In this document: positions 1 through 64,000 of the stretch, piece after piece | Position numbering within the stretch: position 1 is the stretch's first letter | How the letters are laid out: each line of letters begins with the position of its first letter | Assembly: GCA_937120475.1 (NCBI GenBank) | Contig: CAKZJV010000009.1 | Span: 1-64,000, forward strand | Reading direction: 5' to 3' | From: an uncultured Cryomorphaceae bacterium | Lineage (GTDB): Bacteria > Bacteroidota > Bacteroidia > Flavobacteriales > Schleiferiaceae | Length of the DNA stretch: 64,000 nucleotides | Made by a program: the position numbers and the translations under genes | The notes under the pieces: generated by a model | Told to the model about the DNA's origin: nothing | The model's database searches: none | The model's input: only the letters and a program-made list of their open reading frames with translations

Positions 1-476
1 GCGTCATACACGGCATGCATCATGTGGGGCTGGCCATCGGCTCCTCCGTTCAGGGCTAAGTCGGGTAAGGGGCCCCGGACTAACCAATTGTTGGCTCCGG
101 CTGCTCCGTTGGTGAAGCAGCGAAAGCCGGTGGCTCCTGCGTCTCCGAAAATGTAATACAGGGTGGTGCTGGGGGTGGTTACGCCACTGGTGTAAAAGGC
201 GAGGGTGAAACTGCCGTTGATGGTGGTGTTCCAACCGGTGTTAATTACATTACCGGTGGAGCTGGCTCCGTTGCCGCCTAAGGCGGTGGTGTTCTGAAAA
301 CCTCCGGAGGGGACTCCGAGTCCACTGGGGACGGTTACCGGATTGGTCCCTACGGGATTGGTCGCCAGATTGTCCACCGTCACTCCGTTGTCAAAGTTGT
401 AATAGATCAGCTCAGGGGTTTGACTGAACCCCCACGTGCTTATCATTACCAAACTAAGTAGTAGTAACTTCTTCAT
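1..476 (-). CDS. Secreted LamG/ConA-like protein, 3' part outside window
   Basis: Reading the minus strand from ATG at 474-476 gives 158 codons with no stop before the window edge, so the gene is partial. The first 19 residues, MKKLLLLSLVMISTWGFSQ, are a clear signal peptide. The mature part is rich in Gly, Asn, Thr and Ala and has beta-strand patterns such as GSFTLAFYTSG, TLYYIFGDAG and GPLPDLALNGGADG, ending in MHAVYDA. This fits the start of a concanavalin-A/LamG-like domain as found in T9SS-secreted adhesins or glycan-binding proteins. The C-terminal sorting domain expected for such cargo would lie outside the window. Signal peptide is seen; the LamG assignment is inference. Confidence 0.7.
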   Translation of the reverse strand, partial: MKKLLLLSLVMISTWGFSQTPELIYYNFDNGVTVDNLATNPVGTNPVTVPSGLGVPSGGFQNTTALGGNGASSTGNVINTGWNTTINGSFTLAFYTSGVTTPSTTLYYIFGDAGATGFRCFTNGAAGANNWLVRGPLPDLALNGGADGQPHMMHAVYD

Positions 477-614
477 TCTTACGATTTATAGGATTATTAA
501 ATTCATGATAGTAATTTTCAATAATAATAAATAATGCATTTACATCAAAGCAAAAACAGACCTACCCTCATACCAGCCCTTGGAAGACCCTGAAAATGAC
601 TACTAAACAAAAGA
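477..614. other. Intergenic, nothing recognised
   Basis: AT-rich spacer between two minus-strand genes. It should hold the promoter of the secreted LamG-like gene, but no convincing TTTG / TAnnTTTG pair was found. Confidence 0.4.
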
Positions 615-646
615 TTTACAGAGCGATAGAGATTGCTCTCCGTAAA
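615..646 (-). terminator. Rho-independent terminator after the barrel gene
   Basis: On the minus strand TTTACGGAG pairs with CTCTGTAAA (9 bp with one G-U, 14-nt loop) immediately after the stop codon at 648-650, and is followed by the T-rich TCTTTTGTTT. Confidence 0.5.
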
Positions 647-647
647 A

Positions 648-1751
648 TCAGAAAGCTTCACCGAAGGTGAAGTAATAATTGGCCGAGCCATAAGGCGATA
701 AGCCTACGTCCAGCCTGAGGTTTACCTTCTCCCTCCGGCTAATTCGAAAACGTAGTCCTCCTCCGTAGGTATGTTTGGTATAATCCAACTGAAGGGTATT
801 GAAATCGTAAAAAGTATTACCTACCGAATAAAATAAGGCCATACCAAAACGCTTGTAAAAGTTCCACCGGTACTCACCTTGTAATATAAGGCAGTTATTT
901 TCGCGGTAGCGACCCTCATAAAGACCTCTTAGTCTTTTATTGCCCCCCAAAAGAGCCATTTGATAAAAGGGTACGTTTCCAATATTGGATTCCCCATAAA
1001 AATTAAAAGCCAACACCTGCCGTTCGTTCAAGCCGTAGTAGCGGGAAACATCCAAGGACATTTTTATAAATGAGAAATCACTGCCGAAAAAACGGGTATG
1101 GGGCAACACCACTCCTTCCAGATACATTCCTTTAGAAGGGTAAAATTGATCGTTCCTGGAATCGTGATTGACAACCAGTCCTATACCGCCTGCCGCACCT
1201 CCCCTACTCCCGGGAATATCCCCATCCACCAAAAGGCCATTGCTATCTACCTCGGTTATATTAAAATCATCATACCAAAAACGGCCTCCCAGGTAGGTGT
1301 CCGGGAAAAACTCATAGAGAAAGCTATTGCGAATTCGGGGGAAGGTAACATCGTACACCTCTTCATTGCTATTGGGGGTACCTCCTCCCAAACCATAGAA
1401 GAAATAGACGTATTTATAATACCCCAATTCGCCATAGGTGAGGTAACGGCTTTGATTCCAGAAAAAACGGTAGGGGAAATACAGCAGCACCTGATCCATT
1501 AAGGTATAAGAAGCCCCTACCTGGAACTGGCTGGGACGGCTATCGGGCCTTTCACTCCTGAACCGGAAGGTGACAATTCCACCCACTCCAAAACCCAGGC
1601 TGGTTTCCGGCAGGTAATAAGCCACCGGTAAAATGGAGTAATTGAGTTTATAGGGATCGATAGAGTCTTTAGGCAGGGTATCGTTTTGAGCTGTAAGCCG
1701 AACAAAGCTTGTAAGGATCAGCATAAACATCGGATACCGGGTGTAGCGCAT
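648..1751 (-). CDS. BamA/TamA-family outer-membrane beta-barrel protein
   Basis: A 367-residue surface-antigen (D15) type protein. The chosen ATG at 1751 gives a signal peptide (MRYTRYPMFMLILTSFVRLT, then A-Q). The open frame continues upstream to 1988, but that part crosses a terminator hairpin and is not coding. The rest alternates aromatic and small residues as in transmembrane beta-strands. It has the typical blocks GGAAGGIGLVVNHDSRND, FYPSKGMYLE, and GGNKRLRGLYEGRYRENN near the end, and closes with Phe as usual for outer-membrane barrels. No POTRA domains are visible, so it is the short barrel-only form common in Bacteroidota. Substrate or role is unknown. A terminator follows directly. 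Confidence 0.85.
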   Translation of the reverse strand: MRYTRYPMFMLILTSFVRLTAQNDTLPKDSIDPYKLNYSILPVAYYLPETSLGFGVGGIVTFRFRSERPDSRPSQFQVGASYTLMDQVLLYFPYRFFWNQSRYLTYGELGYYKYVYFFYGLGGGTPNSNEEVYDVTFPRIRNSFLYEFFPDTYLGGRFWYDDFNITEVDSNGLLVDGDIPGSRGGAAGGIGLVVNHDSRNDQFYPSKGMYLEGVVLPHTRFFGSDFSFIKMSLDVSRYYGLNERQVLAFNFYGESNIGNVPFYQMALLGGNKRLRGLYEGRYRENNCLILQGEYRWNFYKRFGMALFYSVGNTFYDFNTLQLDYTKHTYGGGLRFRISRREKVNLRLDVGLSPYGSANYYFTFGEAF

Positions 1752-1778
1752 GCTCAAATATAAATATACACCCCGCAC

Positions 1779-1807
1779 AAAAAAGCCCCACCGCACGGTG
1801 AGGCTTT
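1779..1807 (-). terminator. Terminator hairpin, copy 1
   Basis: On the minus strand GCCTCACC pairs with GGTGGGGC (one G-U) around a GTGC loop and is followed by six T. It lies upstream of the barrel gene, so it ends some transcript entering from higher coordinates. It is 33 of 35 bases identical to the copy at 1940-1974. Confidence 0.6.
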
Positions 1808-1830
1808 GGGTGATCCCGGCAGGATTACTC
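1808..1830 (-). other. tRNA 3'-end-like remnant, copy 1
   Basis: Minus-strand sequence AATCCTGCCGGGATCACC looks like the 3' half of a T-arm plus an acceptor arm, and is placed where a tRNA would precede the terminator hairpin. The rest of a tRNA (anticodon arm, D arm) is absent, so this is at best a truncated relic. Resemblance by eye only. Confidence 0.3.
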
Positions 1831-1939
1831 CGTGATCCTTTAAACACTCTTATTAAACGCCACCCCAAAGCCTCTTTCGCTACGCTCAAGGGAAATTTTA
1901 TTTCCGCAAACACCGAAGCTAGCTTCGTTTTGCTGCAAT

Positions 1940-1968
1940 AAAAAAGCCCCACCGTAAGGTGAGGCTTT
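1940..1968 (-). terminator. Terminator hairpin, copy 2
   Basis: Same structure as the copy at 1779-1807, with loop TTAC on the minus strand and a six-T tail. No intact minus-strand gene ends here. Confidence 0.6.
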
Positions 1969-1992
1969 GGGTGAACTGGACAGAACAAAATT
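1969..1992 (-). other. tRNA 3'-end-like remnant, copy 2
   Basis: Minus-strand TTCTGTCCAGTTCACCC again resembles the last bases of a tRNA (T-arm half and acceptor) just before the hairpin. No complete cloverleaf could be built from the flanking bases. Confidence 0.25.
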
Positions 1993-2259
1993 CAAACCTT
2001 TTTGAAGAAGATTTAAAGGATATCTTAAGACTATACGAGTTGTTAAAGACAGCTTAACCGTTCTTGTTTTGAAAGTCAAATGCAAATCTTGCCAACAAGG
2101 ACTGATTCCACAAAAATTTAAGCATATATTTTTTCGGATTAAAATAAAAATATTACTCTGAAAATACGCTGTTTGAATTGGCTATTTGAGCAATGTATTA
2201 AAGTATCTGATTTACATTTATTGAGCGCTAACTTATTAGTAATCAATAGGTATTTATAG
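1993..2259. other. Gene-free AT-rich spacer
   Basis: No coding frame with gene-like codon use. The 12-base word AAAGTATCTGAT occurs at 2200-2211 and again at 2355-2366, where it overlaps the ATG of the IS1-type transposase; this could be an IS-related repeat. Confidence 0.35.
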
Positions 2260-2290
2260 AGTCCGGTATGCTGCTAAAGTGTACCGGACT
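2260..2290 (+). terminator. Rho-independent terminator-like hairpin
   Basis: AGTCCGGTA at 2260-2268 pairs perfectly with TACCGGACT at 2282-2290 (9 bp, 13-nt loop), followed by TTTCTTTTTG. No plus-strand gene ends just upstream, so it may protect the transposase from read-through or belong to a lost gene. Confidence 0.5.
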
Positions 2291-2364
2291 TTTCTTTTTG
2301 AGAAAACAGTGTCGATGAAAGGCTTAAACTGCATTTTATAAAACCTCGTGTATCAAAGTATCTG

Positions 2365-3043
2365 ATGGATTGTAAACACTGTTCAAAACCCTGTTGTAAA
2401 TGTGGTAAACAAAGAAACGGCAAGCAAAAATACCGTTGTAAAAACTGCTTCAAATATCAGCAGGCCAGTTATCAGAACCAAGCTTACGACATTGACATCA
2501 ACAGTCAAATCACCTCAATGGCCAAAGAAGGAGTGAGTATCCGATCTATTGGCAGGCTCTTGAGCATTTCAAAAAACACGGTATTGAGACGTATCAGGCT
2601 TATTGTGGCCTCCATAAAGAAACCAGAGATTAAACTGGGCAGCATTTATGAACTTGATGAAATGTGGACATTCAGCCAATCCAAGAATAACCAGCAATGG
2701 ATCAGTTATATCTATGACAGGTCAACCAAGACGGTTGTCGATTTCGTGGTCGGGCGCAGAAGCAGAGAACTTTCAAGACCAATAGTTTCAGAAGTATTCA
2801 GGATCGCCCAGAACTAATTGCTACAGACGGGCCATCTGTATATAAAAGTCATCCCCTCACAACTTCACATTGTCAGTGCCTATACCCCCCAAAAAACCTG
2901 AATTAATAACACACTTGAAACGGCTTTCCAGAAAGACCCTATGTTTCTCCAAAAGTGAAGAAATACTAAAAGCGGTGCTCAGGATTTATTTTTGGTCGTT
3001 TTTCATAAAAATAGAAAGGCTGGCTCAAGTATCGACCGAATAA
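2365..3043 (+). pseudogene. IS1-family transposase, broken
   Basis: The first 150 codons encode the InsA-like N-terminal zinc finger (CKHCSKPCCKCG ... YRCKNC, residues 3-30), a helix-turn-helix, and the beginning of the DDE domain (YELDEMWTF, about residue 95). The frame stops at TAA 2815-2817. The same frame then continues with LYIKVIPSQLHIVSAYTP, a recognisable DDE-domain block, and the frame shifts by one near 2890-2900. The C-terminus ELITHLKRLSRKTLCFSKSE... up to RIYFW then follows in the new frame, with a stop at 3041-3043. A nonsense mutation and a frameshift make this element inactive. Terminal inverted repeats were not found. Confidence 0.85.
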
Positions 3044-3309
3044 TCAAATTGTCATGCAATATAGAGACTGGTATCAGCTCAATAAGGCTAAGGAAAAGTC
3101 CCAATAGAAAGGCAAAAAAAAAAACTTTGGTACACTTTCTCATTTTAATCAGGGTAAAATTGAGGAATGCATTCCCATATAGAATTAACAAATCTGCCTT
3201 TATCCAAAAGAAATATACCAGCGGTAAACCGTCAAGCCAAAACAGCACAAAGCACCGTGAACCAGTCTCCCGGTTTTACCCTGGTTTATTGCTTGAATTT
3301 CACCCTTGG
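3044..3309. other. Gene-free region after the IS1 remnant
   Basis: No gene recognised. A hydrophobic 81-codon minus-strand frame (3003-3248) overlaps the IS1 C-terminus and has no family resemblance, so it is not called. A run of eleven A lies near 3116-3126. Confidence 0.4.
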
Positions 3310-3720
3310 CTGTACACACCCACGCCCCTTGCTTGACATTTTTATACCCACCGCTGTGTGCAGCACCGCCTATTTTAGCACGATAGACCCCTTGGGCGCA
3401 CGCACCCATGCTATAGGACGGCTGTACGCACCCACGCCCCTTGGTTGACCTTTTTATACCCATGGCTGTGTGCAGCACCGCCCATTTTAGCACGGTAGAT
3501 CCTTTGGGTGCACACACCCATGCTATAGGACGGCTGTACACACCCACGCCCCTTGATTGACCTTTTTATGCCCACGGCTGTGTGCAGCACCGCCCATTTT
3601 AGCGTGCTGCCCCCCTTTGGGCGTACGCACCCATGCTATAGCATGGGTGTACAGACCCACGCCCTTTGATGAAAGCCTTGCTTCCACCCACGGTTGTGTA
3701 CGGCCCTACTTTAACACGTA
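3310..3720. repeat. 112-bp tandem repeat, three full units plus a partial
   Basis: Units begin with CTGTACACACCCACGCCCCT or a close variant at 3310, 3422 and 3534 (period 112), and a degenerate fourth begins at 3647. Each unit contains the blocks TGTGTGCAGCACCGCC, ATTTTAGCAC and CACCCATGCTATAG. Units differ by scattered substitutions, so the array is not fresh. Overlapping open frames on both strands have no family resemblance and are considered artefacts of the repeat. Confidence 0.9.
3628..3649. repeat. Perfect 22-bp palindrome in the last repeat unit
   Basis: The sequence centred on TATA (core CCCATGCTATAGCATGGG) is its own reverse complement over 22 bases. The earlier units have CACCCATGCTATAGGACGG at this place, so only the left half is conserved and the full palindrome is specific to the last unit. 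An 8-bp palindrome GCGTACGC lies at 3621-3628. Confidence 0.8.
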
Positions 3721-3988
3721 CGGAAAGCAGTTTTTTTTAGTGCCAGAGGACACAGTTCTTCCAGAATTTATGAAAGGGTGCTGTACTAAAGCCAGAAATA
3801 ACAAAAGCACTATCGGCTCTCCTGACCCCCTGACGAGCTTGCCCCCTATGCACTCAGGTTGTTCCGGGGTACAAAATCTTACCAAGTTCTACCGCCTACG
3901 TACCTGTAATTTAGGCCATGCAATCAGGTTTTATGTGGCTGACCACCCAAAAAAGAACTGAAAGTACAAAGGCTGAAATCTAGGTTGT
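3721..3988. other. Gene-free region
   Basis: No coding frame or structural element recognised between the tandem repeat and the possible small ORF. Confidence 0.4.
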
Positions 3989-4117
3989 ATGAAACTAACC
4001 TTACACCACAACAGCACTCAAAAAGGCATCAAACTGCCCCTCGGCCCAACTCTTAAAAAAGAGGAAGCCGCTACGCTGGCCGCTTTGGGGTTCAGGCAGA
4101 ACGTCATCGAAGGCTGA
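3989..4117 (+). CDS. Possible 42-residue protein, doubtful
   Basis: ATG at 3989 opens a frame reading MKLTLHHNSTQKGIKLPLGP and ending LGFRQNVIEG. Residue and codon use look gene-like (charged and amphipathic C-terminal half), but no family is recognised and no ribosome binding site stands out. It could be a fragment of a longer lost gene or chance. Confidence 0.2.
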   Translation: MKLTLHHNSTQKGIKLPLGPTLKKEEAATLAALGFRQNVIEG

Positions 4118-4268
4118 GTGGACTAAGAGAGCCTGGTATATGAGCTGATAAGGTTGGTAGGTGATAACTCAACAATTGTTATGATAAGTAGGAACATTAT
4201 TGTGATTCTATTAGTAGCTCTTACAAATTTTCACACTTAAAAAAAAGGGCGTTTCACTAAAGAATTAG
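4118..4268. other. Gene-free leader region
   Basis: AT-rich region upstream of the metalloprotease. Its promoter should lie between here and 4359, but no confident box was found. Confidence 0.35.
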
Positions 4269-4291
4269 GGCGGTTAACTAAATAAACCGCC
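4269..4291. repeat. Hairpin upstream of the metalloprotease gene
   Basis: GGCGGTT at 4269-4275 pairs with AACCGCC at 4285-4291 (7 bp, 9-nt loop). It has no T tract on the plus strand. It could be an operator or the remains of a minus-strand terminator. Confidence 0.35.
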
Positions 4292-4359
4292 TATTCACTA
4301 TGCAGGTATACTAGTTAAGCGTAAGGGAGTTGTACTTTCAAGGGTTAAAAATCTCTCTC

Positions 4360-7300
4360 ATGAACAAACAACTATCCTTCATTTTAATCAGTTTACTAGT
4401 ACCCTTTTTCTCCAATGGGCAAATTGACTGCGGCTGGACCGACAGTACCGAAACGGAATCATCATCTTCATACTTGCCAGAATCTGTTTCTGATTGCGTG
4501 AACCCCAACGACAGTAAAGGCATAGCTTATATTCCAGCGGCCAATGATACCCTGGCCGTGTTAAACATCATGGCCATCATTGTGCAGGATACCGCAGGCA
4601 ACTCTTTGTTTTATGACGACCATTTTAAAGATTCCTCCTTCATCCACAACATGGTGCACGATGTGAGTGTGGCGAGCTATGGAAATGTGCCCGCCCCCAA
4701 TATTCCAAACCCCTTTCCCACCGTAAATATGTCCGATACGCGAATCCGGTTTAATTTTACGGGACTCGAATACGTGAAAAAAAGCAAGACCCACAATAAT
4801 GTACGATCAGAATTGGACATTATTGCCAACCTGCCCGCTTCCCGCACGGACAGTACCATGATATTGGTCTACTCACACCACGAAATTTCAGAATCGGCCG
4901 ATGTAGGCAGGCGTGGAGAAGCCGGGGCATACACTGTTATTTTCTGGGACCATGACACAAACTGGCATGCCGGATTGATGGCGCACGAGCTGGGCCATTG
5001 CCTGGGTTTGAGGCACACTTTTTATGTGAACCCCTGGGTAAACGGTGATGGGTTAAGCGACACCCCGCTGGATGCTTATGTGACCTCCGCAAATGGTTGT
5101 GCACCATTGCCCCAGGGCTGTGGATGCCCTCCTTCAACCCCTTATCCCGGTAATATATGTCCTGAAAATTATATGGGGTACAACTCCCGTAAGTACTGGT
5201 CCCCTATACAGGCCGGGGTCATGCGCAGAACGGCCATACTGGAACGCAAAAAAGCCCTTCAGTACCAGGTGACGCCCCCTGTCCAGGTAGGTATTCCCGC
5301 ACAAGGCTGGCTGGATATTGTAAACCATGAAGTATGGACCAGCAGCCGCACCCTGCAAACCAATGTACGGGTAAAAAGCGGAGCCTCCCTTACCATTAGC
5401 GGCAGCGTGGGGATGCCCGTGGAAGGTGTTATTGAAGGAGAGGCCGGGGCGGAGCTTATTCTGGACTGCGGCTACCTTTACGGGGAAGGAGGGTTTTGGA
5501 CGGGCATACGGTTACTGGGCGATAATACCCTGGAACAAAGCCCGCAGAACCAGGGCAAGCTCACTATGGACAATTCATTGATATCCACGGCCACCGATGC
5601 CGTTTTCAACGGTACTTTACACAATTGTGCGGTAAGCCCGTCCGGAGGCATTATAGAGGTCAGTAATTCTACCTTTTACAACAACCTGCGCGATGTGGCC
5701 CTGGTGAAATACGACCGGGGAACGGGCACCGGGCATTGGCTGGCCGATTGGGTGGACTATAAAGCCACCTTTACCAATACCGTGTTTGAAAAGCAAGGTG
5801 ATTTTAATCCAGACAGCCTTTACCGTGGAGCCGCTGTTTCCCTTTGGGGCGTACACGGAGTAGTGTTTGACCAGTGCTCCTTTATAATGGAAGCTGGCTT
5901 AAGGGGGCAGACCCATATGCCCGGTGATGCCATTTATATGCTGGACGCTACCGCGTCAATTACCTCCGGAGAGATCAGGTATTTCACCTACGGCATACGT
6001 TCTTATACCACCAAACCGGTTTTCAGGGGTAGCCAGGTACACCAAATGCGCATGGCCAACAACCGCTATGGTGTACTGTTTAGCGGGGGGCACCGCCACA
6101 GTATCCTGGACAACCGGTTTTGGGTACCCAAAGATATTCCCGCAACATTGGGCAATGGCGCCTATGATTTACCCTATGGCATATATATGAACCATGCCGG
6201 AATGTTCCGCATAGAAGAAAACCGCATCCTGGCCTCTACCGCCAGCCCGGATCATTACTCCACCGCCCCCACCGCCACACACATAGCCCTGGGCATTAAT
6301 GAAAACGGAGACTTTAGTGATTTGGTGTACAACAACTCCTTCAACAACGGGCAAAACGCCATACAGGCCAGCGGGCAAAACCGGGATGGCACCGGACTGA
6401 ATGGTTTACAATGCCGCTGCAATGTAATAGCTGCCAAAACCGGTATTTACGTGCGGGGTACGCTCAATAACAGCCTGGATGGGGTGCGATTGAATCAGGG
6501 AAATGGGGTGTTAAACCCAGAACAAGAGGATATGGCCGGCAACCTGTTTGCGAATACCCCGGGCAAGGTATGGGCCTTTCTCAATGAATACACCCCCAAC
6601 ATCAACTACCATCACCACGATAAAGCCACGAATGCGCTGGTAGAGCCTGCACCCCGCCAGGGTGTGCTTACTTTTGGTTATCAGGGATTAAACTATAACG
6701 GAATGTCCTGCCCTACCAAACTGATGGTGTTACCGGAAGGCGATACCCTGATGGAAACCGACTACCCCTTTGCTGTAGCGGAAATTGATTTTGCGGACTA
6801 CAGCGGCAAGAGTGATTCATTGCGCACCCTGCTGGACAACCTGGTGGATGGCGGCAATACCTGGCAGTTGCAGGCCGAGATCTATTTTACGCCCCAACAT
6901 GAGTACTATGAGCTGTACCTGGACATGATGAACGAAGCCCCTTACCTGAGCCGGAGTGTACTCTCGGACCTGATTGCCCTGGATGGCTTTGACGATATGA
7001 TGCTGCGCAACGTGCTGGTGGCACACCCCCAATCGGCCAAAGATGCCGCCCTGATGGATCAGCTGGCCACCGATCACCCCGCTATGCCGCAGTATATGGT
7101 AGATGATATTATGGCCGGGCAGGATCAGTTTGGCACCAAAGAAGTAATGGAAGGCACGTTAAGTGCCTACCGCCAAAACCAGTTCAGCGCGGCCCACCGT
7201 TTGTTGGATATTTATACTGGCGACCCGGCTTACAGCGAAGAGGCGTTGACCGCAGTGCGCAGCATTTTTGATGCCATGCCCTTTGCCGGTTTTCAGTATA

Positions 7301-7902
7301 TGCGCGTGCAGATGGAGCTGGAGTTGGGAAATATAAGCCTGGCGCAAACCGTGCTGGACAACATCCCCAATATAGTAGTCATGAACGATGATGAAAGCGC
7401 CCGGCACAACCAAGTGGTGGGGTATTTTGATATACAAATGGATATGGCCGAAAACGGATTGCAATGGTGCGATGTGGATGAAACGGTACTGACCGGCCTG
7501 CAAGGCATGAGTGGCGCAAACCATGCAGCCGGAGCCTGGGCCCGGGCTGCCTTGACCCTGCGGGAACAAACGGTGAGTTACCGTGAGCCTTTATACCTGC
7601 CCGGGACCGATCAGGGCAAACGCAGCAGCGAGCATCAATACCCACAAGTGGAACGGCCTGCCACCCGCATCTACCCCAACCCTACGCGGGGGATTGTCAC
7701 GGTTGATCTGGGCGAAATCCCGCTGGACAAGGGCCTGACCCTTACCGTACACGACCTGAACGGTAAAGCCGTTAAAACCCTGAATCTTAAAGGACAAAGC
7801 ACGGTGATTGACTTGCGAAACTTGCCAGCCGGGGTATATGTGCTGTCCGTCCGTGCCGATGCAAATCGTATCTTTGAAGATAAACTCGTACTTTTTGATT
7901 AA
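4360..7902 (+). CDS. Secreted M43-type metalloprotease with beta-helix and T9SS sorting domain
   Basis: A 1180-residue T9SS cargo protein. ATG at 4360 gives a signal peptide (MNKQLSFILISLLVPFFSNG, then Q); the frame is open from an upstream TTG at 4330. The catalytic region contains HELGHCLGLRH (residues 209-219), the extended HExxHxxGxxH zinc site of metzincins, followed by NYMGYN as the Met-turn, as in M43 (pappalysin-like) proteases of Bacteroidota. A central region of about 350 residues with repeated short strands and NNRYG, ILDNRF and YNNSFNNG patterns resembles a right-handed parallel beta-helix. A helical segment of unknown role follows. The last 80 residues (IYPNPTRGIVTVDL ... LPAGVYVLSV) are a type A sorting domain. 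It is likely exported to the surface or medium as a protease or carbohydrate-associated enzyme. Confidence 0.88.
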   Translation: MNKQLSFILISLLVPFFSNGQIDCGWTDSTETESSSSYLPESVSDCVNPNDSKGIAYIPAANDTLAVLNIMAIIVQDTAGNSLFYDDHFKDSSFIHNMVHDVSVASYGNVPAPNIPNPFPTVNMSDTRIRFNFTGLEYVKKSKTHNNVRSELDIIANLPASRTDSTMILVYSHHEISESADVGRRGEAGAYTVIFWDHDTNWHAGLMAHELGHCLGLRHTFYVNPWVNGDGLSDTPLDAYVTSANGCAPLPQGCGCPPSTPYPGNICPENYMGYNSRKYWSPIQAGVMRRTAILERKKALQYQVTPPVQVGIPAQGWLDIVNHEVWTSSRTLQTNVRVKSGASLTISGSVGMPVEGVIEGEAGAELILDCGYLYGEGGFWTGIRLLGDNTLEQSPQNQGKLTMDNSLISTATDAVFNGTLHNCAVSPSGGIIEVSNSTFYNNLRDVALVKYDRGTGTGHWLADWVDYKATFTNTVFEKQGDFNPDSLYRGAAVSLWGVHGVVFDQCSFIMEAGLRGQTHMPGDAIYMLDATASITSGEIRYFTYGIRSYTTKPVFRGSQVHQMRMANNRYGVLFSGGHRHSILDNRFWVPKDIPATLGNGAYDLPYGIYMNHAGMFRIEENRILASTASPDHYSTAPTATHIALGINENGDFSDLVYNNSFNNGQNAIQASGQNRDGTGLNGLQCRCNVIAAKTGIYVRGTLNNSLDGVRLNQGNGVLNPEQEDMAGNLFANTPGKVWAFLNEYTPNINYHHHDKATNALVEPAPRQGVLTFGYQGLNYNGMSCPTKLMVLPEGDTLMETDYPFAVAEIDFADYSGKSDSLRTLLDNLVDGGNTWQLQAEIYFTPQHEYYELYLDMMNEAPYLSRSVLSDLIALDGFDDMMLRNVLVAHPQSAKDAALMDQLATDHPAMPQYMVDDIMAGQDQFGTKEVMEGTLSAYRQNQFSAAHRLLDIYTGDPAYSEEALTAVRSIFDAMPFAGFQYMRVQMELELGNISLAQTVLDNIPNIVVMNDDESARHNQVVGYFDIQMDMAENGLQWCDVDETVLTGLQGMSGANHAAGAWARAALTLREQTVSYREPLYLPGTDQGKRSSEHQYPQVERPATRIYPNPTRGIVTVDLGEIPLDKGLTLTVHDLNGKAVKTLNLKGQSTVIDLRNLPAGVYVLSVRADANRIFEDKLVLFD

Positions 7903-9454
7903 CAAGATATGGTATAATATACATTGCCTAAAGCTTTTGCTGCTTACCGCAGGAGCTTTGGGTTTTTGTGTCTCTGTTTCTGCGCAGGGTGGTTTTTCCA
8001 AGCTTTATATCGAAGGCTCAGGCACCGCAAATATCCTGTATGATCATCCCCATATTATAACCGCAGCCCAAACTTCCGATACAAATGGTGTTCGCGGCAT
8101 ACTCTTTATGAAATTAGATGCTTATGGAGATACGTTATTGACCCAAACCTTTTTTGATGTTAGTTTAGATACCTATCCAGGTTTACAGAATAGCCTGATC
8201 AAAATGGGGGTTAACGAATATATCCTGGTAGGCCGACAAGCTCCCAGAGCTTATATCATGCGGCTGGATTCTAATTTCAATGTGCTGGACACCGTTTTTT
8301 TTCAAATGGGTAATGAATGGACCTGGGCTATTAGCATAACAGAGGCAGCCAATCAAGATTTGTTGGTAACAGGTACAGTATATTGGTTGGAAAACGGTGG
8401 AGCATTTGAACGGAAAGGCTTTTTAGCCGCCCGTTTTGATGCGCAGCTCAATTTGAAATGGATCAAGCGTTTTCATGCCCCTTCGGTAAACGGTAAAACC
8501 GTGGAGCAGCAGGCCCATAATATTATGGAAGACTACCAAGGCAATATCTGGATGGGAGGTTACCGGCAAGCCATTGGAGGGGATAATTCTTCTGACATTT
8601 TAGTTATTGCTATGGATAGCTTAGGGAATAAATTCCTTGAGCAAACCTATGGTGATACTACGCTGGATGAGGGTATTGCTACGGTCATTGAGACAGCAGA
8701 CTCGAATTATCTGGTGGCAGGGGGAATAGGCGTGAGTCCGGTAACTATAGGGGGCGTAGAAAATTCCTATATCAAGCCCCGTGTTTTTAAAATGGATATC
8801 AATGGAACTATACTTTGGGACAGAATCTACGGCCCGGCTAAAGCGCTAAACTACCCGGTCAGTATTGACCGAAGTGGTAAAGATTATATTATTTCCGGGC
8901 AATACGAAAGTTGGCCATTGGACAGCTTAAATAACCGGGAAGGTGCTTACCGCTCTTATGCTTTAAAGATCAGGGCCAATGGCGATAGTGTGTGGTATCG
9001 TGAATACGCACCCGGACCCTTGTTCTGGGACTACAATCGTTTTTTTGATATGGCAACTACACTTGACGGTGGTCTGGTAGCCGGAGGACATTTTCAAAGT
9101 CAGACCAGCCCACTTACTGGTCAGCCCGGCAGCCATGTATGGATCGTGCGTACCGATAGTATGGGTTGCGTGGTGCAGGGGTGTCAATACATTTCAACGG
9201 AGGAAGCCGTTGAGGTTGCAGGAATAACGGTCTACCCCAACCCGGTTCAGACCTATTTTAAGGTACAAGGTATACCGGGTGTTACCACCACTGTAAAAAT
9301 ATATGATGTGAACGGGCACGAAGTATTGTACCTGCCAGAGGTACAAAATCAACAAGCGGTTCCCTTAAACAACCTCCCAAAAGGCTTGTATTTGGTGCAG
9401 GTGCTGCAAAAAGAGCAGGTAGTACACAGCCAAAAGCTCATGGTGCAACCCTAA
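7859..9454 (+). CDS. T9SS-secreted paralogue 1 (beta-propeller-like)
   Basis: A 531-residue protein of unknown function. The only ATG that keeps the signal peptide is at 7859, inside the end of the metalloprotease gene (44-bp overlap). The N-terminus aligns residue by residue with that of the next gene, ending in the signal-peptide cleavage region SVSAQ. The mature part has repeated blocks such as GTANILYDH, GDTLL, EYILVG, and DGGLVAGGHFQS with regular spacing, which suggests a beta-propeller or similar repeat fold. The end (TVYPNPVQTYF ... LPKGLYLVQVL ... LMVQP) is a T9SS type A sorting domain. It is one of a tandem pair. An alternative non-ATG start nearer 7900 cannot be excluded. Confidence 0.8.
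   Translation: MQIVSLKINSYFLINKIWYNIHCLKLLLLTAGALGFCVSVSAQGGFSKLYIEGSGTANILYDHPHIITAAQTSDTNGVRGILFMKLDAYGDTLLTQTFFDVSLDTYPGLQNSLIKMGVNEYILVGRQAPRAYIMRLDSNFNVLDTVFFQMGNEWTWAISITEAANQDLLVTGTVYWLENGGAFERKGFLAARFDAQLNLKWIKRFHAPSVNGKTVEQQAHNIMEDYQGNIWMGGYRQAIGGDNSSDILVIAMDSLGNKFLEQTYGDTTLDEGIATVIETADSNYLVAGGIGVSPVTIGGVENSYIKPRVFKMDINGTILWDRIYGPAKALNYPVSIDRSGKDYIISGQYESWPLDSLNNREGAYRSYALKIRANGDSVWYREYAPGPLFWDYNRFFDMATTLDGGLVAGGHFQSQTSPLTGQPGSHVWIVRTDSMGCVVQGCQYISTEEAVEVAGITVYPNPVQTYFKVQGIPGVTTTVKIYDVNGHEVLYLPEVQNQQAVPLNNLPKGLYLVQVLQKEQVVHSQKLMVQP
9064..9454 (+). repeat. 391-bp 3' tract, identical copy A
   Basis: Read by eye, identical to 10675-11065 (offset 1611). It covers the last 129 codons and the stop, including the sorting domain. 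Confidence 0.9.
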
Positions 9455-9456
9455 AC

Positions 9457-9486
9457 AAGAAACCCCTGCTTGCGGCAGGTTTCTTT
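9457..9486 (+). terminator. Terminator between the tandem paralogues
   Basis: AAGAAA (9457-9462) and CCTGC (9465-9469) pair with GCAGG (9475-9479) and TTTCTT (9480-9485), with a 2-base bulge and 5-nt loop; T-rich end. It directly follows the stop of paralogue 1 and ends just before the start of paralogue 2. Confidence 0.55.
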
Positions 9487-9487
9487 A

Positions 9488-11065
9488 ATGATAAGCTCAT
9501 ACACTTTGACTAATTCAATACCGCATATTCATAAGTACCTGAAGCTCCTGTGTATCCTGATCGGAGCTTTAGGTACTTCATGGAGTAGCTCTGCGCAGGG
9601 TGGTTTTTCCAAGCTTTATATCGAAGGCTCAGGTACTGCAAATATCCTGTATGATCATCCCCATATTATAACCGCAGCCCAAACTTCGGATACAAATGGT
9701 GTTCGCGGCATACTCTTTATGAAATTAGATGCTTATGGAGATACGCTATTCACAAAAGCACTCTTTAACGATAGCTTGGATATGCATCCGGGTTTCCAAA
9801 ATGCCCTGATCAAATCTTCAGATGACCGCTATATTTTAGCGGGATACCGATTACCAGAGTCTTATATCATGAGACTGGATTCCAACTTCAATGTACTGGA
9901 CACTACTTTTTTTCAGATGGATGGAGAATGGACAGCAGCCTTAAGTGTAACGGAATCCGCTAATCGGGATTTTTTAATAACGGGTACCTCCTATTGGCTG
10001 GACACCATCAGGCAGGAAAGTAGAAAAGGCTTTTTAGCCGCCCGTTTTGATGCGCAGTTGAACCTGAAATGGATCAAACGTTTTCACACCCCCTCGGTAA
10101 ATGGGAAAACCGTGGAGCAGCAGGCGTATCACATAAAGGAGGATTGGTTTGGAGATATTCTGCTTTCAGGCTACAGACAAGCCATTGGTGAAGACAACTC
10201 ATTAGACGGATTGATCCTGAAGTTGAATACTTCGGGCGATTTGATTTGGGAAAAGCTTATTGGAGGTTCCACTTATGATGATGATATCATAAATATTGGA
10301 TTTACTCCAGACTCCATGTATTTTATCAGCACCAGCAAAGGTGTCAATTTGTTTACTATAAGCCCATCTGAAGTAAGTTCTAGAAAGGTAAACCGGTTTT
10401 TACTGCTAGATACGGCTGGTTCGATTCTACAAGACAAACAATACAATCACTTGAAACCTTCTTCAGTAACAACTGATCTATTCAAGGTTCAGGATGGGTT
10501 GATTACTGTGGGCTCTTATATTGATTGGGACACCGATTGGCAGACCAGAAATGCTTTATTCCGTTCGTTTGTTTTTAAAACAGATTTTAAAGGTGATAGT
10601 ATTTGGTATAGAGAGTATGTAGCCGGAACTTTCCAATCGGATTGGAATATCCTGTATGACTTAGCTGCTACCCCTGACGGTGGTCTGGTAGCCGGAGGAC
10701 ATTTTCAAAGTCAGACCAGCCCACTTACTGGTCAGCCCGGCAGCCATGTATGGATCGTGCGTACCGATAGTATGGGTTGCGTGGTGCAGGGGTGTCAATA
10801 CATTTCAACGGAGGAAGCCGTTGAGGTTGCAGGAATAACGGTCTACCCCAACCCGGTTCAGACCTATTTTAAGGTACAAGGTATACCGGGTGTTACCACC
10901 ACTGTAAAAATATATGATGTGAACGGGCACGAAGTATTGTACCTGCCAGAGGTACAAAATCAACAAGCGGTTCCCTTAAACAACCTCCCAAAAGGCTTGT
11001 ATTTGGTGCAGGTGCTGCAAAAAGAGCAGGTAGTACACAGCCAAAAGCTCATGGTGCAACCCTAA
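9488..11065 (+). CDS. T9SS-secreted paralogue 2 (beta-propeller-like)
   Basis: A tandem duplicate of the preceding gene, 525 residues from ATG 9488. A TTG at 9470 would make it exactly as long as paralogue 1 (531) but lies within the terminator hairpin. The signal peptide ends SSSAQ, followed by GGFSKLYIEGSGTANILYDH as in paralogue 1. The middle third differs clearly (GGSTYDDDIINIGF, SSRKVNRFLLLDT), while the 5' 150 bp of the mature part is nearly identical and the last 391 bp is identical. The sorting domain is the same. This mosaic pattern points to gene conversion, with variation concentrated in the exposed centre. Function unknown; probably cell-surface or secreted. Confidence 0.85.
   Translation: MISSYTLTNSIPHIHKYLKLLCILIGALGTSWSSSAQGGFSKLYIEGSGTANILYDHPHIITAAQTSDTNGVRGILFMKLDAYGDTLFTKALFNDSLDMHPGFQNALIKSSDDRYILAGYRLPESYIMRLDSNFNVLDTTFFQMDGEWTAALSVTESANRDFLITGTSYWLDTIRQESRKGFLAARFDAQLNLKWIKRFHTPSVNGKTVEQQAYHIKEDWFGDILLSGYRQAIGEDNSLDGLILKLNTSGDLIWEKLIGGSTYDDDIINIGFTPDSMYFISTSKGVNLFTISPSEVSSRKVNRFLLLDTAGSILQDKQYNHLKPSSVTTDLFKVQDGLITVGSYIDWDTDWQTRNALFRSFVFKTDFKGDSIWYREYVAGTFQSDWNILYDLAATPDGGLVAGGHFQSQTSPLTGQPGSHVWIVRTDSMGCVVQGCQYISTEEAVEVAGITVYPNPVQTYFKVQGIPGVTTTVKIYDVNGHEVLYLPEVQNQQAVPLNNLPKGLYLVQVLQKEQVVHSQKLMVQP
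10675..11065 (+). repeat. 391-bp 3' tract, identical copy B
   Basis: Identical partner of 9064-9454. Confidence 0.9.
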
Positions 11066-11077
11066 GCCCTTGCCAGT

Positions 11078-11460
11078 AACTTCCCAAAATTCCTTCTTAC
11101 ATGGGCAGGGGTTTTGGGTTTACTGTTTTCTGGTTATGCGTAGGGCGCGTTTTCAAAATTGCATGTAGTATAGAAGACTTAGGCACTAACTACATAGTAT
11201 ATAACCTCAGCATTCTCTCATTACAGCCTAAACTACCAATATTAAAAGAGGCCAGAGTATCCTGTTCATCTTTAAGACTTAAGGGGGATGGAGAAACGCT
11301 ACACTCATTTTTTTTGATGACAGGTAGCATACCCATCCCCCGCTGCAAGGCAATTTGATATATACCGCCCAGAACCAATATGTTTTTTAGTAGAAAGACG
11401 GCTCCCAAGAGGGTATATCATCTAGCTTTCGGATGATTTTTTTTTCAATAAGAACCTTCA
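11078..11460 (+). pseudogene. Decayed third copy of the T9SS paralogue, 5' part
   Basis: Translating across frames gives FLLTWAGVLGLLFSGYA, a stop where the paralogues have Gln (TAG for CAG), then GAFSKLHV, matching the signal peptide and GGFSKLYI of the two intact genes. Further on, GDGETL near 11284 matches YGDTL, and FFDDR-stop-HTHPPLQGNLI at about 11310-11360 matches FFDVSLDTYPGLQNSLI. At 11401 GCTCCCAAGAGGGTATATCAT matches the paralogue bases encoding APRAYIM. Several stops and frameshifts are present. The 3' two thirds, including the sorting domain, are missing. Confidence 0.75.
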
Positions 11461-11628
11461 ATTGAAAAAAATACGTACCCAGATAAGCATGTTGGTACTG
11501 CAATTGGTCGGACAAGAAAATTGGAAAACTAACCCTTAAGCATTGGGTTAAAACCCTAACCACACCGCCTAAAAAAACCACACCCCTACTCTAAATCAGG
11601 ATGTGACTATAGTGATAAAAAGCACCCT
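11461..11628. other. Gene-free spacer
   Basis: No gene, repeat or terminator recognised between the pseudogene and the convergent lipoprotein gene. Confidence 0.4.
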
Positions 11629-12246
11629 TTATTCCGGGTCACAAGCACCAGGCGGAAAAGTACTTACCGAATGGTCGCATTGGCCAACCCCGCTGGAGCG
11701 GTTGCACATGCACCCCGTAATGCAGTCTCCACTGTCTTTCCTGAAAACACATTCCGAACAGTTGGAACCCTCACAGGTATGGCCGTTACATGGGCATGCA
11801 AACATAGCTGCCTTGCGGGGGTCTACCCCTGCTTCTGTAGGACTCTCGTATAAGTAAACACTATTTTTATCCTTGTACACAGGAAAGGCAGCCTTAAGGT
11901 GGATGTCTCCATAGTCCGCGTTGAAGGTCAAATAATTCATCTGCTCACCTTCCATAATATCCATTTGTGTTAAGCGCAAGTCCGAGAGGGAAACCTCAGA
12001 AAGTGTTGCTGACCTTCGTTCAGCGGCTTTTACAAAGTGCTCGGTCAGATAAGAATGGTAGCGCTCTTTGAGCTGCTTCTCCTTTTGAAGTACCACGAAC
12101 CCTTCAGAGGTCTGCATGGCAATGGCAGACTTCTGTACTTCCGAATTTAAAGAAACGGTGTCTTTATTACAGGAAGAGAACAACAAAACGCTTAAAAAAA
12201 GCGCCAGCAAGGGCAGTAAACGCTGCCCGATAATTGTGCGATTCAT
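11629..12246 (-). CDS. Cys-rich lipoprotein, function unknown
   Basis: A 205-residue protein with a lipoprotein signal peptide: a hydrophobic stretch followed by LFSSC, Cys26 being the predicted lipidation site. The middle (residues 50-110) is charged and helical. Residues 148-205 hold nine cysteines in tight spacing (ACPCNGHTCEGSNCSECVF, DCITGCMCN, ACDPE), suggesting a small disulphide-rich or metal-binding module. No family recognised. It is transcribed divergently from the FtsX-like permease with only 76 bp between, so the two may share a regulatory region. Confidence 0.7.
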   Translation of the reverse strand: MNRTIIGQRLLPLLALFLSVLLFSSCNKDTVSLNSEVQKSAIAMQTSEGFVVLQKEKQLKERYHSYLTEHFVKAAERRSATLSEVSLSDLRLTQMDIMEGEQMNYLTFNADYGDIHLKAAFPVYKDKNSVYLYESPTEAGVDPRKAAMFACPCNGHTCEGSNCSECVFRKDSGDCITGCMCNRSSGVGQCDHSVSTFPPGACDPE

Positions 12247-12268
12247 AACTTGTTGTTTTTAGTTAGTA

Positions 12269-12296
12269 TAAATATATGGTTATTTTCTTGTGTCAA
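12269..12296 (-). promoter_or_regulatory. Possible Bacteroidota-type promoter of the lipoprotein gene
   Basis: On the minus strand TTG (12296-12294), a 17-base spacer and TATATTTA (12276-12269) approximate the -33 TTTG / -7 TAnnTTTG pattern, 22 bp upstream of the ATG. Confidence 0.3.
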
Positions 12297-12322
12297 TACA
12301 ACCATCTGATTAACTTGTATTT

Positions 12323-14665
12323 ATGCGTTTTTTCACACCCGTTTCTGCTCTTCTTATTATTGGCCTGGCACTGTCTTTCATGGTTAGCCTGATTATTTTT
12401 AATACCGTTATCTGGCACAAGACCTATGACACCCATCAGGCGAGGCACGGGGATATTTTTCGTGTATCGGTAACAGCCCAAAGTGAGGGTCAGCTTAAAA
12501 ATCATTCTGCTTTACCTGCCGGGCTTTTGTATAATTTAGAATCTCCCGATGGGGTGGATAAGGTGGGACGGGTATTGACCCAAACCTCCCGCTTGTACGC
12601 CCGATTGGGTGAGCAGATGTTCATTGTGCGCAAGAGCCTTTATGCTGATCCCGCTGTGGTGTCCATGTTGTTGCCAAACGAAGGTTACACCCAACCGATA
12701 AAGCCTTCCCAAATTATTATAACCAAGGAGTTGGCCGAGCGTATGTTTGGCCACACCCGTGTAGAAGGCCAGGTCATACATATCGATAAAAAAGGAGACT
12801 TTGAAATTGCCCGGGTTGTGGAAAGTAAAGCGCATTCGCACCTTTCTTTTGATATGATCCTGCCTTTATCAGAAAGTGACAATTGGGATGCTTTTAAAAC
12901 CGCTACTGATCTTGATGGTGCCTATTATGCTTTTTATCTCTTAAAGCCTACTCATGTTTCGCCCTCAGCGCTCCAAAAACAAGTAGAACAAATCTTGAGC
13001 TCCGCTATAACGACCACAGACAATATTCAGGTATCGCTTACCCCTTTAAAACAAGTGCATCTGACCTATGGGGATATAGGAGAAGAAAATTCAATGATAG
13101 ACCAAAGCAATATTCGCATGTTGTTCTTGGCCTCACTTTTTGTCCTCGTAGTCGCCCTGGCCAATTATACTGTATTTAGCTTTTCTGGCTACAGGCGCAA
13201 ACTAAAAAGCTATGCGATCCGCAACATTTTGGGGGCATCCAAACAGCACTTTGTCTGGTCTTTTGTGCGCTACAACCTTTCCCATATGGGTGTGGCATGG
13301 CTACTGTCATTGGGACTGTTGTACAGCCTCCCCGGATCACTTTTGACCCGCTTGGGACTTGGTGATGGAATGCATTTCATTCCACAACAGGCTCTATGGT
13401 TGGCCGTCATAGTACTGGTTTTCTGTTTGCTGCACGGGCTTGTGCTGGGTCGCACAGCACATCGTCAGGTGAGTGTTTCGCGCAGACCCTCCAGCCTGCT
13501 GGCAGAAAGTGGTAAAAACCGCCTTGGGCAGGCCTTTACGGCATTGCAGCTTACCCTTTCCCTTGGGTTTATCCTTTTTGCTTTTACCACCATAAGGCAG
13601 TTTCAGTTTCAAAAGAACCACGACCTGGGCTATGACCCCTCTAACGTGGTGATCCTTCAAAAGCCTCTTTTGGCAAACAGCGATTCTATCCGTTATCAGG
13701 TAGAACGCTTTAAACAAGAAATGAGCCGGATGCCACAAGTTAGATATATGGCCAATTCAACGGCCATACCCGGCAGTGCCCTACAGTGGAAAACCTATCA
13801 GGCACATGGGTTTGAAAGCTCTGCCAGAACTATGGTCAGCGCTGCGGTCATCGAAGCGGATTACATTGACCTCTATGGTTTTGATGTAGTGGCAGGTGAA
13901 AAACTCTATGCCCATCTTTCCAAAGACAATACTGCCCAAAACGTTCTTTTGAATGAAGAAGCGGTACGTCAGTTGGGCTTGGGCACACCCGAAGAGGCCG
14001 TAGGCAAGCGTTTGTACCTTTTTAGCAATAAAGTAGGCAATACGGTAAAAGGCGTGATCCGCGATTTCAACCAAGAATCACTTAGGGAGAATATTCAACC
14101 GGTAGCTTATATGCTCAACCCAGTTATTGGTCGCTATTTCAGTCTGAAGCTGGCCGATGGTGCATCTTATGCTACCGCATTGCCTCAAATAGAAAGTGTC
14201 TGGAAAGAGGTTTTTCCGGGGGCTGAACTGCATTACAGCTTTTTGGAAGACCAGTTACAAGCCCAGTATGGGTCTGAAAAATTGCAATCAGACCTGGCAC
14301 TGGGTGCGGGTTTGGTAAGCTTGCTCATTAGCCTGATCGGTCTGGTGGGAGTGTTGAACCATTTGATCCTGCAAAAAACCAAAGCCCTCAACATCAAGAA
14401 AATACTGGGCGCTTCAAGGAAAGCCTTGTTTGGTTTTGTAAGCAGGGAGATTACCCTGCTCTTTACCTCGGCCATCCTTATTGCCCTCACCGGAGCTTAC
14501 TATGGCTCCGAGCAATGGCTGGAGGCCTATGCTTACCGCATAGAGGTTTCACCCGCACATTTTATATTGCCCATTGGTATTCTGATAATCATTCTCTTTG
14601 GCTATGTGAGTTTGAGGGTGCTTCGAGTGATTAATAAAAACCCGGTAGCGTTTTTGAAAGATTAG
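12323..14665 (+). CDS. FtsX-like ABC-type permease
   Basis: A 780-residue membrane protein of the MacB/FtsX permease family: a transmembrane helix at residues 8-30, a periplasmic MacB-type domain to about 260, three helices between about 270 and 375, another helix near 415-430, a second periplasmic domain, and three C-terminal helices (about 670-775). The blocks NILGASKQHFVWSF and KKILGASRKALFGF are the typical cytoplasmic loops (IRKVLGAS motif) of both halves. This two-half form is common in Bacteroidota. The N-terminus begins right at the first helix and lacks the usual amphipathic lead-in of about 20 residues; an in-frame TAA at 12311-12313 rules out a longer start. No ATPase partner gene lies nearby. 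Confidence 0.85.
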   Translation: MRFFTPVSALLIIGLALSFMVSLIIFNTVIWHKTYDTHQARHGDIFRVSVTAQSEGQLKNHSALPAGLLYNLESPDGVDKVGRVLTQTSRLYARLGEQMFIVRKSLYADPAVVSMLLPNEGYTQPIKPSQIIITKELAERMFGHTRVEGQVIHIDKKGDFEIARVVESKAHSHLSFDMILPLSESDNWDAFKTATDLDGAYYAFYLLKPTHVSPSALQKQVEQILSSAITTTDNIQVSLTPLKQVHLTYGDIGEENSMIDQSNIRMLFLASLFVLVVALANYTVFSFSGYRRKLKSYAIRNILGASKQHFVWSFVRYNLSHMGVAWLLSLGLLYSLPGSLLTRLGLGDGMHFIPQQALWLAVIVLVFCLLHGLVLGRTAHRQVSVSRRPSSLLAESGKNRLGQAFTALQLTLSLGFILFAFTTIRQFQFQKNHDLGYDPSNVVILQKPLLANSDSIRYQVERFKQEMSRMPQVRYMANSTAIPGSALQWKTYQAHGFESSARTMVSAAVIEADYIDLYGFDVVAGEKLYAHLSKDNTAQNVLLNEEAVRQLGLGTPEEAVGKRLYLFSNKVGNTVKGVIRDFNQESLRENIQPVAYMLNPVIGRYFSLKLADGASYATALPQIESVWKEVFPGAELHYSFLEDQLQAQYGSEKLQSDLALGAGLVSLLISLIGLVGVLNHLILQKTKALNIKKILGASRKALFGFVSREITLLFTSAILIALTGAYYGSEQWLEAYAYRIEVSPAHFILPIGILIIILFGYVSLRVLRVINKNPVAFLKD

Positions 14666-14959
14666 GGATAAAGAACAAGCTTCAAGGAATTAATGTATTA
14701 TCATAATGAGTAAGAAGAAATGAATCTGAAAATAGGATATAGACATTATGTATCGTCCTGAAATAGTCTTAGAAAAAAAAATATACGTCAGTATGAGGTA
14801 TTTTTTAGGTTGTAAAACTCCAAGAGAAGTGAGTATAAGTTTTGTTCATTTGACACCAGGTGATATAGGTCTTTAATTTACGGTATTACTTTTTTAGAAT
14901 AATCTCAATTGATCCAAAATATTTTATAGCATATTATATAAATGAGCTTCTTTAATAAA
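14666..14959. other. Intergenic between convergent genes, nothing recognised
   Basis: 294 bp, AT-rich, with the convergent ends of the permease and the MFS gene. No clear terminator hairpin or small gene was found. Confidence 0.4.
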
Positions 14960-16195
14960 TTAAGCTTCAGAAGTTTTTATCTTCATTTTCGGAGATAAAA
15001 TGAGTTTGGTAAGTAACAGGAGAAAGCCTATAATCAGAAATGGCCAGGAACTGCCAAAACCATAAATCCACATTCCCAATAAAGGGCCTAATACCTGACC
15101 AATACTGTTTACAGAGGTTTGGGTTGATAAATAGGTTCCAGTATTATTCGCATCTATAAATGAAATTGAGGCAATGAGATTAGGGGTAATAATTGCCGCA
15201 CCGGTTGCAAAAATTACGATCATGCTGATTACATAGAAATCAGAGGTCAACATTGGAAAAATACCCAAGGAAAGAGCGGTCAGCAAAAACCCGGTAATAA
15301 GTTGTCCTTTTATGGGCAGAATGTGTTCATCGAAACTGGCAAAGAGGGGTTGTAAAACAGCCATGATCAAGCCACAGAGCATAAAGCCAAGCCCTACTCG
15401 GCCGGTATCAAATAACAGGATGTCTTTGGCATACACTGAAAATACTGTCTCGAACAGGGTAATGGCCAATTGCAGCACCAGGGAGAGCACTAATAACCTC
15501 AAGAAGACAGGATTGGCCAGCATACCCGATATTTTGAGTCGTTTTTGCCGGGTTTTTGCGTAGTGCTTTTTTGGGTTTTTGAGCCCTAGCATCACAACTA
15601 CCAAAGCAATGATGCCCAATAAGGCAATGGCCAAAAAAGGAATGCTGAACTTGTTCAAAAGGAAGTGTCCTAATGAGGTATTGAAGTGAAGGTTGGTTTG
15701 CGCCAGGTACCCACCGATCATGGGGCCGGCAATAACCCCGGCACTGACCGCTACTCCCGACCAGGCCAGTATTTTTTTCCTTTGCTTGCTCCCGGTGATG
15801 TCACTCAGGTAAGCATTGCTTACGGGGATAACGGACGATGAAAGTATTCCTCCGAGAATACGGGCCAAATAGAGCATAAACAATGAGTTGGCGAGGCCCG
15901 TCATGATCTGCATCAGGGCAAAGCCAAATAAACCCATAATGATAAGTGCTTTGCGCCCGAAACGATCGGATAGCTTGCCCCATACAATGGCAAATAACAG
16001 TTGAAAAAACGGGTAAATGCTGGTAAGTATGCCAATGTGATAGTTAATATCCTCATTGGCCACTACGCCCGACTGTAAAGCCAGCCGTTCAGTGTAGTAA
16101 GGTAAAACCGGTAGCAATACGCCATACCCGCTCATTACCACAAAAATACTCAGAAGGACAATGGCTATTCTTCCAAGCATTTCACGGTTGCCCAT
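14960..16195 (-). CDS. MFS transporter, drug/metal-efflux type
   Basis: A 411-residue major facilitator superfamily protein with about 12 hydrophobic segments. Motif A, GKLSDRFGRKALI, lies at about residues 73-85 in the loop between helices 2 and 3, as in the TetA/DHA1 antiporters. A second related motif is weak. Its ATG overlaps the stop of the upstream copper-type ATPase gene (TAATG), so the two are translationally coupled. This context suggests export linked to metal stress, but the substrate cannot be read from the sequence. Confidence 0.85.
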   Translation of the reverse strand: MGNREMLGRIAIVLLSIFVVMSGYGVLLPVLPYYTERLALQSGVVANEDINYHIGILTSIYPFFQLLFAIVWGKLSDRFGRKALIIMGLFGFALMQIMTGLANSLFMLYLARILGGILSSSVIPVSNAYLSDITGSKQRKKILAWSGVAVSAGVIAGPMIGGYLAQTNLHFNTSLGHFLLNKFSIPFLAIALLGIIALVVVMLGLKNPKKHYAKTRQKRLKISGMLANPVFLRLLVLSLVLQLAITLFETVFSVYAKDILLFDTGRVGLGFMLCGLIMAVLQPLFASFDEHILPIKGQLITGFLLTALSLGIFPMLTSDFYVISMIVIFATGAAIITPNLIASISFIDANNTGTYLSTQTSVNSIGQVLGPLLGMWIYGFGSSWPFLIIGFLLLLTKLILSPKMKIKTSEA

Positions 16196-18273
16196 TATTT
16201 TTTACCTATTTTTTTCTTTAGCAATTGGGCATTAATGGCTACTATAATAGTACTCAAACTCATAAATACCGCTCCTACTGCCGGCCCTAATACAAAACCG
16301 GAAGAGTACAATACGCCTGCTGCCAGCGGTATGGCAAACGCATTGTAGCCGGTGGCCCATACCAGGTTTTGGATCATTTTATTGTAGGTAGCCTTGCCAA
16401 ACAAAATAAGGTTGGCAATATCCTGTGGGTTACTGTTTACCAGAATGATGTCAGCCGTTTCAGCTGCCACGTCAGTACCTGACCCTACCGCAATGCCCAC
16501 GTTGGCCTGGGCCAATGCCGGGGCATCGTTTACGCCATCACCGGTCATAGCCACAAACTCACCCTTGGATTGAAGCTCTTTTACGATTTCTACTTTCTGA
16601 TGGGGCAATACTTCCGAATAGTACCCATCCAAACCGAGTTCTTCACTTACTGCCTTGGCAACTGTTTCATTATCTCCGGTTGCCATCATCACTTTGATGT
16701 TGTTGCTTTTAAACACTTTAATCGCCTCGGCACTTTCCGGTCTGATCTCATCGGCCAGTGCAATATAGCCTGCCAGCTTATTATCAATGAGCACAAAAAC
16801 CACTGTCTCTGCCGCACTGCTATAGACTCCTTCCGGTATTGAAATGCTTTGATCTTTCAGGTAACCTGGGCTCACTACTTTTACATCTTTGCCTTCTACC
16901 ATGGCTTCCACGCCCTTGCCGGTAATGGCATTGAAATTTTCAGGCTTTGGTATTGAAATACCTTTTTCTTTTACTTTTTTAATGATGCCCACAGCAATGG
17001 GGTGTTCTGAGCTTTGCTCTAATGCGCTGGATAGCCTCAACAGTTCGTCTGTCTCCATTTGCTGGTTTACGGTCTCCACCCTGGTAACTCCAAAGTCGCC
17101 TTTGGTCAATGTTCCGGTCTTGTCGAAAACAAGGGCTGAGATCTTTCTTGATTCTTCAAAAGCTGTTCTGTTCCTTATAAGCAAACCATTTTGGGCGGAG
17201 ACGGCCGTTGAGATGGCCACCACTAATGGAATAGCCAGACCGAGTGCGTGGGGGCAGGCTATAACCATTACCGTAACCATGCGTTCCAGGGCATACACAA
17301 ACGGGAAGTCGAGTATGAGCCAAACGGCCAGGGTACCAAAGCCTACAGCCAGGGCGATATAGGTGAGCCATTTAGCGGCACGGTCAGACAGGTTTTGCAT
17401 TTTGGACTTGGACTTTTGCGCTTCCTGTACCAGGGTGATCACTTTGTTAAGGTAACTGTCTTTGCCGGTATGTTCCACCTGTACTTTCAATGTGCTGTTG
17501 CCGTTGAGCGAGCCCCCGATCACTTTTTGATCGAGTCCTTTTTTTACTGGTTTGGATTCGCCCGTCAGCATGGATTCGTTGAGGTAGCTTTCCCCTTCTA
17601 CAATAACTCCATCAGCCGGTACTTTTTCACCGGGTTTTATCAGAATGATGTCCCCTGCTTGCAGTGCTTCGAGCTTTACATCTTCCACGGTATCGCCTTG
17701 TACACGGTGCGCTTCAGAAGGCATCATACTTACCAGTAATTCTAATGCTTTGGAAGCCCCGAGTACGGATTTCATTTCAATCCAATGACCCAGGAGCATA
17801 ATAGCAATTAGGGTAGCCAACTCCCAGAAAAAATCTTCTCCCTCAAGGCCAAAAACGGTGGCGGAACTATAAAAATAAGCCACACTAATGGCCAGGGAAA
17901 TCAGGGTCATCATACCGGGTGCACCCTGTTGCAGCTCTTCTTTCAGTCCTTTTAGGAAAGGCCAGCCACCGTAAAAGTAAACGATGGTGGAAAGACCGAA
18001 GAGGATGTAGGTATTGCCGGGTAACAGCCACTCATAACCCAAAAAGTCCTGGATCATGGGAGAAAAGGCCAGAATGGGAAGGGTTAGAACAAGGGTAAGC
18101 CAAAAGCGTTTTTTAAAATCTTCGATCATCATTTTATGATGGTCATGTCCCATTTCGCCATGTCCGGGATTGTGTCCTGAATGATTACTATGTCCACTAT
18201 GATCATGGCCTTCATGCCGGGAATGGTCTTCGTGCTTATGGTGTGTGTGCTTATGCTCTTTATGATTTTCCAT
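16195..18273 (-). CDS. copB: Copper-type P1B ATPase (CopB-like, CPH motif)
   Basis: A 692-residue heavy-metal P-type ATPase. Residues 2-48 are extremely His-rich (HEDHSRHEGHDHSGHS) in place of an HMA domain. The transport-site motif is CPH (residues 340-342), characteristic of the P1B-3 group that moves Cu2+/Ag+ rather than CPC (Cu+). Other family marks: TGES (237-240), phosphorylation motif DKTGT (384-388), and MTGDGVNDAP near the end of the catalytic domain. Length and eight-helix plan are normal. It is in the inner membrane and exports copper or silver to the periplasm. It is followed with overlap by an MFS gene and preceded by ppk2. Confidence 0.92.
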   Translation of the reverse strand: MENHKEHKHTHHKHEDHSRHEGHDHSGHSNHSGHNPGHGEMGHDHHKMMIEDFKKRFWLTLVLTLPILAFSPMIQDFLGYEWLLPGNTYILFGLSTIVYFYGGWPFLKGLKEELQQGAPGMMTLISLAISVAYFYSSATVFGLEGEDFFWELATLIAIMLLGHWIEMKSVLGASKALELLVSMMPSEAHRVQGDTVEDVKLEALQAGDIILIKPGEKVPADGVIVEGESYLNESMLTGESKPVKKGLDQKVIGGSLNGNSTLKVQVEHTGKDSYLNKVITLVQEAQKSKSKMQNLSDRAAKWLTYIALAVGFGTLAVWLILDFPFVYALERMVTVMVIACPHALGLAIPLVVAISTAVSAQNGLLIRNRTAFEESRKISALVFDKTGTLTKGDFGVTRVETVNQQMETDELLRLSSALEQSSEHPIAVGIIKKVKEKGISIPKPENFNAITGKGVEAMVEGKDVKVVSPGYLKDQSISIPEGVYSSAAETVVFVLIDNKLAGYIALADEIRPESAEAIKVFKSNNIKVMMATGDNETVAKAVSEELGLDGYYSEVLPHQKVEIVKELQSKGEFVAMTGDGVNDAPALAQANVGIAVGSGTDVAAETADIILVNSNPQDIANLILFGKATYNKMIQNLVWATGYNAFAIPLAAGVLYSSGFVLGPAVGAVFMSLSTIIVAINAQLLKKKIGKK

Positions 18274-18284
18274 AATATCTGTTT

Positions 18285-19016
18285 TTATGTATTAGGGTAT
18301 TCCAGATTAAGTTTTTCAAGCTGTTCAGTTAGAATTTTTGCGACAGTATAATTACGGTACCAGCGTTTGTCTGCGGGGATAATATGCCAGGGCAAGTGAT
18401 CGCAGGCATTGAGTATTGTGTGGTAGACTCTCCTGTAGTCATCCCATTTTTTTGGGATAAGTTCATCCTCTTTGGCATACTTCCATCGCTTGTGTGGTTT
18501 TGTCTTACGCTCCTCAATACGCTTTAGCTGCTCGTCAGCCGATATATGCAGATAAAATTTTAAGATCAATGTATTATTGGCCAGCAGGTGATGTTCCAGT
18601 TCATTGATGAGTTTGGTGCGGTGCTGCAAGACATCTTCTGAAAGGCTTTTGTTTGTAGCGGGAACCAGAATGTCTTCATAATAGGAGCGGTTAAATACCC
18701 TGATCATCCCTTTCTCGGGAAAATGAGGGTAAACGCGCCACAAAAAATCGTGTTTGAGCTCGTCAGCTGTAGGCTTTTTAAAAGAAGTAACCTGCACACC
18801 TTGCGGGTTCATACCGCTGAAAGCGTGACGGATGGTCCCGTCCTTGCCTGAGGTGTCAAGGCCCTGCAAGACGATAAGCATACTGTATCTGCCATCGGCA
18901 TAGAACTTATTCTGTAGCTTAAAAAGCTCCTTACGCAGTTTTTTAAGTTCTTTCTTTGTTTCCGTTTTATCAGCTTCTGCTGGCGGCAGGGTGGTTATAT
19001 GATTTAAGTCTACCAT
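18285..19016 (-). CDS. ppk2: Polyphosphate kinase 2 (PPK2)
   Basis: A 243-residue PPK2-family enzyme, which transfers phosphate between inorganic polyphosphate and nucleotides. The Walker A loop GLDTSGKDG lies at residues 52-60 and the lid/Walker B region RVFNRSYYEDIL at 106-117; SADEQLKRIEERK and KKWDDYRRVY are typical. Length matches the single-domain class. Neighbours (PRPP synthetase, AMP phosphorylase) suggest that it regenerates ADP/ATP from AMP/ADP using polyphosphate, but subclass specificity (AMP versus ADP) cannot be settled here. Gap of 3 bp to the upstream gene. Confidence 0.92.
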   Translation of the reverse strand: MVDLNHITTLPPAEADKTETKKELKKLRKELFKLQNKFYADGRYSMLIVLQGLDTSGKDGTIRHAFSGMNPQGVQVTSFKKPTADELKHDFLWRVYPHFPEKGMIRVFNRSYYEDILVPATNKSLSEDVLQHRTKLINELEHHLLANNTLILKFYLHISADEQLKRIEERKTKPHKRWKYAKEDELIPKKWDDYRRVYHTILNACDHLPWHIIPADKRWYRNYTVAKILTEQLEKLNLEYPNT

Positions 19017-19019
19017 TTT

Positions 19020-19703
19020 CTACTCTTTAGTTTTTTTCTCATAGGTCATAGTAAAATATGCACCGTCATCCTCCGTGAATTTCTGACGTTGCAATACTAA
19101 ACTCTCAGTCAGGTATTCTTCAACCGTGTAGTTGATAGTCTTTATTTTTAGGCCCATCACATAGGCTTCAACTACAGCATCACTACTAATATTTATCCTT
19201 CCATTTTCTTTTTTGCTCTGCCTGTTTTTTATGGTAACCAGGCTTTTAGAACCAAAAAAACTGAGTACACCCGATTCAACACTCATCTTCAAATGGATAT
19301 CTTTCAACTTATTGCTACTTTGTAAATCATATAACTGCTTAAAATCTTCTGAGGTAACATCTACTTTTATCTTTTCATCTCCCGGATCGGTAAAAGGAAA
19401 TACATTTAGCAGCACATCAAATTCTCTGGGGTTACACTTATAAGTGGTGGTATATTTTTCATCCAATTGGTTTTTTTCATCATACAACTCCACCAACACT
19501 TCTACAGTATAGGTTTCACTTTCCCGCTTTAACTCTCCGGTCAGAAAAATTTGCATGCCTTGTGGGTTTCCATTTTTGTCAAAATTTTTACGAACTATTT
19601 TTTTCCCAGCAATCTGCTCAATCAACATCTCCTTTTCCTGACCATAGGACATGCCGGGAGTAAATTGCAGAAATATCAATATGAGGAAGAGGATATTACG
19701 CAT
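19020..19703 (-). CDS. Periplasmic hypothetical protein, DUF3108-like
   Basis: A 227-residue protein with a signal peptide (MRNILFLILIFLQFTPGMSY, then GQ). The rest is predicted beta-rich, with alternating strands such as RNFDKNGNPQGMQIF and YTVEEYLTESLVLQRQKFTE. The pattern of a periplasmic beta-sandwich with a C-terminal strand is loosely reminiscent of DUF3108/TapB-like proteins, but this is weak. It overlaps the end of prs by 8 bp, so it is part of the same operon. Function unknown. Confidence 0.7.
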   Translation of the reverse strand: MRNILFLILIFLQFTPGMSYGQEKEMLIEQIAGKKIVRKNFDKNGNPQGMQIFLTGELKRESETYTVEVLVELYDEKNQLDEKYTTTYKCNPREFDVLLNVFPFTDPGDEKIKVDVTSEDFKQLYDLQSSNKLKDIHLKMSVESGVLSFFGSKSLVTIKNRQSKKENGRINISSDAVVEAYVMGLKIKTINYTVEEYLTESLVLQRQKFTEDDGAYFTMTYEKKTKE

Positions 19704-20592
19704 GGTGCTTCATTAACGCTTTAATCTCCATTGCCAAAGTTTCAGAAAGATCAATAGCATTGCTTTCATGAGGGATGGTGTTGCACGTTACGATCTGCTG
19801 TACGCCTGAATTTTTCAGGTCTTTATAGGCCGACTCTGCAAACACAGCATGAACTCCCACACACACAGGAGGTCTCATGTTGGCCTTTTTTAAGTGGTCC
19901 ACCGTCTCAATCATAGTCCTTGCAGTGGAAATAATATCGTCAACCAGCACCGGGGTATGGTCTTTATATTTTGCCACATCCGGGATAGATACTTCTACGT
20001 CCCGGTCACCATGTCGTACTTTTTCCAATACTGTAAAGGGCGCATCGGCTTCTTTTGCCACCTCAGAAACCCACTGCTCACTTTCGCTATCCGGGCCGAT
20101 GAATACCGGCTTTTCAATACTATCGCTCACCCATTTTGAAATGTGTGATGCCGCATGCACTATGGTATTAGGTACGCTATAGATTTCGCCTAACGAGCTT
20201 CTACGGTGCAGATGTGGGTCTACGGTGGTAAGTGTTTCTGCGAATCCGGAAATTAATTGTGCAAAATACGTTGAGGTGATCCCTTCTCCAGGATTAAATT
20301 GTTTGTCTTGCCTCATGTAGGCTAGGTAGGGTGCTACAAAGCAGGTACATGCGGCTCCCAGGTCTTTGGCTGTTTTACTTAGAAAATATAAGGGCAGTAA
20401 CTTAGCGTCCGGTTTATATAAGGTGCAAACCATCACCACGCATTTTCCTTTTACGTCAGAATGTATCTGTACAAAGCTCTCTCCATCGGGAAACTGCCGG
20501 ATGGTTGCCTCACCCTTTTCAGCCTGAAGGTGTCCGGCTATTTTTTCAGTAAGATCTTCGTTGCCCGGTAAGGCAAAAACTATCATTTCCAT
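19696..20592 (-). CDS. prs: Ribose-phosphate pyrophosphokinase (PRPP synthetase)
   Basis: A 298-residue enzyme making PRPP from ribose 5-phosphate and ATP, releasing AMP. Family blocks: FPDGESF (34-40), the flexible-loop equivalent YMRQDKQF (92-99), DPHLH (125-129) and the PRPP-binding loop VDDIISTART (217-226). It is somewhat shorter than the housekeeping enzyme (about 310 residues) and looks like the diverged accessory form found beside AMP phosphorylase. It lies just after the phosphorylase gene, so PRPP and AMP turnover are probably linked in this operon. Confidence 0.9.
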   Translation of the reverse strand: MEMIVFALPGNEDLTEKIAGHLQAEKGEATIRQFPDGESFVQIHSDVKGKCVVMVCTLYKPDAKLLPLYFLSKTAKDLGAACTCFVAPYLAYMRQDKQFNPGEGITSTYFAQLISGFAETLTTVDPHLHRRSSLGEIYSVPNTIVHAASHISKWVSDSIEKPVFIGPDSESEQWVSEVAKEADAPFTVLEKVRHGDRDVEVSIPDVAKYKDHTPVLVDDIISTARTMIETVDHLKKANMRPPVCVGVHAVFAESAYKDLKNSGVQQIVTCNTIPHESNAIDLSETLAMEIKALMKHHA

Positions 20593-20601
20593 ATTATATT
20601 A

Positions 20602-22122
20602 TTATGTTTCTTTGATTTTAATAATTTCTTTTTGTGTATCCAGGTAAGAAAGTGCATACTCAAGCTCTCCTCGTGACTCAGCATGGATTTCAAACAGGGT
20701 ATCGTTTTCTTCCACCTGAGTATTCAAAGGCGTAAGAAGCAAAATGCCTGCTGTCATCGCTCCAGGAGCACCAGCCAGCTTAGCCACTTTCGCCAGTCTG
20801 CGATTATCAATTTCAGAAACTACCCCACTCGTTATGGACTTGATCTTATGCTTATGGGAGGCTAATTCAGGTTCCTTGAAAAAGCCTTGTGCCTGGCAGA
20901 TAGCGGTAAATTTTTTGTAGCCGTCTCCACTTTTCAAAATTCTCAAAGCTTCAAGAGCGCCTGCCCCTTCGGCTGCTTTTCCTCCCATTTCAAGTAACCT
21001 GCCTGCCAGTAGTACTGCTCTTTCGCGTAGGTCATCAGGTGCATGGTCTTCATTTCTTAAGACGGACAAAACATCCCTTGCCTCCAGTGCAGGGCCGATG
21101 CCCCGCCCCACAGGTTGCGATCCATCGGTTAATATAATATCAATATTCAGTCCGATGGCTTTGCCTACGGCAACCATCTTTTCTGACAGATGCTCAGCAG
21201 CTTCCCGGGAGCGCACTTTAGCCGTTGGGCCGACAGGAATATCAATCACAACATCAGTAGAACCTGCTGCCGCCTTTTTTGAAAGCACGGAAGCGATCAT
21301 TTGCCCTTCGCTATCAATATCTAGTGCTTTTTCCACGCGGATGAGTATATCATCAGCCGGACTTAACTGTACTGATCCGCCCCAGGCCAGGCACCCCCCT
21401 TCTAGATCCACCACTTTTTTCATTTGCTCGGTGGTAAGATTTACGTTGGTAACTACCTCCATGGTGTCAGCGGTACCAGCCGGAGAAGTAATGGCACGGG
21501 AAGAAGTTTTAGGAATGGTCAGCCCCGCTGCGGCAACAATAGACACTACCAGTGGGGTAGTTCGGTTACCAGGCAAGCCACCTATGCAGTGTTTATCATA
21601 AACCTTATCTTTACCCCAATCCAGTTTAAAACCCACATTAATCATGGAACGGGTCAGGGCAATCACTTCTTCCTGATTTAATGCATTCCCTGTGCTGGAA
21701 GCCAGAAAAGCTGAAAGTTGAATATTGGATAAATTCCGATTGACGATATCGCCAATGATCCTGTCAAACGCTGCCTGGTTCAAGCGGTGTCCATAAATTT
21801 TCTTACGGACGTCACTCATGGAATCCAAGGCATCCAAATGACTCAAGGTGAGTTCATCCCCAGCATTTGCTCCCAATGAATCAATGGCTGCTTCTGATAA
21901 GCTTAGTTGGTCATGAGTCAGATGTTCTTCATTGTCCCAAACGATGAGTGACGCCACGATGGTTTTATTTCCTTTTGAAACTTTTATACGATTTAAAGCC
22001 TCAAATCCTTCGGACACACATACCGGACAATCCTTGCGCATAAATACCATGTATTCATTGCGTGCATCAATGCCTAGTCTTACTAATTTTAATACGTTAT
22101 GCCGGGTATCCTTTGCTTCCAT
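20602..22122 (-). CDS. deoA: AMP/thymidine phosphorylase, archaeal type
   Basis: A 506-residue protein of the thymidine/pyrimidine-nucleoside phosphorylase superfamily in the long form typical of archaeal AMP phosphorylase, with an extra N-terminal domain of about 90 residues. Conserved blocks: KHCIGGLPGNRTTP (about 177-190) and KTSSRAITSPAGTADTMEV (about 205-223), which bind phosphate and substrate. In archaea this enzyme converts AMP and phosphate to adenine and ribose 1,5-bisphosphate. ATG at 22122 overlaps the stop of the upstream gene (TGATG); a GTG at 22125 is also possible. No ribose-1,5-bisphosphate isomerase or RuBisCO gene is in the window. Confidence 0.85.
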   Translation of the reverse strand: MEAKDTRHNVLKLVRLGIDARNEYMVFMRKDCPVCVSEGFEALNRIKVSKGNKTIVASLIVWDNEEHLTHDQLSLSEAAIDSLGANAGDELTLSHLDALDSMSDVRKKIYGHRLNQAAFDRIIGDIVNRNLSNIQLSAFLASSTGNALNQEEVIALTRSMINVGFKLDWGKDKVYDKHCIGGLPGNRTTPLVVSIVAAAGLTIPKTSSRAITSPAGTADTMEVVTNVNLTTEQMKKVVDLEGGCLAWGGSVQLSPADDILIRVEKALDIDSEGQMIASVLSKKAAAGSTDVVIDIPVGPTAKVRSREAAEHLSEKMVAVGKAIGLNIDIILTDGSQPVGRGIGPALEARDVLSVLRNEDHAPDDLRERAVLLAGRLLEMGGKAAEGAGALEALRILKSGDGYKKFTAICQAQGFFKEPELASHKHKIKSITSGVVSEIDNRRLAKVAKLAGAPGAMTAGILLLTPLNTQVEENDTLFEIHAESRGELEYALSYLDTQKEIIKIKET

Positions 22123-23492
22123 CACAATTCTACCGTTTGATTAAGTTGAGGGATATGTGTTTGCCATCCTTTATTATCTTCCAGGGCTTTTGATAAAGCT
22201 TCTGCCTGCGCTGCTTCCCCATGAATAATGAATACCTTTTCGGGTTGTTTTTTAATTTCAGAGAGCCAGTCAATCAAATCGTTTTGGTCACCATGCGCAC
22301 TCAGTCCTTCAATGTGTTCCATGTGCATTTTGAATGGTAGCCATTTGCCATACACTTTAATTTCTTTCGCTCCTTCCAGCAGTTTTCTTCCTCTGGTTCC
22401 TTCTGCCTGATAGCCTACAAAAAGTAAGGTGTCATTACTATTGCCTGATCTTGTTTCCATATAGTTCAGTATTCGTCCGCCCGTCATCATTCCACTTCCG
22501 GCAATGACGATCTTGGATTTGTTATCTTCCCTCAGCGCCAGGGTTTCCCGATAGTTGCTAACTACCTGAAAATGAGAACACATTTCATCACATTCTTCCG
22601 GTTTAAGCTTATGCCAATCCCACGAGGCATGGAAGAGATGAAGTACATTGGCACCCATCGGACTGTCCATGATCATGGGTATTTTTGGTATCTTCTTCTC
22701 TTTCAATAACCGCCATATCATCAGCATCATCAATTGCGTGCGCTCTACCGCAAAGCTCGGTATGAACAGGCTGCCTCCCCGTTCAATAGTTTCATTGATG
22801 ATACGTTCCAGTTCAGGAACTATAGTTTCTTCTTCCGGATGCACCCTGCCTCCATAGGTGGACTCAATTAGCAGTACATTTGCCTTTTCAGGCTTTTTAG
22901 GCGCATATAGCAGTAAATCTTTTTTGCGTCCGATATCGCCAGAAAACACAAAACGTTTCTCGTTGACCTCTATTTCAATAAAAGTTGACCCGATAATGTG
23001 CCCATTGTATTGCCACCTAACCTTAAAGTCTTCTTCTATCACATGCCACTTTCCTTCTGAAACAGGGTTAAAAAGTGGAATTGTTTTTTCAACGTCTTTC
23101 AGGTCATAAAAAGCCTCTGCCGGATGGTGTTTACTATATCCTTCTTTATTGGCTCTGGCAGCCTCCTCTTCCTGAATTTTAGCACTGTCTTTTAGTATAA
23201 TTTCAGCGATCTTGAGGGTGGGCGCACTTCCATATATTTTGCCTTTGAAGCCTAATTTCACCAAGCGGGCCAGGTAGCCTGTGTGATCAAGGTGCCCATG
23301 GGTAAGTACCACCGCGTCAATAGATGCCGGGGCATACTCGGGTGGCTCCCAATTGAGCAGTCTCAGTTCTTTTAATCCCTGAAAAACACCGCAATCCACC
23401 ATCAGCTTTTTACTTCCGGTTTCAAGCAAATATTTGGATCCTGTAACGGTACCAGCCGCACCTAAAAATTTTATGGTTATTTTTTCTTTCAT
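22122..23492 (-). CDS. MBL-fold beta-CASP nuclease with RNA-specificity domain
   Basis: A 456-residue metallo-beta-lactamase-fold protein. The metal-binding motif HGHLDH is at residues 65-70; further metal ligands occur in FSGDIGRKKDLLL and the C-terminal SAHGDQNDLIDWL and IIHGE. The SGMMTGGRIL block and the C-terminal RMMBL segment identify the beta-CASP group that acts on RNA (CPSF73/RNase J-like). Start ATG at 23492; a TTG at 23504 is less likely. This kind of nuclease is often found beside AMP phosphorylase and PRPP synthetase genes, but its natural substrate there is not known. Confidence 0.9.
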   Translation of the reverse strand: MKEKITIKFLGAAGTVTGSKYLLETGSKKLMVDCGVFQGLKELRLLNWEPPEYAPASIDAVVLTHGHLDHTGYLARLVKLGFKGKIYGSAPTLKIAEIILKDSAKIQEEEAARANKEGYSKHHPAEAFYDLKDVEKTIPLFNPVSEGKWHVIEEDFKVRWQYNGHIIGSTFIEIEVNEKRFVFSGDIGRKKDLLLYAPKKPEKANVLLIESTYGGRVHPEEETIVPELERIINETIERGGSLFIPSFAVERTQLMMLMIWRLLKEKKIPKIPMIMDSPMGANVLHLFHASWDWHKLKPEECDEMCSHFQVVSNYRETLALREDNKSKIVIAGSGMMTGGRILNYMETRSGNSNDTLLFVGYQAEGTRGRKLLEGAKEIKVYGKWLPFKMHMEHIEGLSAHGDQNDLIDWLSEIKKQPEKVFIIHGEAAQAEALSKALEDNKGWQTHIPQLNQTVEL

Positions 23493-23511
23493 CTTTAAAT
23501 ACAAATCATTT

Positions 23512-24366
23512 TTAATAGACCGCCCTGCTTGAACAAATTTCGTTTCCTTCTTTAAGTATCCCTCTGATCCGTTTATCAGATATTCCTATTTCATTAAGCA
23601 TCTTTGGCTTGTCACAAAGCTCCTTGCAGAGTACTACCATCTTATCAATCAACTGTTGCTTTTCGGACTTGGTAAGCGTAGTGAGGCAGGTGATAGGATG
23701 TAAACCGGACAAATTAATCCGTTCACTTAAACTTCCTTGTTGGGGATAATCCCAGCCTATGAGAATCAAACCGGAACATTTACCATATTGAATGGCATCT
23801 TCGGTGAACCGGGTATTGGTCACCACCCAACCCTGATGAAACTTAGTAGCATGATCTATACGTTTCTGCCATTGCTTTTTTACATCTTCAAACCGGGATT
23901 TTATATAGAGTGGAATTTTTACATCGCACTTATAACCTTGCCGATTATGGAATTTGCACTCTACCATAAAGTGCTTATTATCCTTTTCGGCCTCCACATC
24001 TATTTCGTGAGTCACACAATGGCCCTGAATGATCACACCTACTTTAGTGCGGTATCCCTGGTGTTTGAGAATTTCACCAATGAACTTTTCAAAGGGGTAT
24101 CCTGATGGTCCCAGCTCTAAAATAGCCTGCTTGGTTTTGTACCTTCCTGCGACAGGTTTTGAGTACTTCCTGAGCATGGAAAAGGCCTGACTGTATATTT
24201 TTTTTGTAGACATTCCATCAAATAGCTGCTTCTCAATTTCGCTCACAATCCGATTCATAACAGCTGAACCGGCTCCGGCCCTTTCAAGGGATTTTCTGAG
24301 CTTAGCAGAAGAGAAGGGTACTTTTTCTCCGGAAGCCTTGGTGATAAAAACGGTCTTTTCTGGCAT
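23512..24366 (-). CDS. ATP-cone / PD-(D/E)XK (Mrr-like) fusion protein
   Basis: A 284-residue two-domain protein. Residues 4-90 form an ATP-cone domain (VFITKASGEKVPFSSAKLRK ...), the nucleotide-sensing fold of ribonucleotide reductases and NrdR. Residues 88-215 are a restriction-endonuclease-like fold: GYPFEKFIGEIL (E93), HEIDVEA (D123) and VECK (E137, K139) give the E...D...ExK core of Mrr-type nucleases. The C-terminus (220-284) is helical with LLDCC-like features absent. Such a fusion could cut nucleic acid in response to ATP/dATP level, which fits the nucleotide-metabolism neighbours; this is inference. It has its own upstream palindrome at 24374-24397. Confidence 0.8.
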   Translation of the reverse strand: MPEKTVFITKASGEKVPFSSAKLRKSLERAGAGSAVMNRIVSEIEKQLFDGMSTKKIYSQAFSMLRKYSKPVAGRYKTKQAILELGPSGYPFEKFIGEILKHQGYRTKVGVIIQGHCVTHEIDVEAEKDNKHFMVECKFHNRQGYKCDVKIPLYIKSRFEDVKKQWQKRIDHATKFHQGWVVTNTRFTEDAIQYGKCSGLILIGWDYPQQGSLSERINLSGLHPITCLTTLTKSEKQQLIDKMVVLCKELCDKPKMLNEIGISDKRIRGILKEGNEICSSRAVY

Positions 24367-24373
24367 TAAATCG

Positions 24374-24397
24374 ACTTTAACAATGAAATGTTAAAGT
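24374..24397 (-). promoter_or_regulatory. 24-bp palindrome, probable operator
   Basis: ACTTTAACA at 24374-24382 is mirrored by TGTTAAAGT at 24389-24397 (9-bp arms, 6-bp centre), 8 bp upstream of the ATP-cone gene start. Likely a transcription-factor site; the factor is unknown. Confidence 0.6.
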
Positions 24398-24509
24398 TAG
24401 AATATCGCTCCAGGGTGTATTTATGATATCCCGCTTTCCTTTTATGAAATTACGTTGATACTCTAAAATTTCGGGAACTCTTTTACATAGCGCAAGGAGT
24501 TATTAAAGT

Positions 24510-25502
24510 TCAAAGGATCAGTTCGTTGTTGTTTTTGGTATTCGTTTCAAAACAGTCCAGATTATAAACAGTGGTTTCAGCGATATTTTGAAGGGCTGTT
24601 TCGGTAAGAAAAGCCTGATGGCTGGTGATAAGCACGTTCTTAAAAGTCATCAGCCGGGCAATGGTATCGTCCTGTAAAATATCCTCAGACCGATCTTCAA
24701 AGAACAAGCCTTCTTCCTCTTCATATACGTCCATTCCAAAGTAGCCGATCTGCCCTGTTTTTAGTGCTGCAATTACGGCCTTGGTATCCACCAAAGCTCC
24801 CCGGCTGGTGTTGATGAGCATTACTCCTTTTTTCATCATACTTATCTTTTTTTGATTGATAAGGTAGCGGGTACTTTCGGTAAGCGGTACGTGCAGGCTG
24901 ATGATGTCGCTTTCGGCACACAGCTCTTCACAGTTCACATATTCTATCCCGTATTTTTGTTGTAATTCCAAACCGGGCTCAAGGTCATGTGCCAATATGC
25001 GGCAGCCAAAACCGTCCAGAATGCGAACCAGCACGCCCCCTATTTTACCTACGCCTATAATACCAACGGTTTTTCCATTCAGGTCGAATCCTGTGAGGCC
25101 GTCCAGGGAAAAGTTCTGTTCCATCACCCTGCGGTTGGCACGTATCAGTTTGCGGTTAAGGGCCAACATAAGAGCGATGGCGTGCTCGGCAATGGCATAG
25201 GGCGAGTAGGCCGGTACCCGCGCTACTTTGATGTTTAGCTCTTTTGCTTTCTGTAAGTCCACGTGGTTAAAACCAGCCGAACGCAGGGCGATGTATTTTA
25301 TGCCGCATTCTTTTAGTTTTTCAAGAACGGGAGCCGATGCATCGTCTCCGGCAAAGAGGCACACGGCTTGACTGCCCTGAGCCAGTATGGCGGTTTCTTC
25401 CGTGAGACGTACTTCCAGCCATTGGATATTATGCTTGCCATTATTGGCTTTTTCGAGACTGGGGCGGTCAAATTTATGGGTGCTGTAGATGGTTGTTTTC
25501 AT
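24510..25502 (-). CDS. ldhA: D-lactate dehydrogenase (2-hydroxyacid dehydrogenase)
   Basis: A 330-residue NAD-dependent D-isomer-specific 2-hydroxyacid dehydrogenase. The nucleotide-binding loop GVGKIGGVLVRIL is at about residues 149-161; LINTSRGALVDTKAV carries the second conserved block, and TSHQAFLTETAL holds the catalytic His. The sequence is closest in pattern to fermentative D-lactate dehydrogenase, which reduces pyruvate to D-lactate and reoxidises NADH. Length is standard. It is followed (upstream in transcription) by pfkA at only 3 bp, so the two form part of a glycolytic/fermentative unit. Confidence 0.88.
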   Translation of the reverse strand: MKTTIYSTHKFDRPSLEKANNGKHNIQWLEVRLTEETAILAQGSQAVCLFAGDDASAPVLEKLKECGIKYIALRSAGFNHVDLQKAKELNIKVARVPAYSPYAIAEHAIALMLALNRKLIRANRRVMEQNFSLDGLTGFDLNGKTVGIIGVGKIGGVLVRILDGFGCRILAHDLEPGLELQQKYGIEYVNCEELCAESDIISLHVPLTESTRYLINQKKISMMKKGVMLINTSRGALVDTKAVIAALKTGQIGYFGMDVYEEEEGLFFEDRSEDILQDDTIARLMTFKNVLITSHQAFLTETALQNIAETTVYNLDCFETNTKNNNELIL

Positions 25503-25505
25503 CGT

Positions 25506-26480
25506 TTAGGATTTGGAGAATATTTTCAAAAGTCCTTCCAGTGTTTCATTTATCTGATGCCGTTTTACAACCTGATCAAATGGGGTAAGGCTTAATTGAC
25601 CACGGATAACCCCGACCATTCCATTCTTTTCGCCTGCCACCAGTGCTTCTGTGGCGGCTACCCCTAACCTTAGCCCAAGCATACGGTCAGCAGCCGAGGG
25701 GTGACCTCCGCGCTGCACATGGCCCAGGGTGGTTATCCGTAAATCTACCTTTGGGTTTACTTCCCTGATTTTTGTAGCCACTAAGTCCGCGCCCAGTTCA
25801 TCTCCTTCGGAGACTACTACAATCAATGCTTCTTCACTGCGATAGTCGCGTACTTTATCGAGCAGCCGGATAAAATCGGTTGTACTTTCGGGTATCAGAA
25901 TACTATCGGCTCCTGTGCCCAAACCGCTATGAATGGCGATGTAGCCCGAGTCGCGTCCCATCACTTCTACCAAAAACACGCGGTTGTGCGATTCAGCGGT
26001 GTCTCTGATCTTATCAATGTTTTGAATGGCGGTGTTTACGGCTGTATCAAAACCCAGGGTGTAATCAGAACCTGTCAGATCATTGTCAATGGTGCCGGGG
26101 ATTCCGATACAGGGGAGTTTGCATATTTCAGAAAAGGCGAGAAGGCCCTTAAAAGTGCCGTCTCCACCTATGGCAATAAGGGCGTCTATCCCTTTTTCCT
26201 GCAATTTTTTTAGGGCGGTCTTGCGGTCCGGTAGCTTTCTAAAGCGTTTGCTACGGGCAGTCTTCAGCACAGTACCGCCTTGATGCATTGTCCGTTGGAG
26301 AGCCTTTTCATCAAGCTCCATAAAGTCGCCATCTATCATTCCCTCAAAGCCCCTGCGGATGCCGGTGAGGGCAATGCCTTGGGTAGTAGCCGCTTTGACC
26401 GTTCCGTAAAGTGCCGCATTCATACCGGGGCTGTCACCACCCGAAGTAAATATGCCGATATGTTTGATGCGCTTTGCCAT
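25506..26480 (-). CDS. pfkA: 6-phosphofructokinase, ATP-type
   Basis: A 324-residue enzyme phosphorylating fructose 6-phosphate. Conserved blocks: FTSGGDSPGMNAAL (11-24), the ATP site GGDGTF (105-110) and the catalytic loop PGTIDND (128-134). The Gly in PGTIDND, instead of Lys in the pyrophosphate-dependent enzymes, points to ATP as donor. LGHVQRGG is also present. Length matches the bacterial PfkA subunit. It is a second, accessory copy in an operon with D-lactate dehydrogenase and type II GAPDH (a guess, as the rest of the genome is not seen). Confidence 0.93.
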   Translation of the reverse strand: MAKRIKHIGIFTSGGDSPGMNAALYGTVKAATTQGIALTGIRRGFEGMIDGDFMELDEKALQRTMHQGGTVLKTARSKRFRKLPDRKTALKKLQEKGIDALIAIGGDGTFKGLLAFSEICKLPCIGIPGTIDNDLTGSDYTLGFDTAVNTAIQNIDKIRDTAESHNRVFLVEVMGRDSGYIAIHSGLGTGADSILIPESTTDFIRLLDKVRDYRSEEALIVVVSEGDELGADLVATKIREVNPKVDLRITTLGHVQRGGHPSAADRMLGLRLGVAATEALVAGEKNGMVGVIRGQLSLTPFDQVVKRHQINETLEGLLKIFSKS

Positions 26481-26485
26481 CTTTC

Positions 26486-27196
26486 CTACAGTTCTTCTTT
26501 CACCTTACCGCACTTCAGCATCTTTGCCCCGAAGTAGGGGTTGCGGACTTCCCTGTTCTCAGATAACCAATAAGCACCTTTATTGTCAAAGGCCATGGGG
26601 CAGTAGGTGGCGTAGAGCTCCATATTGTCTTTTAGCCCAAAGCTTTTTACGGTACAGTAAACGATCTCCGAAATATGGGAGAAGTATGAGCGCTTTTCCT
26701 CCAGGCTCGTGGTGTGTTGCATTTCGGCCAGCTTACCGGTGTAAAGGGAGGCGTGCTGCTGCCAGGTATTTTTGCCTTTCCCTTTTAGCGTGCTTTCATC
26801 TACAGCTGCAACTTTTTCTACCATATCAGCGGCTGCCTTATCCACTTCAGAAATATGATCCTTCACCAGGGCATTTTTCATTTCCAGGTATTTGTGTACC
26901 ACTGCTTTCAGTTCCCGGTTAACGGCATCAGAAGCCGTATAGGGATTATCCAGGATGATAATATCCTGGTGGGTAAAATTGTCCCGGATAGACTCGTGTT
27001 GGCGGTGCATACTTTCTTCTCCTTCCATCTCTTTGTGATGCTCTTCCATTTGGGAATGGTCGTGCGCTCCTTCTCTTTCTTCTATTTCCTCGTGGTGTTC
27101 ATGGTCGTGATCGCCATGTTCGTTTTGTGGGTTACTGTTACAGACTGCCAAAGCCATTGTTCCTGCCGTCAGCAGGACTAAATTCATTTTTTTCAT
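26486..27196 (-). CDS. DUF3347 periplasmic protein with His-rich N-terminus
   Basis: A 236-residue exported protein: a signal peptide, then a His/Glu-rich linker (residues 26-70, GDHDHEHHEE), then a DUF3347 four-helix domain ending in the family signature CPMAFDNKGAYWLS ... NPYFGAKMLKCG. The conserved Cys, Met and His residues suggest copper binding; DUF3347 is also fused to the CusB adaptor in this window. Its ATG overlaps the stop of the symporter gene (ATGA). Position among glycolytic genes is unexpected for a copper protein, though the copper ATPase is 8 kb downstream on the same strand. Confidence 0.82.
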   Translation of the reverse strand: MKKMNLVLLTAGTMALAVCNSNPQNEHGDHDHEHHEEIEEREGAHDHSQMEEHHKEMEGEESMHRQHESIRDNFTHQDIIILDNPYTASDAVNRELKAVVHKYLEMKNALVKDHISEVDKAAADMVEKVAAVDESTLKGKGKNTWQQHASLYTGKLAEMQHTTSLEEKRSYFSHISEIVYCTVKSFGLKDNMELYATYCPMAFDNKGAYWLSENREVRNPYFGAKMLKCGKVKEEL

Positions 27197-28548
27197 GTTG
27201 TTGTTTTAAGACTAGAATTTGTAGAAGGAGCAGGTTTTTTGCCGTAGAACCGGTTAAAGACCATACAGGCGGTGAGGTCGCCCGTTACGTTTACCGCTGT
27301 GCGGAACATGCCCAACAGCCGCTCTACACCAATAATAATGATGATGCCTTCTGCCGGAATACCTGCACCGCCCAACACGGAAGCGAGGATGACTACACCA
27401 CCGCCAGGTATGGCTGGAGTGCCAATGGAGGCGGCTACAATGGTAATGACCACCACAATGACATTTAAAATGCTCATTTCCAATCCATAGGCCTGTGCAA
27501 TAAATAGCGTAGTAATGGTTTGATACAGGGCAGTGCCATCCATGTTTACCGTAGCTCCGATGGGGATGATAAAATTGCTGATGGATTTATCTACTTTAAG
27601 CTCTTCTTCAGCGGTTTTCAGGGACAGGGGCATTACAGCAGCGGAACTGGTGGTGGAAAAGGCCAGCAACTGAACGTCTCTTATCTTTCTTAAAAAAGGA
27701 AAGGGGTTGCTTTGCCCGAGCAGGCTCACCAATAGCAGATAGATGATCACCAGCAGGGCCAGGCCCGCCAGCACCACCAATACATAATAACCCAGCCCAG
27801 CCAGTGAGCTTAAGCCTACACTGGAGGTAAGCTGTGCCATAAGGCCAAATACCGCCAACGGCACCAGTAGCATCGCCCATTTTACGATGGTCATACAGAT
27901 TTCCTGGATAGCACTCAGTAACAGCTTTACCGGTTTCAACAAGTCGTTGGTAAGCGACAAGACAGCCACCCCGATGATAATGGTGAAAATGACAATGCTG
28001 AGCATTTCTCCGCTTACCATAGAGGCCAGTGGGTTTTCGGGCAACAAGTCCGTGATTATACCGGGTAAATTGCTCACGCCAAAAGAGAGTTCTGCACTTT
28101 CGCTGGTGTTGGAAAGGGCTTGCTCATGTTCCATAACGGCTTGTTGATGGAGGTAACGCCCGGGTTTAAAGAGCATGGCCAGTACGGTACCTATGCTTAC
28201 GGAAATGACTGTGGTGCTGACAAAATATAGCAGTACGCCACCTCCGAGTTTTTTGAGGTTTTCCTTATCATTGCTGGCAATACCGGTGATGATGGAGGCG
28301 ACAATGAGGGGGATCATGATCATTTGCACCAGCTTGAGAAAAAGCATACCGGGCAAGGCCAGCCAGTTGCCGAGCACATCGGCTGTTGACTTACTTACCC
28401 AGCCGTTTTGCGGACTGAGTAAAAGCCCTAAGCCTACACCCAGGAACAGGGCTATGAGCACTTTTAACCAGAGTTTCCCTTCTACCAGTTTTTGCAAGTA
28501 AGTACTGAGGGAGGTGAGGGTTTTTATTTCGCTGTCGAACAAACTCAT
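27193..28548 (-). CDS. Dicarboxylate/amino acid:cation symporter (DAACS)
   Basis: A 451-residue inner-membrane protein of the glutamate/dicarboxylate symporter family. About eight helices plus two re-entrant loops. Family marks include the Ser-rich loop AFSTTSSAAVMPLSL and the NMDGTALYQ block of helix 7, followed by GTPAIPGGGVVILASVL. It would take up glutamate, aspartate or C4-dicarboxylates with Na+ or H+. An inserted periplasmic loop of about 45 residues near 115-160 is typical of the Bacteroidota members. Tightly packed: 2 bp after GAPDH, ATGA overlap with the DUF3347 gene. Confidence 0.9.
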   Translation of the reverse strand: MSLFDSEIKTLTSLSTYLQKLVEGKLWLKVLIALFLGVGLGLLLSPQNGWVSKSTADVLGNWLALPGMLFLKLVQMIMIPLIVASIITGIASNDKENLKKLGGGVLLYFVSTTVISVSIGTVLAMLFKPGRYLHQQAVMEHEQALSNTSESAELSFGVSNLPGIITDLLPENPLASMVSGEMLSIVIFTIIIGVAVLSLTNDLLKPVKLLLSAIQEICMTIVKWAMLLVPLAVFGLMAQLTSSVGLSSLAGLGYYVLVVLAGLALLVIIYLLLVSLLGQSNPFPFLRKIRDVQLLAFSTTSSAAVMPLSLKTAEEELKVDKSISNFIIPIGATVNMDGTALYQTITTLFIAQAYGLEMSILNVIVVVITIVAASIGTPAIPGGGVVILASVLGGAGIPAEGIIIIIGVERLLGMFRTAVNVTGDLTACMVFNRFYGKKPAPSTNSSLKTTT

Positions 28549-28550
28549 TT

Positions 28551-29564
28551 TCAGATACCCAGGCTTTGGTTGGTTTTTGAAATAGATCGTAGGGCATCGG
28601 ATTCTATCCCCGTCAATGCCCTGATGGCATCTATGGTTTCGGGGATCACGATGGCTTGATTATCTACTACATAGGCGTAGTACAGTTCATTGCCTTCTAC
28701 TTTCAGCATGTCTTGCCAAAGGGCTACTTCGTACATATCGCCCCAGGGACGCCCCATGTCGAGGTATTTTTCTTTAATGGTGTTATTGGAAACCAGCCCT
28801 TCACCGTAGTTGATAAACGCAATGCGCGTAGAGACTTCAAAGGCCTCTATTATTTCTTTTTTATCTGCTTTACGGGTAAGGCGCACATTCCAGTAGTGCA
28901 GATGGCTGAGTGTTTGTGGCACTTTTACGGCCATGGTTACCACGTCCAGTTCTGGGTCTACGCTTTGGGCATCTGGGCCCTGATGGCTGGGAATGTCTTT
29001 TTCGGGAACGAGAGTATTCATAATACCGCCCAAATGGCTTTCCCACGGATCGGTAGCCCTGCGCAATAAGGTACCACGGGCGCTCTGTAACAGCCCGGCT
29101 CTTTTTAAGGCGGTGAGGGTGCGGAGAATTGAGGTGGTATTACAGGAAACTACCCGTGTACTTTCCCGGTGCAGGGCGGATATATAGTTGTTTTCTGCGC
29201 TAAAGGAATGCCCGGTGGTCTCGTGTTTTTCGCCTCCGTGCAAAATAAATTTCACCCCCAGCTTTTTGTAGGTCTCTACATTCTGGGCGGCAATCTTTTT
29301 TGGTGTACAGTCTACTGCCAGGTCTACCTGCGCAAGAAGTTCTTCCATAGTTCCTTTCACGGGAATACCGGCTGTAGTCATATTTTCCCGGGCATTGCTG
29401 TTGGCAGCAAATACCGGATATCCCTTTTCTACTGCTGCGGATATACGCCAGTCGCTGATGACATCGGCAATACCGGTGAGTTCCATATCGTCTTGCAGGG
29501 CGATGGCATCGGCTACTCTTTTGCCAATCACGCCATATCCTATAAGGGCTATTTTCTTTTTCAT
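28551..29564 (-). CDS. Type II (archaeal-type) glyceraldehyde-3-phosphate dehydrogenase
   Basis: A 337-residue GAPDH of the archaeal class II family, which is only distantly related to the usual bacterial GapA. The NAD(P)-binding loop GYGVIGKRVADAI is at residues 9-21 and the catalytic Cys141 lies in SCNTTSILRTL. Other type II blocks: ADVISDWR (33-40), DCTPKKIAAQN (85-95), RRATDPWE and the HLHYWNVRL segment. In archaea these enzymes oxidise glyceraldehyde 3-phosphate using NAD or NADP. Together with pfkA and ldhA it would give an alternative glycolytic branch. It is known sporadically in bacteria; transfer from archaea or among bacteria is plausible. Confidence 0.9.
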   Translation of the reverse strand: MKKKIALIGYGVIGKRVADAIALQDDMELTGIADVISDWRISAAVEKGYPVFAANSNARENMTTAGIPVKGTMEELLAQVDLAVDCTPKKIAAQNVETYKKLGVKFILHGGEKHETTGHSFSAENNYISALHRESTRVVSCNTTSILRTLTALKRAGLLQSARGTLLRRATDPWESHLGGIMNTLVPEKDIPSHQGPDAQSVDPELDVVTMAVKVPQTLSHLHYWNVRLTRKADKKEIIEAFEVSTRIAFINYGEGLVSNNTIKEKYLDMGRPWGDMYEVALWQDMLKVEGNELYYAYVVDNQAIVIPETIDAIRALTGIESDALRSISKTNQSLGI

Positions 29565-29568
29565 TTTG

Positions 29569-30126
29569 TTATTGATTTTTAATGGAGGTATGAATGTTAT
29601 TTATGTTGGACAATCCGAATACGATCAGCACAAAACTTTGCCCGATCTCCATGATCACCAGCAGCTTGGCTGGAGCGGTTAAGGGTACGATGTCGCCATA
29701 ACCTATAGCGGCAAACGTAACTACGCTGAAATAAAAGAACTCGAACAGCGCATTAAGATGACCTATACTCTGTGCTGTTTCCAAACCCTGAAAGGCCGCT
29801 GGGTTGGTAGCGGCTATGCAGTTAAAATCTGCGGCATAGGAGAATATGATAAGCAGTACCAGCAAACCAAAAACCCAGAGCAGTTGCCTAAAGGAATGGC
29901 ATTGCCTGATGGATTTATTCACCTGCCTGAATGTGAAAAATGTAAAGTATGTGGTTTTAATGAGTGCGAATAAAACAACCAGGTAGGGCACCCAGCTCAA
30001 ACTGTGGTCTACAAACTGCATGAGGTACACATAGACAATGGCTATGGCTACGACCAGCACAAAGGCGGGGCGTATGGGCTTGAGCAGTTCTTTTAAAAAG
30101 TGTCCTGAGCTTCGTTTACCGGTCAT
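29569..30126 (-). CDS. Two-TM-type potassium channel protein
   Basis: A 185-residue membrane protein with several hydrophobic helices and the K+-selectivity filter GYGD (142-145) in the pore loop FAAIGYGDIVPLT, followed by the last helix. Four helices lie before the pore helix at about 20-35, 45-62, 82-98 and 125-138, so it resembles the ion-channel (Ion_trans_2) family without a cytoplasmic RCK domain. Its ATG overlaps the stop of the chimeric ORF (TAATG). Confidence 0.85.
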   Translation of the reverse strand: MTGKRSSGHFLKELLKPIRPAFVLVVAIAIVYVYLMQFVDHSLSWVPYLVVLFALIKTTYFTFFTFRQVNKSIRQCHSFRQLLWVFGLLVLLIIFSYAADFNCIAATNPAAFQGLETAQSIGHLNALFEFFYFSVVTFAAIGYGDIVPLTAPAKLLVIMEIGQSFVLIVFGLSNINNIHTSIKNQ

Positions 30127-30401
30127 TATCGTTGCGTGTTTTTAGTGGAAATCCCACCCATACTGAATGACCTCCCGGCATACCAAAGCACAAGTGATCC
30201 AAGCATACCGGCCAGCATGGAGGTAACTAAAATGCTGAGCTTGGCTACCCATATCACCTGAGCTTTCATTGTCTTCAAAGCTTTGGCCAGGGCAAGCCCA
30301 CCGAAACCGCCCCCGATGATCACAATCCTCGGAAGAGGGGTATCAGGTAAACAGATCATTTCATCTGCATTGAAGACATCGGACATATTCCAATCAGACA
30401 A
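30126..30401 (-). pseudogene. Chimeric remnant: NDH-2 N-terminus fused to NhaA C-terminus
   Basis: A 91-residue open frame. Residues 22-50 (PLPRIVIIGGGFGGLALAKA...) are the FAD-binding start of type II NADH dehydrogenase, with the GGGFGG loop at 30-35. Residues 52-78 (VAKLSILVTSMLAGMLGSLV...) match the last transmembrane segment of the Na+/H+ antiporter NhaA. The most likely history is a deletion that joined ndh and nhaA genes lying in the same orientation and removed most of both. The product could not work as either protein, though it is still open and translationally coupled to the next gene (TAATG). Confidence 0.75.
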
Positions 30402-30411
30402 TGGGGCTTAT

Positions 30412-30699
30412 TTAGTGGTGTGTGTACTTTTTATTAAAGGAAACGTTGTACACCAGGGCGATCAGTGCCCCGAAAAGCCAGCCTAAAATGAAGGTCTCAA
30501 CCAGCCCGATCAGGGCTTCGGGAAGGGGCACATCCATGCGGATGAGGGTGGAGGTATCCAGCCCGTGTAACAAACTGTTGAAGAACACTACGGTACCCTC
30601 ATGACCCACGGTGGACATGAGGATGATACAGCCGAGGTAAAAAACAACGCCTGCTACGCCCCAGGCCAGGGCAAATTTTTTAATGTTGATGTGTTGCAT
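30412..30699 (-). CDS. DUF5676 small membrane protein
   Basis: A 95-residue protein with two transmembrane helices (about 9-30 and 63-86) and short loops, matching the DUF5676 family of small inner-membrane proteins often seen near heavy-metal or stress genes. Function unknown. It overlaps the upstream gene by 20 bp, so the start at 30699 is well fixed by operon context. Confidence 0.7.
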   Translation of the reverse strand: MQHINIKKFALAWGVAGVVFYLGCIILMSTVGHEGTVVFFNSLLHGLDTSTLIRMDVPLPEALIGLVETFILGWLFGALIALVYNVSFNKKYTHH

Positions 30700-30922
30700 G
30701 GTCTTCTTTGTTTTTAGATTGATTGGAAGAATGATTTCCGTGTCCGGAATGGTTGCTATGTCCTCCGTGTCCCCTCATCATAAAGAGGTGTGCCACGAAA
30801 AAAATAACCAGGAAAATAAAGAGTGAATTACTGTCGTTGAAGCCGAAAACAGGCAGCAAAAACAGCAGCATGAACAGGCCAAGGCATCCTGCCAGCATCC
30901 AGAGCATATGGTTTTTCATCAT
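30680..30922 (-). CDS. Small His-rich membrane protein
   Basis: An 80-residue protein: two hydrophobic helices (6-26 and 33-47) followed by a C-terminal His/Ser/Gly tail (GHGGHSNHSGHGNHSS). It is similar in plan to DUF2933-type proteins of metal-resistance clusters. The tail may bind metal. ATG at 30922 or 30919. Confidence 0.6.
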   Translation of the reverse strand: MMKNHMLWMLAGCLGLFMLLFLLPVFGFNDSNSLFIFLVIFFVAHLFMMRGHGGHSNHSGHGNHSSNQSKNKEDHATHQH

Positions 30923-30992
30923 TGGTATATTTTAGGGTTAAAAACTTATTACAAGTCTGTTTTCTTTTGGTCCGTGTATATCATACCTGGCC

Positions 30993-31826
30993 CTACTCCT
31001 TGAGGTTTATACTCAAAAGGGGTATTTCAGAATGGTTTGCCACACTTTCTGCAATGCTTTTTACTGTCAGGCTTAAAAAGCCCGTTCTGCCATGAGTTAT
31101 CATGGCAATCAGGTCGGCATTTATAGATTCAGCAAAGCTGAGGATGCCCCTTTCTTCTTTGAGGGCATTGTAAATATTAAGTGTACATGTGCCCTTACGG
31201 GGACAGGATTTGTGAAAAGCCCTCATTTTCTCGAGGCTTCTTTCCGTATCTTCAAAAACAGAGGGTACATTCACATACAGTAAATGCACATTGGCTTCAC
31301 TCAGGTCTGCAAACTTTATCACGGTACGAAAGGCCGATTGCGCATCTTCATCAAAACTGGAAGCAAAAACAATATTCTGCATAGGCCAGGTGGACTGTTC
31401 TTTTACTACGAGTATGGGCACTGTAGCATGCCTTAAAATCTTTTGGGCATTGGAGCCTATCAATAGCTCTTTGGCTCCGGAAGCTCCATGTGAACCCATT
31501 ATCACAAAGTCGTGATGATGGTGGGGAATGTGCTTGAGTATTTCATCGCGGGACACGTCAAACACCAGAAAATCTTTAGCGATAAGGCCTCTTTCTTCAG
31601 CCTTTTTCACCCATTTGTGTAATTCTCCTCGGACATGCCCGATCTGTTTCAGGGTATCGGGGTAACGTTTCTCCTTTCGCTTGTCCAATTTTACCCATTC
31701 CACAGGGGTGACCTGCAAATGCAAAAAGTGAATTTCCGCATTTGCCTTTTCAGCAATATCAATGGCTATTTCGGCAGCCCGGTTGGCGGTATCTGAAAAA
31801 TCGGTAGGAACTAATATATTTTTCAT
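30993..31826 (-). CDS. Universal stress protein, two tandem UspA domains
   Basis: A 277-residue cytoplasmic protein with two Usp domains of about 140 residues. The first ends with the ATP-binding-type motif GSHGASGAKELLIGSNAQ; the second ends with THGRTGFLSLTVKSIAESV. Tandem-domain Usp proteins are frequent in fermentation and stress clusters. It starts the cluster of stress/energy genes read on this strand after the SHOCT gene. Confidence 0.9.
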   Translation of the reverse strand: MKNILVPTDFSDTANRAAEIAIDIAEKANAEIHFLHLQVTPVEWVKLDKRKEKRYPDTLKQIGHVRGELHKWVKKAEERGLIAKDFLVFDVSRDEILKHIPHHHHDFVIMGSHGASGAKELLIGSNAQKILRHATVPILVVKEQSTWPMQNIVFASSFDEDAQSAFRTVIKFADLSEANVHLLYVNVPSVFEDTERSLEKMRAFHKSCPRKGTCTLNIYNALKEERGILSFAESINADLIAMITHGRTGFLSLTVKSIAESVANHSEIPLLSINLKE

Positions 31827-31841
31827 GGCTACTTTTTAGGT

Positions 31842-31961
31842 TCAATGGCACCCGCTTTTCCCTTCTTCCATTTTTTTGCACATGCTAGCAGCTATGGCAG
31901 GCTGTTGCAGGGCAAATTCACAAAAGGCATCGCCTAAAAGGACTTTATGGAGGTGTTCATC
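31842..31961 (-). pseudogene. Short coding relic, family unknown
   Basis: Between the universal stress and SHOCT genes a minus-strand frame without start codon reads DEHLHKVLLGDAFCEFALQQ and ends MCKKMEEGKSGCH before TGA 31844-31842. Residue composition is protein-like. It is probably the C-terminal end of a deleted gene. Confidence 0.35.
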
Positions 31962-31971
31962 TTAACTTACG

Positions 31972-32193
31972 CTAGGAATTATTTTTTTTCAGCAGGTTTT
32001 TCTTTTCATTAAATTCTTCTGTGGTGATCTCTCCTGTGGCTAGCCTTTTCTTAAGAATATCGAGTGGGTTTTTTTTACGGGTTTTTTGGCCAGGTACATC
32101 CCAAGGAGTAAAAAATATCCAAAAGAGAAAAATTACCCAGATAATCCACCAGATAATGTGCATGCCCCAAAAATGTCCTTCGTATAAATGCAT
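31972..32193 (-). CDS. SHOCT-domain small membrane protein
   Basis: A 73-residue protein with one strong transmembrane helix (residues 10-28, rich in Trp and Ile) and a C-terminal SHOCT motif (DILKKRLATGEITTEEFNEK, residues 45-64). SHOCT segments are short oligomerisation modules found on many small membrane proteins of Bacteroidota. Role unknown. Confidence 0.8.
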   Translation of the reverse strand: MHLYEGHFWGMHIIWWIIWVIFLFWIFFTPWDVPGQKTRKKNPLDILKKRLATGEITTEEFNEKKNLLKKNNS

Positions 32194-32289
32194 AATTTTA
32201 TGATTTAAGGCAACAGGCGAAAATGGGGTTACCCATAATCCTGTCGATGATTTATATGGCTTTTCAAAATTAAACCGATGCGCGGCCTT

Positions 32290-33201
32290 TTATTTTTGAA
32301 ATTTTGTCTTTATTGTATGATGTTTTGCTTGGTGCAATCCACCTTTCCCGGTATCGGACGCTTCATTCAGCTTATCAGAAAGCTTTTTAAGCAAGTCTTT
32401 ATTTTGAAGATGGCTGTTGTCAATGAGCAGTCCTTTGAGGCCATCTTTTGTTTCTATCCCATAGATAACGGATTTGCCTGTTGGGTCTTCTTCTTCGTCA
32501 AAGCGATAAAATTCTGAAATGTTTAAATCGTCAATTTGAAAACTGGCGCACAGGTCTTTGCACTCAATACAATCGTCCTTTCTGTTGAAGTTATAGGTAT
32601 AGCCTTTTTCCCTAAGGCCATCGAGTGCTTCAGGTAAGTTCCTGTAATAGCGGTTCTCATCGCGTATCACTTCTTTGTAATCAGATACTGAAAGACCGGT
32701 AACACGTTTGAATTGGCTGGACAGGTAATGTACTGAACTGTATCCGAGTTTTATGGCAATCTCACTTAAGTTGAGTTCATCGTACTGTAACAGTTCCTTT
32801 ACCCTGTCTATGCGTTTATTGATATAATAGGCCTCTATGGTAAGCCCTTCACTTTTTGAGAAAAGCTTGCTGAGAAAATTGTAGTTTTTGCCAACCTCAT
32901 GCGCCAGAAAATCAGACAACATTGTCTCTTTGGTAGAATTTTCCAAAAGTTCTATATAGTGCTGAATGCCCAGCTTAATCTGTTCCAGCAGGATCTCCTC
33001 TTTATCTTCCAGTAATTCAAATCCGTAGGTATTTAACCTGGCCGCAATGGTAGCTCTGGTAAGGGTGGTGGGGATTTGTACGGTAGCACGTCCAAGCTGT
33101 ATGGTTGAAACAGTGGCCCCAAGGTCTTGAAGCTCGTTTTGTATGACCAGGATGCACCTGGGACATACCATATTCTTAATGTTTAGATTTATCGTTTTCA
33201 T
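32290..33201 (-). CDS. AraC-family regulator with metal-binding N-terminus and extra C-terminal domain
   Basis: A 303-residue predicted transcription factor of three parts. Residues 1-68 are an HMA-like ferredoxin fold with MVCPRC (C13, C16), a likely metal sensor. Residues 78-183 contain the two helix-turn-helix motifs of an AraC DNA-binding domain (LSEIAIKLGYSSVHYLSSQF at 145-164). Residues 187-283 match the standalone 104-residue protein at 38679-38993 (EALDGLREKGYTYNF ... CIEC ... VIYGI ... GLKGLLIDN), including the Cys pair C211/C214. The architecture suggests copper or other metal control of this cluster. Target genes are not known. Confidence 0.85.
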   Translation of the reverse strand: MKTINLNIKNMVCPRCILVIQNELQDLGATVSTIQLGRATVQIPTTLTRATIAARLNTYGFELLEDKEEILLEQIKLGIQHYIELLENSTKETMLSDFLAHEVGKNYNFLSKLFSKSEGLTIEAYYINKRIDRVKELLQYDELNLSEIAIKLGYSSVHYLSSQFKRVTGLSVSDYKEVIRDENRYYRNLPEALDGLREKGYTYNFNRKDDCIECKDLCASFQIDDLNISEFYRFDEEEDPTGKSVIYGIETKDGLKGLLIDNSHLQNKDLLKKLSDKLNEASDTGKGGLHQAKHHTIKTKFQK

Positions 33202-33358
33202 CTGTCGTTTTTTTTTTAAGGTGTATTAAAGAAGAATGGTGTTTATACAAGCCTCTGGCAGAAAGAACAGAGTATGCATGTACAAAGCAAAAAGAGGTAA
33301 GCCGGAAGGGCTATACCTGATTTAAGGGCATAGCAAGGCTACCTCTGACAGATGAGGG

Positions 33359-33826
33359 CTAATTAAGGAAGGACTGTATCCGCACACGTATACCAAACCC
33401 ACCAAGAGGCGGTGGAAGGTCGGTCGCTTGGAAGGAGGTAAACTTTTTGTAAAAATATAGGGGACGTAGTTCAAAAACAGTGTGTTGGAAGAATAAAGAA
33501 GCTACAGTAAGAGATATGGATTTTTCAGAGCTTTGTTTTATTAGTGAAGCGTAAATGCTGTTCACCATATCATCACAGCAGTCGTCTTTATCGGTGTCCT
33601 TGTGCTCGTGGGATTGAGTGCCGTGATCATGGCCGGACGTCTCGTGGTGATCGTGACTTGCCGTAGTTACTCCATGCCCATGACTATCACTGTTTGTGAA
33701 ATTATGGCTTTGATGTGCCTGAAAGATCAGTCCGTTATCACAAAGAAAATCGCAGGCAAATACACTGATGAAGCCCGTAAGAAAAAGGGCGGCAAGGTAG
33801 GATTTGTGCTGATGTAATTTTTTCAT
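33359..33826 (-). CDS. HYC_CC_PP-type His-rich exported protein
   Basis: A 155-residue protein with a signal peptide, a His-rich middle (residues 45-75, HGHGVTTASHDHHETSGHDH), a CC pair (DDCCDDM) and the C-terminal signature DLPPPLGGFGIRVRIQSFL. This plan is that of the HYC_CC_PP family seen with copper/heavy-metal efflux genes in Bacteroidota. The HYC motif itself is replaced in this copy. A palindrome 51 bp upstream (33877-33900) may control it. Confidence 0.75.
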   Translation of the reverse strand: MKKLHQHKSYLAALFLTGFISVFACDFLCDNGLIFQAHQSHNFTNSDSHGHGVTTASHDHHETSGHDHGTQSHEHKDTDKDDCCDDMVNSIYASLIKQSSEKSISLTVASLFFQHTVFELRPLYFYKKFTSFQATDLPPPLGGFGIRVRIQSFLN

Positions 33827-33876
33827 CTGCCTGCTTAATTTAAAGGTGATGTAAAGATAGAATATCTAAATTGAAG

Positions 33877-33900
33877 GTTACATGATATTTATCATGTAAC
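33877..33900 (-). promoter_or_regulatory. 24-bp perfect palindrome, probable operator
   Basis: GTTACATGAT, four bases ATTT, then ATCATGTAAC: 10-bp arms, all matched. It lies in the divergent spacer between the HYC_CC_PP gene (minus) and the S24 repressor (plus). The core ATGAT-N4-ATCAT resembles an FNR-type site (TTGAT-N4-ATCAA), so a Crp/Fnr-family regulator is one possibility. Confidence 0.6.
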
Positions 33901-34063
33901 AGAGATGGGTCGTGTAGGCGGAACCATCTAAAGTACTTTGCAGGTTTTCTCTTCTTTAATTTCATGATCTGCTCAGACTGCTTCCCTATTTAACGATTAC
34001 GTTGTTTCGCCCTAAATAGATTCATGAGTCCTCTATCCTGAAAGTAGCTGATTCGGAAAAATG

Positions 34064-34080
34064 TTTACCTAATCAGAAAG
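34064..34080 (+). promoter_or_regulatory. Degenerate second operator of the S24 repressor
   Basis: TTTACCTAATCAGAAAG keeps the core CCTAAT and flanks of the main operator just downstream, with mismatches in the right arm. Tandem strong and weak sites fit cooperative repressor binding. Confidence 0.4.
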
Positions 34081-34081
34081 T

Positions 34082-34104
34082 ATATTTTCCTAATAGGAAA
34101 ATAT
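34082..34104 (+). promoter_or_regulatory. 23-bp perfect palindromic operator of the S24 repressor
   Basis: Arms of 11 bp (ATATTTTCCTA and its reverse complement) around a single central A at 34093, 30 bp upstream of the repressor start. It is the expected place for autoregulation of the repressor, endonuclease and methylase operon. A box TAGATTTG at 34122-34129 fits the Bacteroidota -7 element but is so close to ATG 34135 that the message would be nearly leaderless. Confidence 0.75.
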
Positions 34105-34134
34105 TTTGTAAAATTGGCATATAGATTTGACCTT

Positions 34135-34785
34135 ATGTCGAAAACTCCAGATCTTAAAGCCATTCGAACCTCGCTAGGCCTCGGGCAACAGTTTATTGCC
34201 GGTGCACTTGGTGTTGAAGTAGCTACTTATAGTAAACTGGAAAGAGGTAAAATTCAATTGACAGTAGAACGGCTTTATAAACTTTCTAAAATTTTTAACC
34301 TAACCCCGGAAGAGATCCTCCATTTTGGATCGAGTCAGGTCTCCAATGGAAAAACAAAGCATGCTGATAATGTCACCTTTGTTCCTGTTGCCGCACAAGC
34401 CGGACTGTTTAACGGCTTTTCTTCAGAGCATTCCACAGATACGACTATTCCTTTTTCCCTTCCAATTTTTTATGAACGAGATCTGTTTCTTATAAATCTG
34501 GAAGGCGATAGTATGTACCCGACTTTCTGTAATGGGGATTACATTTTGGTGAAGCAATTAGACTTTACTAGTAAGAATATTAAATGGGGCGAACCTTATT
34601 TGATCATTACTGATGATGGTCAAGTGGTTAAGCGCATTATGAAATCTCAAGCTAAAAATTCCATCCTGCTAAAATCAGACAATCACCTTTATGAACCCTA
34701 CGAAGTGGAAAACACAAACATTAAATCAATTTGGGAATTAAAGGGCGTGATTTCAAAAAACCTTGCGCCTAGAACGGTTCGATAA
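34135..34785 (+). CDS. XRE-S24 (LexA-like) self-cleaving repressor
   Basis: A 216-residue protein (ATG 34135; a TTG at 34114 is less likely). Residues 5-62 are an XRE helix-turn-helix (LKAIRTSLGLGQQFIAGALG, ERGKIQLTVERLYKL). Residues 82-200 are an S24 peptidase-like domain: possible cleavage site Ala89-Gly90 in PVAAQAG, nucleophile Ser126 in EGDSMYP, and Lys167 in VVKRI. This is the fold of LexA and lambda CI, which are inactivated by RecA-stimulated self-cleavage. It stands 3 bp before the methylase gene, so it likely represses the downstream operon and releases it on DNA damage. SOS control is inference. Confidence 0.88.
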   Translation: MSKTPDLKAIRTSLGLGQQFIAGALGVEVATYSKLERGKIQLTVERLYKLSKIFNLTPEEILHFGSSQVSNGKTKHADNVTFVPVAAQAGLFNGFSSEHSTDTTIPFSLPIFYERDLFLINLEGDSMYPTFCNGDYILVKQLDFTSKNIKWGEPYLIITDDGQVVKRIMKSQAKNSILLKSDNHLYEPYEVENTNIKSIWELKGVISKNLAPRTVR

Positions 34786-34788
34786 CTA

Positions 34789-37700
34789 ATGAAAGAGATG
34801 TCAAAACATAGTGTTCCCCTTTTAGATGAAGTCTATGAAAAACTGGATTATCAATCCGGGGATCTGTTTGATGTAGGTATAAATAGAAGCTCCGTTGGAA
34901 TTGAAAATTATATTTCTAAGGGACAGTGGCTGGATACTTGTTTCTCTATCAATAGCCGAAATCAGTTTCATATTGACAAAATATTCTTTGTCCAGGACAA
35001 CCCTATAATAGTTTTTGTTGATGCCAATACCATAGAGCAGGAGAAGATATTTAATGTTTATAATGAGGTATGGTCTCTAGCTCGTCCCCGTTTGGTTTTT
35101 GTTCAAAACGATTCTGCCATTACGGTATACGACCTGGCCTCAAATCCCGCCAGATCCAATGAAGACTTGACTCCGTTAAGTAAGACTATTAATGAAGCGA
35201 AACAAATTTTAAAAGAGCTTAAACGCTATAGAAGAGAAAGTATTGAATCAGGCACTGTCTTTGGCGATGAACATTTTGATTCTGTTAATAAAAGAGCAGA
35301 CCTCTCACTTATAAATGATTTGAAACAAGCCAGATCGAGACTGTTTGATCATGGTTTAAATGGTGAAAACCTGAAGTATGCGCATGCCCTGATAGGAAGG
35401 TCAATCTTTATCCGCTATTTGGAAGATCGTGGAGTACTGACCAAAGAGTATTTTACAAAGGTGGCTAAAGGCAATAAAAAGTGGTTGAATATCATTGAGA
35501 CCCCCATTGAGGCCACTTTTTACAGAATTGATATGAAGAGCCTGATCTTTCCCCGTATACTGGCCGATAGAGACCTTACCTTTCATTTATTCAAAAAAAT
35601 TGCCGAAGACTTTAACGGGGATACTTTTAATACGGATGAAACCGAGGAGCAAATCGTAAATCAAACGCATTTAAACCTTTTACAAAACTTTCTTATTGGA
35701 GAAGGTAAGGATGCCCAATTACCCCTATTTTTATGGGCCTACCGGTTTGATGTAATTCCAATAGATTTGATCAGTAGTATTTATGAGGAATTTTACCACT
35801 CTGAAAATCTTATCGATTCTAAAACTCAAAAGCTGAAAGATGGAAAAGGCACTCACTACACCCCGTCTTCACTGGTAGAGTTTGTTCTAGCCCAGACGCT
35901 GACATTGGATGTGTTGAAAAAGAGACCCAGGGTTTTGGACCCAGCGTGTGGATCGGGAATTTTTCTGGTTGAATCCTTTAGAAGAATGGTTCGATACGAG
36001 CTGTTTGTGAAGAATAAAAAGGTGCTCGATCTGGAAGAGTTGCTTCATATTCTAAAAACTCAGATTGCTGGTATTGAGATTAATTCCGAAGCGGTTAAAA
36101 TTGCGGCCTTCAGCTTATACCTATCGCTTTTGCATTACCTGAATCCCCCAAGTATTCTCTCCTATGTAAAGAAAGGGGGAAAGCTGCCTTACCTGATCTG
36201 GCACGGACAAAAGAAAGAAAATCACTTTAATATATTGCTGGAAAGCAACTCCTTCGATGAGGATAAAACAGAATTGGTTTTTCAGAGAAACTCTTTTGAC
36301 TTAGTTGTGGGAAATCCACCTTGGGGAAGTCCTGGTACAGGCGATTTGCAAGGAAGGGAAGCATTGAAAAGCATAGAAGAATGGTGCAAAGTAAAGGGTA
36401 TCGAGTTTCCAGACAAAGAACCTTCTCACGCCTTTTTGTTTAGGGCTATTGATTACTTAAAGCCCGGTGGTTTAAGTTCCCTACTGGTTTCAAGCGGTGT
36501 GTTGCTGAAGTTTTCACGTATAAGTAATAATTACAAACAACAACTGCTAAGCCAATCCACATTGAAGAGTGTGGTTAATTTCTCGCATGTAAGGCGTGTG
36601 TTTTTTTCAGGGGCTATTTCGCCATTCGTACTTATACGGTTAGAAAAGAAAGCCCCACACAGTGGCAGTCTGATTGATTATTTATCTCTTAAAAAATCAG
36701 GAATAATAGAGAAAAACAAAATTGTCCTTATCGACAAGAATGACTTTAAGAAAATAAAGTACGAACATACCAAAGTCAATGATATCTGGAAGATTTTCTA
36801 TTGGGGCAATGAGCATGATTTTAATTTAATTAGTTCAATAAGGAGATTTGAACTTTTAAAGGAATACTGTGATCTTGAGAACTGCGCGCAGGGATTTCAA
36901 GAAGCTAATAAATCAAAGAATTCAAATTGGCTTTTGGATTACAAAGAAATACCAATAAAGTACTTTCAGAATAAGTATGGGTCTTTTGACCTTTCAAACA
37001 GAGAAGATCTATTGAAACTGTCCTCGATTCCACCGAAGGTAAAAGTTAGGGGTAAGGCTGCAATGTATGACGGACAAAGGATTCTTATTAAGAGAGGAGT
37101 AGCACAAAAGAATACCAGTCCTAAAGGACAAGTTATAGCCCGAATTGAATCTGACCGCTTTGCCTTCAGGCATTCCATTATTTGCATCAAGCTAAACAGT
37201 AAATCAACTATTGATTATGAGACTACAATCGGTATCATGTGGTCTTCTTTGTTTAGATATTATATGTTCATGACTGCCAGTACCTGGGGCACCTGGAGAG
37301 AGGAAATCCACTTGAATGAGGTTTTAGATTTTCCAATCGCCAATCCTAGCAAAAGTGAAGCAACCCAGATTGGTAAAATTGTTAAGGGCCTTCAGGAAGA
37401 GCACCGGAATGACGATCAGTTCTTTACCCTTAAAGATGAAACAAAGCTGAGGCTTTTAGAAGAAGAACTGGATAACAAGGTATTTGACCTGTACCAGTTG
37501 ACCCCTTTTGAACGAACATTGATAAGAAACCGGTGTAACTACGATATTGACTACTATTACAGAGGTACCAAAAGTTTAGCCAATGAGCCGATCAGAAAAG
37601 AATCGGAACTGGATAGTTACATAGCGAGTTTTCGCAGTCATTGGTCTTTAACACTAGAGCCACATGAGTATTTTGATTCGAGAATCATGATGTCTGCTGA

Positions 37701-37965
37701 TAAATCAATGCTTGGGGTGGTTTTCATGCTTAGGTCCAGTAAGGCGGAAATTACTATTAATTATAAAGACGACCCTAATATTGATGACTTTGAATCACTA
37801 CTCAGTAATAAGGTATCAAGAGATGTGTATACCGAAGGATTGTTCAGGCGTGTTTCGGACGATCAAATAATTATTATAAAGTACAATAAGAAAGGTAATT
37901 GGACAGAAACAGAGGCCAAAACTGATGCGGAGGCAACCCTCCTTCATGCTTTGACGGAACATTAA
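34789..37965 (+). CDS. Large N6-adenine DNA methylase (type IIG/class I-like)
   Basis: A 1058-residue protein. Residues 1-120 form a small alpha/beta domain; 120-350 are helical, like the N-terminal part of HsdM/Eco57I-type enzymes. The methyltransferase core carries motif I DPACGSGIFL (384-393), with KDGKGTHYTPSSLVEFVL just before it and motif IV NPPWG (509-513), marking an N6-adenine methylase. The region from about 650 to 900 is probably the target recognition domain; the C-terminus has a helical RNRCNYDIDYYYRGTK block. No nuclease motif was identified in this polypeptide; the endonuclease is the next gene, 15 bp away. The gene is AT-richer than its neighbours, suggesting transfer. It probably protects or marks host DNA as part of a restriction system. 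Confidence 0.85.
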   Translation: MKEMSKHSVPLLDEVYEKLDYQSGDLFDVGINRSSVGIENYISKGQWLDTCFSINSRNQFHIDKIFFVQDNPIIVFVDANTIEQEKIFNVYNEVWSLARPRLVFVQNDSAITVYDLASNPARSNEDLTPLSKTINEAKQILKELKRYRRESIESGTVFGDEHFDSVNKRADLSLINDLKQARSRLFDHGLNGENLKYAHALIGRSIFIRYLEDRGVLTKEYFTKVAKGNKKWLNIIETPIEATFYRIDMKSLIFPRILADRDLTFHLFKKIAEDFNGDTFNTDETEEQIVNQTHLNLLQNFLIGEGKDAQLPLFLWAYRFDVIPIDLISSIYEEFYHSENLIDSKTQKLKDGKGTHYTPSSLVEFVLAQTLTLDVLKKRPRVLDPACGSGIFLVESFRRMVRYELFVKNKKVLDLEELLHILKTQIAGIEINSEAVKIAAFSLYLSLLHYLNPPSILSYVKKGGKLPYLIWHGQKKENHFNILLESNSFDEDKTELVFQRNSFDLVVGNPPWGSPGTGDLQGREALKSIEEWCKVKGIEFPDKEPSHAFLFRAIDYLKPGGLSSLLVSSGVLLKFSRISNNYKQQLLSQSTLKSVVNFSHVRRVFFSGAISPFVLIRLEKKAPHSGSLIDYLSLKKSGIIEKNKIVLIDKNDFKKIKYEHTKVNDIWKIFYWGNEHDFNLISSIRRFELLKEYCDLENCAQGFQEANKSKNSNWLLDYKEIPIKYFQNKYGSFDLSNREDLLKLSSIPPKVKVRGKAAMYDGQRILIKRGVAQKNTSPKGQVIARIESDRFAFRHSIICIKLNSKSTIDYETTIGIMWSSLFRYYMFMTASTWGTWREEIHLNEVLDFPIANPSKSEATQIGKIVKGLQEEHRNDDQFFTLKDETKLRLLEEELDNKVFDLYQLTPFERTLIRNRCNYDIDYYYRGTKSLANEPIRKESELDSYIASFRSHWSLTLEPHEYFDSRIMMSADKSMLGVVFMLRSSKAEITINYKDDPNIDDFESLLSNKVSRDVYTEGLFRRVSDDQIIIIKYNKKGNWTETEAKTDAEATLLHALTEH

Positions 37966-37980
37966 AATTGGTTTAGGAAG

Positions 37981-38649
37981 ATGTCTCTGCTCAATAGAAA
38001 AAAAGAATTCTGGAAGAAGTTTGAAAATTCAATCATTGAAATCATTGAATTGGCCATTGACCTGTTCAAAGAAAAAGAATCTCTCCCCAGAAAAGAAGAT
38101 GATCTTAACAGAACATTCTTTTCTTGTTTAATAGAGGCCAATTATCTTTTGCAGAAGGAGAACAGGGGACAACCTTCCGCCCCTATGTATGAAGCCAATA
38201 ACCAACCCAAATTTGAAGAAGGCAAACGAACAATTAGAGAATTTAAGAGACCGGATTTTCAGTGGTCAATTATGGATATCTTAGAACCCGATCCTTTGAA
38301 AAGCTCTAAGCAATTTGTCTTGGAATGTAAAAGGTTAGGCTTACCAAATGGGAACTGGGTTTTTAATGAGAACTACGTCAACCACGGTATCAAGCGCTTT
38401 GTGAGTAAAGAACATGGTTATGCGTATGGGGTGGAATCCTCGGCAATGCTGGGGTATGTTCAGGATATGGACATATATAAGATTTTATCCGAAGTCAATG
38501 TCAATATTGAGAGTATCAATCAAAAGAGCTTGAGTGAAACCCAAAAGAAGGACATTACCCTGCACCTGAGTCATATTTTAAAACTTGAGTATAGTGAAGA
38601 TGCTATTAGGTTAATTCATTTATGGATTGACCTGCGTAAGTTTTATTGA
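37981..38649 (+). CDS. PD-(D/E)XK restriction endonuclease partner
   Basis: A 222-residue protein. RPDFQW places Asp92 and FVLECKRLG gives Glu115 and Lys117: a PD...ExK nuclease core, followed by helices. Residues 1-60 are helical and charged. It lies 15 bp after the methylase gene, on the same strand, and is AT-rich like it. Together with the methylase and the S24 repressor it forms a self-contained restriction-modification-like cassette. Recognition sequence and whether both subunits form one complex cannot be told from the sequence. Confidence 0.78.
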   Translation: MSLLNRKKEFWKKFENSIIEIIELAIDLFKEKESLPRKEDDLNRTFFSCLIEANYLLQKENRGQPSAPMYEANNQPKFEEGKRTIREFKRPDFQWSIMDILEPDPLKSSKQFVLECKRLGLPNGNWVFNENYVNHGIKRFVSKEHGYAYGVESSAMLGYVQDMDIYKILSEVNVNIESINQKSLSETQKKDITLHLSHILKLEYSEDAIRLIHLWIDLRKFY

Positions 38650-38678
38650 AATCATTTATGATTCTAGTACGAGGCTTT

Positions 38679-38993
38679 TTAAGCAGAACCTCCCCGGCTT
38701 ACCTTTAGTTTGGCGACCATGGCATCAGAAAGGGCTTCAGCATATACGCCATAGGCATCTACAAGCACTCCTTTTAAATCTTTTCCGGATTGAATGGCAT
38801 ACACAATAGAATTGTCATCGGGGCTGCTCATCCCCTCGAAGCGATAGGTCTCTTTGATCTCAAAATCTTCAGGGTGCAGTTCCAGTTTATAAGTAGGACA
38901 CTCAATGCAGTGGGGCTTCAGGTTAAAATCGAGGGTATAACCTCTTTTCTTGAGGTCATTCAAGGCTTCGGAAAGTGTATCGTAACTTTTCAT
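38679..38993 (-). CDS. Small protein homologous to the AraC C-terminal domain
   Basis: A 104-residue protein that aligns with residues 187-283 of the AraC-type regulator at 32290-33201 (shared EAL, L..(R/K)GYT, F N, CIEC, YRF, (I/V)VY/IYAI, LKG(V/L)L(V/I)D). C29 and C32 form a likely metal or disulphide pair. Bacteroidota proteins of this kind are commonly labelled phosphoribosylpyrophosphate synthetase-like, but there is no PRPP loop here, so that label is doubtful. It may be a small metal- or ligand-binding partner of the regulator. Confidence 0.7.
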   Translation of the reverse strand: MKSYDTLSEALNDLKKRGYTLDFNLKPHCIECPTYKLELHPEDFEIKETYRFEGMSSPDDNSIVYAIQSGKDLKGVLVDAYGVYAEALSDAMVAKLKVSRGGSA

Positions 38994-39049
38994 TTCCAGT
39001 TATTTTTAATGTGCAATTGTTTTCTATACCTGCTTATACTACTGATCGT

Positions 39050-40345
39050 CTATTCCTCTTTTGCTTTCAAAAACCACCTTTCACCGGCAAACACCACACC
39101 CATCAATACGGCAGAAACAATTACCACCAAAATATCACTACTACCTTTGATCCACAGGAAGGCACCCAACACAATTACATCCAATATAATGGCTGTAATG
39201 ACGATGGCTATTTTGGGCTTTAACTCGTCACGCAGTTTGGTGAGCACTCCCCAATGGATGGTAATGTCCATCACCAGGTAAAAAATTGCTCCAATGGAGG
39301 CAATACGACTAAGGTCAAAGAATACGGTCAATAAGATGGCTACTACCACCGTGTAAACCAGCATGTGCTTTTGTATACGTCCGGGCATTCCGAAGTGGCG
39401 ATGGGGAATAAGGTCCATATCCGTGAGCATGGCCGTCATGCGCGACACGGCAAATATGCTGGCGATGATACCGGATACGGTGGCAATAATGGCGATCCCT
39501 ACCGTAAACCACAGGCCATATTGCCCAAAGGCAGGGCGTGAAGCTTCTGCCAGGGAATAGTCTTTAGCCTTTATAATTTCTGCAATGGAAAGGTTGGTGG
39601 AAACGGCAAAGGCGACCAAAAGGTAAATTACCGTACAGATAAGGAGCGAAAAGATGATGGCCCGGCCTACGTTCTTATGCGGATTTACAATTTCATCTCC
39701 ACTGTTGGTGATGGTGGTAAAGCCTTTATAAGCCAGTATGGAAAGCGCCAATGCTCCTATATAACTGGTAATGGAATAATCGCTTGCGGAGTTGGCCGTA
39801 AGCGATGCACCAAAGGAAAAGCCGGCTGCCCACAAACCACCAATGGCAAATATGGCAATACCGCCAATTTTGATCACCGCCATGACCATGGAGGATTTAC
39901 CAATGATAGTGTTGCCGGAAATATTGATCAGAAAGGCGATGATCAATAAGCCAACACCGAGCAGAGGCACCAAAACGCTATTTTCTCCTACATCAAATAA
40001 TTGCAGGGTATAGGTGCCAAAAGTTCGGGCCACCAGGCTCTCGTTGATGACCATGGAGAGGGCCATCAAAAGGGCTGCTGAAGCGGTAATGGTGCCTTTG
40101 CCGTACGCCTTGATAAGGTACTTGGCAATGCCTCCGGCAGAAGGGTAGGCATTGGACATTTTGATATAAGAGTAGGCACTAAAACCCGAGATAATGGCTC
40201 CGGCCAGAAAGGCCAGGGGAAATAAACTGCCTGATAATTCAGCTACCTGGCCGAGCAGGGCGAAGATACCTGCGCCTATCATTACACCTGTACCCAGAGC
40301 TACCGCTCCGGCCAGTGTCAGGCTGTTTTTTTTGTATTGACTCAT
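39050..40345 (-). CDS. APC-family amino-acid/polyamine permease
   Basis: A 431-residue protein with about 12 transmembrane helices. The start GAVALGTGVMIGAGIFALLG is the conserved first helix of APC transporters, and GFTTITNSGDEIVNPHKNVGRAI is the loop between helices 6 and 7. It would import or exchange amino acids or polyamines. It lacks recognisable specificity marks. It begins the long minus-strand block that reaches the end of the window. Confidence 0.88.
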   Translation of the reverse strand: MSQYKKNSLTLAGAVALGTGVMIGAGIFALLGQVAELSGSLFPLAFLAGAIISGFSAYSYIKMSNAYPSAGGIAKYLIKAYGKGTITASAALLMALSMVINESLVARTFGTYTLQLFDVGENSVLVPLLGVGLLIIAFLINISGNTIIGKSSMVMAVIKIGGIAIFAIGGLWAAGFSFGASLTANSASDYSITSYIGALALSILAYKGFTTITNSGDEIVNPHKNVGRAIIFSLLICTVIYLLVAFAVSTNLSIAEIIKAKDYSLAEASRPAFGQYGLWFTVGIAIIATVSGIIASIFAVSRMTAMLTDMDLIPHRHFGMPGRIQKHMLVYTVVVAILLTVFFDLSRIASIGAIFYLVMDITIHWGVLTKLRDELKPKIAIVITAIILDVIVLGAFLWIKGSSDILVVIVSAVLMGVVFAGERWFLKAKEE

Positions 40346-40395
40346 AATGATTTATTTGTTTGGATACGGCACTGGTTGCAAATGATCCGTTTTTG

Positions 40396-40782
40396 CTACA
40401 GGCTGTCGATTACAGATCTTAACCGGGCTTGTATCTCTGTAGCAATTTCCTCCAGCTCCTTATTCTCCACAGCCTGCATAGAGGCTACCGGGTCAACTGC
40501 GGCTATTTCAATGCCCTTTTCGGTTTGCTGTACAATGACGTTGCAGGGTAGCATAGCACCTATTTTATCTTCGGCCAGCAGGGCTTTATGGGCAAAGGGG
40601 GGATTACAGGCACCCAGGATTTTGTAGGGACGAAAATCTTCGTCCAGCTTTTTTTTCAGGGTTTCCTTTACATCAATTTCGGTAAGGATACCAAATCCTT
40701 CTTCTTTCAAGGCAGCTGTGACTTTCTCGATTGCCTCATTAAAGGATACATTTTCTAATGTTTTTTCGTGATAATATTTCAT
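40396..40782 (-). CDS. DUF302 family protein
   Basis: A 128-residue protein of the DUF302 fold (FNEAIEKVTAALKEEGFGILTEIDVKETL). It has the typical YKILGACNPPFAHKALLAEDKIGAMLPCNVIV region with two Cys. Small cytoplasmic proteins of this kind occur with copper and stress genes; activity unknown. Confidence 0.85.
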   Translation of the reverse strand: MKYYHEKTLENVSFNEAIEKVTAALKEEGFGILTEIDVKETLKKKLDEDFRPYKILGACNPPFAHKALLAEDKIGAMLPCNVIVQQTEKGIEIAAVDPVASMQAVENKELEEIATEIQARLRSVIDSL

Positions 40783-40802
40783 GATCCTATTGATTAAATG
40801 GA

Positions 40803-40952
40803 TTATTGGAATTCGTTTATTGCTTTACTCAGATCATACGCGGCCACTTCAGTAAATTTATCAAGACTATACTCGATCCTGCGGCAGACCTGTACCCACC
40901 GTGCAGTGCACCTGCATTGGTCTGTGATCTGGTATTTGAATGTTAGCCCAGC
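40803..40952 (-). pseudogene. Open in-frame tail beyond the DUF305 stop
   Basis: Directly after the TAG stop of the DUF305 gene the same minus-strand frame stays open for 49 codons, then ends in TAA 40805-40803. The translation (VQVCRRIEYSLDKFTEVAAY ... INEFQ) looks protein-like and helical, but has no start codon. It could be the 3' relic of another gene joined by deletion, or an old longer end of this gene. Confidence 0.3.
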
Positions 40953-41519
40953 CTATTGTTCATCCAGGTTTCGGGTTTCTTCATTAAGCTTACCTTCAAA
41001 CTTAGGTACCGGCCTGTTTTTCTTTTCTTCTTCTGTTTTTACTACACCATTTTCTCTGATGTCGTTGATCAGCCACTGCATTTCCATGATTTCCCTCCGC
41101 TGTGCTTTAATGATTTCGTCAGCGAGCTTTCTCACCCGAACATCCTTTATTTGCGCACGATCACTGGTCAAAATAGCAATCGAATGATGGGGGATCATAC
41201 CTTCCATATAGTCAACACCCGTTACGGTAACCTGACTTCTTACAAGCCCAATACCACCGGCAATGAGCAAAATGCCCAGGGCAATGATGGCAATATTGGC
41301 ACCGCGCTTTTTGTACATATTGAGCATGAACAGCAGCATGATGATAACCATTGATCCACCCATGATCAGGGTCATAAAGAAGCGGGTTTCACTGAACCAG
41401 AAGTGATCAATGATCTGGAAAGAATGGGTATACATTAAAAAGAACATGGCTACCATTGAGGTGGCGATCATGGCAAAGAATTTCCTGTAGTTGTTTCCGT
41501 GTTTTTGTTTGTTTTCCAT
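40953..41519 (-). CDS. DUF305 membrane-bound protein
   Basis: A 188-residue protein with about four hydrophobic helices in residues 15-110 and a C-terminal DUF305 domain: the signature GVDYMEGMIPHHSIAILTSD (about residue 123-142) carries the metal-binding MIPHH motif. DUF305 proteins are periplasmic or membrane proteins linked with copper and oxidative stress. The TAG stop is followed by an unusual open tail. Confidence 0.85.
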   Translation of the reverse strand: MENKQKHGNNYRKFFAMIATSMVAMFFLMYTHSFQIIDHFWFSETRFFMTLIMGGSMVIIMLLFMLNMYKKRGANIAIIALGILLIAGGIGLVRSQVTVTGVDYMEGMIPHHSIAILTSDRAQIKDVRVRKLADEIIKAQRREIMEMQWLINDIRENGVVKTEEEKKNRPVPKFEGKLNEETRNLDEQ

Positions 41520-41562
41520 TTTGTTTAGAGTATTGATTGTTACTATTCAGATAAGGAATGGT

Positions 41563-43872
41563 TTAAAATCGTATGGAAAGGCCTCCTCCCGCCCCAAAAC
41601 GGTTGTCATAGCTCCCCATGAGGGAGAAGTTGCGGGAAAGGAAATATTCCAGTCCGGCTGACCAGGTGGTCTCTCCTTTAAAATCCAGCGGTTCACCTGT
41701 GCCTTCTTCCGTTAGGTTGTTGACCCAGCCAAAGTCAGCCTGGTATTCGTAATTTCCAAAGAGTACAGTGCGCGGAAAGATCATGACCTCGCGGCTCAGC
41801 CTGATCTCGGGCCTTAACTTATGGTCTACCCGTACGTCCAGGTTGAACATATAGGGGGTAAAAAACCGGATACCGGCAATGGCGGTAGTGGATATTTCTT
41901 CCAGGCTGTTTTCCATTTCGTTTTCCATGTTCACCCCGGCAAATACCCGGAAGTAATCGTAAAGGTAGCGTTCATAGGTAAATTCTGCTTCCATATTTTC
42001 ATTATAGCCCACTTCTGCATTCAGGTTGAATTGATTGCGGGTGTTTGATGAAACCAGGTTGAGCTCGGTCATGTGCGAGGCTACATCGGCCAGGCCCCAA
42101 CTGTAGAAATGATTTGTTTCTTTTACCAGTTTGGAAACGGGATAAGGCTGCATACGGGGGTCACGGGGCGTACCGTAGCTATACACACGGGCCATTCCCC
42201 CCATCATGTGGTAAAGTATATGGCAATGAAAAAACCAGTCCCCGGATTCATTGGCATCAAACTCAATGATCGTTTTTTGCATGGGGGGCACGTTGACAGT
42301 GTGCTTCAGTGGAGAGCGTTCCCCGTTTTCGTTGATCACCCTGAAAAAATGGCCGTGCAGGTGCATGGGGTGGTGCATCATGGTGAGGTTGTTGAGGGTA
42401 ATGCGCACCACTTCGCCTTTTTCGATCTTTATCTTATCGGTTTCGGACAGGGGCACTCCGTTCATGCTCCAGATGTAACGCCACATATTACCGGTGAGGT
42501 TGAGCAACACCTCCTTACGGGGTTTGTCTTCTGCAAAATCGGTGGGTTCGGGTGATTTAAGGTAGTTGTAATTATACTCGGAAAACATGCCCATTCCTTC
42601 CATTTTATCCTTGCTCTTTTCCATTTTCATACCGGGCTCAGATTTCTTTTCGTGATCCATTTTAGAGTGGTCCATACCTTGCATTTTCATCTTTTGGGTG
42701 GTGTCTTGTTTCATTTTGGAATGATCCATCCCCTTCATTTCACCGTCCATCTGCATGCCCCAGTTTTGCATGAGCTCGTAGGGTTCTTCTTTTCCCGGTC
42801 TGTATTTCATGGCAGGGGCACCCATGCGCATATCCATTTGGGCCATCTGCATCATCATCCCGATCTTATCGGGGCGGGGTATTTCAGCGGCAGGTAGTAC
42901 GTCTCCTTTGCCGATATAGGCGGATGAATAACCAGAACCATCTTGTGCCGTAGCACGGAATTCTATTTTGCCGCTGGCAGGTATGGTAACAATAAAATCA
43001 TAGGTTTCAGCTATGGCAATAAAAGTCTTATTCCGCTCAACGGGGTCTACATCCAGCCCATCTGCGGCTACCAGCATAGGGTTCCCTCCGCCAAAAGTCA
43101 TCCAGAATTGGGAGGAGGCCGCTCCGTTGATGATGCGCAAACGCACTTTTTCACCGGGTTCAAATTGAGGGTATTCCTGGCTTACGCGACCATTGTTGAG
43201 AAAGGCCGGGTAATAGATGTCGGCAATGTCGGCACTTTCCATGCGCTGTTTCCAAAAGTTGAGCTGGGCACCCAGCCCTCCGCGTGCAATCACCTGGTTG
43301 AGGGGTGTGGCCGTTCCTTTTTTGATATTGTACCACTCATTTCCCCGTTTGAGGTTACGCAGTACATTCATGGGTTTTTGATGGGTCCAATCGGAAAGCA
43401 CCATTATCAATTCCTTATCGTATTCCAGTGTTTCTTCCTTAGGCTCTATCACAATAGAGCCGTACACACCACTTTGCTCTTGCAGCATGGTGTGGGAATG
43501 GTACCAATAGGTGCCGGACTGGATCAGGGGGAATTCGTATTTCTGGGTTTCTCCCGGCTTTATGGGTGGAGTGGTGAGATAGGGCACGCCATCGTAAAAG
43601 TTGGGCAGTAACAACCCGTGCCAGTGGACGGAGGTTTCCACGTCCATTTCGTTTTTTACATAGATAACGGCATAGCCGCCTTCTTTAAAACGAAGTGTGG
43701 GACCAGGAATACCTCCATTTACCGTCATGCCCATGGTTTCTTTACCGTCTATGTTTACCGGTTCTTGACGAAGTGTAATGGTATAGGTGGAAGAATCCGT
43801 TTGCGCCCAACCGGAAAAACCGGAAAACAAAAAGAAGATGGCTACAATGGATATGCGAGCGATATTTGTCAT
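41563..43872 (-). CDS. Multicopper oxidase fused to CopB-like outer-membrane domain
   Basis: A 769-residue periplasmic protein. A signal peptide precedes a three-domain multicopper oxidase with all copper-binding blocks: HWH (83-85), HSH (125-127), HPMHLHGH (501-508) and HCHILYHMMGGM (549-560). A Met/His-rich insert (about 339-430, MQMAQMDMRM, KGMDHSKMKQD) is typical of CopA-type copper oxidases and probably binds Cu(I). From about residue 575 the sequence becomes beta-barrel-like and matches CopB (NQFNLNAEVGYNENMEAEF ... GNYEYQADFGWVNNL ... GGGLSIRF). In Proteobacteria CopA and CopB are separate genes, so this is a fusion. Likely role: oxidation of Cu(I) and copper sequestration at the outer membrane. 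Confidence 0.88.
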   Translation of the reverse strand: MTNIARISIVAIFFLFSGFSGWAQTDSSTYTITLRQEPVNIDGKETMGMTVNGGIPGPTLRFKEGGYAVIYVKNEMDVETSVHWHGLLLPNFYDGVPYLTTPPIKPGETQKYEFPLIQSGTYWYHSHTMLQEQSGVYGSIVIEPKEETLEYDKELIMVLSDWTHQKPMNVLRNLKRGNEWYNIKKGTATPLNQVIARGGLGAQLNFWKQRMESADIADIYYPAFLNNGRVSQEYPQFEPGEKVRLRIINGAASSQFWMTFGGGNPMLVAADGLDVDPVERNKTFIAIAETYDFIVTIPASGKIEFRATAQDGSGYSSAYIGKGDVLPAAEIPRPDKIGMMMQMAQMDMRMGAPAMKYRPGKEEPYELMQNWGMQMDGEMKGMDHSKMKQDTTQKMKMQGMDHSKMDHEKKSEPGMKMEKSKDKMEGMGMFSEYNYNYLKSPEPTDFAEDKPRKEVLLNLTGNMWRYIWSMNGVPLSETDKIKIEKGEVVRITLNNLTMMHHPMHLHGHFFRVINENGERSPLKHTVNVPPMQKTIIEFDANESGDWFFHCHILYHMMGGMARVYSYGTPRDPRMQPYPVSKLVKETNHFYSWGLADVASHMTELNLVSSNTRNQFNLNAEVGYNENMEAEFTYERYLYDYFRVFAGVNMENEMENSLEEISTTAIAGIRFFTPYMFNLDVRVDHKLRPEIRLSREVMIFPRTVLFGNYEYQADFGWVNNLTEEGTGEPLDFKGETTWSAGLEYFLSRNFSLMGSYDNRFGAGGGLSIRF

Positions 43873-43939
43873 GCTTATTTTCTTTTAAAGTATGCTATTT
43901 CTTTGGCCAGCGGGGCTGGCATTAAGGATTACCTGTGGA

Positions 43940-44392
43940 TTATTTATTTCTTGAGGAGCTATGGGTTCTCATGATCTTCCACTGACCTTCTACCTTTTTT
44001 AAAACAGAGGTAGCTACTCCTTTTTTTTCAATTTTTCTTCCTCCTTTTAGTAATTCAATCTGATAGGTATATGTTTCGGTGGCAAAGGCATAATGCCCGT
44101 CTACGGTTACTTCAACAGTGTAATCATTGAACTTAAAGGACTTAAAAGCCTTGAGTTCCGGACCGAGATGATGATCCAGGTAATGGTCGAATGTACCTTC
44201 AGACCCCCCGGATTCAAAAACTGTGGATTCTTTGAGAAACAGACCGGACATACCTTCTGTATCTAAAGCTTCTATTTTATTGTGATAAGAGGTCAGTATG
44301 TTCTTTACCTGCTGTTCATTACTTTGACTAAAAACATTGAATGAGGTGAAAAAAAGTAGGCTTGCGAGTAGTGTAGTGTATATCGTTTTCAT
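43940..44392 (-). CDS. NTF2-like/DUF4440 exported protein
   Basis: A 150-residue protein with a signal peptide (MKTIYTTLLASLLFFTSFNV), then a SnoaL/NTF2-like cone fold (NILTSYHNKIEALDTEGMSG ... WKIMRTHSSSR). Such proteins bind small ligands or metal-linked substrates; here it sits directly upstream of the multicopper oxidase. Function unknown. Confidence 0.75.
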   Translation of the reverse strand: MKTIYTTLLASLLFFTSFNVFSQSNEQQVKNILTSYHNKIEALDTEGMSGLFLKESTVFESGGSEGTFDHYLDHHLGPELKAFKSFKFNDYTVEVTVDGHYAFATETYTYQIELLKGGRKIEKKGVATSVLKKVEGQWKIMRTHSSSRNK

Positions 44393-44493
44393 CTTTTTAA
44401 ATAGTTTAATTCGGTTTATATAAATGGGCGTATTAAAATGAACTCAAGGCTTGTTTTTCAAACAGGGACAAGGCGTATATCAAGCCACAAATG

Positions 44494-45231
44494 TTATTCA
44501 TCTTCAAGAATGGCTGTTTCAATAGACTTCAGTTGCACCTTGCCGGTGCCTTCCAGCATTATACCTACAAAGCCTTTTTCCATTTTATCGCCATGGCCAT
44601 GTGTAATGGTCTGGTCGCCCATATAACCTTTAAAATGAGTCCCTGCGGCAGTAACCTTCAGCGGCATCCAGTCGGAACCGGCCCCAAAGTTACTTTCATC
44701 AAATACTTCTTCCTTGCCGTTTACTACCCTTCCCAGTTTCATATTGGCTCCATCAATGGCTACAAACTCATAGTTGGACAGGTCTTTGGCGTGATGGATT
44801 ATCTTAAGAGACCCTTTAAAATCGAGTCTTTTAAGGGTGGCGATCATTCCTACATTATCGTATTGATTATGAAAAACAAAGGCCGTTGGCGTGCCATCTG
44901 CGGTTAATTCAAGCACCATGGCTCCCTCTGCATTTTTAACTTCAGGCTTTATGTTTGTTGCAGCACCCGCCAAAAAGTGAAAATCTGACCGCATAAGCTC
45001 GGCACCATTTCCGCTGGGTGTCCATGTTTTATCCTCCCCGGTTTCCATGCTCATAGAATGGTCATCTCCAGAGTGGTCTCCGCCACCCATATGAAGATCC
45101 TCTCCACCCATCATTTCATCGTGATTTTCTTCTTCTGATTGTTCTTCTTGTTTTCCTTGTGAACAGCCGGTAAAAACCAGGGTGCCCCCAATAAAAACAA
45201 TTGCGTAAAACACTACTTGTAACTTCTTCAT
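44494..45231 (-). CDS. Met/His-rich lipoprotein of the copper cluster
   Basis: A 245-residue lipoprotein: hydrophobic start and lipobox TGC (Cys23). Residues 30-65 are acidic and rich in His and Met (EENHDEMMGGEDLHMGGG), a probable copper-binding segment. The rest is beta-rich (FHFLAGAATNIKPEV ... GKVQLKSIETAIL). No family recognised with confidence; the fold of the second part could be a jelly-roll domain. It lies in the copper operon. Confidence 0.7.
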   Translation of the reverse strand: MKKLQVVFYAIVFIGGTLVFTGCSQGKQEEQSEEENHDEMMGGEDLHMGGGDHSGDDHSMSMETGEDKTWTPSGNGAELMRSDFHFLAGAATNIKPEVKNAEGAMVLELTADGTPTAFVFHNQYDNVGMIATLKRLDFKGSLKIIHHAKDLSNYEFVAIDGANMKLGRVVNGKEEVFDESNFGAGSDWMPLKVTAAGTHFKGYMGDQTITHGHGDKMEKGFVGIMLEGTGKVQLKSIETAILEDE

Positions 45232-45251
45232 GATATTATTGATTTAAAGAT

Positions 45252-45707
45252 TTATTTTTTGATTCCTACTCCATATTTGTATACCAGCTTCCCACCCAGG
45301 TCAGCTGTTTTGGCTACTACGCCCAGACCACTTGTGCCCAGTATAAACAGTGCAATGGCCACCCATTTGTTTTTATCCCACTTTTTCCATAAAAAGAGAA
45401 GGCGGATGAGGGTATAGCTCCCAAAGAAATACAGGGTGTAATGGCCCCAGTCAGAATGCTTACCGGCAGTAAGCTCGCCCTGCATGGGGACGGATACTCC
45501 GTCAATAGCCTGTTCTCCACTAAAATAGGCAGCCAAAGCGGCCAGTGCCCCCAGGGTATAAAGTGCCACTGCCATATGTTTCAGCCAGCTTTTACCAGAG
45601 AACAGGGAAGTCAGATCGGCCAAAACCGCTACAGCCCACAGTACAATGGGAAAGTGAATGATCAGTGGGTGTAGATTGGGTGCCCAGTCGGGAAGTAGTG
45701 TTTCCAT
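45252..45707 (-). CDS. DUF2231 small membrane protein
   Basis: A 151-residue protein with four transmembrane helices. The start LHPLIIHFPIVLWAVAVLAD is the DUF2231 signature. These proteins often accompany copper or cytochrome genes. Biochemical role unknown. Confidence 0.82.
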   Translation of the reverse strand: METLLPDWAPNLHPLIIHFPIVLWAVAVLADLTSLFSGKSWLKHMAVALYTLGALAALAAYFSGEQAIDGVSVPMQGELTAGKHSDWGHYTLYFFGSYTLIRLLFLWKKWDKNKWVAIALFILGTSGLGVVAKTADLGGKLVYKYGVGIKK

Positions 45708-45710
45708 GGT

Positions 45711-45980
45711 TTAGTGATTGGTCTTCTTTTTGGTATTTAGCCCAAAAACACCCTTCTTATTGGCAGCTAAATACTGGTAGTGGATGTTATCTGAAAGCGT
45801 ATTGAAATAATCCCGTGGTACATTTAGCTCTCTGGTTGTTATCAAATTATAAAGGCTGTTCGTTTCTTCGTTTCGCGCTTTTTGACTTTGCTCGTATGCA
45901 CTCATAATACCTGTGGGTAGGGAGATCATGGTCATAGATTTTGATGTGTTCTTCATATTCATCCGGTTAATCTTCATCAT
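45711..45980 (-). CDS. Small Met-rich protein, unknown
   Basis: An 89-residue frame from an ATG at 45980 (another at 46007 would add nine residues). The N-terminus is unusually rich in Met and basic residues (MMKINRMNMKNTSKSMTM). The rest is hydrophilic (NIHYQYLAANKKGVFGLNTK). It lies between two copper-cluster genes on the same strand, 3 bp before DUF2231. No family recognised; a real gene is likely but not certain. Confidence 0.45.
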   Translation of the reverse strand: MMKINRMNMKNTSKSMTMISLPTGIMSAYEQSQKARNEETNSLYNLITTRELNVPRDYFNTLSDNIHYQYLAANKKGVFGLNTKKKTNH

Positions 45981-46053
45981 AATATTTAAGGTTGTATAAA
46001 AGGCCAATGCCTGCCAGTAAAAAGCATATAGTGGCTATTTAAAAGCTGGTGAA

Positions 46054-46641
46054 TCATAACTCTCTTACATTGAAAGAGACCTTTACATCAGCCCATGAGA
46101 TGGAAATAACCCCTTCTTTATCATCTGTTGGTTTTACTTTATAGAGAAGTTGTTCCTGGATTTCGGAACGCTTTTCGGGTTTGACGGTTAATCGCACTAC
46201 ATCCAGGTCAGGGTTATAGTCATCTGCCAGGTGTTGATCAAAATTTTCATTGATAATGATGGTCCATTCGTCTTCTCCCGGAATAGTGAACAAGGCGTAT
46301 TTTCCCTTGGCTACCCTGTTTCCATTTAGTGCTACGTCTCCATAAAACTGAATAGAAGTGGCACTATGCGCCCCGGTTACCCATACTTCATTGTAGGCCA
46401 CCAGCCCTCCAAAAATTTGTCTTCCTCTGACACTTGGGGCATGATAGGCAATGTGTACATGGGTATCCCCAATATTTGCCATTGTTTCGGTAGCCGGACT
46501 CTTGGCTTTAGCGGTGGTTGCCGGTTGCGTGGTCTCATGATCATGACCGGCTTCCTGTTCTACCTTTTCAGTTTTGCCTCCGCTACATGCCAAAAACAAA
46601 AAGGTGAGGGTACTTAACGATAGAATACTTATTTTTTTCAT
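46054..46641 (-). CDS. DUF2911 lipoprotein
   Basis: A 195-residue lipoprotein with lipobox ACSG after a short hydrophobic segment. The DUF2911 domain (VRGRQIFGGLVAYNEVWVTG ... YALFTIPGEDEWTIIINENF) covers the rest. The family is common in Bacteroidota; its role is unknown. The location suggests involvement in periplasmic metal stress. Confidence 0.85.
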   Translation of the reverse strand: MKKISILSLSTLTFLFLACSGGKTEKVEQEAGHDHETTQPATTAKAKSPATETMANIGDTHVHIAYHAPSVRGRQIFGGLVAYNEVWVTGAHSATSIQFYGDVALNGNRVAKGKYALFTIPGEDEWTIIINENFDQHLADDYNPDLDVVRLTVKPEKRSEIQEQLLYKVKPTDDKEGVISISWADVKVSFNVREL

Positions 46642-46825
46642 AATGCTATAGTTTCGTTTTATTGTTGATTATTTGTTTAAAGCAGGATCTCCTGCCGGTG
46701 TTGAGTTAGGGTACATAAAAGCATGACTACCCCATGTATTAATCCAGACATTTAAGGGTAAACAGTGTCTGACATTGTGATAAAGGACATGATTAAGAGC
46801 TGAAACCTTGTGGCTATGATTTTCC

Positions 46826-47218
46826 TTACTTTGAGTTCGCATAGGCTTTATAATTTTCTTCTGATTTGAAGTAATGAATTGCGATATCATGTGAACTCTG
46901 AAGTACTATATAGGCTTTGGATTTATCAACTTCTTCACCGGTAAGAGGGTCCCTTGCCCATCTATAGTGCACACTGTCTGTTAACTTTGCTTTGCACATT
47001 TTACAGCATCCGTAATAGGTTTTCCCTTCCACCTCCACTGGAATTTGCGCCACGCCCATATAAGTGTCATTGACCATGCATACCAACTCATTGGATACAT
47101 GCTTTCCGGCTTCTAAATTTCCGGTACCACTTGAGAAGGTTGTATAGATCTGATAGCTCAAAATGCCTACCATCACCAGCCCAAGTATGCTGAGACTTAT
47201 GATTGATTGCCTATCCAT
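46826..47218 (-). CDS. TRASH-like membrane-anchored metal-binding protein
   Basis: A 130-residue protein from ATG 47218, with a transmembrane anchor (residues 5-25). The motif YYGCCKMCKAKLTDS (about 75-89) is a TRASH-like Cys cluster that can bind metal; another Cys lies near VCMVNDTYMG. A YHS-type region would have a similar layout. It is next to the DUF3347 gene and probably takes part in metal transfer. Confidence 0.65.
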   Translation of the reverse strand: MDRQSIISLSILGLVMVGILSYQIYTTFSSGTGNLEAGKHVSNELVCMVNDTYMGVAQIPVEVEGKTYYGCCKMCKAKLTDSVHYRWARDPLTGEEVDKSKAYIVLQSSHDIAIHYFKSEENYKAYANSK

Positions 47219-47310
47219 AACGTTATTTCTTTGTACCCATGGGGGAAGCAACCCATACGTTAGGAGTGTTTTGCTGCTTCTGCACCCACAGGATTTTTAA
47301 ACCATGAATA

Positions 47311-47874
47311 CTATTGACCGATTTTCTCTTTAGTCCTACCACATTTAAGCATGGCTTTTCCGAAATAAGGATTTTGAATTTCCTTCTTATCGCTCAACCA
47401 AAAAGCACCCTTATTGCCAAGTGCCATGGGGCAGTGCTGGTAGTAAGCTTCAGTATGGTTGATACCGAAGGCTTTTATACTTTGGTATAGCTTTTCGCTG
47501 AACTGTGCATACGCTTTTCGCTGGTCTGCAATGGTTTGTGACTTGTTCATAGCAGTTATGCTGTTTAGCATGGCTTTGGCGTACATCATCCAATCGGCAT
47601 GGGCCTGGCCTTTGAGCAACCTCATGTCTACAGCTTCCATAGCTTCTTTAAGTGGTGCCAGTTGTTTCTTTACGGCATAGCTATCTGAGGCCACAAAGGC
47701 CTCGGTAAGGGGCAGGCTGGAAGTATATAGCCCTGCCAGTTTTTCCTGGAATTGCACTTCTACCTTATGCTGCGTAATTGCCTGTTGCTCTTGGGTTTGA
47801 GTATGCTCCTGGGCTGATACGCTTACAGCACCAAAGCTGAGCAGGAGGGCGAAAACTAAAATTTGTTTTTTCAT
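47311..47874 (-). CDS. DUF3347 periplasmic protein
   Basis: A 187-residue exported protein: signal peptide ending VSVSAQ, then a four-helix DUF3347 domain with the C-terminal signature HCPMALGNKGAFWLS ... NPYFGKAMLKCG. The domain recurs at 26486-27196 and as the C-terminus of CusB at 48016-49800. It is presumably a periplasmic copper-binding chaperone for the efflux system. Confidence 0.85.
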   Translation of the reverse strand: MKKQILVFALLLSFGAVSVSAQEHTQTQEQQAITQHKVEVQFQEKLAGLYTSSLPLTEAFVASDSYAVKKQLAPLKEAMEAVDMRLLKGQAHADWMMYAKAMLNSITAMNKSQTIADQRKAYAQFSEKLYQSIKAFGINHTEAYYQHCPMALGNKGAFWLSDKKEIQNPYFGKAMLKCGRTKEKIGQ

Positions 47875-47887
47875 TTCTTTTAGATTT

Positions 47888-48019
47888 TTAAAGATTAAAC
47901 AGTTGAATCAGGACTACGCCAACTACCAAAAGGGTTACAACTCCCCAGACAATGCGATTTGTCCATATTTTTAATTTAGAGGGGGTATTCAAGCCCCCTG
48001 TTTTACAACATTCTTTCAT
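47888..48019 (-). CDS. 43-residue single-TM protein coupled to CusB
   Basis: A small gene: MKECCKTGGLNTPSKLKIWT, then a hydrophobic helix (VWGVVTLLVVGVVLIQLF), ending at TAA 47890-47888. Its ATG overlaps the TGA stop of cusB (ATGA), a classic sign of translational coupling and the main evidence that it is real. The N-terminal CC pair could bind copper. Function unknown; it may be a small accessory subunit of the efflux pump. Confidence 0.7.
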   Translation of the reverse strand: MKECCKTGGLNTPSKLKIWTNRIVWGVVTLLVVGVVLIQLFNL

Positions 48020-49800
48020 TTTATCGTATCGGTTATTTCTCCACAGGTGAGCATGGCTTCACCGAAGTAGGGGTTTTTGATCTCGGCTTTCGTACTGAGC
48101 CAGTCTGCTCCTTTATTGCTATCGGCCATTGGGCAGTGCTGCACATAGAGCGGTTGATCCATTGGGTTAAAAGCTTTGGTCAAGACAATCATTCCATCGG
48201 ATACCTGCTGAAAGGCCTGGCGCACTTCTTCCAGATTTTTGAAGTGTTCTAAGTGCTGTAAGGCGTTTTTTAAGTTGCTGTTGTGCTCCATCCAGGCGTT
48301 GTGCGCTGCTCCTTTAAAAAGGGACATATCTACCTTGCTTATGGCTTCCTTTAACTGGCTGCCATACTGTTTTGCCTCGGCCAACTGATCGGCTACCAGG
48401 GCATTTTTGAAATCCAGGTATGCAGCATAAAGCGGTTGCAGGGCACTTTTAGCTTTTTGATCAATGGTGAACGATTGTATCACTTTTGGCTTTACAGGAC
48501 TTGCTGTGGATGGCATTTTACCATCATGATTATGCCCGGTCATGGCAGGGCCACCTTCCGGGTTCATCATACTGGGCTTGCCCGCCAGTTGGGCGGCTGC
48601 ATCTATGCTGAAGGTGCCGTGTACAGCAATTTCCTCGCCTGGTTCCAATCCTTCTTTCACAATAAAACCATCCCCTAGCTCGGGGCCCAGTACTACCTCC
48701 CGCATCATAAAGTGGGTACCCTTACCGGAAGGTGTTTTTATGTAAACCACCGAACGTTCACCCGTCCACATCACAGCCGTTTTGGGTACTACCAGCGTGT
48801 TCGCCTTATTTTCCAATTCTGCCTGTACTACTCCACTGGCAAACATTTCTGGTTTGAGCACATTGCCTTTATTGTTTACTTCTACCCGGGCTTTGGCCAC
48901 CCTTGTTTTCGGGTCAATAACGGGGTCTAAAAAGGTGATGATACCGCTAAACTGCTCACCGGGCAGGGAGGCTACGGTAAAGCGTACTTTATCACCTTTT
49001 TTTATCCAAGCCACGTCCGATTCATACACATCAAACAGCACCCATACTTTTGATAAATCGGCAATTTCATAAATCGGCTCTCCTTTACGAACGTAGTCAC
49101 CCAGGTTTACTTTTTTGCTGAGCACAAAACCGGAGACATCGGCTACAATGGGAAACTGTTCTTTGGCTTCTCCGCCTTCCAGTATCTGGTCGATCTGTGC
49201 CTGGGATAGCTTCCAGTTTTTGAGTTTTTCCTGTGCCGATCTGTACAATGCCGGTTGGGTGTCTTTGATCTTTCGGGCTTCAAAAAGCTCTTCCTGGGCT
49301 GTAACCAGTTCGGGAGAATAGAGGGAAGCGATCACCTGGCCTTTGCGCACATATTCTCCGGTAAAGTTAACTTGCAATTGCTCTATCCTTCCCGGTATAT
49401 GACTGGTTTGGGAAAATACCAGGCGTTCATCTTCCTGTACTTTTCCATTAAGCCGAAGGCTTTTTACCGGGGCGCTAGTGCCTACGATAGCCGTACTTAC
49501 ACTGGCCAATTGCATGGCGGTGGGCGACATGGATATGGCCATGGGGTCAAGCTCCTGGTTATCACCATTTTCCAGAGGGATGAGATCCATGCCACAAATG
49601 GGGCAATCTCCCGGCTCATTTTGCCTGATCTGCGGGTGCATGGAGCAGGTCCATATAGTTTCACCCGCTATTTCAGTGGTGTGCTGGTGATCTTCTTCCA
49701 TTTTTTGACCAGAAGAACCTCCAAAAATCAGCCACCCCAGCAACAGACCAGTAATCAGTGTGAGCAGCATAACGATAATTGTTTTTCTATTGATTTTCAT
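48016..49800 (-). CDS. cusB: CusB-type RND membrane-fusion protein with C-terminal DUF3347
   Basis: A 594-residue periplasmic adaptor of a heavy-metal RND pump. A signal/anchor (residues 8-28) is followed by the heavy-metal-binding YHS-like motif TCSMHPQIRQNEPGDCPICG (51-70; C52, H55, C66, C69). The central adaptor region has the usual barrel-sandwich hybrid and beta-barrel (VRKGQVIASLYSPEL, NLGDYVRKGEPIYEIADLSK). Residues of about 455-594 are a DUF3347 domain ending HCPMADSNKGADWLS ... NPYFGEAMLTCG. It links CusA to the TolC-like channel and may pass copper to the pump. cusC is just upstream (1 bp), the 43-residue gene overlaps its end. Confidence 0.92.
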   Translation of the reverse strand: MKINRKTIIVMLLTLITGLLLGWLIFGGSSGQKMEEDHQHTTEIAGETIWTCSMHPQIRQNEPGDCPICGMDLIPLENGDNQELDPMAISMSPTAMQLASVSTAIVGTSAPVKSLRLNGKVQEDERLVFSQTSHIPGRIEQLQVNFTGEYVRKGQVIASLYSPELVTAQEELFEARKIKDTQPALYRSAQEKLKNWKLSQAQIDQILEGGEAKEQFPIVADVSGFVLSKKVNLGDYVRKGEPIYEIADLSKVWVLFDVYESDVAWIKKGDKVRFTVASLPGEQFSGIITFLDPVIDPKTRVAKARVEVNNKGNVLKPEMFASGVVQAELENKANTLVVPKTAVMWTGERSVVYIKTPSGKGTHFMMREVVLGPELGDGFIVKEGLEPGEEIAVHGTFSIDAAAQLAGKPSMMNPEGGPAMTGHNHDGKMPSTASPVKPKVIQSFTIDQKAKSALQPLYAAYLDFKNALVADQLAEAKQYGSQLKEAISKVDMSLFKGAAHNAWMEHNSNLKNALQHLEHFKNLEEVRQAFQQVSDGMIVLTKAFNPMDQPLYVQHCPMADSNKGADWLSTKAEIKNPYFGEAMLTCGEITDTIK

Positions 49801-49801
49801 C

Positions 49802-51034
49802 TTAGTATGTTTTTGCCGTTAAGTAGTTAAGCTGGGCCAGAGCTATGTGGTATTGCACTTGTGCCGTGGCTTTCATTTTTTCATATTTCAGCAGTTGCTG
49901 TTGCATCCGGAGAACCTCTTCAAAATCCTGTCCTGAATTGGCATAGGCCGAAAATAGCAGGCTAAGTGCCTGCTCCGATTCCAGGGTCTGTTGCTCATAT
50001 AAAGCGATAAGGTCGGATTGCTGTTGTATCCGGAACCAGGCCATTTCATATCCCGAAGTGAGGGTATTGGCATACTCTTCTTTTTGCAAAATATAGCCTT
50101 CCCGCATCAGTTGCGCTTCTTTTACCGAGGCTTTATACTTGTTTCTGAAAATAGGAATGCTGACGGAGAGCATGGGCATCAGGGCATCCCGGCCATTATC
50201 GGGTACATCGGCATCTGTCCTTTCCCCCACCATTACATAGTCCAACCCTATGCCCAGCCGGGGCAAACCTTGCTTATAAGCTACCTCCTCACGGGCTTCA
50301 CCAGCCTTTATTTTTAAATCCAGTGCATTTAAAGCGGGGTGATTATTGAGCAATGAATCTTTCCGGAAATTATCGGGTAAAATTTCTATTGCCAGGGAAT
50401 CCGCCATAAGCACCTGATTGTCCTCATCCCGGTTGAGCAGTTTATTGAACCCGGTCAGCAGCGGCTTTTCCTTATTTTTGAGTATCTCCAGGCTGGTCTG
50501 GGCATCTTTGAGCATGATATCCACCCGCAGCACATCCACCATAGTGCCATTGCTGTTCTCAAACTTCGCGTTGGCAATGGTTTTGAAGGATTGGAGAATG
50601 TCAATATTCTCTTGTTCAATCCGTTTCCACTCCTGTAATTCGTATAGTGGGTAGTAGGCTGCTGCCACCTGGTAATACAGTCGGTTGCGGGTATCCACAA
50701 AGGATTGGTAGGAGGCTTCCGCCAGTAAAGTTGCGGCATCGTCCTGCGCCTTCAGGGTTCCGAACCAGGGAAACATCTGGGTAAGGGAAAATCGGGCTTG
50801 TTGTGGCCCTACCCTTGTTTCTACCGGGGAAATAAAGTAGCCAAAGGAAAAGTTAGGATCGGGCAGGCTGCTCACCTGGGGCACCCGTTGCAATGCGGCT
50901 TCAAAGTCCTTGTATTTAGCTTGTAGCCCCGGGTTGCGCTCGGCTGCTATTTTGAAATAATCATCCAGCGTTTGGGCATAGCCCACAGCGCTTCCGAGTA
51001 GCACAAGTATGATAATATTTACAACTGACTTCAT
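49802..51034 (-). CDS. cusC: TolC-family outer-membrane channel of the Cus system
   Basis: A 410-residue outer-membrane efflux protein with a signal peptide (ending GYAQ) and the long helix pairs typical of TolC (AAERNPGLQAKYKDFEAALQ, AGEAREEVAYKQGLPRLGIG). Its start overlaps the stop of cusA by 4 bp and cusB follows after 1 bp, so the order is cusA, cusC, cusB. Confidence 0.9.
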   Translation of the reverse strand: MKSVVNIIILVLLGSAVGYAQTLDDYFKIAAERNPGLQAKYKDFEAALQRVPQVSSLPDPNFSFGYFISPVETRVGPQQARFSLTQMFPWFGTLKAQDDAATLLAEASYQSFVDTRNRLYYQVAAAYYPLYELQEWKRIEQENIDILQSFKTIANAKFENSNGTMVDVLRVDIMLKDAQTSLEILKNKEKPLLTGFNKLLNRDEDNQVLMADSLAIEILPDNFRKDSLLNNHPALNALDLKIKAGEAREEVAYKQGLPRLGIGLDYVMVGERTDADVPDNGRDALMPMLSVSIPIFRNKYKASVKEAQLMREGYILQKEEYANTLTSGYEMAWFRIQQQSDLIALYEQQTLESEQALSLLFSAYANSGQDFEEVLRMQQQLLKYEKMKATAQVQYHIALAQLNYLTAKTY

Positions 51035-54000
51035 GATTGAGCTTTTAAAATTTTACGTTCCTCTCTCCAACAGTACAGTACAGGGACGATGAAATACGTG
51101 ATGGCAGCAAATAGCATCCCGCCAAAAGCAGGTATGGCCATCGGGATCATAATGTCTGATCCACGCCCTGTTGATGTGAGAATAGGCAGCAGTGCAATGA
51201 TGGTGGTGGCAGAGGTCATCACGGCAGGTTTTATTCTGCGTTGACCTGCTTCTACTGTTGCCGCTCTTATTCCTTTCAGATGGTCTGTTTTATTGCGTTC
51301 AAAACTTTGATCTAAATAAGTAGCCATCAACACACCATCATCGGTAGCAATACCAAAGAGGGCAATAAACCCAACCCAAACAGCCACACTCAAATTGATG
51401 GTGTGTATTTGGAACAGGTCGCGGAAATTGGTACCGAAAAGGGAAAAGTCAGCAAACCAAGTTTGGCCATAGAACCACAACATGATAAAACCACCGCTAA
51501 ACGCCATGGCGATGCCTGTAAATACCATTAATGAAGTGGTCACTGATTTGAACTGGAAGTAAAGAATCAGGAAGACAATGCCTAAAACCAACGGCACTAC
51601 AATAGTCAACCGTTTCTCTGCCCGTACCTGGTTTTCATAGCTGCCCGAGAACTTATAGCTGATACCGGAAGGGACGGTCAACTCACCTGAGTCTATTTTG
51701 TCCTGAATGGTTTGCTGAGCATCGTTTACCACCGTTACTTCCGAAAATCCATCGCGTTTGTCAAACAGTACATAACCCACTAAAAAGGTTTCTTCACTCT
51801 TGATAGCCTGCGGTCCCCGGACATATTCAAAATCCACGATTTGTGATAATGGGATTTGTGCACCGGTAGGCGTTGGCATAAGGATCTTTCCCAGGGAAGC
51901 GGGGTCGTCTCGTAGCTCTCGTGGGTAGCGTACCCGTACCGGGAAACGTTCGCGGCCTTCAACTGTGGAGGTAATCTTCATACCACCAATGGCAGTTTCT
52001 ATTGTTTGCTGTACATCTTCAATATTCAATCCATACCTAGAAATTTCATCTCTATTGATATTTAGGTGTATGTATGGTTTTCCAACAATTCTATCTGCAA
52101 ATACCGCTTCTGCTTTTACAGAGGGAACTTCTTTGAGTATGTTTTCCAACTGCAACCCGAAATTCTCAATGGTATTCAGGTCAGGGCCATACACCTTAAT
52201 ACCCATAGGGGCACGCATCCCGGTTTGCAGCATCACCAACCGGGTTTCAATGGGTTGCAGCTTTGGGGCTGAGGTAACTCCCGGTATCTTGGTCACCCTG
52301 ATGATTTCATTCCAGATATCATCGGGCGATTTAATTTGGTCACGCCAATTGCGGTAATACTCACCATTGTTATCGGGAATCAAATCTTTCGCTTCAATTC
52401 CTTTTCCCAACCCTTCCTTGTTCGACAATGAAACTCCTGAAATCGTAATGAACTTCTTGTCATCATCTACTCGAAACCTTTGCCTGTGCCCTTTTTTGTT
52501 GAGAATGTATTCGGATTTGTAGTTGATGATATTTTCATACATCGAGATAGGAGCTGGATCAAGGGCAGACTCTACCCGTCCTAATTTGCCAACCGTAAGC
52601 TCTACTTCCGGAATATTGGTCAGGAGCATATCCAGTTGCCCTACCACCTTACGGTTATATTCCATACCTGAATGGGGCATAGAAGTGGGCATCAACAAAA
52701 AGCTGCCTTCATCCAGCGAAGGCATAAATTCTTTACCAACGCCCGGAAAGCTGTGTGTAAGGCCTGACCATACTTTAGTAGGGCGCACATTCCAGCCCAC
52801 GGTATCAAATCCTTTGGCAACAAATCCAAAAACAGTATTGAACCCCAACCATATGTTGACACCTAAAAGAATCAGCAGTGTAGGAATCAGCAGGAACCTG
52901 ATCTTGTTATCCAGACACCACTTCAGGATTCTTTTGTATTGATATTCCAAAAGCGTAAATCCACCCAGTATCAGTCCCACCAATAAGGCCACAAATATAA
53001 AGTTGAGCAAAAGGGACTGTGAAGCACCGAGTGGTAGCCAATATTTAGCCAAAAGCCAGATTACGCCAATGAGTACAATAATCAACTCAGCATAATTGAA
53101 GAAAAATAAGACGGGCCTAGAGAAGCTTTCCTTTTTAGCGTCAAAAATATTCTTTACAATTCCGATGATTCCAAATAGCATCAACAATACACCACCCCAA
53201 AACTGACCGATCAATAGCCCTGTGACTCCAACTAGCACCAAGGCGTAGCCACCATATTTTTTAAGAAACTTATTGTTGATCTTAAATCCAAAGAACCAGT
53301 GTGCCAGCGTGGGCATGATCAATAAACTCACCAGCAAAGCGGCTATCAAGGCAAAGGTTTTGGTAAATGCCAGGGGCCCAAAGAGCTTTCCTTCTGCGGC
53401 TTGCATAGTAAATACCGGAATGAAACTTACAATTGTGGTAGATACAGCTGTAAGGATTGCAGTGGCCACTTCTGAAGCTCCATTGTAAATGGTGTCTATC
53501 AGTTTTTGACCGAGAGGGGCTTCATCTATGTGCTTGATAATATTTTCCGACAGGATAACGCCCAAGTCCACCATCGTACCAATGGCAATGGCAATACCTG
53601 ATAGTGCCACAATGTTGGCATCCACACCAAAATAGCGCATAGCGATAAACACCATGAGCACTGCAATAGGCAGGATGCTCGAAATGAGAAAGGAAGCCCT
53701 GAGATTATACACCATTACAATCACCACCAAAATGGTAATAAGCACTTGAAGCGAAATAGCTTCTTCCAGGGTTCCTAATGTTTCATAAATGAGTTCGGAG
53801 CGGTCATAAAATGGAACAATGGTTAGCTGGCTTTCCCGGCCGTCTGCTAATGTTTTCTTGGGGAGTCCCGGAGCGATTTCCTTAATTTTATCCTTAACGT
53901 TATTAATAACCTGAAGGGGGTTGGCACCATAGCGGGCTACCACCACACCGCCTACTACTTCGGCTCCGTCTTTATCCAACAGCCCCCTGCGGGTGGAGGG

Positions 54001-54855
54001 GCCCAGGGAAACCACTCCTATATCTTTAATGCGAATGGGCACATTATCCTGTACAGCTACCACCGCCTTTTCAATGTCTTCTACTTTTTTGACGTAACCC
54101 AGGCCACGCACCAGGTATTCGGCCTGGTTGATCTCTATGGTTTTGGCACCTACGTCTTTATTGGACTTTTGTACCGCCTGCATGACTTTGTGCAGCGGAA
54201 TGTTGTAGGCTTTTAGGGCATCGGGGTTTACATCTATCTGGTATTCCTGCACAAAACCTCCAATAGAGGCTACTTCTGAAACGCCTTCCGTGGCATTTAA
54301 ACCATATTTCACGTAGAAATCCTGCACGGTACGGATCTCGTGCAAATCCCATCCTCCTGTAGGTTTTCCTTCTTTATCACGACCTTCTAGCGTATACCAA
54401 TATACTTGTCCCAATGCCGTAGCATCAGGCCCCAGGGCGGGTTGCACACCTTCGGGCAGCAGATCGGAAGGTAGAGCGTTGAGTTTTTCCAGAATGCGTG
54501 AGCGTGACCAGTAAAACTCTACGTCTTCACTGAAAATGATAAAGATGCTGGAAAAGCCAAAAATGGAAGAGCTACGAATGGATTTTACTCCCGGGATACC
54601 TAGTAAATAGGTGGTGAGTGGGTAAGAGATCTGATCCTCAATGTCCTGAGGAGAACGTCCTTGCCATTGGCTAAAGACGATCTGTTGGTTTTCGCCAATA
54701 TCGGGAATGGCATCTACAGGCACAGGATCGGAAGGTAACGCCCCTACCTGCCAGCCGAAGGGAGCCGTTACGATACCCCAAGCAATGAAACCGATAAGAA
54801 TAAGCAGGGTAACAAGCTTATTCTCCAAAAAATATTTGATGATTTTATTGAGCAT
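51031..54855 (-). CDS. cusA: CusA/CzcA-family heavy-metal RND pump
   Basis: A 1274-residue HME-RND transporter. It starts MLNKIIKYFLENKLVTLLIL with the first helix, then two large periplasmic domains (residues about 40-335 and 690-1000) and 12 transmembrane helices. VVIVMVYNLRASFLISSILP and the IALFGIATDDGVLMATYLDQ region (proton-relay helix 10) are characteristic. Between helices 6 and 7 there is a larger-than-usual hydrophobic insert (about 530-680, with extra helices), a feature of the long Bacteroidota CusA form. The cluster context (copper ATPase, multicopper oxidase, DUF3347) suggests Cu+/Ag+ export across both membranes. Confidence 0.92.
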   Translation of the reverse strand: MLNKIIKYFLENKLVTLLILIGFIAWGIVTAPFGWQVGALPSDPVPVDAIPDIGENQQIVFSQWQGRSPQDIEDQISYPLTTYLLGIPGVKSIRSSSIFGFSSIFIIFSEDVEFYWSRSRILEKLNALPSDLLPEGVQPALGPDATALGQVYWYTLEGRDKEGKPTGGWDLHEIRTVQDFYVKYGLNATEGVSEVASIGGFVQEYQIDVNPDALKAYNIPLHKVMQAVQKSNKDVGAKTIEINQAEYLVRGLGYVKKVEDIEKAVVAVQDNVPIRIKDIGVVSLGPSTRRGLLDKDGAEVVGGVVVARYGANPLQVINNVKDKIKEIAPGLPKKTLADGRESQLTIVPFYDRSELIYETLGTLEEAISLQVLITILVVIVMVYNLRASFLISSILPIAVLMVFIAMRYFGVDANIVALSGIAIAIGTMVDLGVILSENIIKHIDEAPLGQKLIDTIYNGASEVATAILTAVSTTIVSFIPVFTMQAAEGKLFGPLAFTKTFALIAALLVSLLIMPTLAHWFFGFKINNKFLKKYGGYALVLVGVTGLLIGQFWGGVLLMLFGIIGIVKNIFDAKKESFSRPVLFFFNYAELIIVLIGVIWLLAKYWLPLGASQSLLLNFIFVALLVGLILGGFTLLEYQYKRILKWCLDNKIRFLLIPTLLILLGVNIWLGFNTVFGFVAKGFDTVGWNVRPTKVWSGLTHSFPGVGKEFMPSLDEGSFLLMPTSMPHSGMEYNRKVVGQLDMLLTNIPEVELTVGKLGRVESALDPAPISMYENIINYKSEYILNKKGHRQRFRVDDDKKFITISGVSLSNKEGLGKGIEAKDLIPDNNGEYYRNWRDQIKSPDDIWNEIIRVTKIPGVTSAPKLQPIETRLVMLQTGMRAPMGIKVYGPDLNTIENFGLQLENILKEVPSVKAEAVFADRIVGKPYIHLNINRDEISRYGLNIEDVQQTIETAIGGMKITSTVEGRERFPVRVRYPRELRDDPASLGKILMPTPTGAQIPLSQIVDFEYVRGPQAIKSEETFLVGYVLFDKRDGFSEVTVVNDAQQTIQDKIDSGELTVPSGISYKFSGSYENQVRAEKRLTIVVPLVLGIVFLILYFQFKSVTTSLMVFTGIAMAFSGGFIMLWFYGQTWFADFSLFGTNFRDLFQIHTINLSVAVWVGFIALFGIATDDGVLMATYLDQSFERNKTDHLKGIRAATVEAGQRRIKPAVMTSATTIIALLPILTSTGRGSDIMIPMAIPAFGGMLFAAITYFIVPVLYCWREERKILKAQS

Positions 54856-54865
54856 GAAAGCAATT

Positions 54866-54946
54866 ATTTGATGATATAATGATTGGAGACGCTTATAGAA
54901 TAAGGTATTCCGTCAGCAGCCTGAAGACACTAGGATATCATCAAAT
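54866..54946. repeat. Long-loop inverted repeat between cusA and the HYC gene
   Basis: ATTTGATGATAT at 54866-54877 and ATATCATCAAAT at 54935-54946 are exact reverse complements (12 bp, 57-bp loop). The right arm ends at the last base of the stop codon of the upstream gene. It could be a processing or termination structure, or twin operators for cusA. Confidence 0.5.
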
Positions 54947-55365
54947 CAAATAAGGAAGGATTGAAACAGTACTTGTATGTCCTGTTCCGGCAACGGAGGG
55001 GTATAATCCGTGTATTTAGGTAAGGTAGTAGGTGTATAAAGTGTGGGCAGTATAAAACTCTGTACAAAAGAAGCTACAAATACAAAATTGGGCGCAACTT
55101 CTATTCCCTGTGTTTTAAAGGTATCGTCTACCTGAAAGGTCTGGTATTCGTTTTGGCAACAGGGTTTGGGGCTAAGTTGGTGACCGTGGGACATTTCTTC
55201 TTCACAGGCCTCTTCCATGCCAGCCATCCCGCAATCCAGGGCATGCTTTACCAGCATGAGTTTACTCTCCACGGCTTCCCCGCCACAATAGTGGGTGGCC
55301 ATAGTATAACCTGTGCTGCTTAGCAGCAGCATGAGGGCTAATGTTATGGAGAGTAGTTTTTTCAT
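54946..55365 (-). CDS. HYC_CC_PP exported protein
   Basis: A 139-residue protein (ATG 55365; TTG at 55374 possible) with a signal peptide, the motif THYCGGEAVESK at about 24-35, a CC pair in KPCCQNEYQTF, and the PP-containing C-terminus (DYTPPLPEQDIQVLFQSFL). All three hallmarks of the HYC_CC_PP family are present. It precedes the Cus operon, a common arrangement. Probably a periplasmic or membrane metal-binding protein. Confidence 0.85.
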   Translation of the reverse strand: MKKLLSITLALMLLLSSTGYTMATHYCGGEAVESKLMLVKHALDCGMAGMEEACEEEMSHGHQLSPKPCCQNEYQTFQVDDTFKTQGIEVAPNFVFVASFVQSFILPTLYTPTTLPKYTDYTPPLPEQDIQVLFQSFLI

Positions 55366-55614
55366 TGAGATCAAATGTACAATAAGCTAAAGACGGGTAG
55401 TTTATGAAATCTTGTTTAAATGTTATGAAGTTTTGCTTTTCTCTACGGAAGATACTCAGAGATTGGAGGCTTGTAGAATATAACGCTCCGTGTTTTGGTA
55501 AAATAAAGTGGTCTGCTTTATAAGATACACCCCACTTTGTCTATAATTCTTGGGGTCGAAACCCTATTCTTTATGGACTGGCAGACAGGCCTCCTACCAC
55601 TAAAAGCCATTTAT
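55366..55614. other. Intergenic, nothing recognised
   Basis: AT-rich spacer; no ORF or clear hairpin found. Confidence 0.4.
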
Positions 55615-55712
55615 CTAAACCATAGACCCGACATCCGACCCATAAAGGGATAGGAATAGACCATGTTCCGGATGCCCTCAACTTCTAGTTTAGCTTTTAC
55701 AGCTATTGCTCA
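55615..55712 (-). pseudogene. 3' relic of a second MerA-like oxidoreductase
   Basis: On the minus strand the sequence reads AIAVKAKLEVEGIRNMVYSY, matching AMAIRGKLKVADIRNMVYAY at the end of the intact gene (59227-60570). A frameshift follows, then SDVGSMV and TAG 55617-55615, identical to the intact C-terminus. The 5' part of this copy is gone. Confidence 0.75.
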
Positions 55713-55824
55713 AACCTTTCATTATACCTTTTTGGTTTGTTAGATTTTATAGAAGGAAAATCCCAGTGAAGCAATGTATTACTTCAGCCAGCAGCAAAAA
55801 AAGTGGAAAGGTTCCTTTTCATGG
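55713..55824. other. Spacer before the HMA protein gene
   Basis: No gene recognised. It is the downstream region of the HMA protein. Confidence 0.35.
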
Positions 55825-56310
55825 TTAAAGGATTTCGGTTATCTGTATTTTCCAGGAATTGTCTAGATTACCATCCTCTTCATCTTTTACATGTCCCTTA
55901 ACTGTTACTTGTCTGGTATTTAGCGCAGAAAGCACATTAGCCGGGGTGTCTGGGGTAATGGTAAAAGTCTCATCATCCGTATTTAGTTGCCACTCGTCTC
56001 CTACCTTACTTAATTCACCTTTCAAAGTCACGATGGCATTTCTGGCAGAAAACCCGTTACTCTTTACCAGTTCCTGTATTTTTTTCAGTGTCAATTTATT
56101 ATTTACTGAAAGCTGGAGATAAGCTTTCCCATCATTTAGACTCACTTGTACCTTCTCCAGACCATCCATTTTCTTAAGTCCTCGCTCCAGTCCGTAGGCA
56201 CAAGGTGCACAGTCCATCCCAAATACTTCCTGATCTACTTTGATCAACTGAGCCATTGCGCTGTTCAGCCCAATTATTGTAAGCAATGCTATTATTCCTA
56301 ACTTTTTCAT
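55825..56310 (-). CDS. Exported HMA-domain protein
   Basis: A 161-residue protein with a signal peptide ending SAMAQ, followed by an HMA domain (residues 24-90; metal motif GMDCAPCAYGLERGL with C34 and C37) and a beta-rich second half (TLKGELSKVGDEWQL, QVTVKGHVKDEEDG). It is probably a periplasmic metal chaperone. Preceded by an outer-membrane protein gene 21 bp upstream. Confidence 0.8.
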   Translation of the reverse strand: MKKLGIIALLTIIGLNSAMAQLIKVDQEVFGMDCAPCAYGLERGLKKMDGLEKVQVSLNDGKAYLQLSVNNKLTLKKIQELVKSNGFSARNAIVTLKGELSKVGDEWQLNTDDETFTITPDTPANVLSALNTRQVTVKGHVKDEEDGNLDNSWKIQITEIL

Positions 56311-56331
56311 TTTCTTCTGTTTTTTTAATGT

Positions 56332-57168
56332 TTATAACCAGTAACTAATATTCACCGAGAGCCTGTATTTCTCTTTTGGTCCCTGCTTTATCTCCTGGTA
56401 AGCAGGAAATAATGCTCCGAAGGATATTCCCCAAGCACCATAAAGGCCGAGAAATGACGGTCCGAGCATCACTTTCTTTCCCCTTTGATCAATGGCCGAA
56501 ATCTGGCCTTCGGTACTGCTTGCTCCGGGAAATTCTGCCAGGGATTCTACAAATATGCGCCAGTCGGGTTTTGGATAGTCTCCCATGAAGATGTTGGGCC
56601 TATAGCCTACCACGAAGCTGGCGTAAGGAAGGTCACCCAACTGTTCATTTCCCTCTTCAAAATAATACTGATAGCCACCTCCTACCCAGGCATACCAGGT
56701 TCGGGAGGCATATCCGGTAGAAATGGCTCCATGGATGGAATTGCTTACGTTAATACCTCCTCTAGTTTCTTCGGTAGGTGCTGAAACGCTTAATATAGCA
56801 GTGGATTCAAACCTTTTTCCCACGCCAAAGGCATTGGAAAAGAAGCGATACCATACGGAAGCTTCAATATCGCCATTGGCCGGCATATTGCTGTTTCCTC
56901 TTGTTCTGGGTACATCAGAGAGCCGGTCGATCATAGTAGGGGTAGTGATATTTAGCTGCAGATCTTCGGTAATACCGTAAGACCAGATATACCGGAGCAT
57001 AAACGACTGATCGTTTTCGGTAGCCAGGCTCATCGCTGCTACATTAAAATCGACCCCTCCCTTGGCGAGGGTGGGTGTTTGCAGGCCGTATAAGGGCCCA
57101 TGCCCCTGGGCCAGGGCTTTTGACAGGGCTAGGGTGGCAACCACCGCAATGGAAAAAATCTGTTTCAT
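56332..57168 (-). CDS. Outer-membrane beta-barrel transporter-like protein
   Basis: A 278-residue protein with a signal peptide (MKQIFSIAVVATLALSKALA) and alternating aromatic and polar residues as in a barrel (FMLRYIWSYGITEDLQL, WYAWVGGGYQYYFEEG, YRLSVNISYWL with terminal aromatics). Members near metal clusters are labelled transporter. Precise substrate unknown. Confidence 0.75.
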   Translation of the reverse strand: MKQIFSIAVVATLALSKALAQGHGPLYGLQTPTLAKGGVDFNVAAMSLATENDQSFMLRYIWSYGITEDLQLNITTPTMIDRLSDVPRTRGNSNMPANGDIEASVWYRFFSNAFGVGKRFESTAILSVSAPTEETRGGINVSNSIHGAISTGYASRTWYAWVGGGYQYYFEEGNEQLGDLPYASFVVGYRPNIFMGDYPKPDWRIFVESLAEFPGASSTEGQISAIDQRGKKVMLGPSFLGLYGAWGISFGALFPAYQEIKQGPKEKYRLSVNISYWL

Positions 57169-57177
57169 GTAAGTTTT

Positions 57178-57582
57178 TTAAATACCAAAAAATTGTTGAA
57201 TCGGAAGCAGCAGGTAAGCGGAGAACAAGCCGGTTGCATACAGCCCGAAGGATATCCAGAGGATAATCTTACTCCACCGGGCAGCCGTGTTGCAGGCTGT
57301 TTCATTTCCGTATTCATCTATTTCGCAAGCCTGATCTTGCTTACGGCCGTAGAACAACCAGAAATTGAAACCAATCAGCAATCCTGCCACCAAGAACGTC
57401 CAGTGTTTATACTTACTCAGCCATATCAGTGCCGGAAAGTCTGAGACCAACCCGGCCACTACCGCTCCCATGCCTATGGCTACCAGTAAGGATGGAAGGG
57501 CACAGCAGAGCAGCGTTGATACCGAAGTAAAAAGGGACGCTATGCTGAGAAAATCCTGCTTTAGTGATTTGAAAACTCCCAT
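57178..57582 (-). CDS. MerT-like membrane transport protein
   Basis: A 134-residue protein with four hydrophobic helices. The Cys pair CC (26-27) in TLLCCALPSLL in the first helix, and the ACEIDEYGNETAC loop, follow the MerT plan, which carries mercury across the inner membrane. The open frame extends upstream but begins properly at ATG 57582, 4 bp after the Cys-rich gene. The true metal is uncertain. Confidence 0.8.
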   Translation of the reverse strand: MGVFKSLKQDFLSIASLFTSVSTLLCCALPSLLVAIGMGAVVAGLVSDFPALIWLSKYKHWTFLVAGLLIGFNFWLFYGRKQDQACEIDEYGNETACNTAARWSKIILWISFGLYATGLFSAYLLLPIQQFFGI

Positions 57583-57586
57583 AAGC

Positions 57587-57916
57587 CTATGCTGCCAGTT
57601 TAGCACAACTACTGGCACAGGCTTCACATTTCTGCGCACATTGCTTGCATACCTCGCTGTCAAATTTGCCGCATTCTTCTGCACATGCTTTACAGAGGTC
57701 GGCACAAATAGCGCATACTCTGTTGGCATAACCGGACTGAGACGCCAGCATTTGTACACAAGCGGTACAAAGGGCAATGCAATCCAGGCAAAGCTTATGG
57801 CATTCTTTCATATCGGGTTCGCCCATGTGCTGGTCCAGGCAGACTCGCGCAGCGGTGATACAGGCATTACAATCGTCTATACATTGCTGAATTTCATTAT
57901 TCAATGGTTTCATCAT
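57587..57916 (-). CDS. csp: Four-helix-bundle copper-storage protein (Csp type)
   Basis: A 109-residue cytoplasmic protein with 19 cysteines in repeating CxxC/CxxxC spacing along four helices (CIDDCNACITAARVC, CHKLCLDCIALCTAC). This is the pattern of Csp copper-storage proteins, in which Cys residues line the inside of the bundle and bind many Cu(I). No signal peptide. The next gene is MerT-like. Confidence 0.9.
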   Translation of the reverse strand: MMKPLNNEIQQCIDDCNACITAARVCLDQHMGEPDMKECHKLCLDCIALCTACVQMLASQSGYANRVCAICADLCKACAEECGKFDSEVCKQCAQKCEACASSCAKLAA

Positions 57917-57945
57917 TTTAACGGTTTAAATTGATTCCCTCACCG

Positions 57946-57985
57946 GCACGGCAGCAAGGGAAAATGGTTAATTTGAGCCGTGCCA
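57946..57985 (-). promoter_or_regulatory. Leader hairpin upstream of the Csp gene
   Basis: GGCACGGC (57946-57953) and GCCGTGCC (57978-57985) pair exactly with a 24-nt loop, 29 bp upstream of the Csp start. It may attenuate or terminate transcription from the thioredoxin-like gene. Confidence 0.4.
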
Positions 57986-57994
57986 TATTTATTT

Positions 57995-58264
57995 TTATGC
58001 TTGCCCAACTCCTGCCCGGGTCAGGTCATCTTTAGTAACTTCCTGGTTTTTGCAACAGTCTAAAAGCAACCCGTTTACAGCTATGGCCGGTACCCTGTTA
58101 ATCCCATAAGCTTTCAGTTTGCTCAGGCAGGCTTTGTCATTACATTGCTTAACCAGATCATAGACTGTTATTTCACATTGATCACAGGCTAAGTCTTTTA
58201 CCATGCTAACCACCGGATCACAAACCGGGCAGTTTGCCGTAAATATTTCCACATGACGTTTCAT
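57995..58264 (-). CDS. Thioredoxin-like small protein
   Basis: An 89-residue protein with a TANCPVCDPVV active-site motif (CxxC at 11-14) and a VPAIAVNG cis-Pro loop, the layout of a thioredoxin/glutaredoxin-like fold. Additional cysteines include a CDQC and a CC pair near the end. Probably a cytoplasmic redox or metal transfer protein of the mercury-like operon. Confidence 0.8.
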   Translation of the reverse strand: MKRHVEIFTANCPVCDPVVSMVKDLACDQCEITVYDLVKQCNDKACLSKLKAYGINRVPAIAVNGLLLDCCKNQEVTKDDLTRAGVGQA

Positions 58265-58369
58265 AATTTTCTCCTTTTAATTATTCTGTAAAAATGATTC
58301 GAGATTCTTTCCGGATAAGAATAATTCAAAGGTAGGCTCAGGGAGGGGGTGGTCGCCAAGAGGTAATGA

Positions 58370-58798
58370 CTACAAAATTTGATTTATTTTTCTTGAGATA
58401 AGAAAAGTAATAACGGGTAGAAGGGCAATGGCCAAAAATGGTGAAAGACCAATGCCAGGGGGTATAGTAGGCATACGGTCCGTATAATCCCACCAGCCCA
58501 GATATAGTGCAAGGCCTTCCGCAATTATAGAAAGCAAGACACTTATCACCAAAGCGGTTGTTAATTTTCCTGCTGATAGTGAATGAAGCCAATGAATATC
58601 TCTGTAAACAGCAGCAGTAATACTATACACGCACAAAATCAAAAACACATCACCCAGTGCGCATAAGGCAAAAAATATATGCTTCATCCATGATGCAAAG
58701 TTTACATATAGCGGAAAGTGGATGTTTTCCCATATCGCGCTAAGCGCAAAGCCGACAATGGCTACAATAAATATCAGTTTACGAGTCGGTGTTTTCAT
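58370..58798 (-). CDS. Integral membrane protein of unknown function
   Basis: A 142-residue protein (ATG 58798; alternative 58810) with four hydrophobic helices and the segment SAIWENIHFPLYVN followed by WWDYTDRMPTIPPGIGLSP. It overlaps the end of the CsoR-family gene by about 20 bp, so it is in the same operon. No family recognised. Confidence 0.7.
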   Translation of the reverse strand: MKTPTRKLIFIVAIVGFALSAIWENIHFPLYVNFASWMKHIFFALCALGDVFLILCVYSITAAVYRDIHWLHSLSAGKLTTALVISVLLSIIAEGLALYLGWWDYTDRMPTIPPGIGLSPFLAIALLPVITFLISRKINQIL

Positions 58799-59150
58799 GG
58801 GTATTGCCAATCCTTTCTTTCAGCTCTGTTATCTCATTCAATTTTTGTGTGAGGCTATCCAATTCCAGGTGGGGGAACTGTTGGCGGATAAATTCTATGC
58901 GGTCTTCATGACCACAGTTTCCCGGGCAGGCTTCTACCGTTTCCGATATCTTTATGGCCAAAGCCTTACGGTAGACTTCATCTAAAAGTAAAAAATAGGC
59001 CTTGTCTATTCCCTTTTGAGTGGCTTTGAACTGTATAAGAATCTTTTCGGGTTCTTTTCCTTCACCAAGCATTCTGATCAATCCGTCTACTTGTCCTTTA
59101 ATGCTCTGCAAACGCGTTTGTATGTCTTTGGTCAGATCCCGGGGTATCAT
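58779..59150 (-). CDS. CsoR/FrmR (DUF156)-family metal regulator
   Basis: A 123-residue all-helical regulator. RLQSIKGQVDGLIRMLGEGK (residues 13-32) and QFKATQKGIDKAYFLLLDE are family marks. The usual Cys/His/Cys copper ligands are not all in the usual places: the first Cys is replaced and two Cys (ACPGNCGHED) come late, so its inducer is uncertain. It precedes the membrane protein gene in the operon. Confidence 0.82.
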   Translation of the reverse strand: MIPRDLTKDIQTRLQSIKGQVDGLIRMLGEGKEPEKILIQFKATQKGIDKAYFLLLDEVYRKALAIKISETVEACPGNCGHEDRIEFIRQQFPHLELDSLTQKLNEITELKERIGNTHENTDS

Positions 59151-59226
59151 TATAATTTAATTTTGGTAAATGTAGCTTCCCGACAGGGGTGGTAAACAAT
59201 AAATAGAAGGTGTTTTTTCATTTTTA

Positions 59227-60570
59227 TCAAACCATAGAACCAACATCCGACCCCATTGAGGGATAAGCGTAAACCATATTGCGTATATCCGCCACCTTAA
59301 GCTTTCCGCGTATAGCCATAGCAAACAAATTGATCGTTTCTTCGGCATGTGGGCCAATGATATGCGCACCTAAAATGCGGCCCTCTTTATCGGAGATGAC
59401 TTTGAAAGCATAGGTAGATTCGTTTATGCGCCTGGCATTGTACCAGTTTGAAGCTGAACCGCTTTTTACCTGGTGCTCAATCCCCGAGGCTTTCGCCTGT
59501 GCTTCGGTTATACCCACAGCAGCTAAGGCAGGCAGGGTAAATACCGCACTGGGCATTTCGGAGTAATCGGGTTTTTTATGGTTGCCACGAATAATATTGG
59601 CAGCCACAACATGACCTTCCATCACAGCAACGGGTGTAAGGTTTAATCCTCCACTTGCGGCAGCATCGCCAGCCGCATAAACCCTGGGGTTGGTGGTACT
59701 TTGCAGGTAGTCATTTACGTCAACACCTGCTTTGCCATAGGCAATATTAGCTTTTTCAAGGTGCAGGCCGTCTAGCTCAGGCACCCGTCCTGCGGCATTT
59801 ACCACAAGGTCAGTTTCAAACGATTTTTGCCCGTCAGGTAATTTCGCAATGATCTTAAAGTGCCCGTTGGTTTTTTCTACGCCCACCACCTCAGATTCCA
59901 GGTGCAGGTCAACCCCCAGCGCTTCGGTAGCCTTTACCAAATGCTGCACCATATCTTCATCAAAGTTTTCCAGGGACCGTTTTCCACGGTGAAAGATAGC
60001 AACGCTACTTCCTGCTCTTACCACAAGATGGGCAAATTCCATAGCGATGTATCCCCCGCCAATAAAAGTGATATGCCTGGGTAGTTTTTGCAGGTTTAGA
60101 AAATCGGTACTGTCTATGGGCAAATCACCTCCCGGTATATCAAGGGTAAAAGGTCTTGCGCCCGTGGCAATCACTATTTTATCAGCTTCCAGCAAATCAC
60201 CCTCAATGCGAAGGGTGTTTTCATTCTCAAAACGGGCTGCTCCATGAAACATATCCACTCCGGCTTTTTCATAACCTTTTTCCACACTTTTGGGCATTTT
60301 GGAAACGAAATCCTCTTTATAAGCCATTAAGTCCTGCCAGTTGATAGAAATATCACCTGAAATACCGATACCGCTCATTTTGTGGGCGCGGTCTATAATC
60401 TCCGCTGCCCCAATCAATATTTTTTTAGGGTCACAACCTCGCAGCGCACAAGTACCCCCATAAGGTAGTGCGTCTGTAACGGCTGTTTTCAGTCCTTTCC
60501 TGGCGCCCTTGTTGGCAATGGTCATTCCGGCCATACCCGAGCCGATAACGATTACATCATATTGCTTCAT
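59227..60570 (-). CDS. MerA-like FAD/NAD(P)-dependent oxidoreductase
   Basis: A 447-residue protein of the pyridine nucleotide-disulphide oxidoreductase family. ATG 60570 (another at 60576 is TTG). The FAD loop GSGMAGMTIAN is at 10-20, and the redox-active pair C41/C46 is in GGTCALRGCDPKK. The C-terminus ends YPSMGSDVGSMV and lacks the vicinal Cys pair (and the N-terminal HMA domain) of true mercuric reductase, so Hg(II) reduction is doubtful. It may instead be a related dehydrogenase. Overlaps the GDCCVxC gene (ATGA), with the MerTP-like protein two genes upstream. Confidence 0.85.
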   Translation of the reverse strand: MKQYDVIVIGSGMAGMTIANKGARKGLKTAVTDALPYGGTCALRGCDPKKILIGAAEIIDRAHKMSGIGISGDISINWQDLMAYKEDFVSKMPKSVEKGYEKAGVDMFHGAARFENENTLRIEGDLLEADKIVIATGARPFTLDIPGGDLPIDSTDFLNLQKLPRHITFIGGGYIAMEFAHLVVRAGSSVAIFHRGKRSLENFDEDMVQHLVKATEALGVDLHLESEVVGVEKTNGHFKIIAKLPDGQKSFETDLVVNAAGRVPELDGLHLEKANIAYGKAGVDVNDYLQSTTNPRVYAAGDAAASGGLNLTPVAVMEGHVVAANIIRGNHKKPDYSEMPSAVFTLPALAAVGITEAQAKASGIEHQVKSGSASNWYNARRINESTYAFKVISDKEGRILGAHIIGPHAEETINLFAMAIRGKLKVADIRNMVYAYPSMGSDVGSMV

Positions 60571-60788
60571 GCGCAACAGCTACTTTTGCCACCTTCCTGA
60601 ATGGGCGGGCAGGCCACCGTACCATAAGAACAATACACGCAGCAGTCTCCATCGAGTGGTTTCAGTACTTTTTGGCATTGCTCACACTGGTAAAAAAACT
60701 GGCAGGCATCGGTGGGCATTGTTTCTTCTTTTTGATGTCCGCAATGGGGGCAAGTGATGTCCGATTGCAATACAATTTCTTTCTCCAT
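60567..60788 (-). CDS. GDCCVxC-domain Cys-rich small protein
   Basis: A 73-residue protein with CPHCGHQKE and FFYQCEQCQKVL zinc-binding-like motifs, then the defining GDCCVYCSYGTVACPP segment and a CCA end. This family often sits next to MerTP and MerA-like genes. The ATGA overlap with the oxidoreductase start shows coupling. Some family members use selenocysteine at one Cys; here all positions are Cys. Confidence 0.85.
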   Translation of the reverse strand: MEKEIVLQSDITCPHCGHQKEETMPTDACQFFYQCEQCQKVLKPLDGDCCVYCSYGTVACPPIQEGGKSSCCA

Positions 60789-60789
60789 A

Positions 60790-61692
60790 TTATGGTTTTT
60801 TTGATTTTTCGATCACCTTGTAGCCCGTCTCATTAATCGCTTCTACGATCTCCTTTTTACTCACTTTATCAGGATGGTATTTTACGGTGGCCTTTCCGTC
60901 TTCATACGAAGCGTCTACTTCTTCAATACCTTCCAATTCACTCACCGCATGGGTTACATGGGCTTCGCAACCTGCGCAGGTCATACCTTTTATCGCTAAT
61001 TGTATGGTTTCTGATTCAATGGCCTGAAAGGCGTTTGACCGGGACTCTGCATCTTTTACCTCGGATGCCACTACCGTATATCCGGTACTATTAATAGCCT
61101 TTGTAATGTTGTCAAGGCTAATGACAGAAGCATTGAACCTTACCTGTGCATTAGCACTTTTATGCGATGCAGTAGCTTCTATTACCCCATCTAAACCCGA
61201 TACGGCATGCTTTACATGCTCCTCGCAACCTGTACAGGTCATCCCCTCAACATTAAAATCGGCTAGTTTGATTGGGGATTGATTGTCATAAACGGCAAGA
61301 CCTACCTTTTCATTATCGGGATAAAAAATATGCGAATAAGTAGGGAAGGCCAGCATAAGACCAGCAAATACGGTAACCATTCCAAGAAATTTTTTCGATT
61401 GCCAGAAGGAAGGTTTCTCATCTTCTTCACAGGCACAGGCTATCTCTTCTGCTGTGCGCGGTTTTAACTTTTGATACCACGCAAAGGCCAAAATACCTAT
61501 GGTCAATACAATGAGGTATGGTCTAAAAGGTTCCATCCATGAAAAAGTGGCTGCAATGCCACCAATACCTGCTAACAATGAAAATACGGGCGTAATGCAA
61601 CATAGCGAGGCCACAACAGCGGCCAGTAATCCCGCACTTGCACTTTTTGATGCCAGGCCGGTTTGTTTGGAAGTATGATCAGTGGTATTCAT
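60790..61692 (-). CDS. MerTP-like mercuric transport protein with two HMA domains
   Basis: A 300-residue protein. A MerT-like membrane part (CC31-32 in the first helix, ACACEE at 86-91 in the loop between helices) is followed by two HMA domains in tandem: GMTCTGCEEH (C154, C157) and GMTCAGCEAH (C240, C243). The usual MerTP has one HMA domain, so the second is an extension. Its start overlaps the ArsR-family stop (ATGA). It would bind and import mercury or another soft metal for the downstream oxidoreductase. Confidence 0.9.
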   Translation of the reverse strand: MNTTDHTSKQTGLASKSASAGLLAAVVASLCCITPVFSLLAGIGGIAATFSWMEPFRPYLIVLTIGILAFAWYQKLKPRTAEEIACACEEDEKPSFWQSKKFLGMVTVFAGLMLAFPTYSHIFYPDNEKVGLAVYDNQSPIKLADFNVEGMTCTGCEEHVKHAVSGLDGVIEATASHKSANAQVRFNASVISLDNITKAINSTGYTVVASEVKDAESRSNAFQAIESETIQLAIKGMTCAGCEAHVTHAVSELEGIEEVDASYEDGKATVKYHPDKVSKKEIVEAINETGYKVIEKSKKP

Positions 61693-62081
61693 AATACGGC
61701 CTCCTTTTGGTTTTGCACCGATAAGCTGGCTAATACCGGGCTGAGAGTTTCCAGGTTGGCTTCCACCAAAGAGTAAAAGACCGTTTGGCCTACTTTCTCG
61801 CTAGCTATTAGGCCTCCTTCCCTCAACTTCTTTAAATGCTGGGAGATAGCCGGTACGGTCATCTCTAAAATATCACTCAGGTCGCAAGGGCAGAGTTTAG
61901 TTTCTTTACTGAGCAGGTAAAGGATCTTTAACCGGACTTCGTTGCCGGAAAGACTTAAAGCGCGAGCAACAGCAGCAATAGAGTGCTCGGCTTTTGCTAT
62001 TTGGTTTTTGCATTGTTCGATCTGTTCAACATCTGCAAAAACCCGGATGCAGGATTTAGTCATATCTTTATATTTAAGCAT
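61689..62081 (-). CDS. ArsR/SmtB-family metal-responsive repressor
   Basis: A 130-residue winged-helix regulator. The metal-binding motif CPCDLSD (C64, C66) matches the ELCVCDL-type site; helix DILEMTVPAISQHLKKLREG is the DNA-recognition unit. It heads a coupled operon of MerTP-like, GDCCVxC and oxidoreductase genes. Two palindromes at 62072-62091 and 62112-62129 overlap and precede its start, as expected for autorepression. An internal ATG at 62063 is an alternative start. Confidence 0.92.
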   Translation of the reverse strand: MLKYKDMTKSCIRVFADVEQIEQCKNQIAKAEHSIAAVARALSLSGNEVRLKILYLLSKETKLCPCDLSDILEMTVPAISQHLKKLREGGLIASEKVGQTVFYSLVEANLETLSPVLASLSVQNQKEAVL

Positions 62082-62091
62082 TTACTTAAAT
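62072..62091 (-). promoter_or_regulatory. Operator 1 of the ArsR-family repressor
   Basis: ATTTAAG-CATTTA-CTTAAAT: 7-bp arms, 6-bp centre, overlapping the start codon at 62081-62079. Confidence 0.7.
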
Positions 62092-62111
62092 AATGAAGGT
62101 AGAAAATAAAG

Positions 62112-62129
62112 TTTAAGCAGTTGCTTAAA
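62112..62129 (-). promoter_or_regulatory. Operator 2 of the ArsR-family repressor
   Basis: TTTAAGCA-GT-TGCTTAAA: perfect 8-bp arms, 2-bp centre, sharing TTTAAGCA/CTTAAA with operator 1; centres 39 bp apart. Confidence 0.75.
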
Positions 62130-62172
62130 TAAAGAATATTCTTTTGAGCTTATACTAGAGCATGTCGGTCTA

Positions 62173-62961
62173 TTATGCCAATTTCAAAATCCTAATCGCA
62201 CCGCGCATCACAAAGGCAAACACGATCCCGCCAATAGCCAGGTCAGGCCATTTACTTTCCAGCCAATAAACCAATATCCCGGCCAGTATCACCCCGCCAT
62301 TAACAATGATGTCATTGGAAGTGAAAATGGCACTGGCCTGCATGTGCGCTTCTTTACTCTTGGCTTTATTGATCAGCCAGAGCGAAACCAGGTTGCCGAT
62401 AAGGGCCAGTACTGAGATTATGATCATCCACTGGAACAGGGGTGTTTCGCTTTCAGAGAAAAATCTGCGCAGTACTTCAGCAAAACCCAACAAGGCCAAT
62501 CCCATTTGGAAATAGCCACTGACCTTTGCTACTTTTTTCTTTCGTGAAATAGCTGCTCCTACAGCGAAGAGGCTTAATCCATAGACAATGGAGTCGGCCA
62601 GCATATCCAGCGAGTCTGCCACTAGCCCCATAGACCGGGAAATCCACCCGGTAGTCATCTCCACCACAAAAAAGGCGAAGTTGATGCCCAGTACCCACCA
62701 GAGTATCTTCCGTTGATGCGATTCGTCAATCCCGACAGGCAATTCAGCCTCTGACGTATCCTGGAGTTGATCATTGAGGTTTAGTGCACCGATGGCTTTT
62801 TGTATAGGGTGTACTTCCTCCTGGTGGAAGACTTCCAGCTTGCGTGCCGGAATATCAAACTCCAGGTGTTTTACCTGGCTGAGAGGTTCCAGCTTCATGC
62901 GGATCATTTGCTCCTCCGAGGGGCAGTCCATCTTGGTTATTTTGAATGTGCTTTTATTCAT
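62173..62961 (-). CDS. CDF-family metal exporter with N-terminal HMA-like segment
   Basis: A 262-residue protein (ATG 62961; 62991 is less likely). Residues 1-75 form an HMA-like fold with MDCPSEEQ (single Cys). Residues 85-262 carry the cation diffusion facilitator membrane domain with GLVADSLDMLADSIVYGLSL and FTSNDIIVNGGVILAG, whose Asp and Asn residues make the transport site. The usual C-terminal cytoplasmic domain is absent. It likely exports Zn, Cd or Co. Overlaps the DUF3703 gene by 8 bp. Confidence 0.88.
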   Translation of the reverse strand: MNKSTFKITKMDCPSEEQMIRMKLEPLSQVKHLEFDIPARKLEVFHQEEVHPIQKAIGALNLNDQLQDTSEAELPVGIDESHQRKILWWVLGINFAFFVVEMTTGWISRSMGLVADSLDMLADSIVYGLSLFAVGAAISRKKKVAKVSGYFQMGLALLGFAEVLRRFFSESETPLFQWMIIISVLALIGNLVSLWLINKAKSKEAHMQASAIFTSNDIIVNGGVILAGILVYWLESKWPDLAIGGIVFAFVMRGAIRILKLA

Positions 62962-63352
62962 GAAATTGTGTGTTTGGATGAATGCCAGCACTTTTAAATA
63001 TGGCTTTTAGATCCTCTTCTATTTTCATCGGCTGAAGAGGCGGCACGTTGGCTCCTCCGGTGTTTCCAACCGGAATCTTTCCCACAAATGACTTGACGCC
63101 TCCAATAAGCAACCTTGGGATCTGACCAAGTACCTCTTTCGTACTTTTTATATGAATCCCAAAGCGCAGCATCTTCCAATGGACATGGCTGTGATGCCAG
63201 GGATATGCCTGACCTATTATATGGGCTCGCTCCAAATGGTTCCAGGCCTCCTGTAGGTTTCCTGCTTTAAATTGCCGGTCATAGGCATTCAGCTCTTGTT
63301 TAAAGTAGGGCCGAAGCTTATCGGGCATTAGGGTGTTTAACTTCATATCCAT
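62954..63352 (-). CDS. DUF3703 family protein
   Basis: A 132-residue protein of the DUF3703 family: AWNHLERAHIIGQAYPWHHSHVHWKML carries the conserved His-rich motif. Found with CDF and P1B ATPase genes, presumably for metal handling. It stands between those two genes here. Confidence 0.85.
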   Translation of the reverse strand: MDMKLNTLMPDKLRPYFKQELNAYDRQFKAGNLQEAWNHLERAHIIGQAYPWHHSHVHWKMLRFGIHIKSTKEVLGQIPRLLIGGVKSFVGKIPVGNTGGANVPPLQPMKIEEDLKAIFKSAGIHPNTQFHE

Positions 63353-63396
63353 CTGATTAAATACATCAAGAAGCTTTTTTTAATAAGAACTAATCC

Positions 63397-64000
63397 TTAG
63401 TCCTTGTCTTTTTTGTAAGCTAACAATCTCAACGCATTAAAAACAACAACCAAGGTAGACCCTTCATGGATTAATACCGCAATGCCGATATTGGCCAGTC
63501 CTAAAATTGTAGATGGAATGAGGATGGCGACTATTCCTAAGCTCACCCAGAGGTTTTGCTTAATGATACCTTTGGCCTTTCTACTTAGACCAATAGCGAA
63601 GGGCAATGTTTCCAGCTTATCGGCCATCAGAGCAATGTCAGCTGTTTCCAGAGCCACATCACTTCCTGCCGCTCCCATGGCTATGCCCACCGTACTGTTG
63701 GCCATGGCCGGAGCATCGTTCACACCATCGCCAACCATGGCTACTTTGTCTTCTTTTTGTCTAAGCTCTTTAATGGCTTCTACCTTTTCTTCTGGTAGCA
63801 AACTGCCCCAGGCATCTGTAAGGCCTATTTCTTTAGCTACCGCATCGGCCACTTTCTGGTTGTCACCGGTGAGCATGATCATGCGTTTGATGCCGATCTT
63901 TTTCAGTTGCTCTAAGGTATTTTTCGCTTCTTCTCTTGGCGTATCCATCAAGGCGATGATCCCTATGTAATTGTCATTCTGTCGGATGAGCATGGTAGTA
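63397..64000 (-). CDS. zntA: Zn/Cd-type P1B ATPase, N-terminal part outside window
   Basis: The C-terminal 200 residues of a heavy-metal ATPase that continues beyond 64000 (no start is used; the frame is open to the edge). Visible are the nucleotide-binding domain end (MIMLTGDNQKVADAVAKEIG, VGDGVNDAPAMANSTVG) and the last two helices, with the MGAAGSDVALETADIALM block. The DKTGT and CPx sites are outside. The pattern (LGLANIGIAVLIHEGSTLVV, ending ALRLLAYKK) is that of the Zn/Cd/Pb-exporting ZntA/CadA group. Neighbouring CDF and DUF3703 genes support this. Confidence 0.88.
   Translation of the reverse strand, partial: TTMLIRQNDNYIGIIALMDTPREEAKNTLEQLKKIGIKRMIMLTGDNQKVADAVAKEIGLTDAWGSLLPEEKVEAIKELRQKEDKVAMVGDGVNDAPAMANSTVGIAMGAAGSDVALETADIALMADKLETLPFAIGLSRKAKGIIKQNLWVSLGIVAILIPSTILGLANIGIAVLIHEGSTLVVVFNALRLLAYKKDKD

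What the first reader, a model, noticed from the sequence alone, without database searches (positions are those of the whole stretch)
34082..38649. S24-repressor-controlled restriction cassette: repressor, 1058-residue N6 methylase and separate PD-(D/E)XK nuclease
A LexA-like repressor (Ser126/Lys167 dyad, Ala89-Gly90 cleavage-like site) with a perfect 23-bp operator precedes, by 3 bp, a methylase (DPACGSG, NPPWG) and, 15 bp further, a nuclease (PD...ExK). All three lie on one strand in AT-richer DNA between unrelated genes. Type II restriction systems often use small C proteins as controllers; a self-cleaving S24 controller would tie the weapon to DNA damage or phage attack. This arrangement is not one of the standard named types as far as I know, though large IIG-like methylases are known. 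Seen: motifs, spacing, operator. Inference: SOS coupling and defence role.
Basis: partly seen in the sequence, partly recalled or inferred. Interest (0 to 1): 0.85.

Follow-up and report, generated by a model that had tools for sequence, protein, structure and literature searches.

The report
LexA-type switch on restriction gene pair
A three-gene bacterial cassette pairs a DNA-marking enzyme and a small DNA-cutting enzyme with a LexA-like repressor of the kind that can cut itself when DNA is damaged; because the same enzyme pair is found behind such repressors in several unrelated bacteria, this restriction weapon may be switched on by DNA damage or phage attack.

Summary
The cassette is real and as described, except that the S24 lysine is K166, not K167. 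An XRE-S24 repressor (216 aa) lies under a perfect 23-bp palindrome. It precedes by 3 bp a 1058-aa N6-adenine methylase with built-in recognition region, which precedes by 15 bp a 222-aa PD-(D/E)XK nuclease. The methylase-nuclease pair is widespread: in 115 of 121 loci gathered by similarity the nuclease directly follows the methylase, in many phyla. The S24 gene is not a fixed part: it lies directly upstream in 6 distinct loci of the 121, window included. A seventh, a Nitrospirae MAG, has a lexA-like gene 634 bp upstream and dinB 22 bp downstream of the pair. On a quick methylase tree the seven need 6 changes, so LexA/S24 controllers were probably recruited repeatedly. Five aligned cassette repressors keep the Ser/Lys dyad; all seven show Ala-Gly near the expected cleavage place (partly by eye). 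The window operator has no close copy in its genome, so the repressor looks private. Best reading: a split, Type IIG-like restriction pair under a private autoregulatory S24 repressor, probably RecA-inducible. Induction, cleavage and restriction are inferred, not shown.

The parts
34082..34104 (.). perfect 23-bp palindrome, likely operator of the repressor
   Evidence: its 19-bp core has no other place with up to 2 mismatches in the genome
34063..34081 (.). possible second, degenerate operator abutting the first (14 of 19 bases as in 34084-34102)
   Evidence: read by eye; not tested against chance
34135..34785 (+). XRE (HTH_3) - Peptidase_S24 repressor, 216 aa; Ser126/Lys166 dyad, Ala89-Gly90; in-frame TTG start at 34114 possible
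34789..37965 (+). 1058-aa N6-adenine DNA methylase with recognition region (Type IIG/MmeI/BrxX-like); no conserved D..(D/E)xK outside the methylase core; extra C-terminal domain
37981..38649 (+). 222-aa PD-(D/E)XK nuclease (D92, E115-x-K117)

Best explanation
The cassette is a two-gene restriction-modification system under a private, autoregulatory LexA/CI-type switch. The methylase carries its own target-recognition region, like a Type IIG or MmeI-type enzyme, but no nuclease motif is conserved in its chain; cutting is done by the separate 222-aa PD-(D/E)XK protein, perhaps recruited by the methylase (inferred). In the resting cell a repressor dimer on the 23-bp palindrome holds down one promoter from which repressor, methylase and nuclease are read together (gene order and spacing seen; transcription inferred). 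When single-stranded DNA and active RecA build up, in DNA damage or phage replication, the repressor cuts itself at Ala89-Gly90 and methylase plus nuclease rise together (inferred from the LexA/CI family, not shown).
For: Genes, motifs, operator. M-R pair: nuclease directly after methylase in 115 of 121 loci, on plasmids and in many phyla. Nuclease model pLDDT 96.6, best VIA-align rows OkrAI Z 8.0, BstYI 7.3, McrC 6.5; 4 of 83 members hit PDDEXK_9. Methylase model pLDDT 87.3 matches CamA Z 26.0, MmeI 22.2, BrxX 21.6, DrdV 20.6. S24/LexA genes directly upstream in 6 distinct loci; only 2 other S24 genes in 1.07 Mb of flank; 6 changes forced on the tree. Row lexA-like, abrB-like, M, R, dinB in L070. 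Palindromes beyond chance also before the L143 and L077 repressors (3 and 5 of 1000).
Against: 114 of the 121 loci have no S24 gene directly upstream, so damage control is not intrinsic to the pair. Methylase and nuclease would be induced together, which does not obviously favour attack. The Ser/Lys dyad is near universal in the S24 paralogues looked at. No palindrome beyond chance was found for L171 (262 of 1000) and L070 (988 of 1000), L075 is weak (115) and L063 moderate (36). The nuclease is on average less conserved (34.1% identity) than every methylase part, the recognition region included (36.9%), among 210 pairs, which does not fit a generic nuclease that merely borrows specificity. 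Its closest fold matches have only middling Z. Nothing shows expression, cleavage, methylation or restriction. Many loci are MAGs.
Confidence: 0.58

Rival explanations
1. Plain autorepressor for establishment control. The S24 protein acts like a C protein or prophage repressor: on entry into a new cell the promoter is open until repressor accumulates, giving a burst of methylase and nuclease, then low steady expression. The S24 domain serves dimerisation only, and no self-cleavage occurs in life.
For: The palindrome lies just upstream of the repressor gene; other loci of the family carry other small, probably DNA-binding proteins in the same slot (the labels RHH-, DeoR-, MerR- and XRE-like are mine by eye; Pfam gave only sub-threshold matches or none for those scanned), so any autorepressor may do.
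Against: S24/LexA proteins with Ala-Gly and dyad stand in that slot on separate branches of the tree, one with dinB in the same gene row; a simple repressor would not need the peptidase.
Confidence: 0.3
2. Addiction or mobile-element module rather than host defence: the pair kills cells that lose it, and the S24 gene is a leftover of a prophage or integrative element.
For: Relatives lie on plasmids and in virus-classed contigs, the L143 copy beside tail-like genes (by eye); lower G+C of the cassette; no match to the nuclease in the two congeners searched.
Against: By eye no integrase or phage gene among the ORFs next to the window cassette (not all were scanned by family; the IS1-like transposase found is 31 kb away). 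No match to the nuclease in 50,697 phage records.
Confidence: 0.12
3. The nuclease is an orthodox, self-specific Type II restriction enzyme and the methylase its independent partner (may hold together with the best explanation's switch).
For: Nuclease size and closest folds are those of BstYI and OkrAI. It diverges faster than the methylase: its identity exceeds that of the methylase core in 1 of 210 pairs and that of the recognition region in 68 of 210.
Against: Orthodox Type II nucleases are usually hard to align between specificities (recalled), whereas this one aligns over 83 loci in many phyla; its divergence follows the methylase C-terminal domain (r 0.79) more than the recognition region (r 0.51) (not corrected for kinship).
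Confidence: 0.35

Closest known systems
Type IIG / IIL enzymes (MmeI, DrdV, BpuSI)
   Same: one chain with helical region, N6 methylase and target recognition; PADLOC IIG model PDLC03603 4.3e-54; MmeI Z 22.2 and DrdV Z 20.6, BpuSI in the Foldseek list
   Different: those carry an active nuclease in the same chain (recalled); here no D..(D/E)xK is conserved outside the methylase core and the nuclease is a separate gene
Type II systems with C (controller) proteins
   Same: operon with regulator, methylase, nuclease; autoregulation likely
   Different: C proteins are HTH activator/repressors (PMC12707154, passages seen; their small size is recalled); here a 216-aa XRE-S24 protein
LexA / CI / S24 repressors
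   Same: HTH plus S24 domain, Ser/Lys dyad, Ala-Gly site, palindromic operator
   Different: operator found only at one restriction cassette; not shown to be cleaved
DNA-damage controllers of immune operons: CapW/BrxR, CapH+CapP, CapK+CapS
   Same: placed directly upstream of immune operons and reported to open them on DNA damage or ssDNA (PMC13373217, passages seen)
   Different: those use ssDNA binding by a WYL repressor, a separate protease, or a kinase; the words S24 and LexA do not occur in that paper's main text
BREX PglX/BrxX
   Same: methylase fold, Z 21.6
   Different: no BREX partner seen next to the cassette; a nuclease partner instead

Membership tests
Type II restriction-modification (in the wide sense) | methylase gene and nuclease gene adjacent | tested here: met
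   115 of 121 loci
Type II restriction-modification (in the wide sense) | nuclease cuts unmodified DNA at the methylase's site | not testable with these tools
   needs biochemistry
Type IIG / IIL | methylase with recognition domain in one chain | tested here: met
Type IIG / IIL | active nuclease domain in the same chain | tested here: not met
   over 50 members no lysine is conserved (40 of 50 or more) in residues 1-330, and K668 and K1031 have no conserved acidic partner two residues before; by sequence only, the fold of the N-terminal domain was not settled
C-protein controlled Type II | small HTH controller without further domain | tested here: not met
   XRE plus S24, 216 aa
LexA/S24 self-cleaving repressors | HTH plus Peptidase_S24, Ser/Lys dyad | tested here: met
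LexA/S24 self-cleaving repressors | Ala-Gly (or Cys-Gly) cleavage site | tested here: met
   Ala89-Gly90
LexA/S24 self-cleaving repressors | RecA-stimulated self-cleavage | not testable with these tools
   needs in vitro assay
CapW / CapH+CapP / CapK+CapS controllers | WYL, HTH plus separate protease, or kinase plus STAS repressor | tested here: not met
   above cut-off only HTH_3, S24 and HTH_26 (at its cut-off) in the repressor
BREX | PglZ and BrxC partners next to the methylase | tested here: not met
   nearest neighbours are small or unrelated and on the other strand; the rest of the genome was not searched for BREX genes

The most novel reading that the evidence does not exclude
A class of SOS-inducible restriction: a widespread split methylase-nuclease pair that has repeatedly captured private LexA/CI-type self-cleaving repressors, so that the restriction weapon is armed by RecA activation. 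[quoted passage not shown]
Probability: 0.45. Interest if true: 0.82.

Novelty: new variant of a known kind. Interest (0 to 1): 0.66.

Why it matters
Type I systems are reported to be turned down after DNA damage by proteolysis (restriction alleviation; PMC12255303, passage seen). A restriction pair opened by a LexA-type switch would do the reverse, and its presence in several unrelated hosts makes the logic testable. The partner nuclease has no dedicated model in the libraries scanned, so some methylases filed as Type IIG may be half of a two-gene system.

Tried and rejected
Foldseek against PDB for the nuclease gave only noise (mostly PTP1B rows, no E below 0.001); the second look with VIA-align put restriction enzymes first, but Z is 8.0 at most, a middling value, and unrelated rows (Rep15, Z 5.2) stand among them. 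A profile of the nuclease family found no PDB sequence. hhalign of the methylase N- and C-terminal parts against the nuclease gave nothing (probability below 1%), so I do not claim that the N-terminal domain is a dead copy of this nuclease. The first genome-contig scan with the single protein found nothing. In the congener G546 matches to the flanks lie on several contigs, so no clean empty site could be shown. The operator core does not recur in the genome: 2 other places, with 3 mismatches, against 7 for the control pattern. The L077 palindrome has no other place with fewer than 3 mismatches in its genome, but 14 places with 3 against 5 for the control, so a wider regulon there is not excluded. 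A BREX assignment was rejected (NCBIfam BREX models far below cut-off). My first palindrome statistic used a faulty routine and was replaced. A motif-only scan for S24, strict by design, found four of the six upstream genes, missed L063, L075 and L070, and gave one doubtful hit 3 kb away (L130). A scan held a wrong short piece for L089, so that gene stays unclassified; the 158-aa protein of L147 had no Pfam family.

Rows left out: of 123 loci examined, L164 and L172 had no methylase in view, leaving 121. The six without linked nuclease are L087, L146, L150, L152, L153, L173 (L087 and L146 end at the contig end; L173's nuclease is broken by a stop). Near-copies (L144 of L143, L153 of L152, L030 of L029, L032 of L031) count inside the 121; the tree (106 rows) leaves these four and methylases under 930 aa out. 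The S24 profile was trained partly on cassette repressors, and the window was chosen for its S24 gene: without it 5 of 7 S24 genes lie in the slot. The rough odds (7e-5 and 4e-4) rest on a guessed slot share of 0.12 and are not used as evidence.

Full report
Observation. The three ORFs, spacings and motifs are in the sequence as described. The repressor most likely starts at ATG 34135; then the dyad is Ser126 and Lys166 and the cleavage-like pair Ala89-Gly90. The perfect palindrome 34082-34104 is beyond chance (1 of 3000 and 0 of 1000 simulations), and its core has no other place with up to 2 mismatches in the 3.65-Mb genome. The genome has three further PF00717 hits; one, an open frame of 162 aa at C9:106311, I take for UmuD-like (my label).

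The restriction pair. The methylase has N6_Mtase and Eco57I domains and matches PADLOC's Type IIG model PDLC03603 over residues 64-913 (4.3e-54). Its model (pLDDT 87.3) aligns with CamA (Z 26.0, residues 323-904), MmeI (22.2, 169-921), BrxX (21.6) and DrdV (20.6), so a target-recognition region is in the same chain. Over 50 members no D..(D/E)xK is conserved in residues 1-330 or 661-1058; position 63 is acidic in 42 of 50. The window nuclease has no hit in Pfam, PADLOC or NCBIfam (E up to 1) or PHROGs (E up to 0.01). Of 83 members (window included) 4 hit PDDEXK_9, one hits DUF327, and four PADLOC models match one member each. K117 and H213 are invariant over the 83, E39, D92, E115, Y132, G136, Y159 nearly so. 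Its model (pLDDT 96.6) is closest to OkrAI (Z 8.0), BstYI (7.3) and McrC (6.5).

The pair elsewhere. These gave 121 loci with a methylase, window included; the nuclease follows within -120 to 150 bp in 115. Origins named include Bacteroidota, Chloroflexota, Planctomycetota, Myxococcota, Thermodesulfobacteriota, Nitrospirota, Bacillota, Pseudomonadota, Actinomycetota, Acidobacteriota, Verrucomicrobiota, Campylobacterota, Cyanobacteriota and archaea (Methanobacteriota). Among 210 pairs of 21 close members the nuclease's divergence follows the methylase C-terminal domain best (r 0.79) and the recognition region least (r 0.51); but its mean identity (34.1%) is below that of every methylase part (recognition region 36.9, C-terminal part 36.4, N-terminal 40.5, core 47.4) (not corrected for kinship; domain borders are mine). 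The first fact hints that the nuclease docks on the methylase C-terminus; the second leaves open that it reads DNA itself.

The controller. Upstream genes differ: by eye RHH-like, MerR-like, DeoR-like, XRE-like or none; Pfam supports few of these labels (sub-threshold or no match for those scanned), the L070 AbrB-like gene being supported (MazE_antitoxin 7.4e-08). In 6 distinct loci the gene directly upstream, same strand, is an S24 protein: window (gap 3), L063 Cytophagales MAG (57% identical, gap 3), L143 virus-classed contig (overlap 4), L075 Desulfobacteraceae (Phage_CI_repr plus S24, gap 101), L077 Deltaproteobacteria MAG (LexA_DNA_bind plus S24, gap 58), L171 in genome G186 (gap 24). Only two other S24 genes lie in 1.07 Mb of flanks. 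One is in L070 (Nitrospirae MAG): a LexA-like gene heads a same-strand row lexA-like, small ORF (by eye), abrB-like, methylase, nuclease and, 22 bp on, dinB (Pfam IMS 7.8e-50); its LexA DNA-binding match is below Pfam's cut-off (21.3 against 23.7 bits) and no palindrome stands out before it. On a quick tree of 106 methylases (SH-aLRT support, some long branches flagged) the seven S24/LexA rows need 6 changes, all forced by starred branches; shuffled labels need 6.9 on average and 64 of 500 shuffles are as low. So the label is scattered, which fits repeated recruitment; gains and losses cannot be told apart.

The five repressors aligned keep the dyad (L077's Ala-Gly is misaligned there; it reads VTAGV). 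L171 and L070 show GDSM, a downstream lysine and Ala-Gly by eye. Among 30 S24 rows with a letter at that place (window included) the residue before Gly is Met in 17 and Ala in 12; the lysine at position 166 is kept in 30 of 30. Palindromes lie just before the repressors of the window, L063, L075, L143 and L077; in simulation of the upstream 70 bp (for L143 with 40 bp of the ORF added) the window (0 of 1000), L143 (3), L077 (5) and less so L063 (36) stand out, L075 (115), L171 (262) and L070 (988) do not. The L077 site contains GTAC-N4-GTAC, which recalls LexA2 boxes (from memory). That genome holds a second S24 protein; the site has no other place with fewer than 3 mismatches, though places with 3 exceed the control, 14 to 5.

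Mechanism. Shown: gene order, domains, motifs, palindrome, linkage, S24/LexA placement on separate branches. Inferred: joint transcription, repression, RecA-stimulated cleavage, induction, methylation, cutting, defence. My own estimates, not results: about 0.9 that this is a restriction-modification pair, 0.85 that the S24 protein represses it, 0.5-0.6 that damage relieves it.

Literature. Searches. Among the listed papers (titles and starts of abstracts seen) I saw none that describes an S24 or LexA-type gene dedicated to a restriction-modification pair; 'S24 family peptidase' with 'restriction-modification' gave 0 papers. Only open-licence papers are held, so this is weak evidence. Passages seen: PMC12707154 (C proteins; 'LexA' and 'S24' do not occur in the main text), PMC3874152 (LexA named for the SOS response and symE), PMC12839542 (BREX; standalone PD-(D/E)XK nucleases occur near BREX loci), PMC12255303 (outline, abstract, passages), PMC13373217.

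Verdict. New variant of a known kind: a split Type IIG-like pair, widespread, with LexA/S24 control found on separate branches. Interest 0.66.

Noticed in passing
L070 4773-11271: Same-strand row lexA-like, small ORF, abrB-like, methylase, nuclease, dinB in a Nitrospirae MAG: a restriction pair inside what looks like an SOS operon.
   Followed up: partly
window 23512-24366 (-): 284-aa protein with ATP-cone and Mrr_cat restriction-endonuclease domains plus AF1548-like C-terminus, near a beta-CASP metallo-hydrolase, PRPP synthetase, PPK2 and phosphofructokinase genes.
   Followed up: no
window 32290-33201 (-) and 38679-38993 (-): Genes on either side of the cassette share a similar stretch by eye: the AraC-type regulator carries at its C-terminus what the 104-aa protein is on its own.
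   Followed up: no
L150, L152, L153: Virus-classed contigs carry a relative of the methylase without a nuclease match; L150 has by eye a Dam-like ORF directly upstream. Possibly protective methylases of phages.
   Followed up: no
L143 / L144: The cassette in a 59.7-kb virus-classed contig lies next to tail- or baseplate-like genes (by eye); an inverted repeat overlaps the annotated repressor start.
   Followed up: no
G000:C9:106311-106658: S24 protein in an open frame of 162 aa, UmuD-like in size, about 70 kb from the cassette.
   Followed up: no
window 41563-63993: By eye a region rich in metal-handling genes; the protein at 48016-49800 has CusB/HlyD and heavy-metal-binding domains.
   Followed up: no
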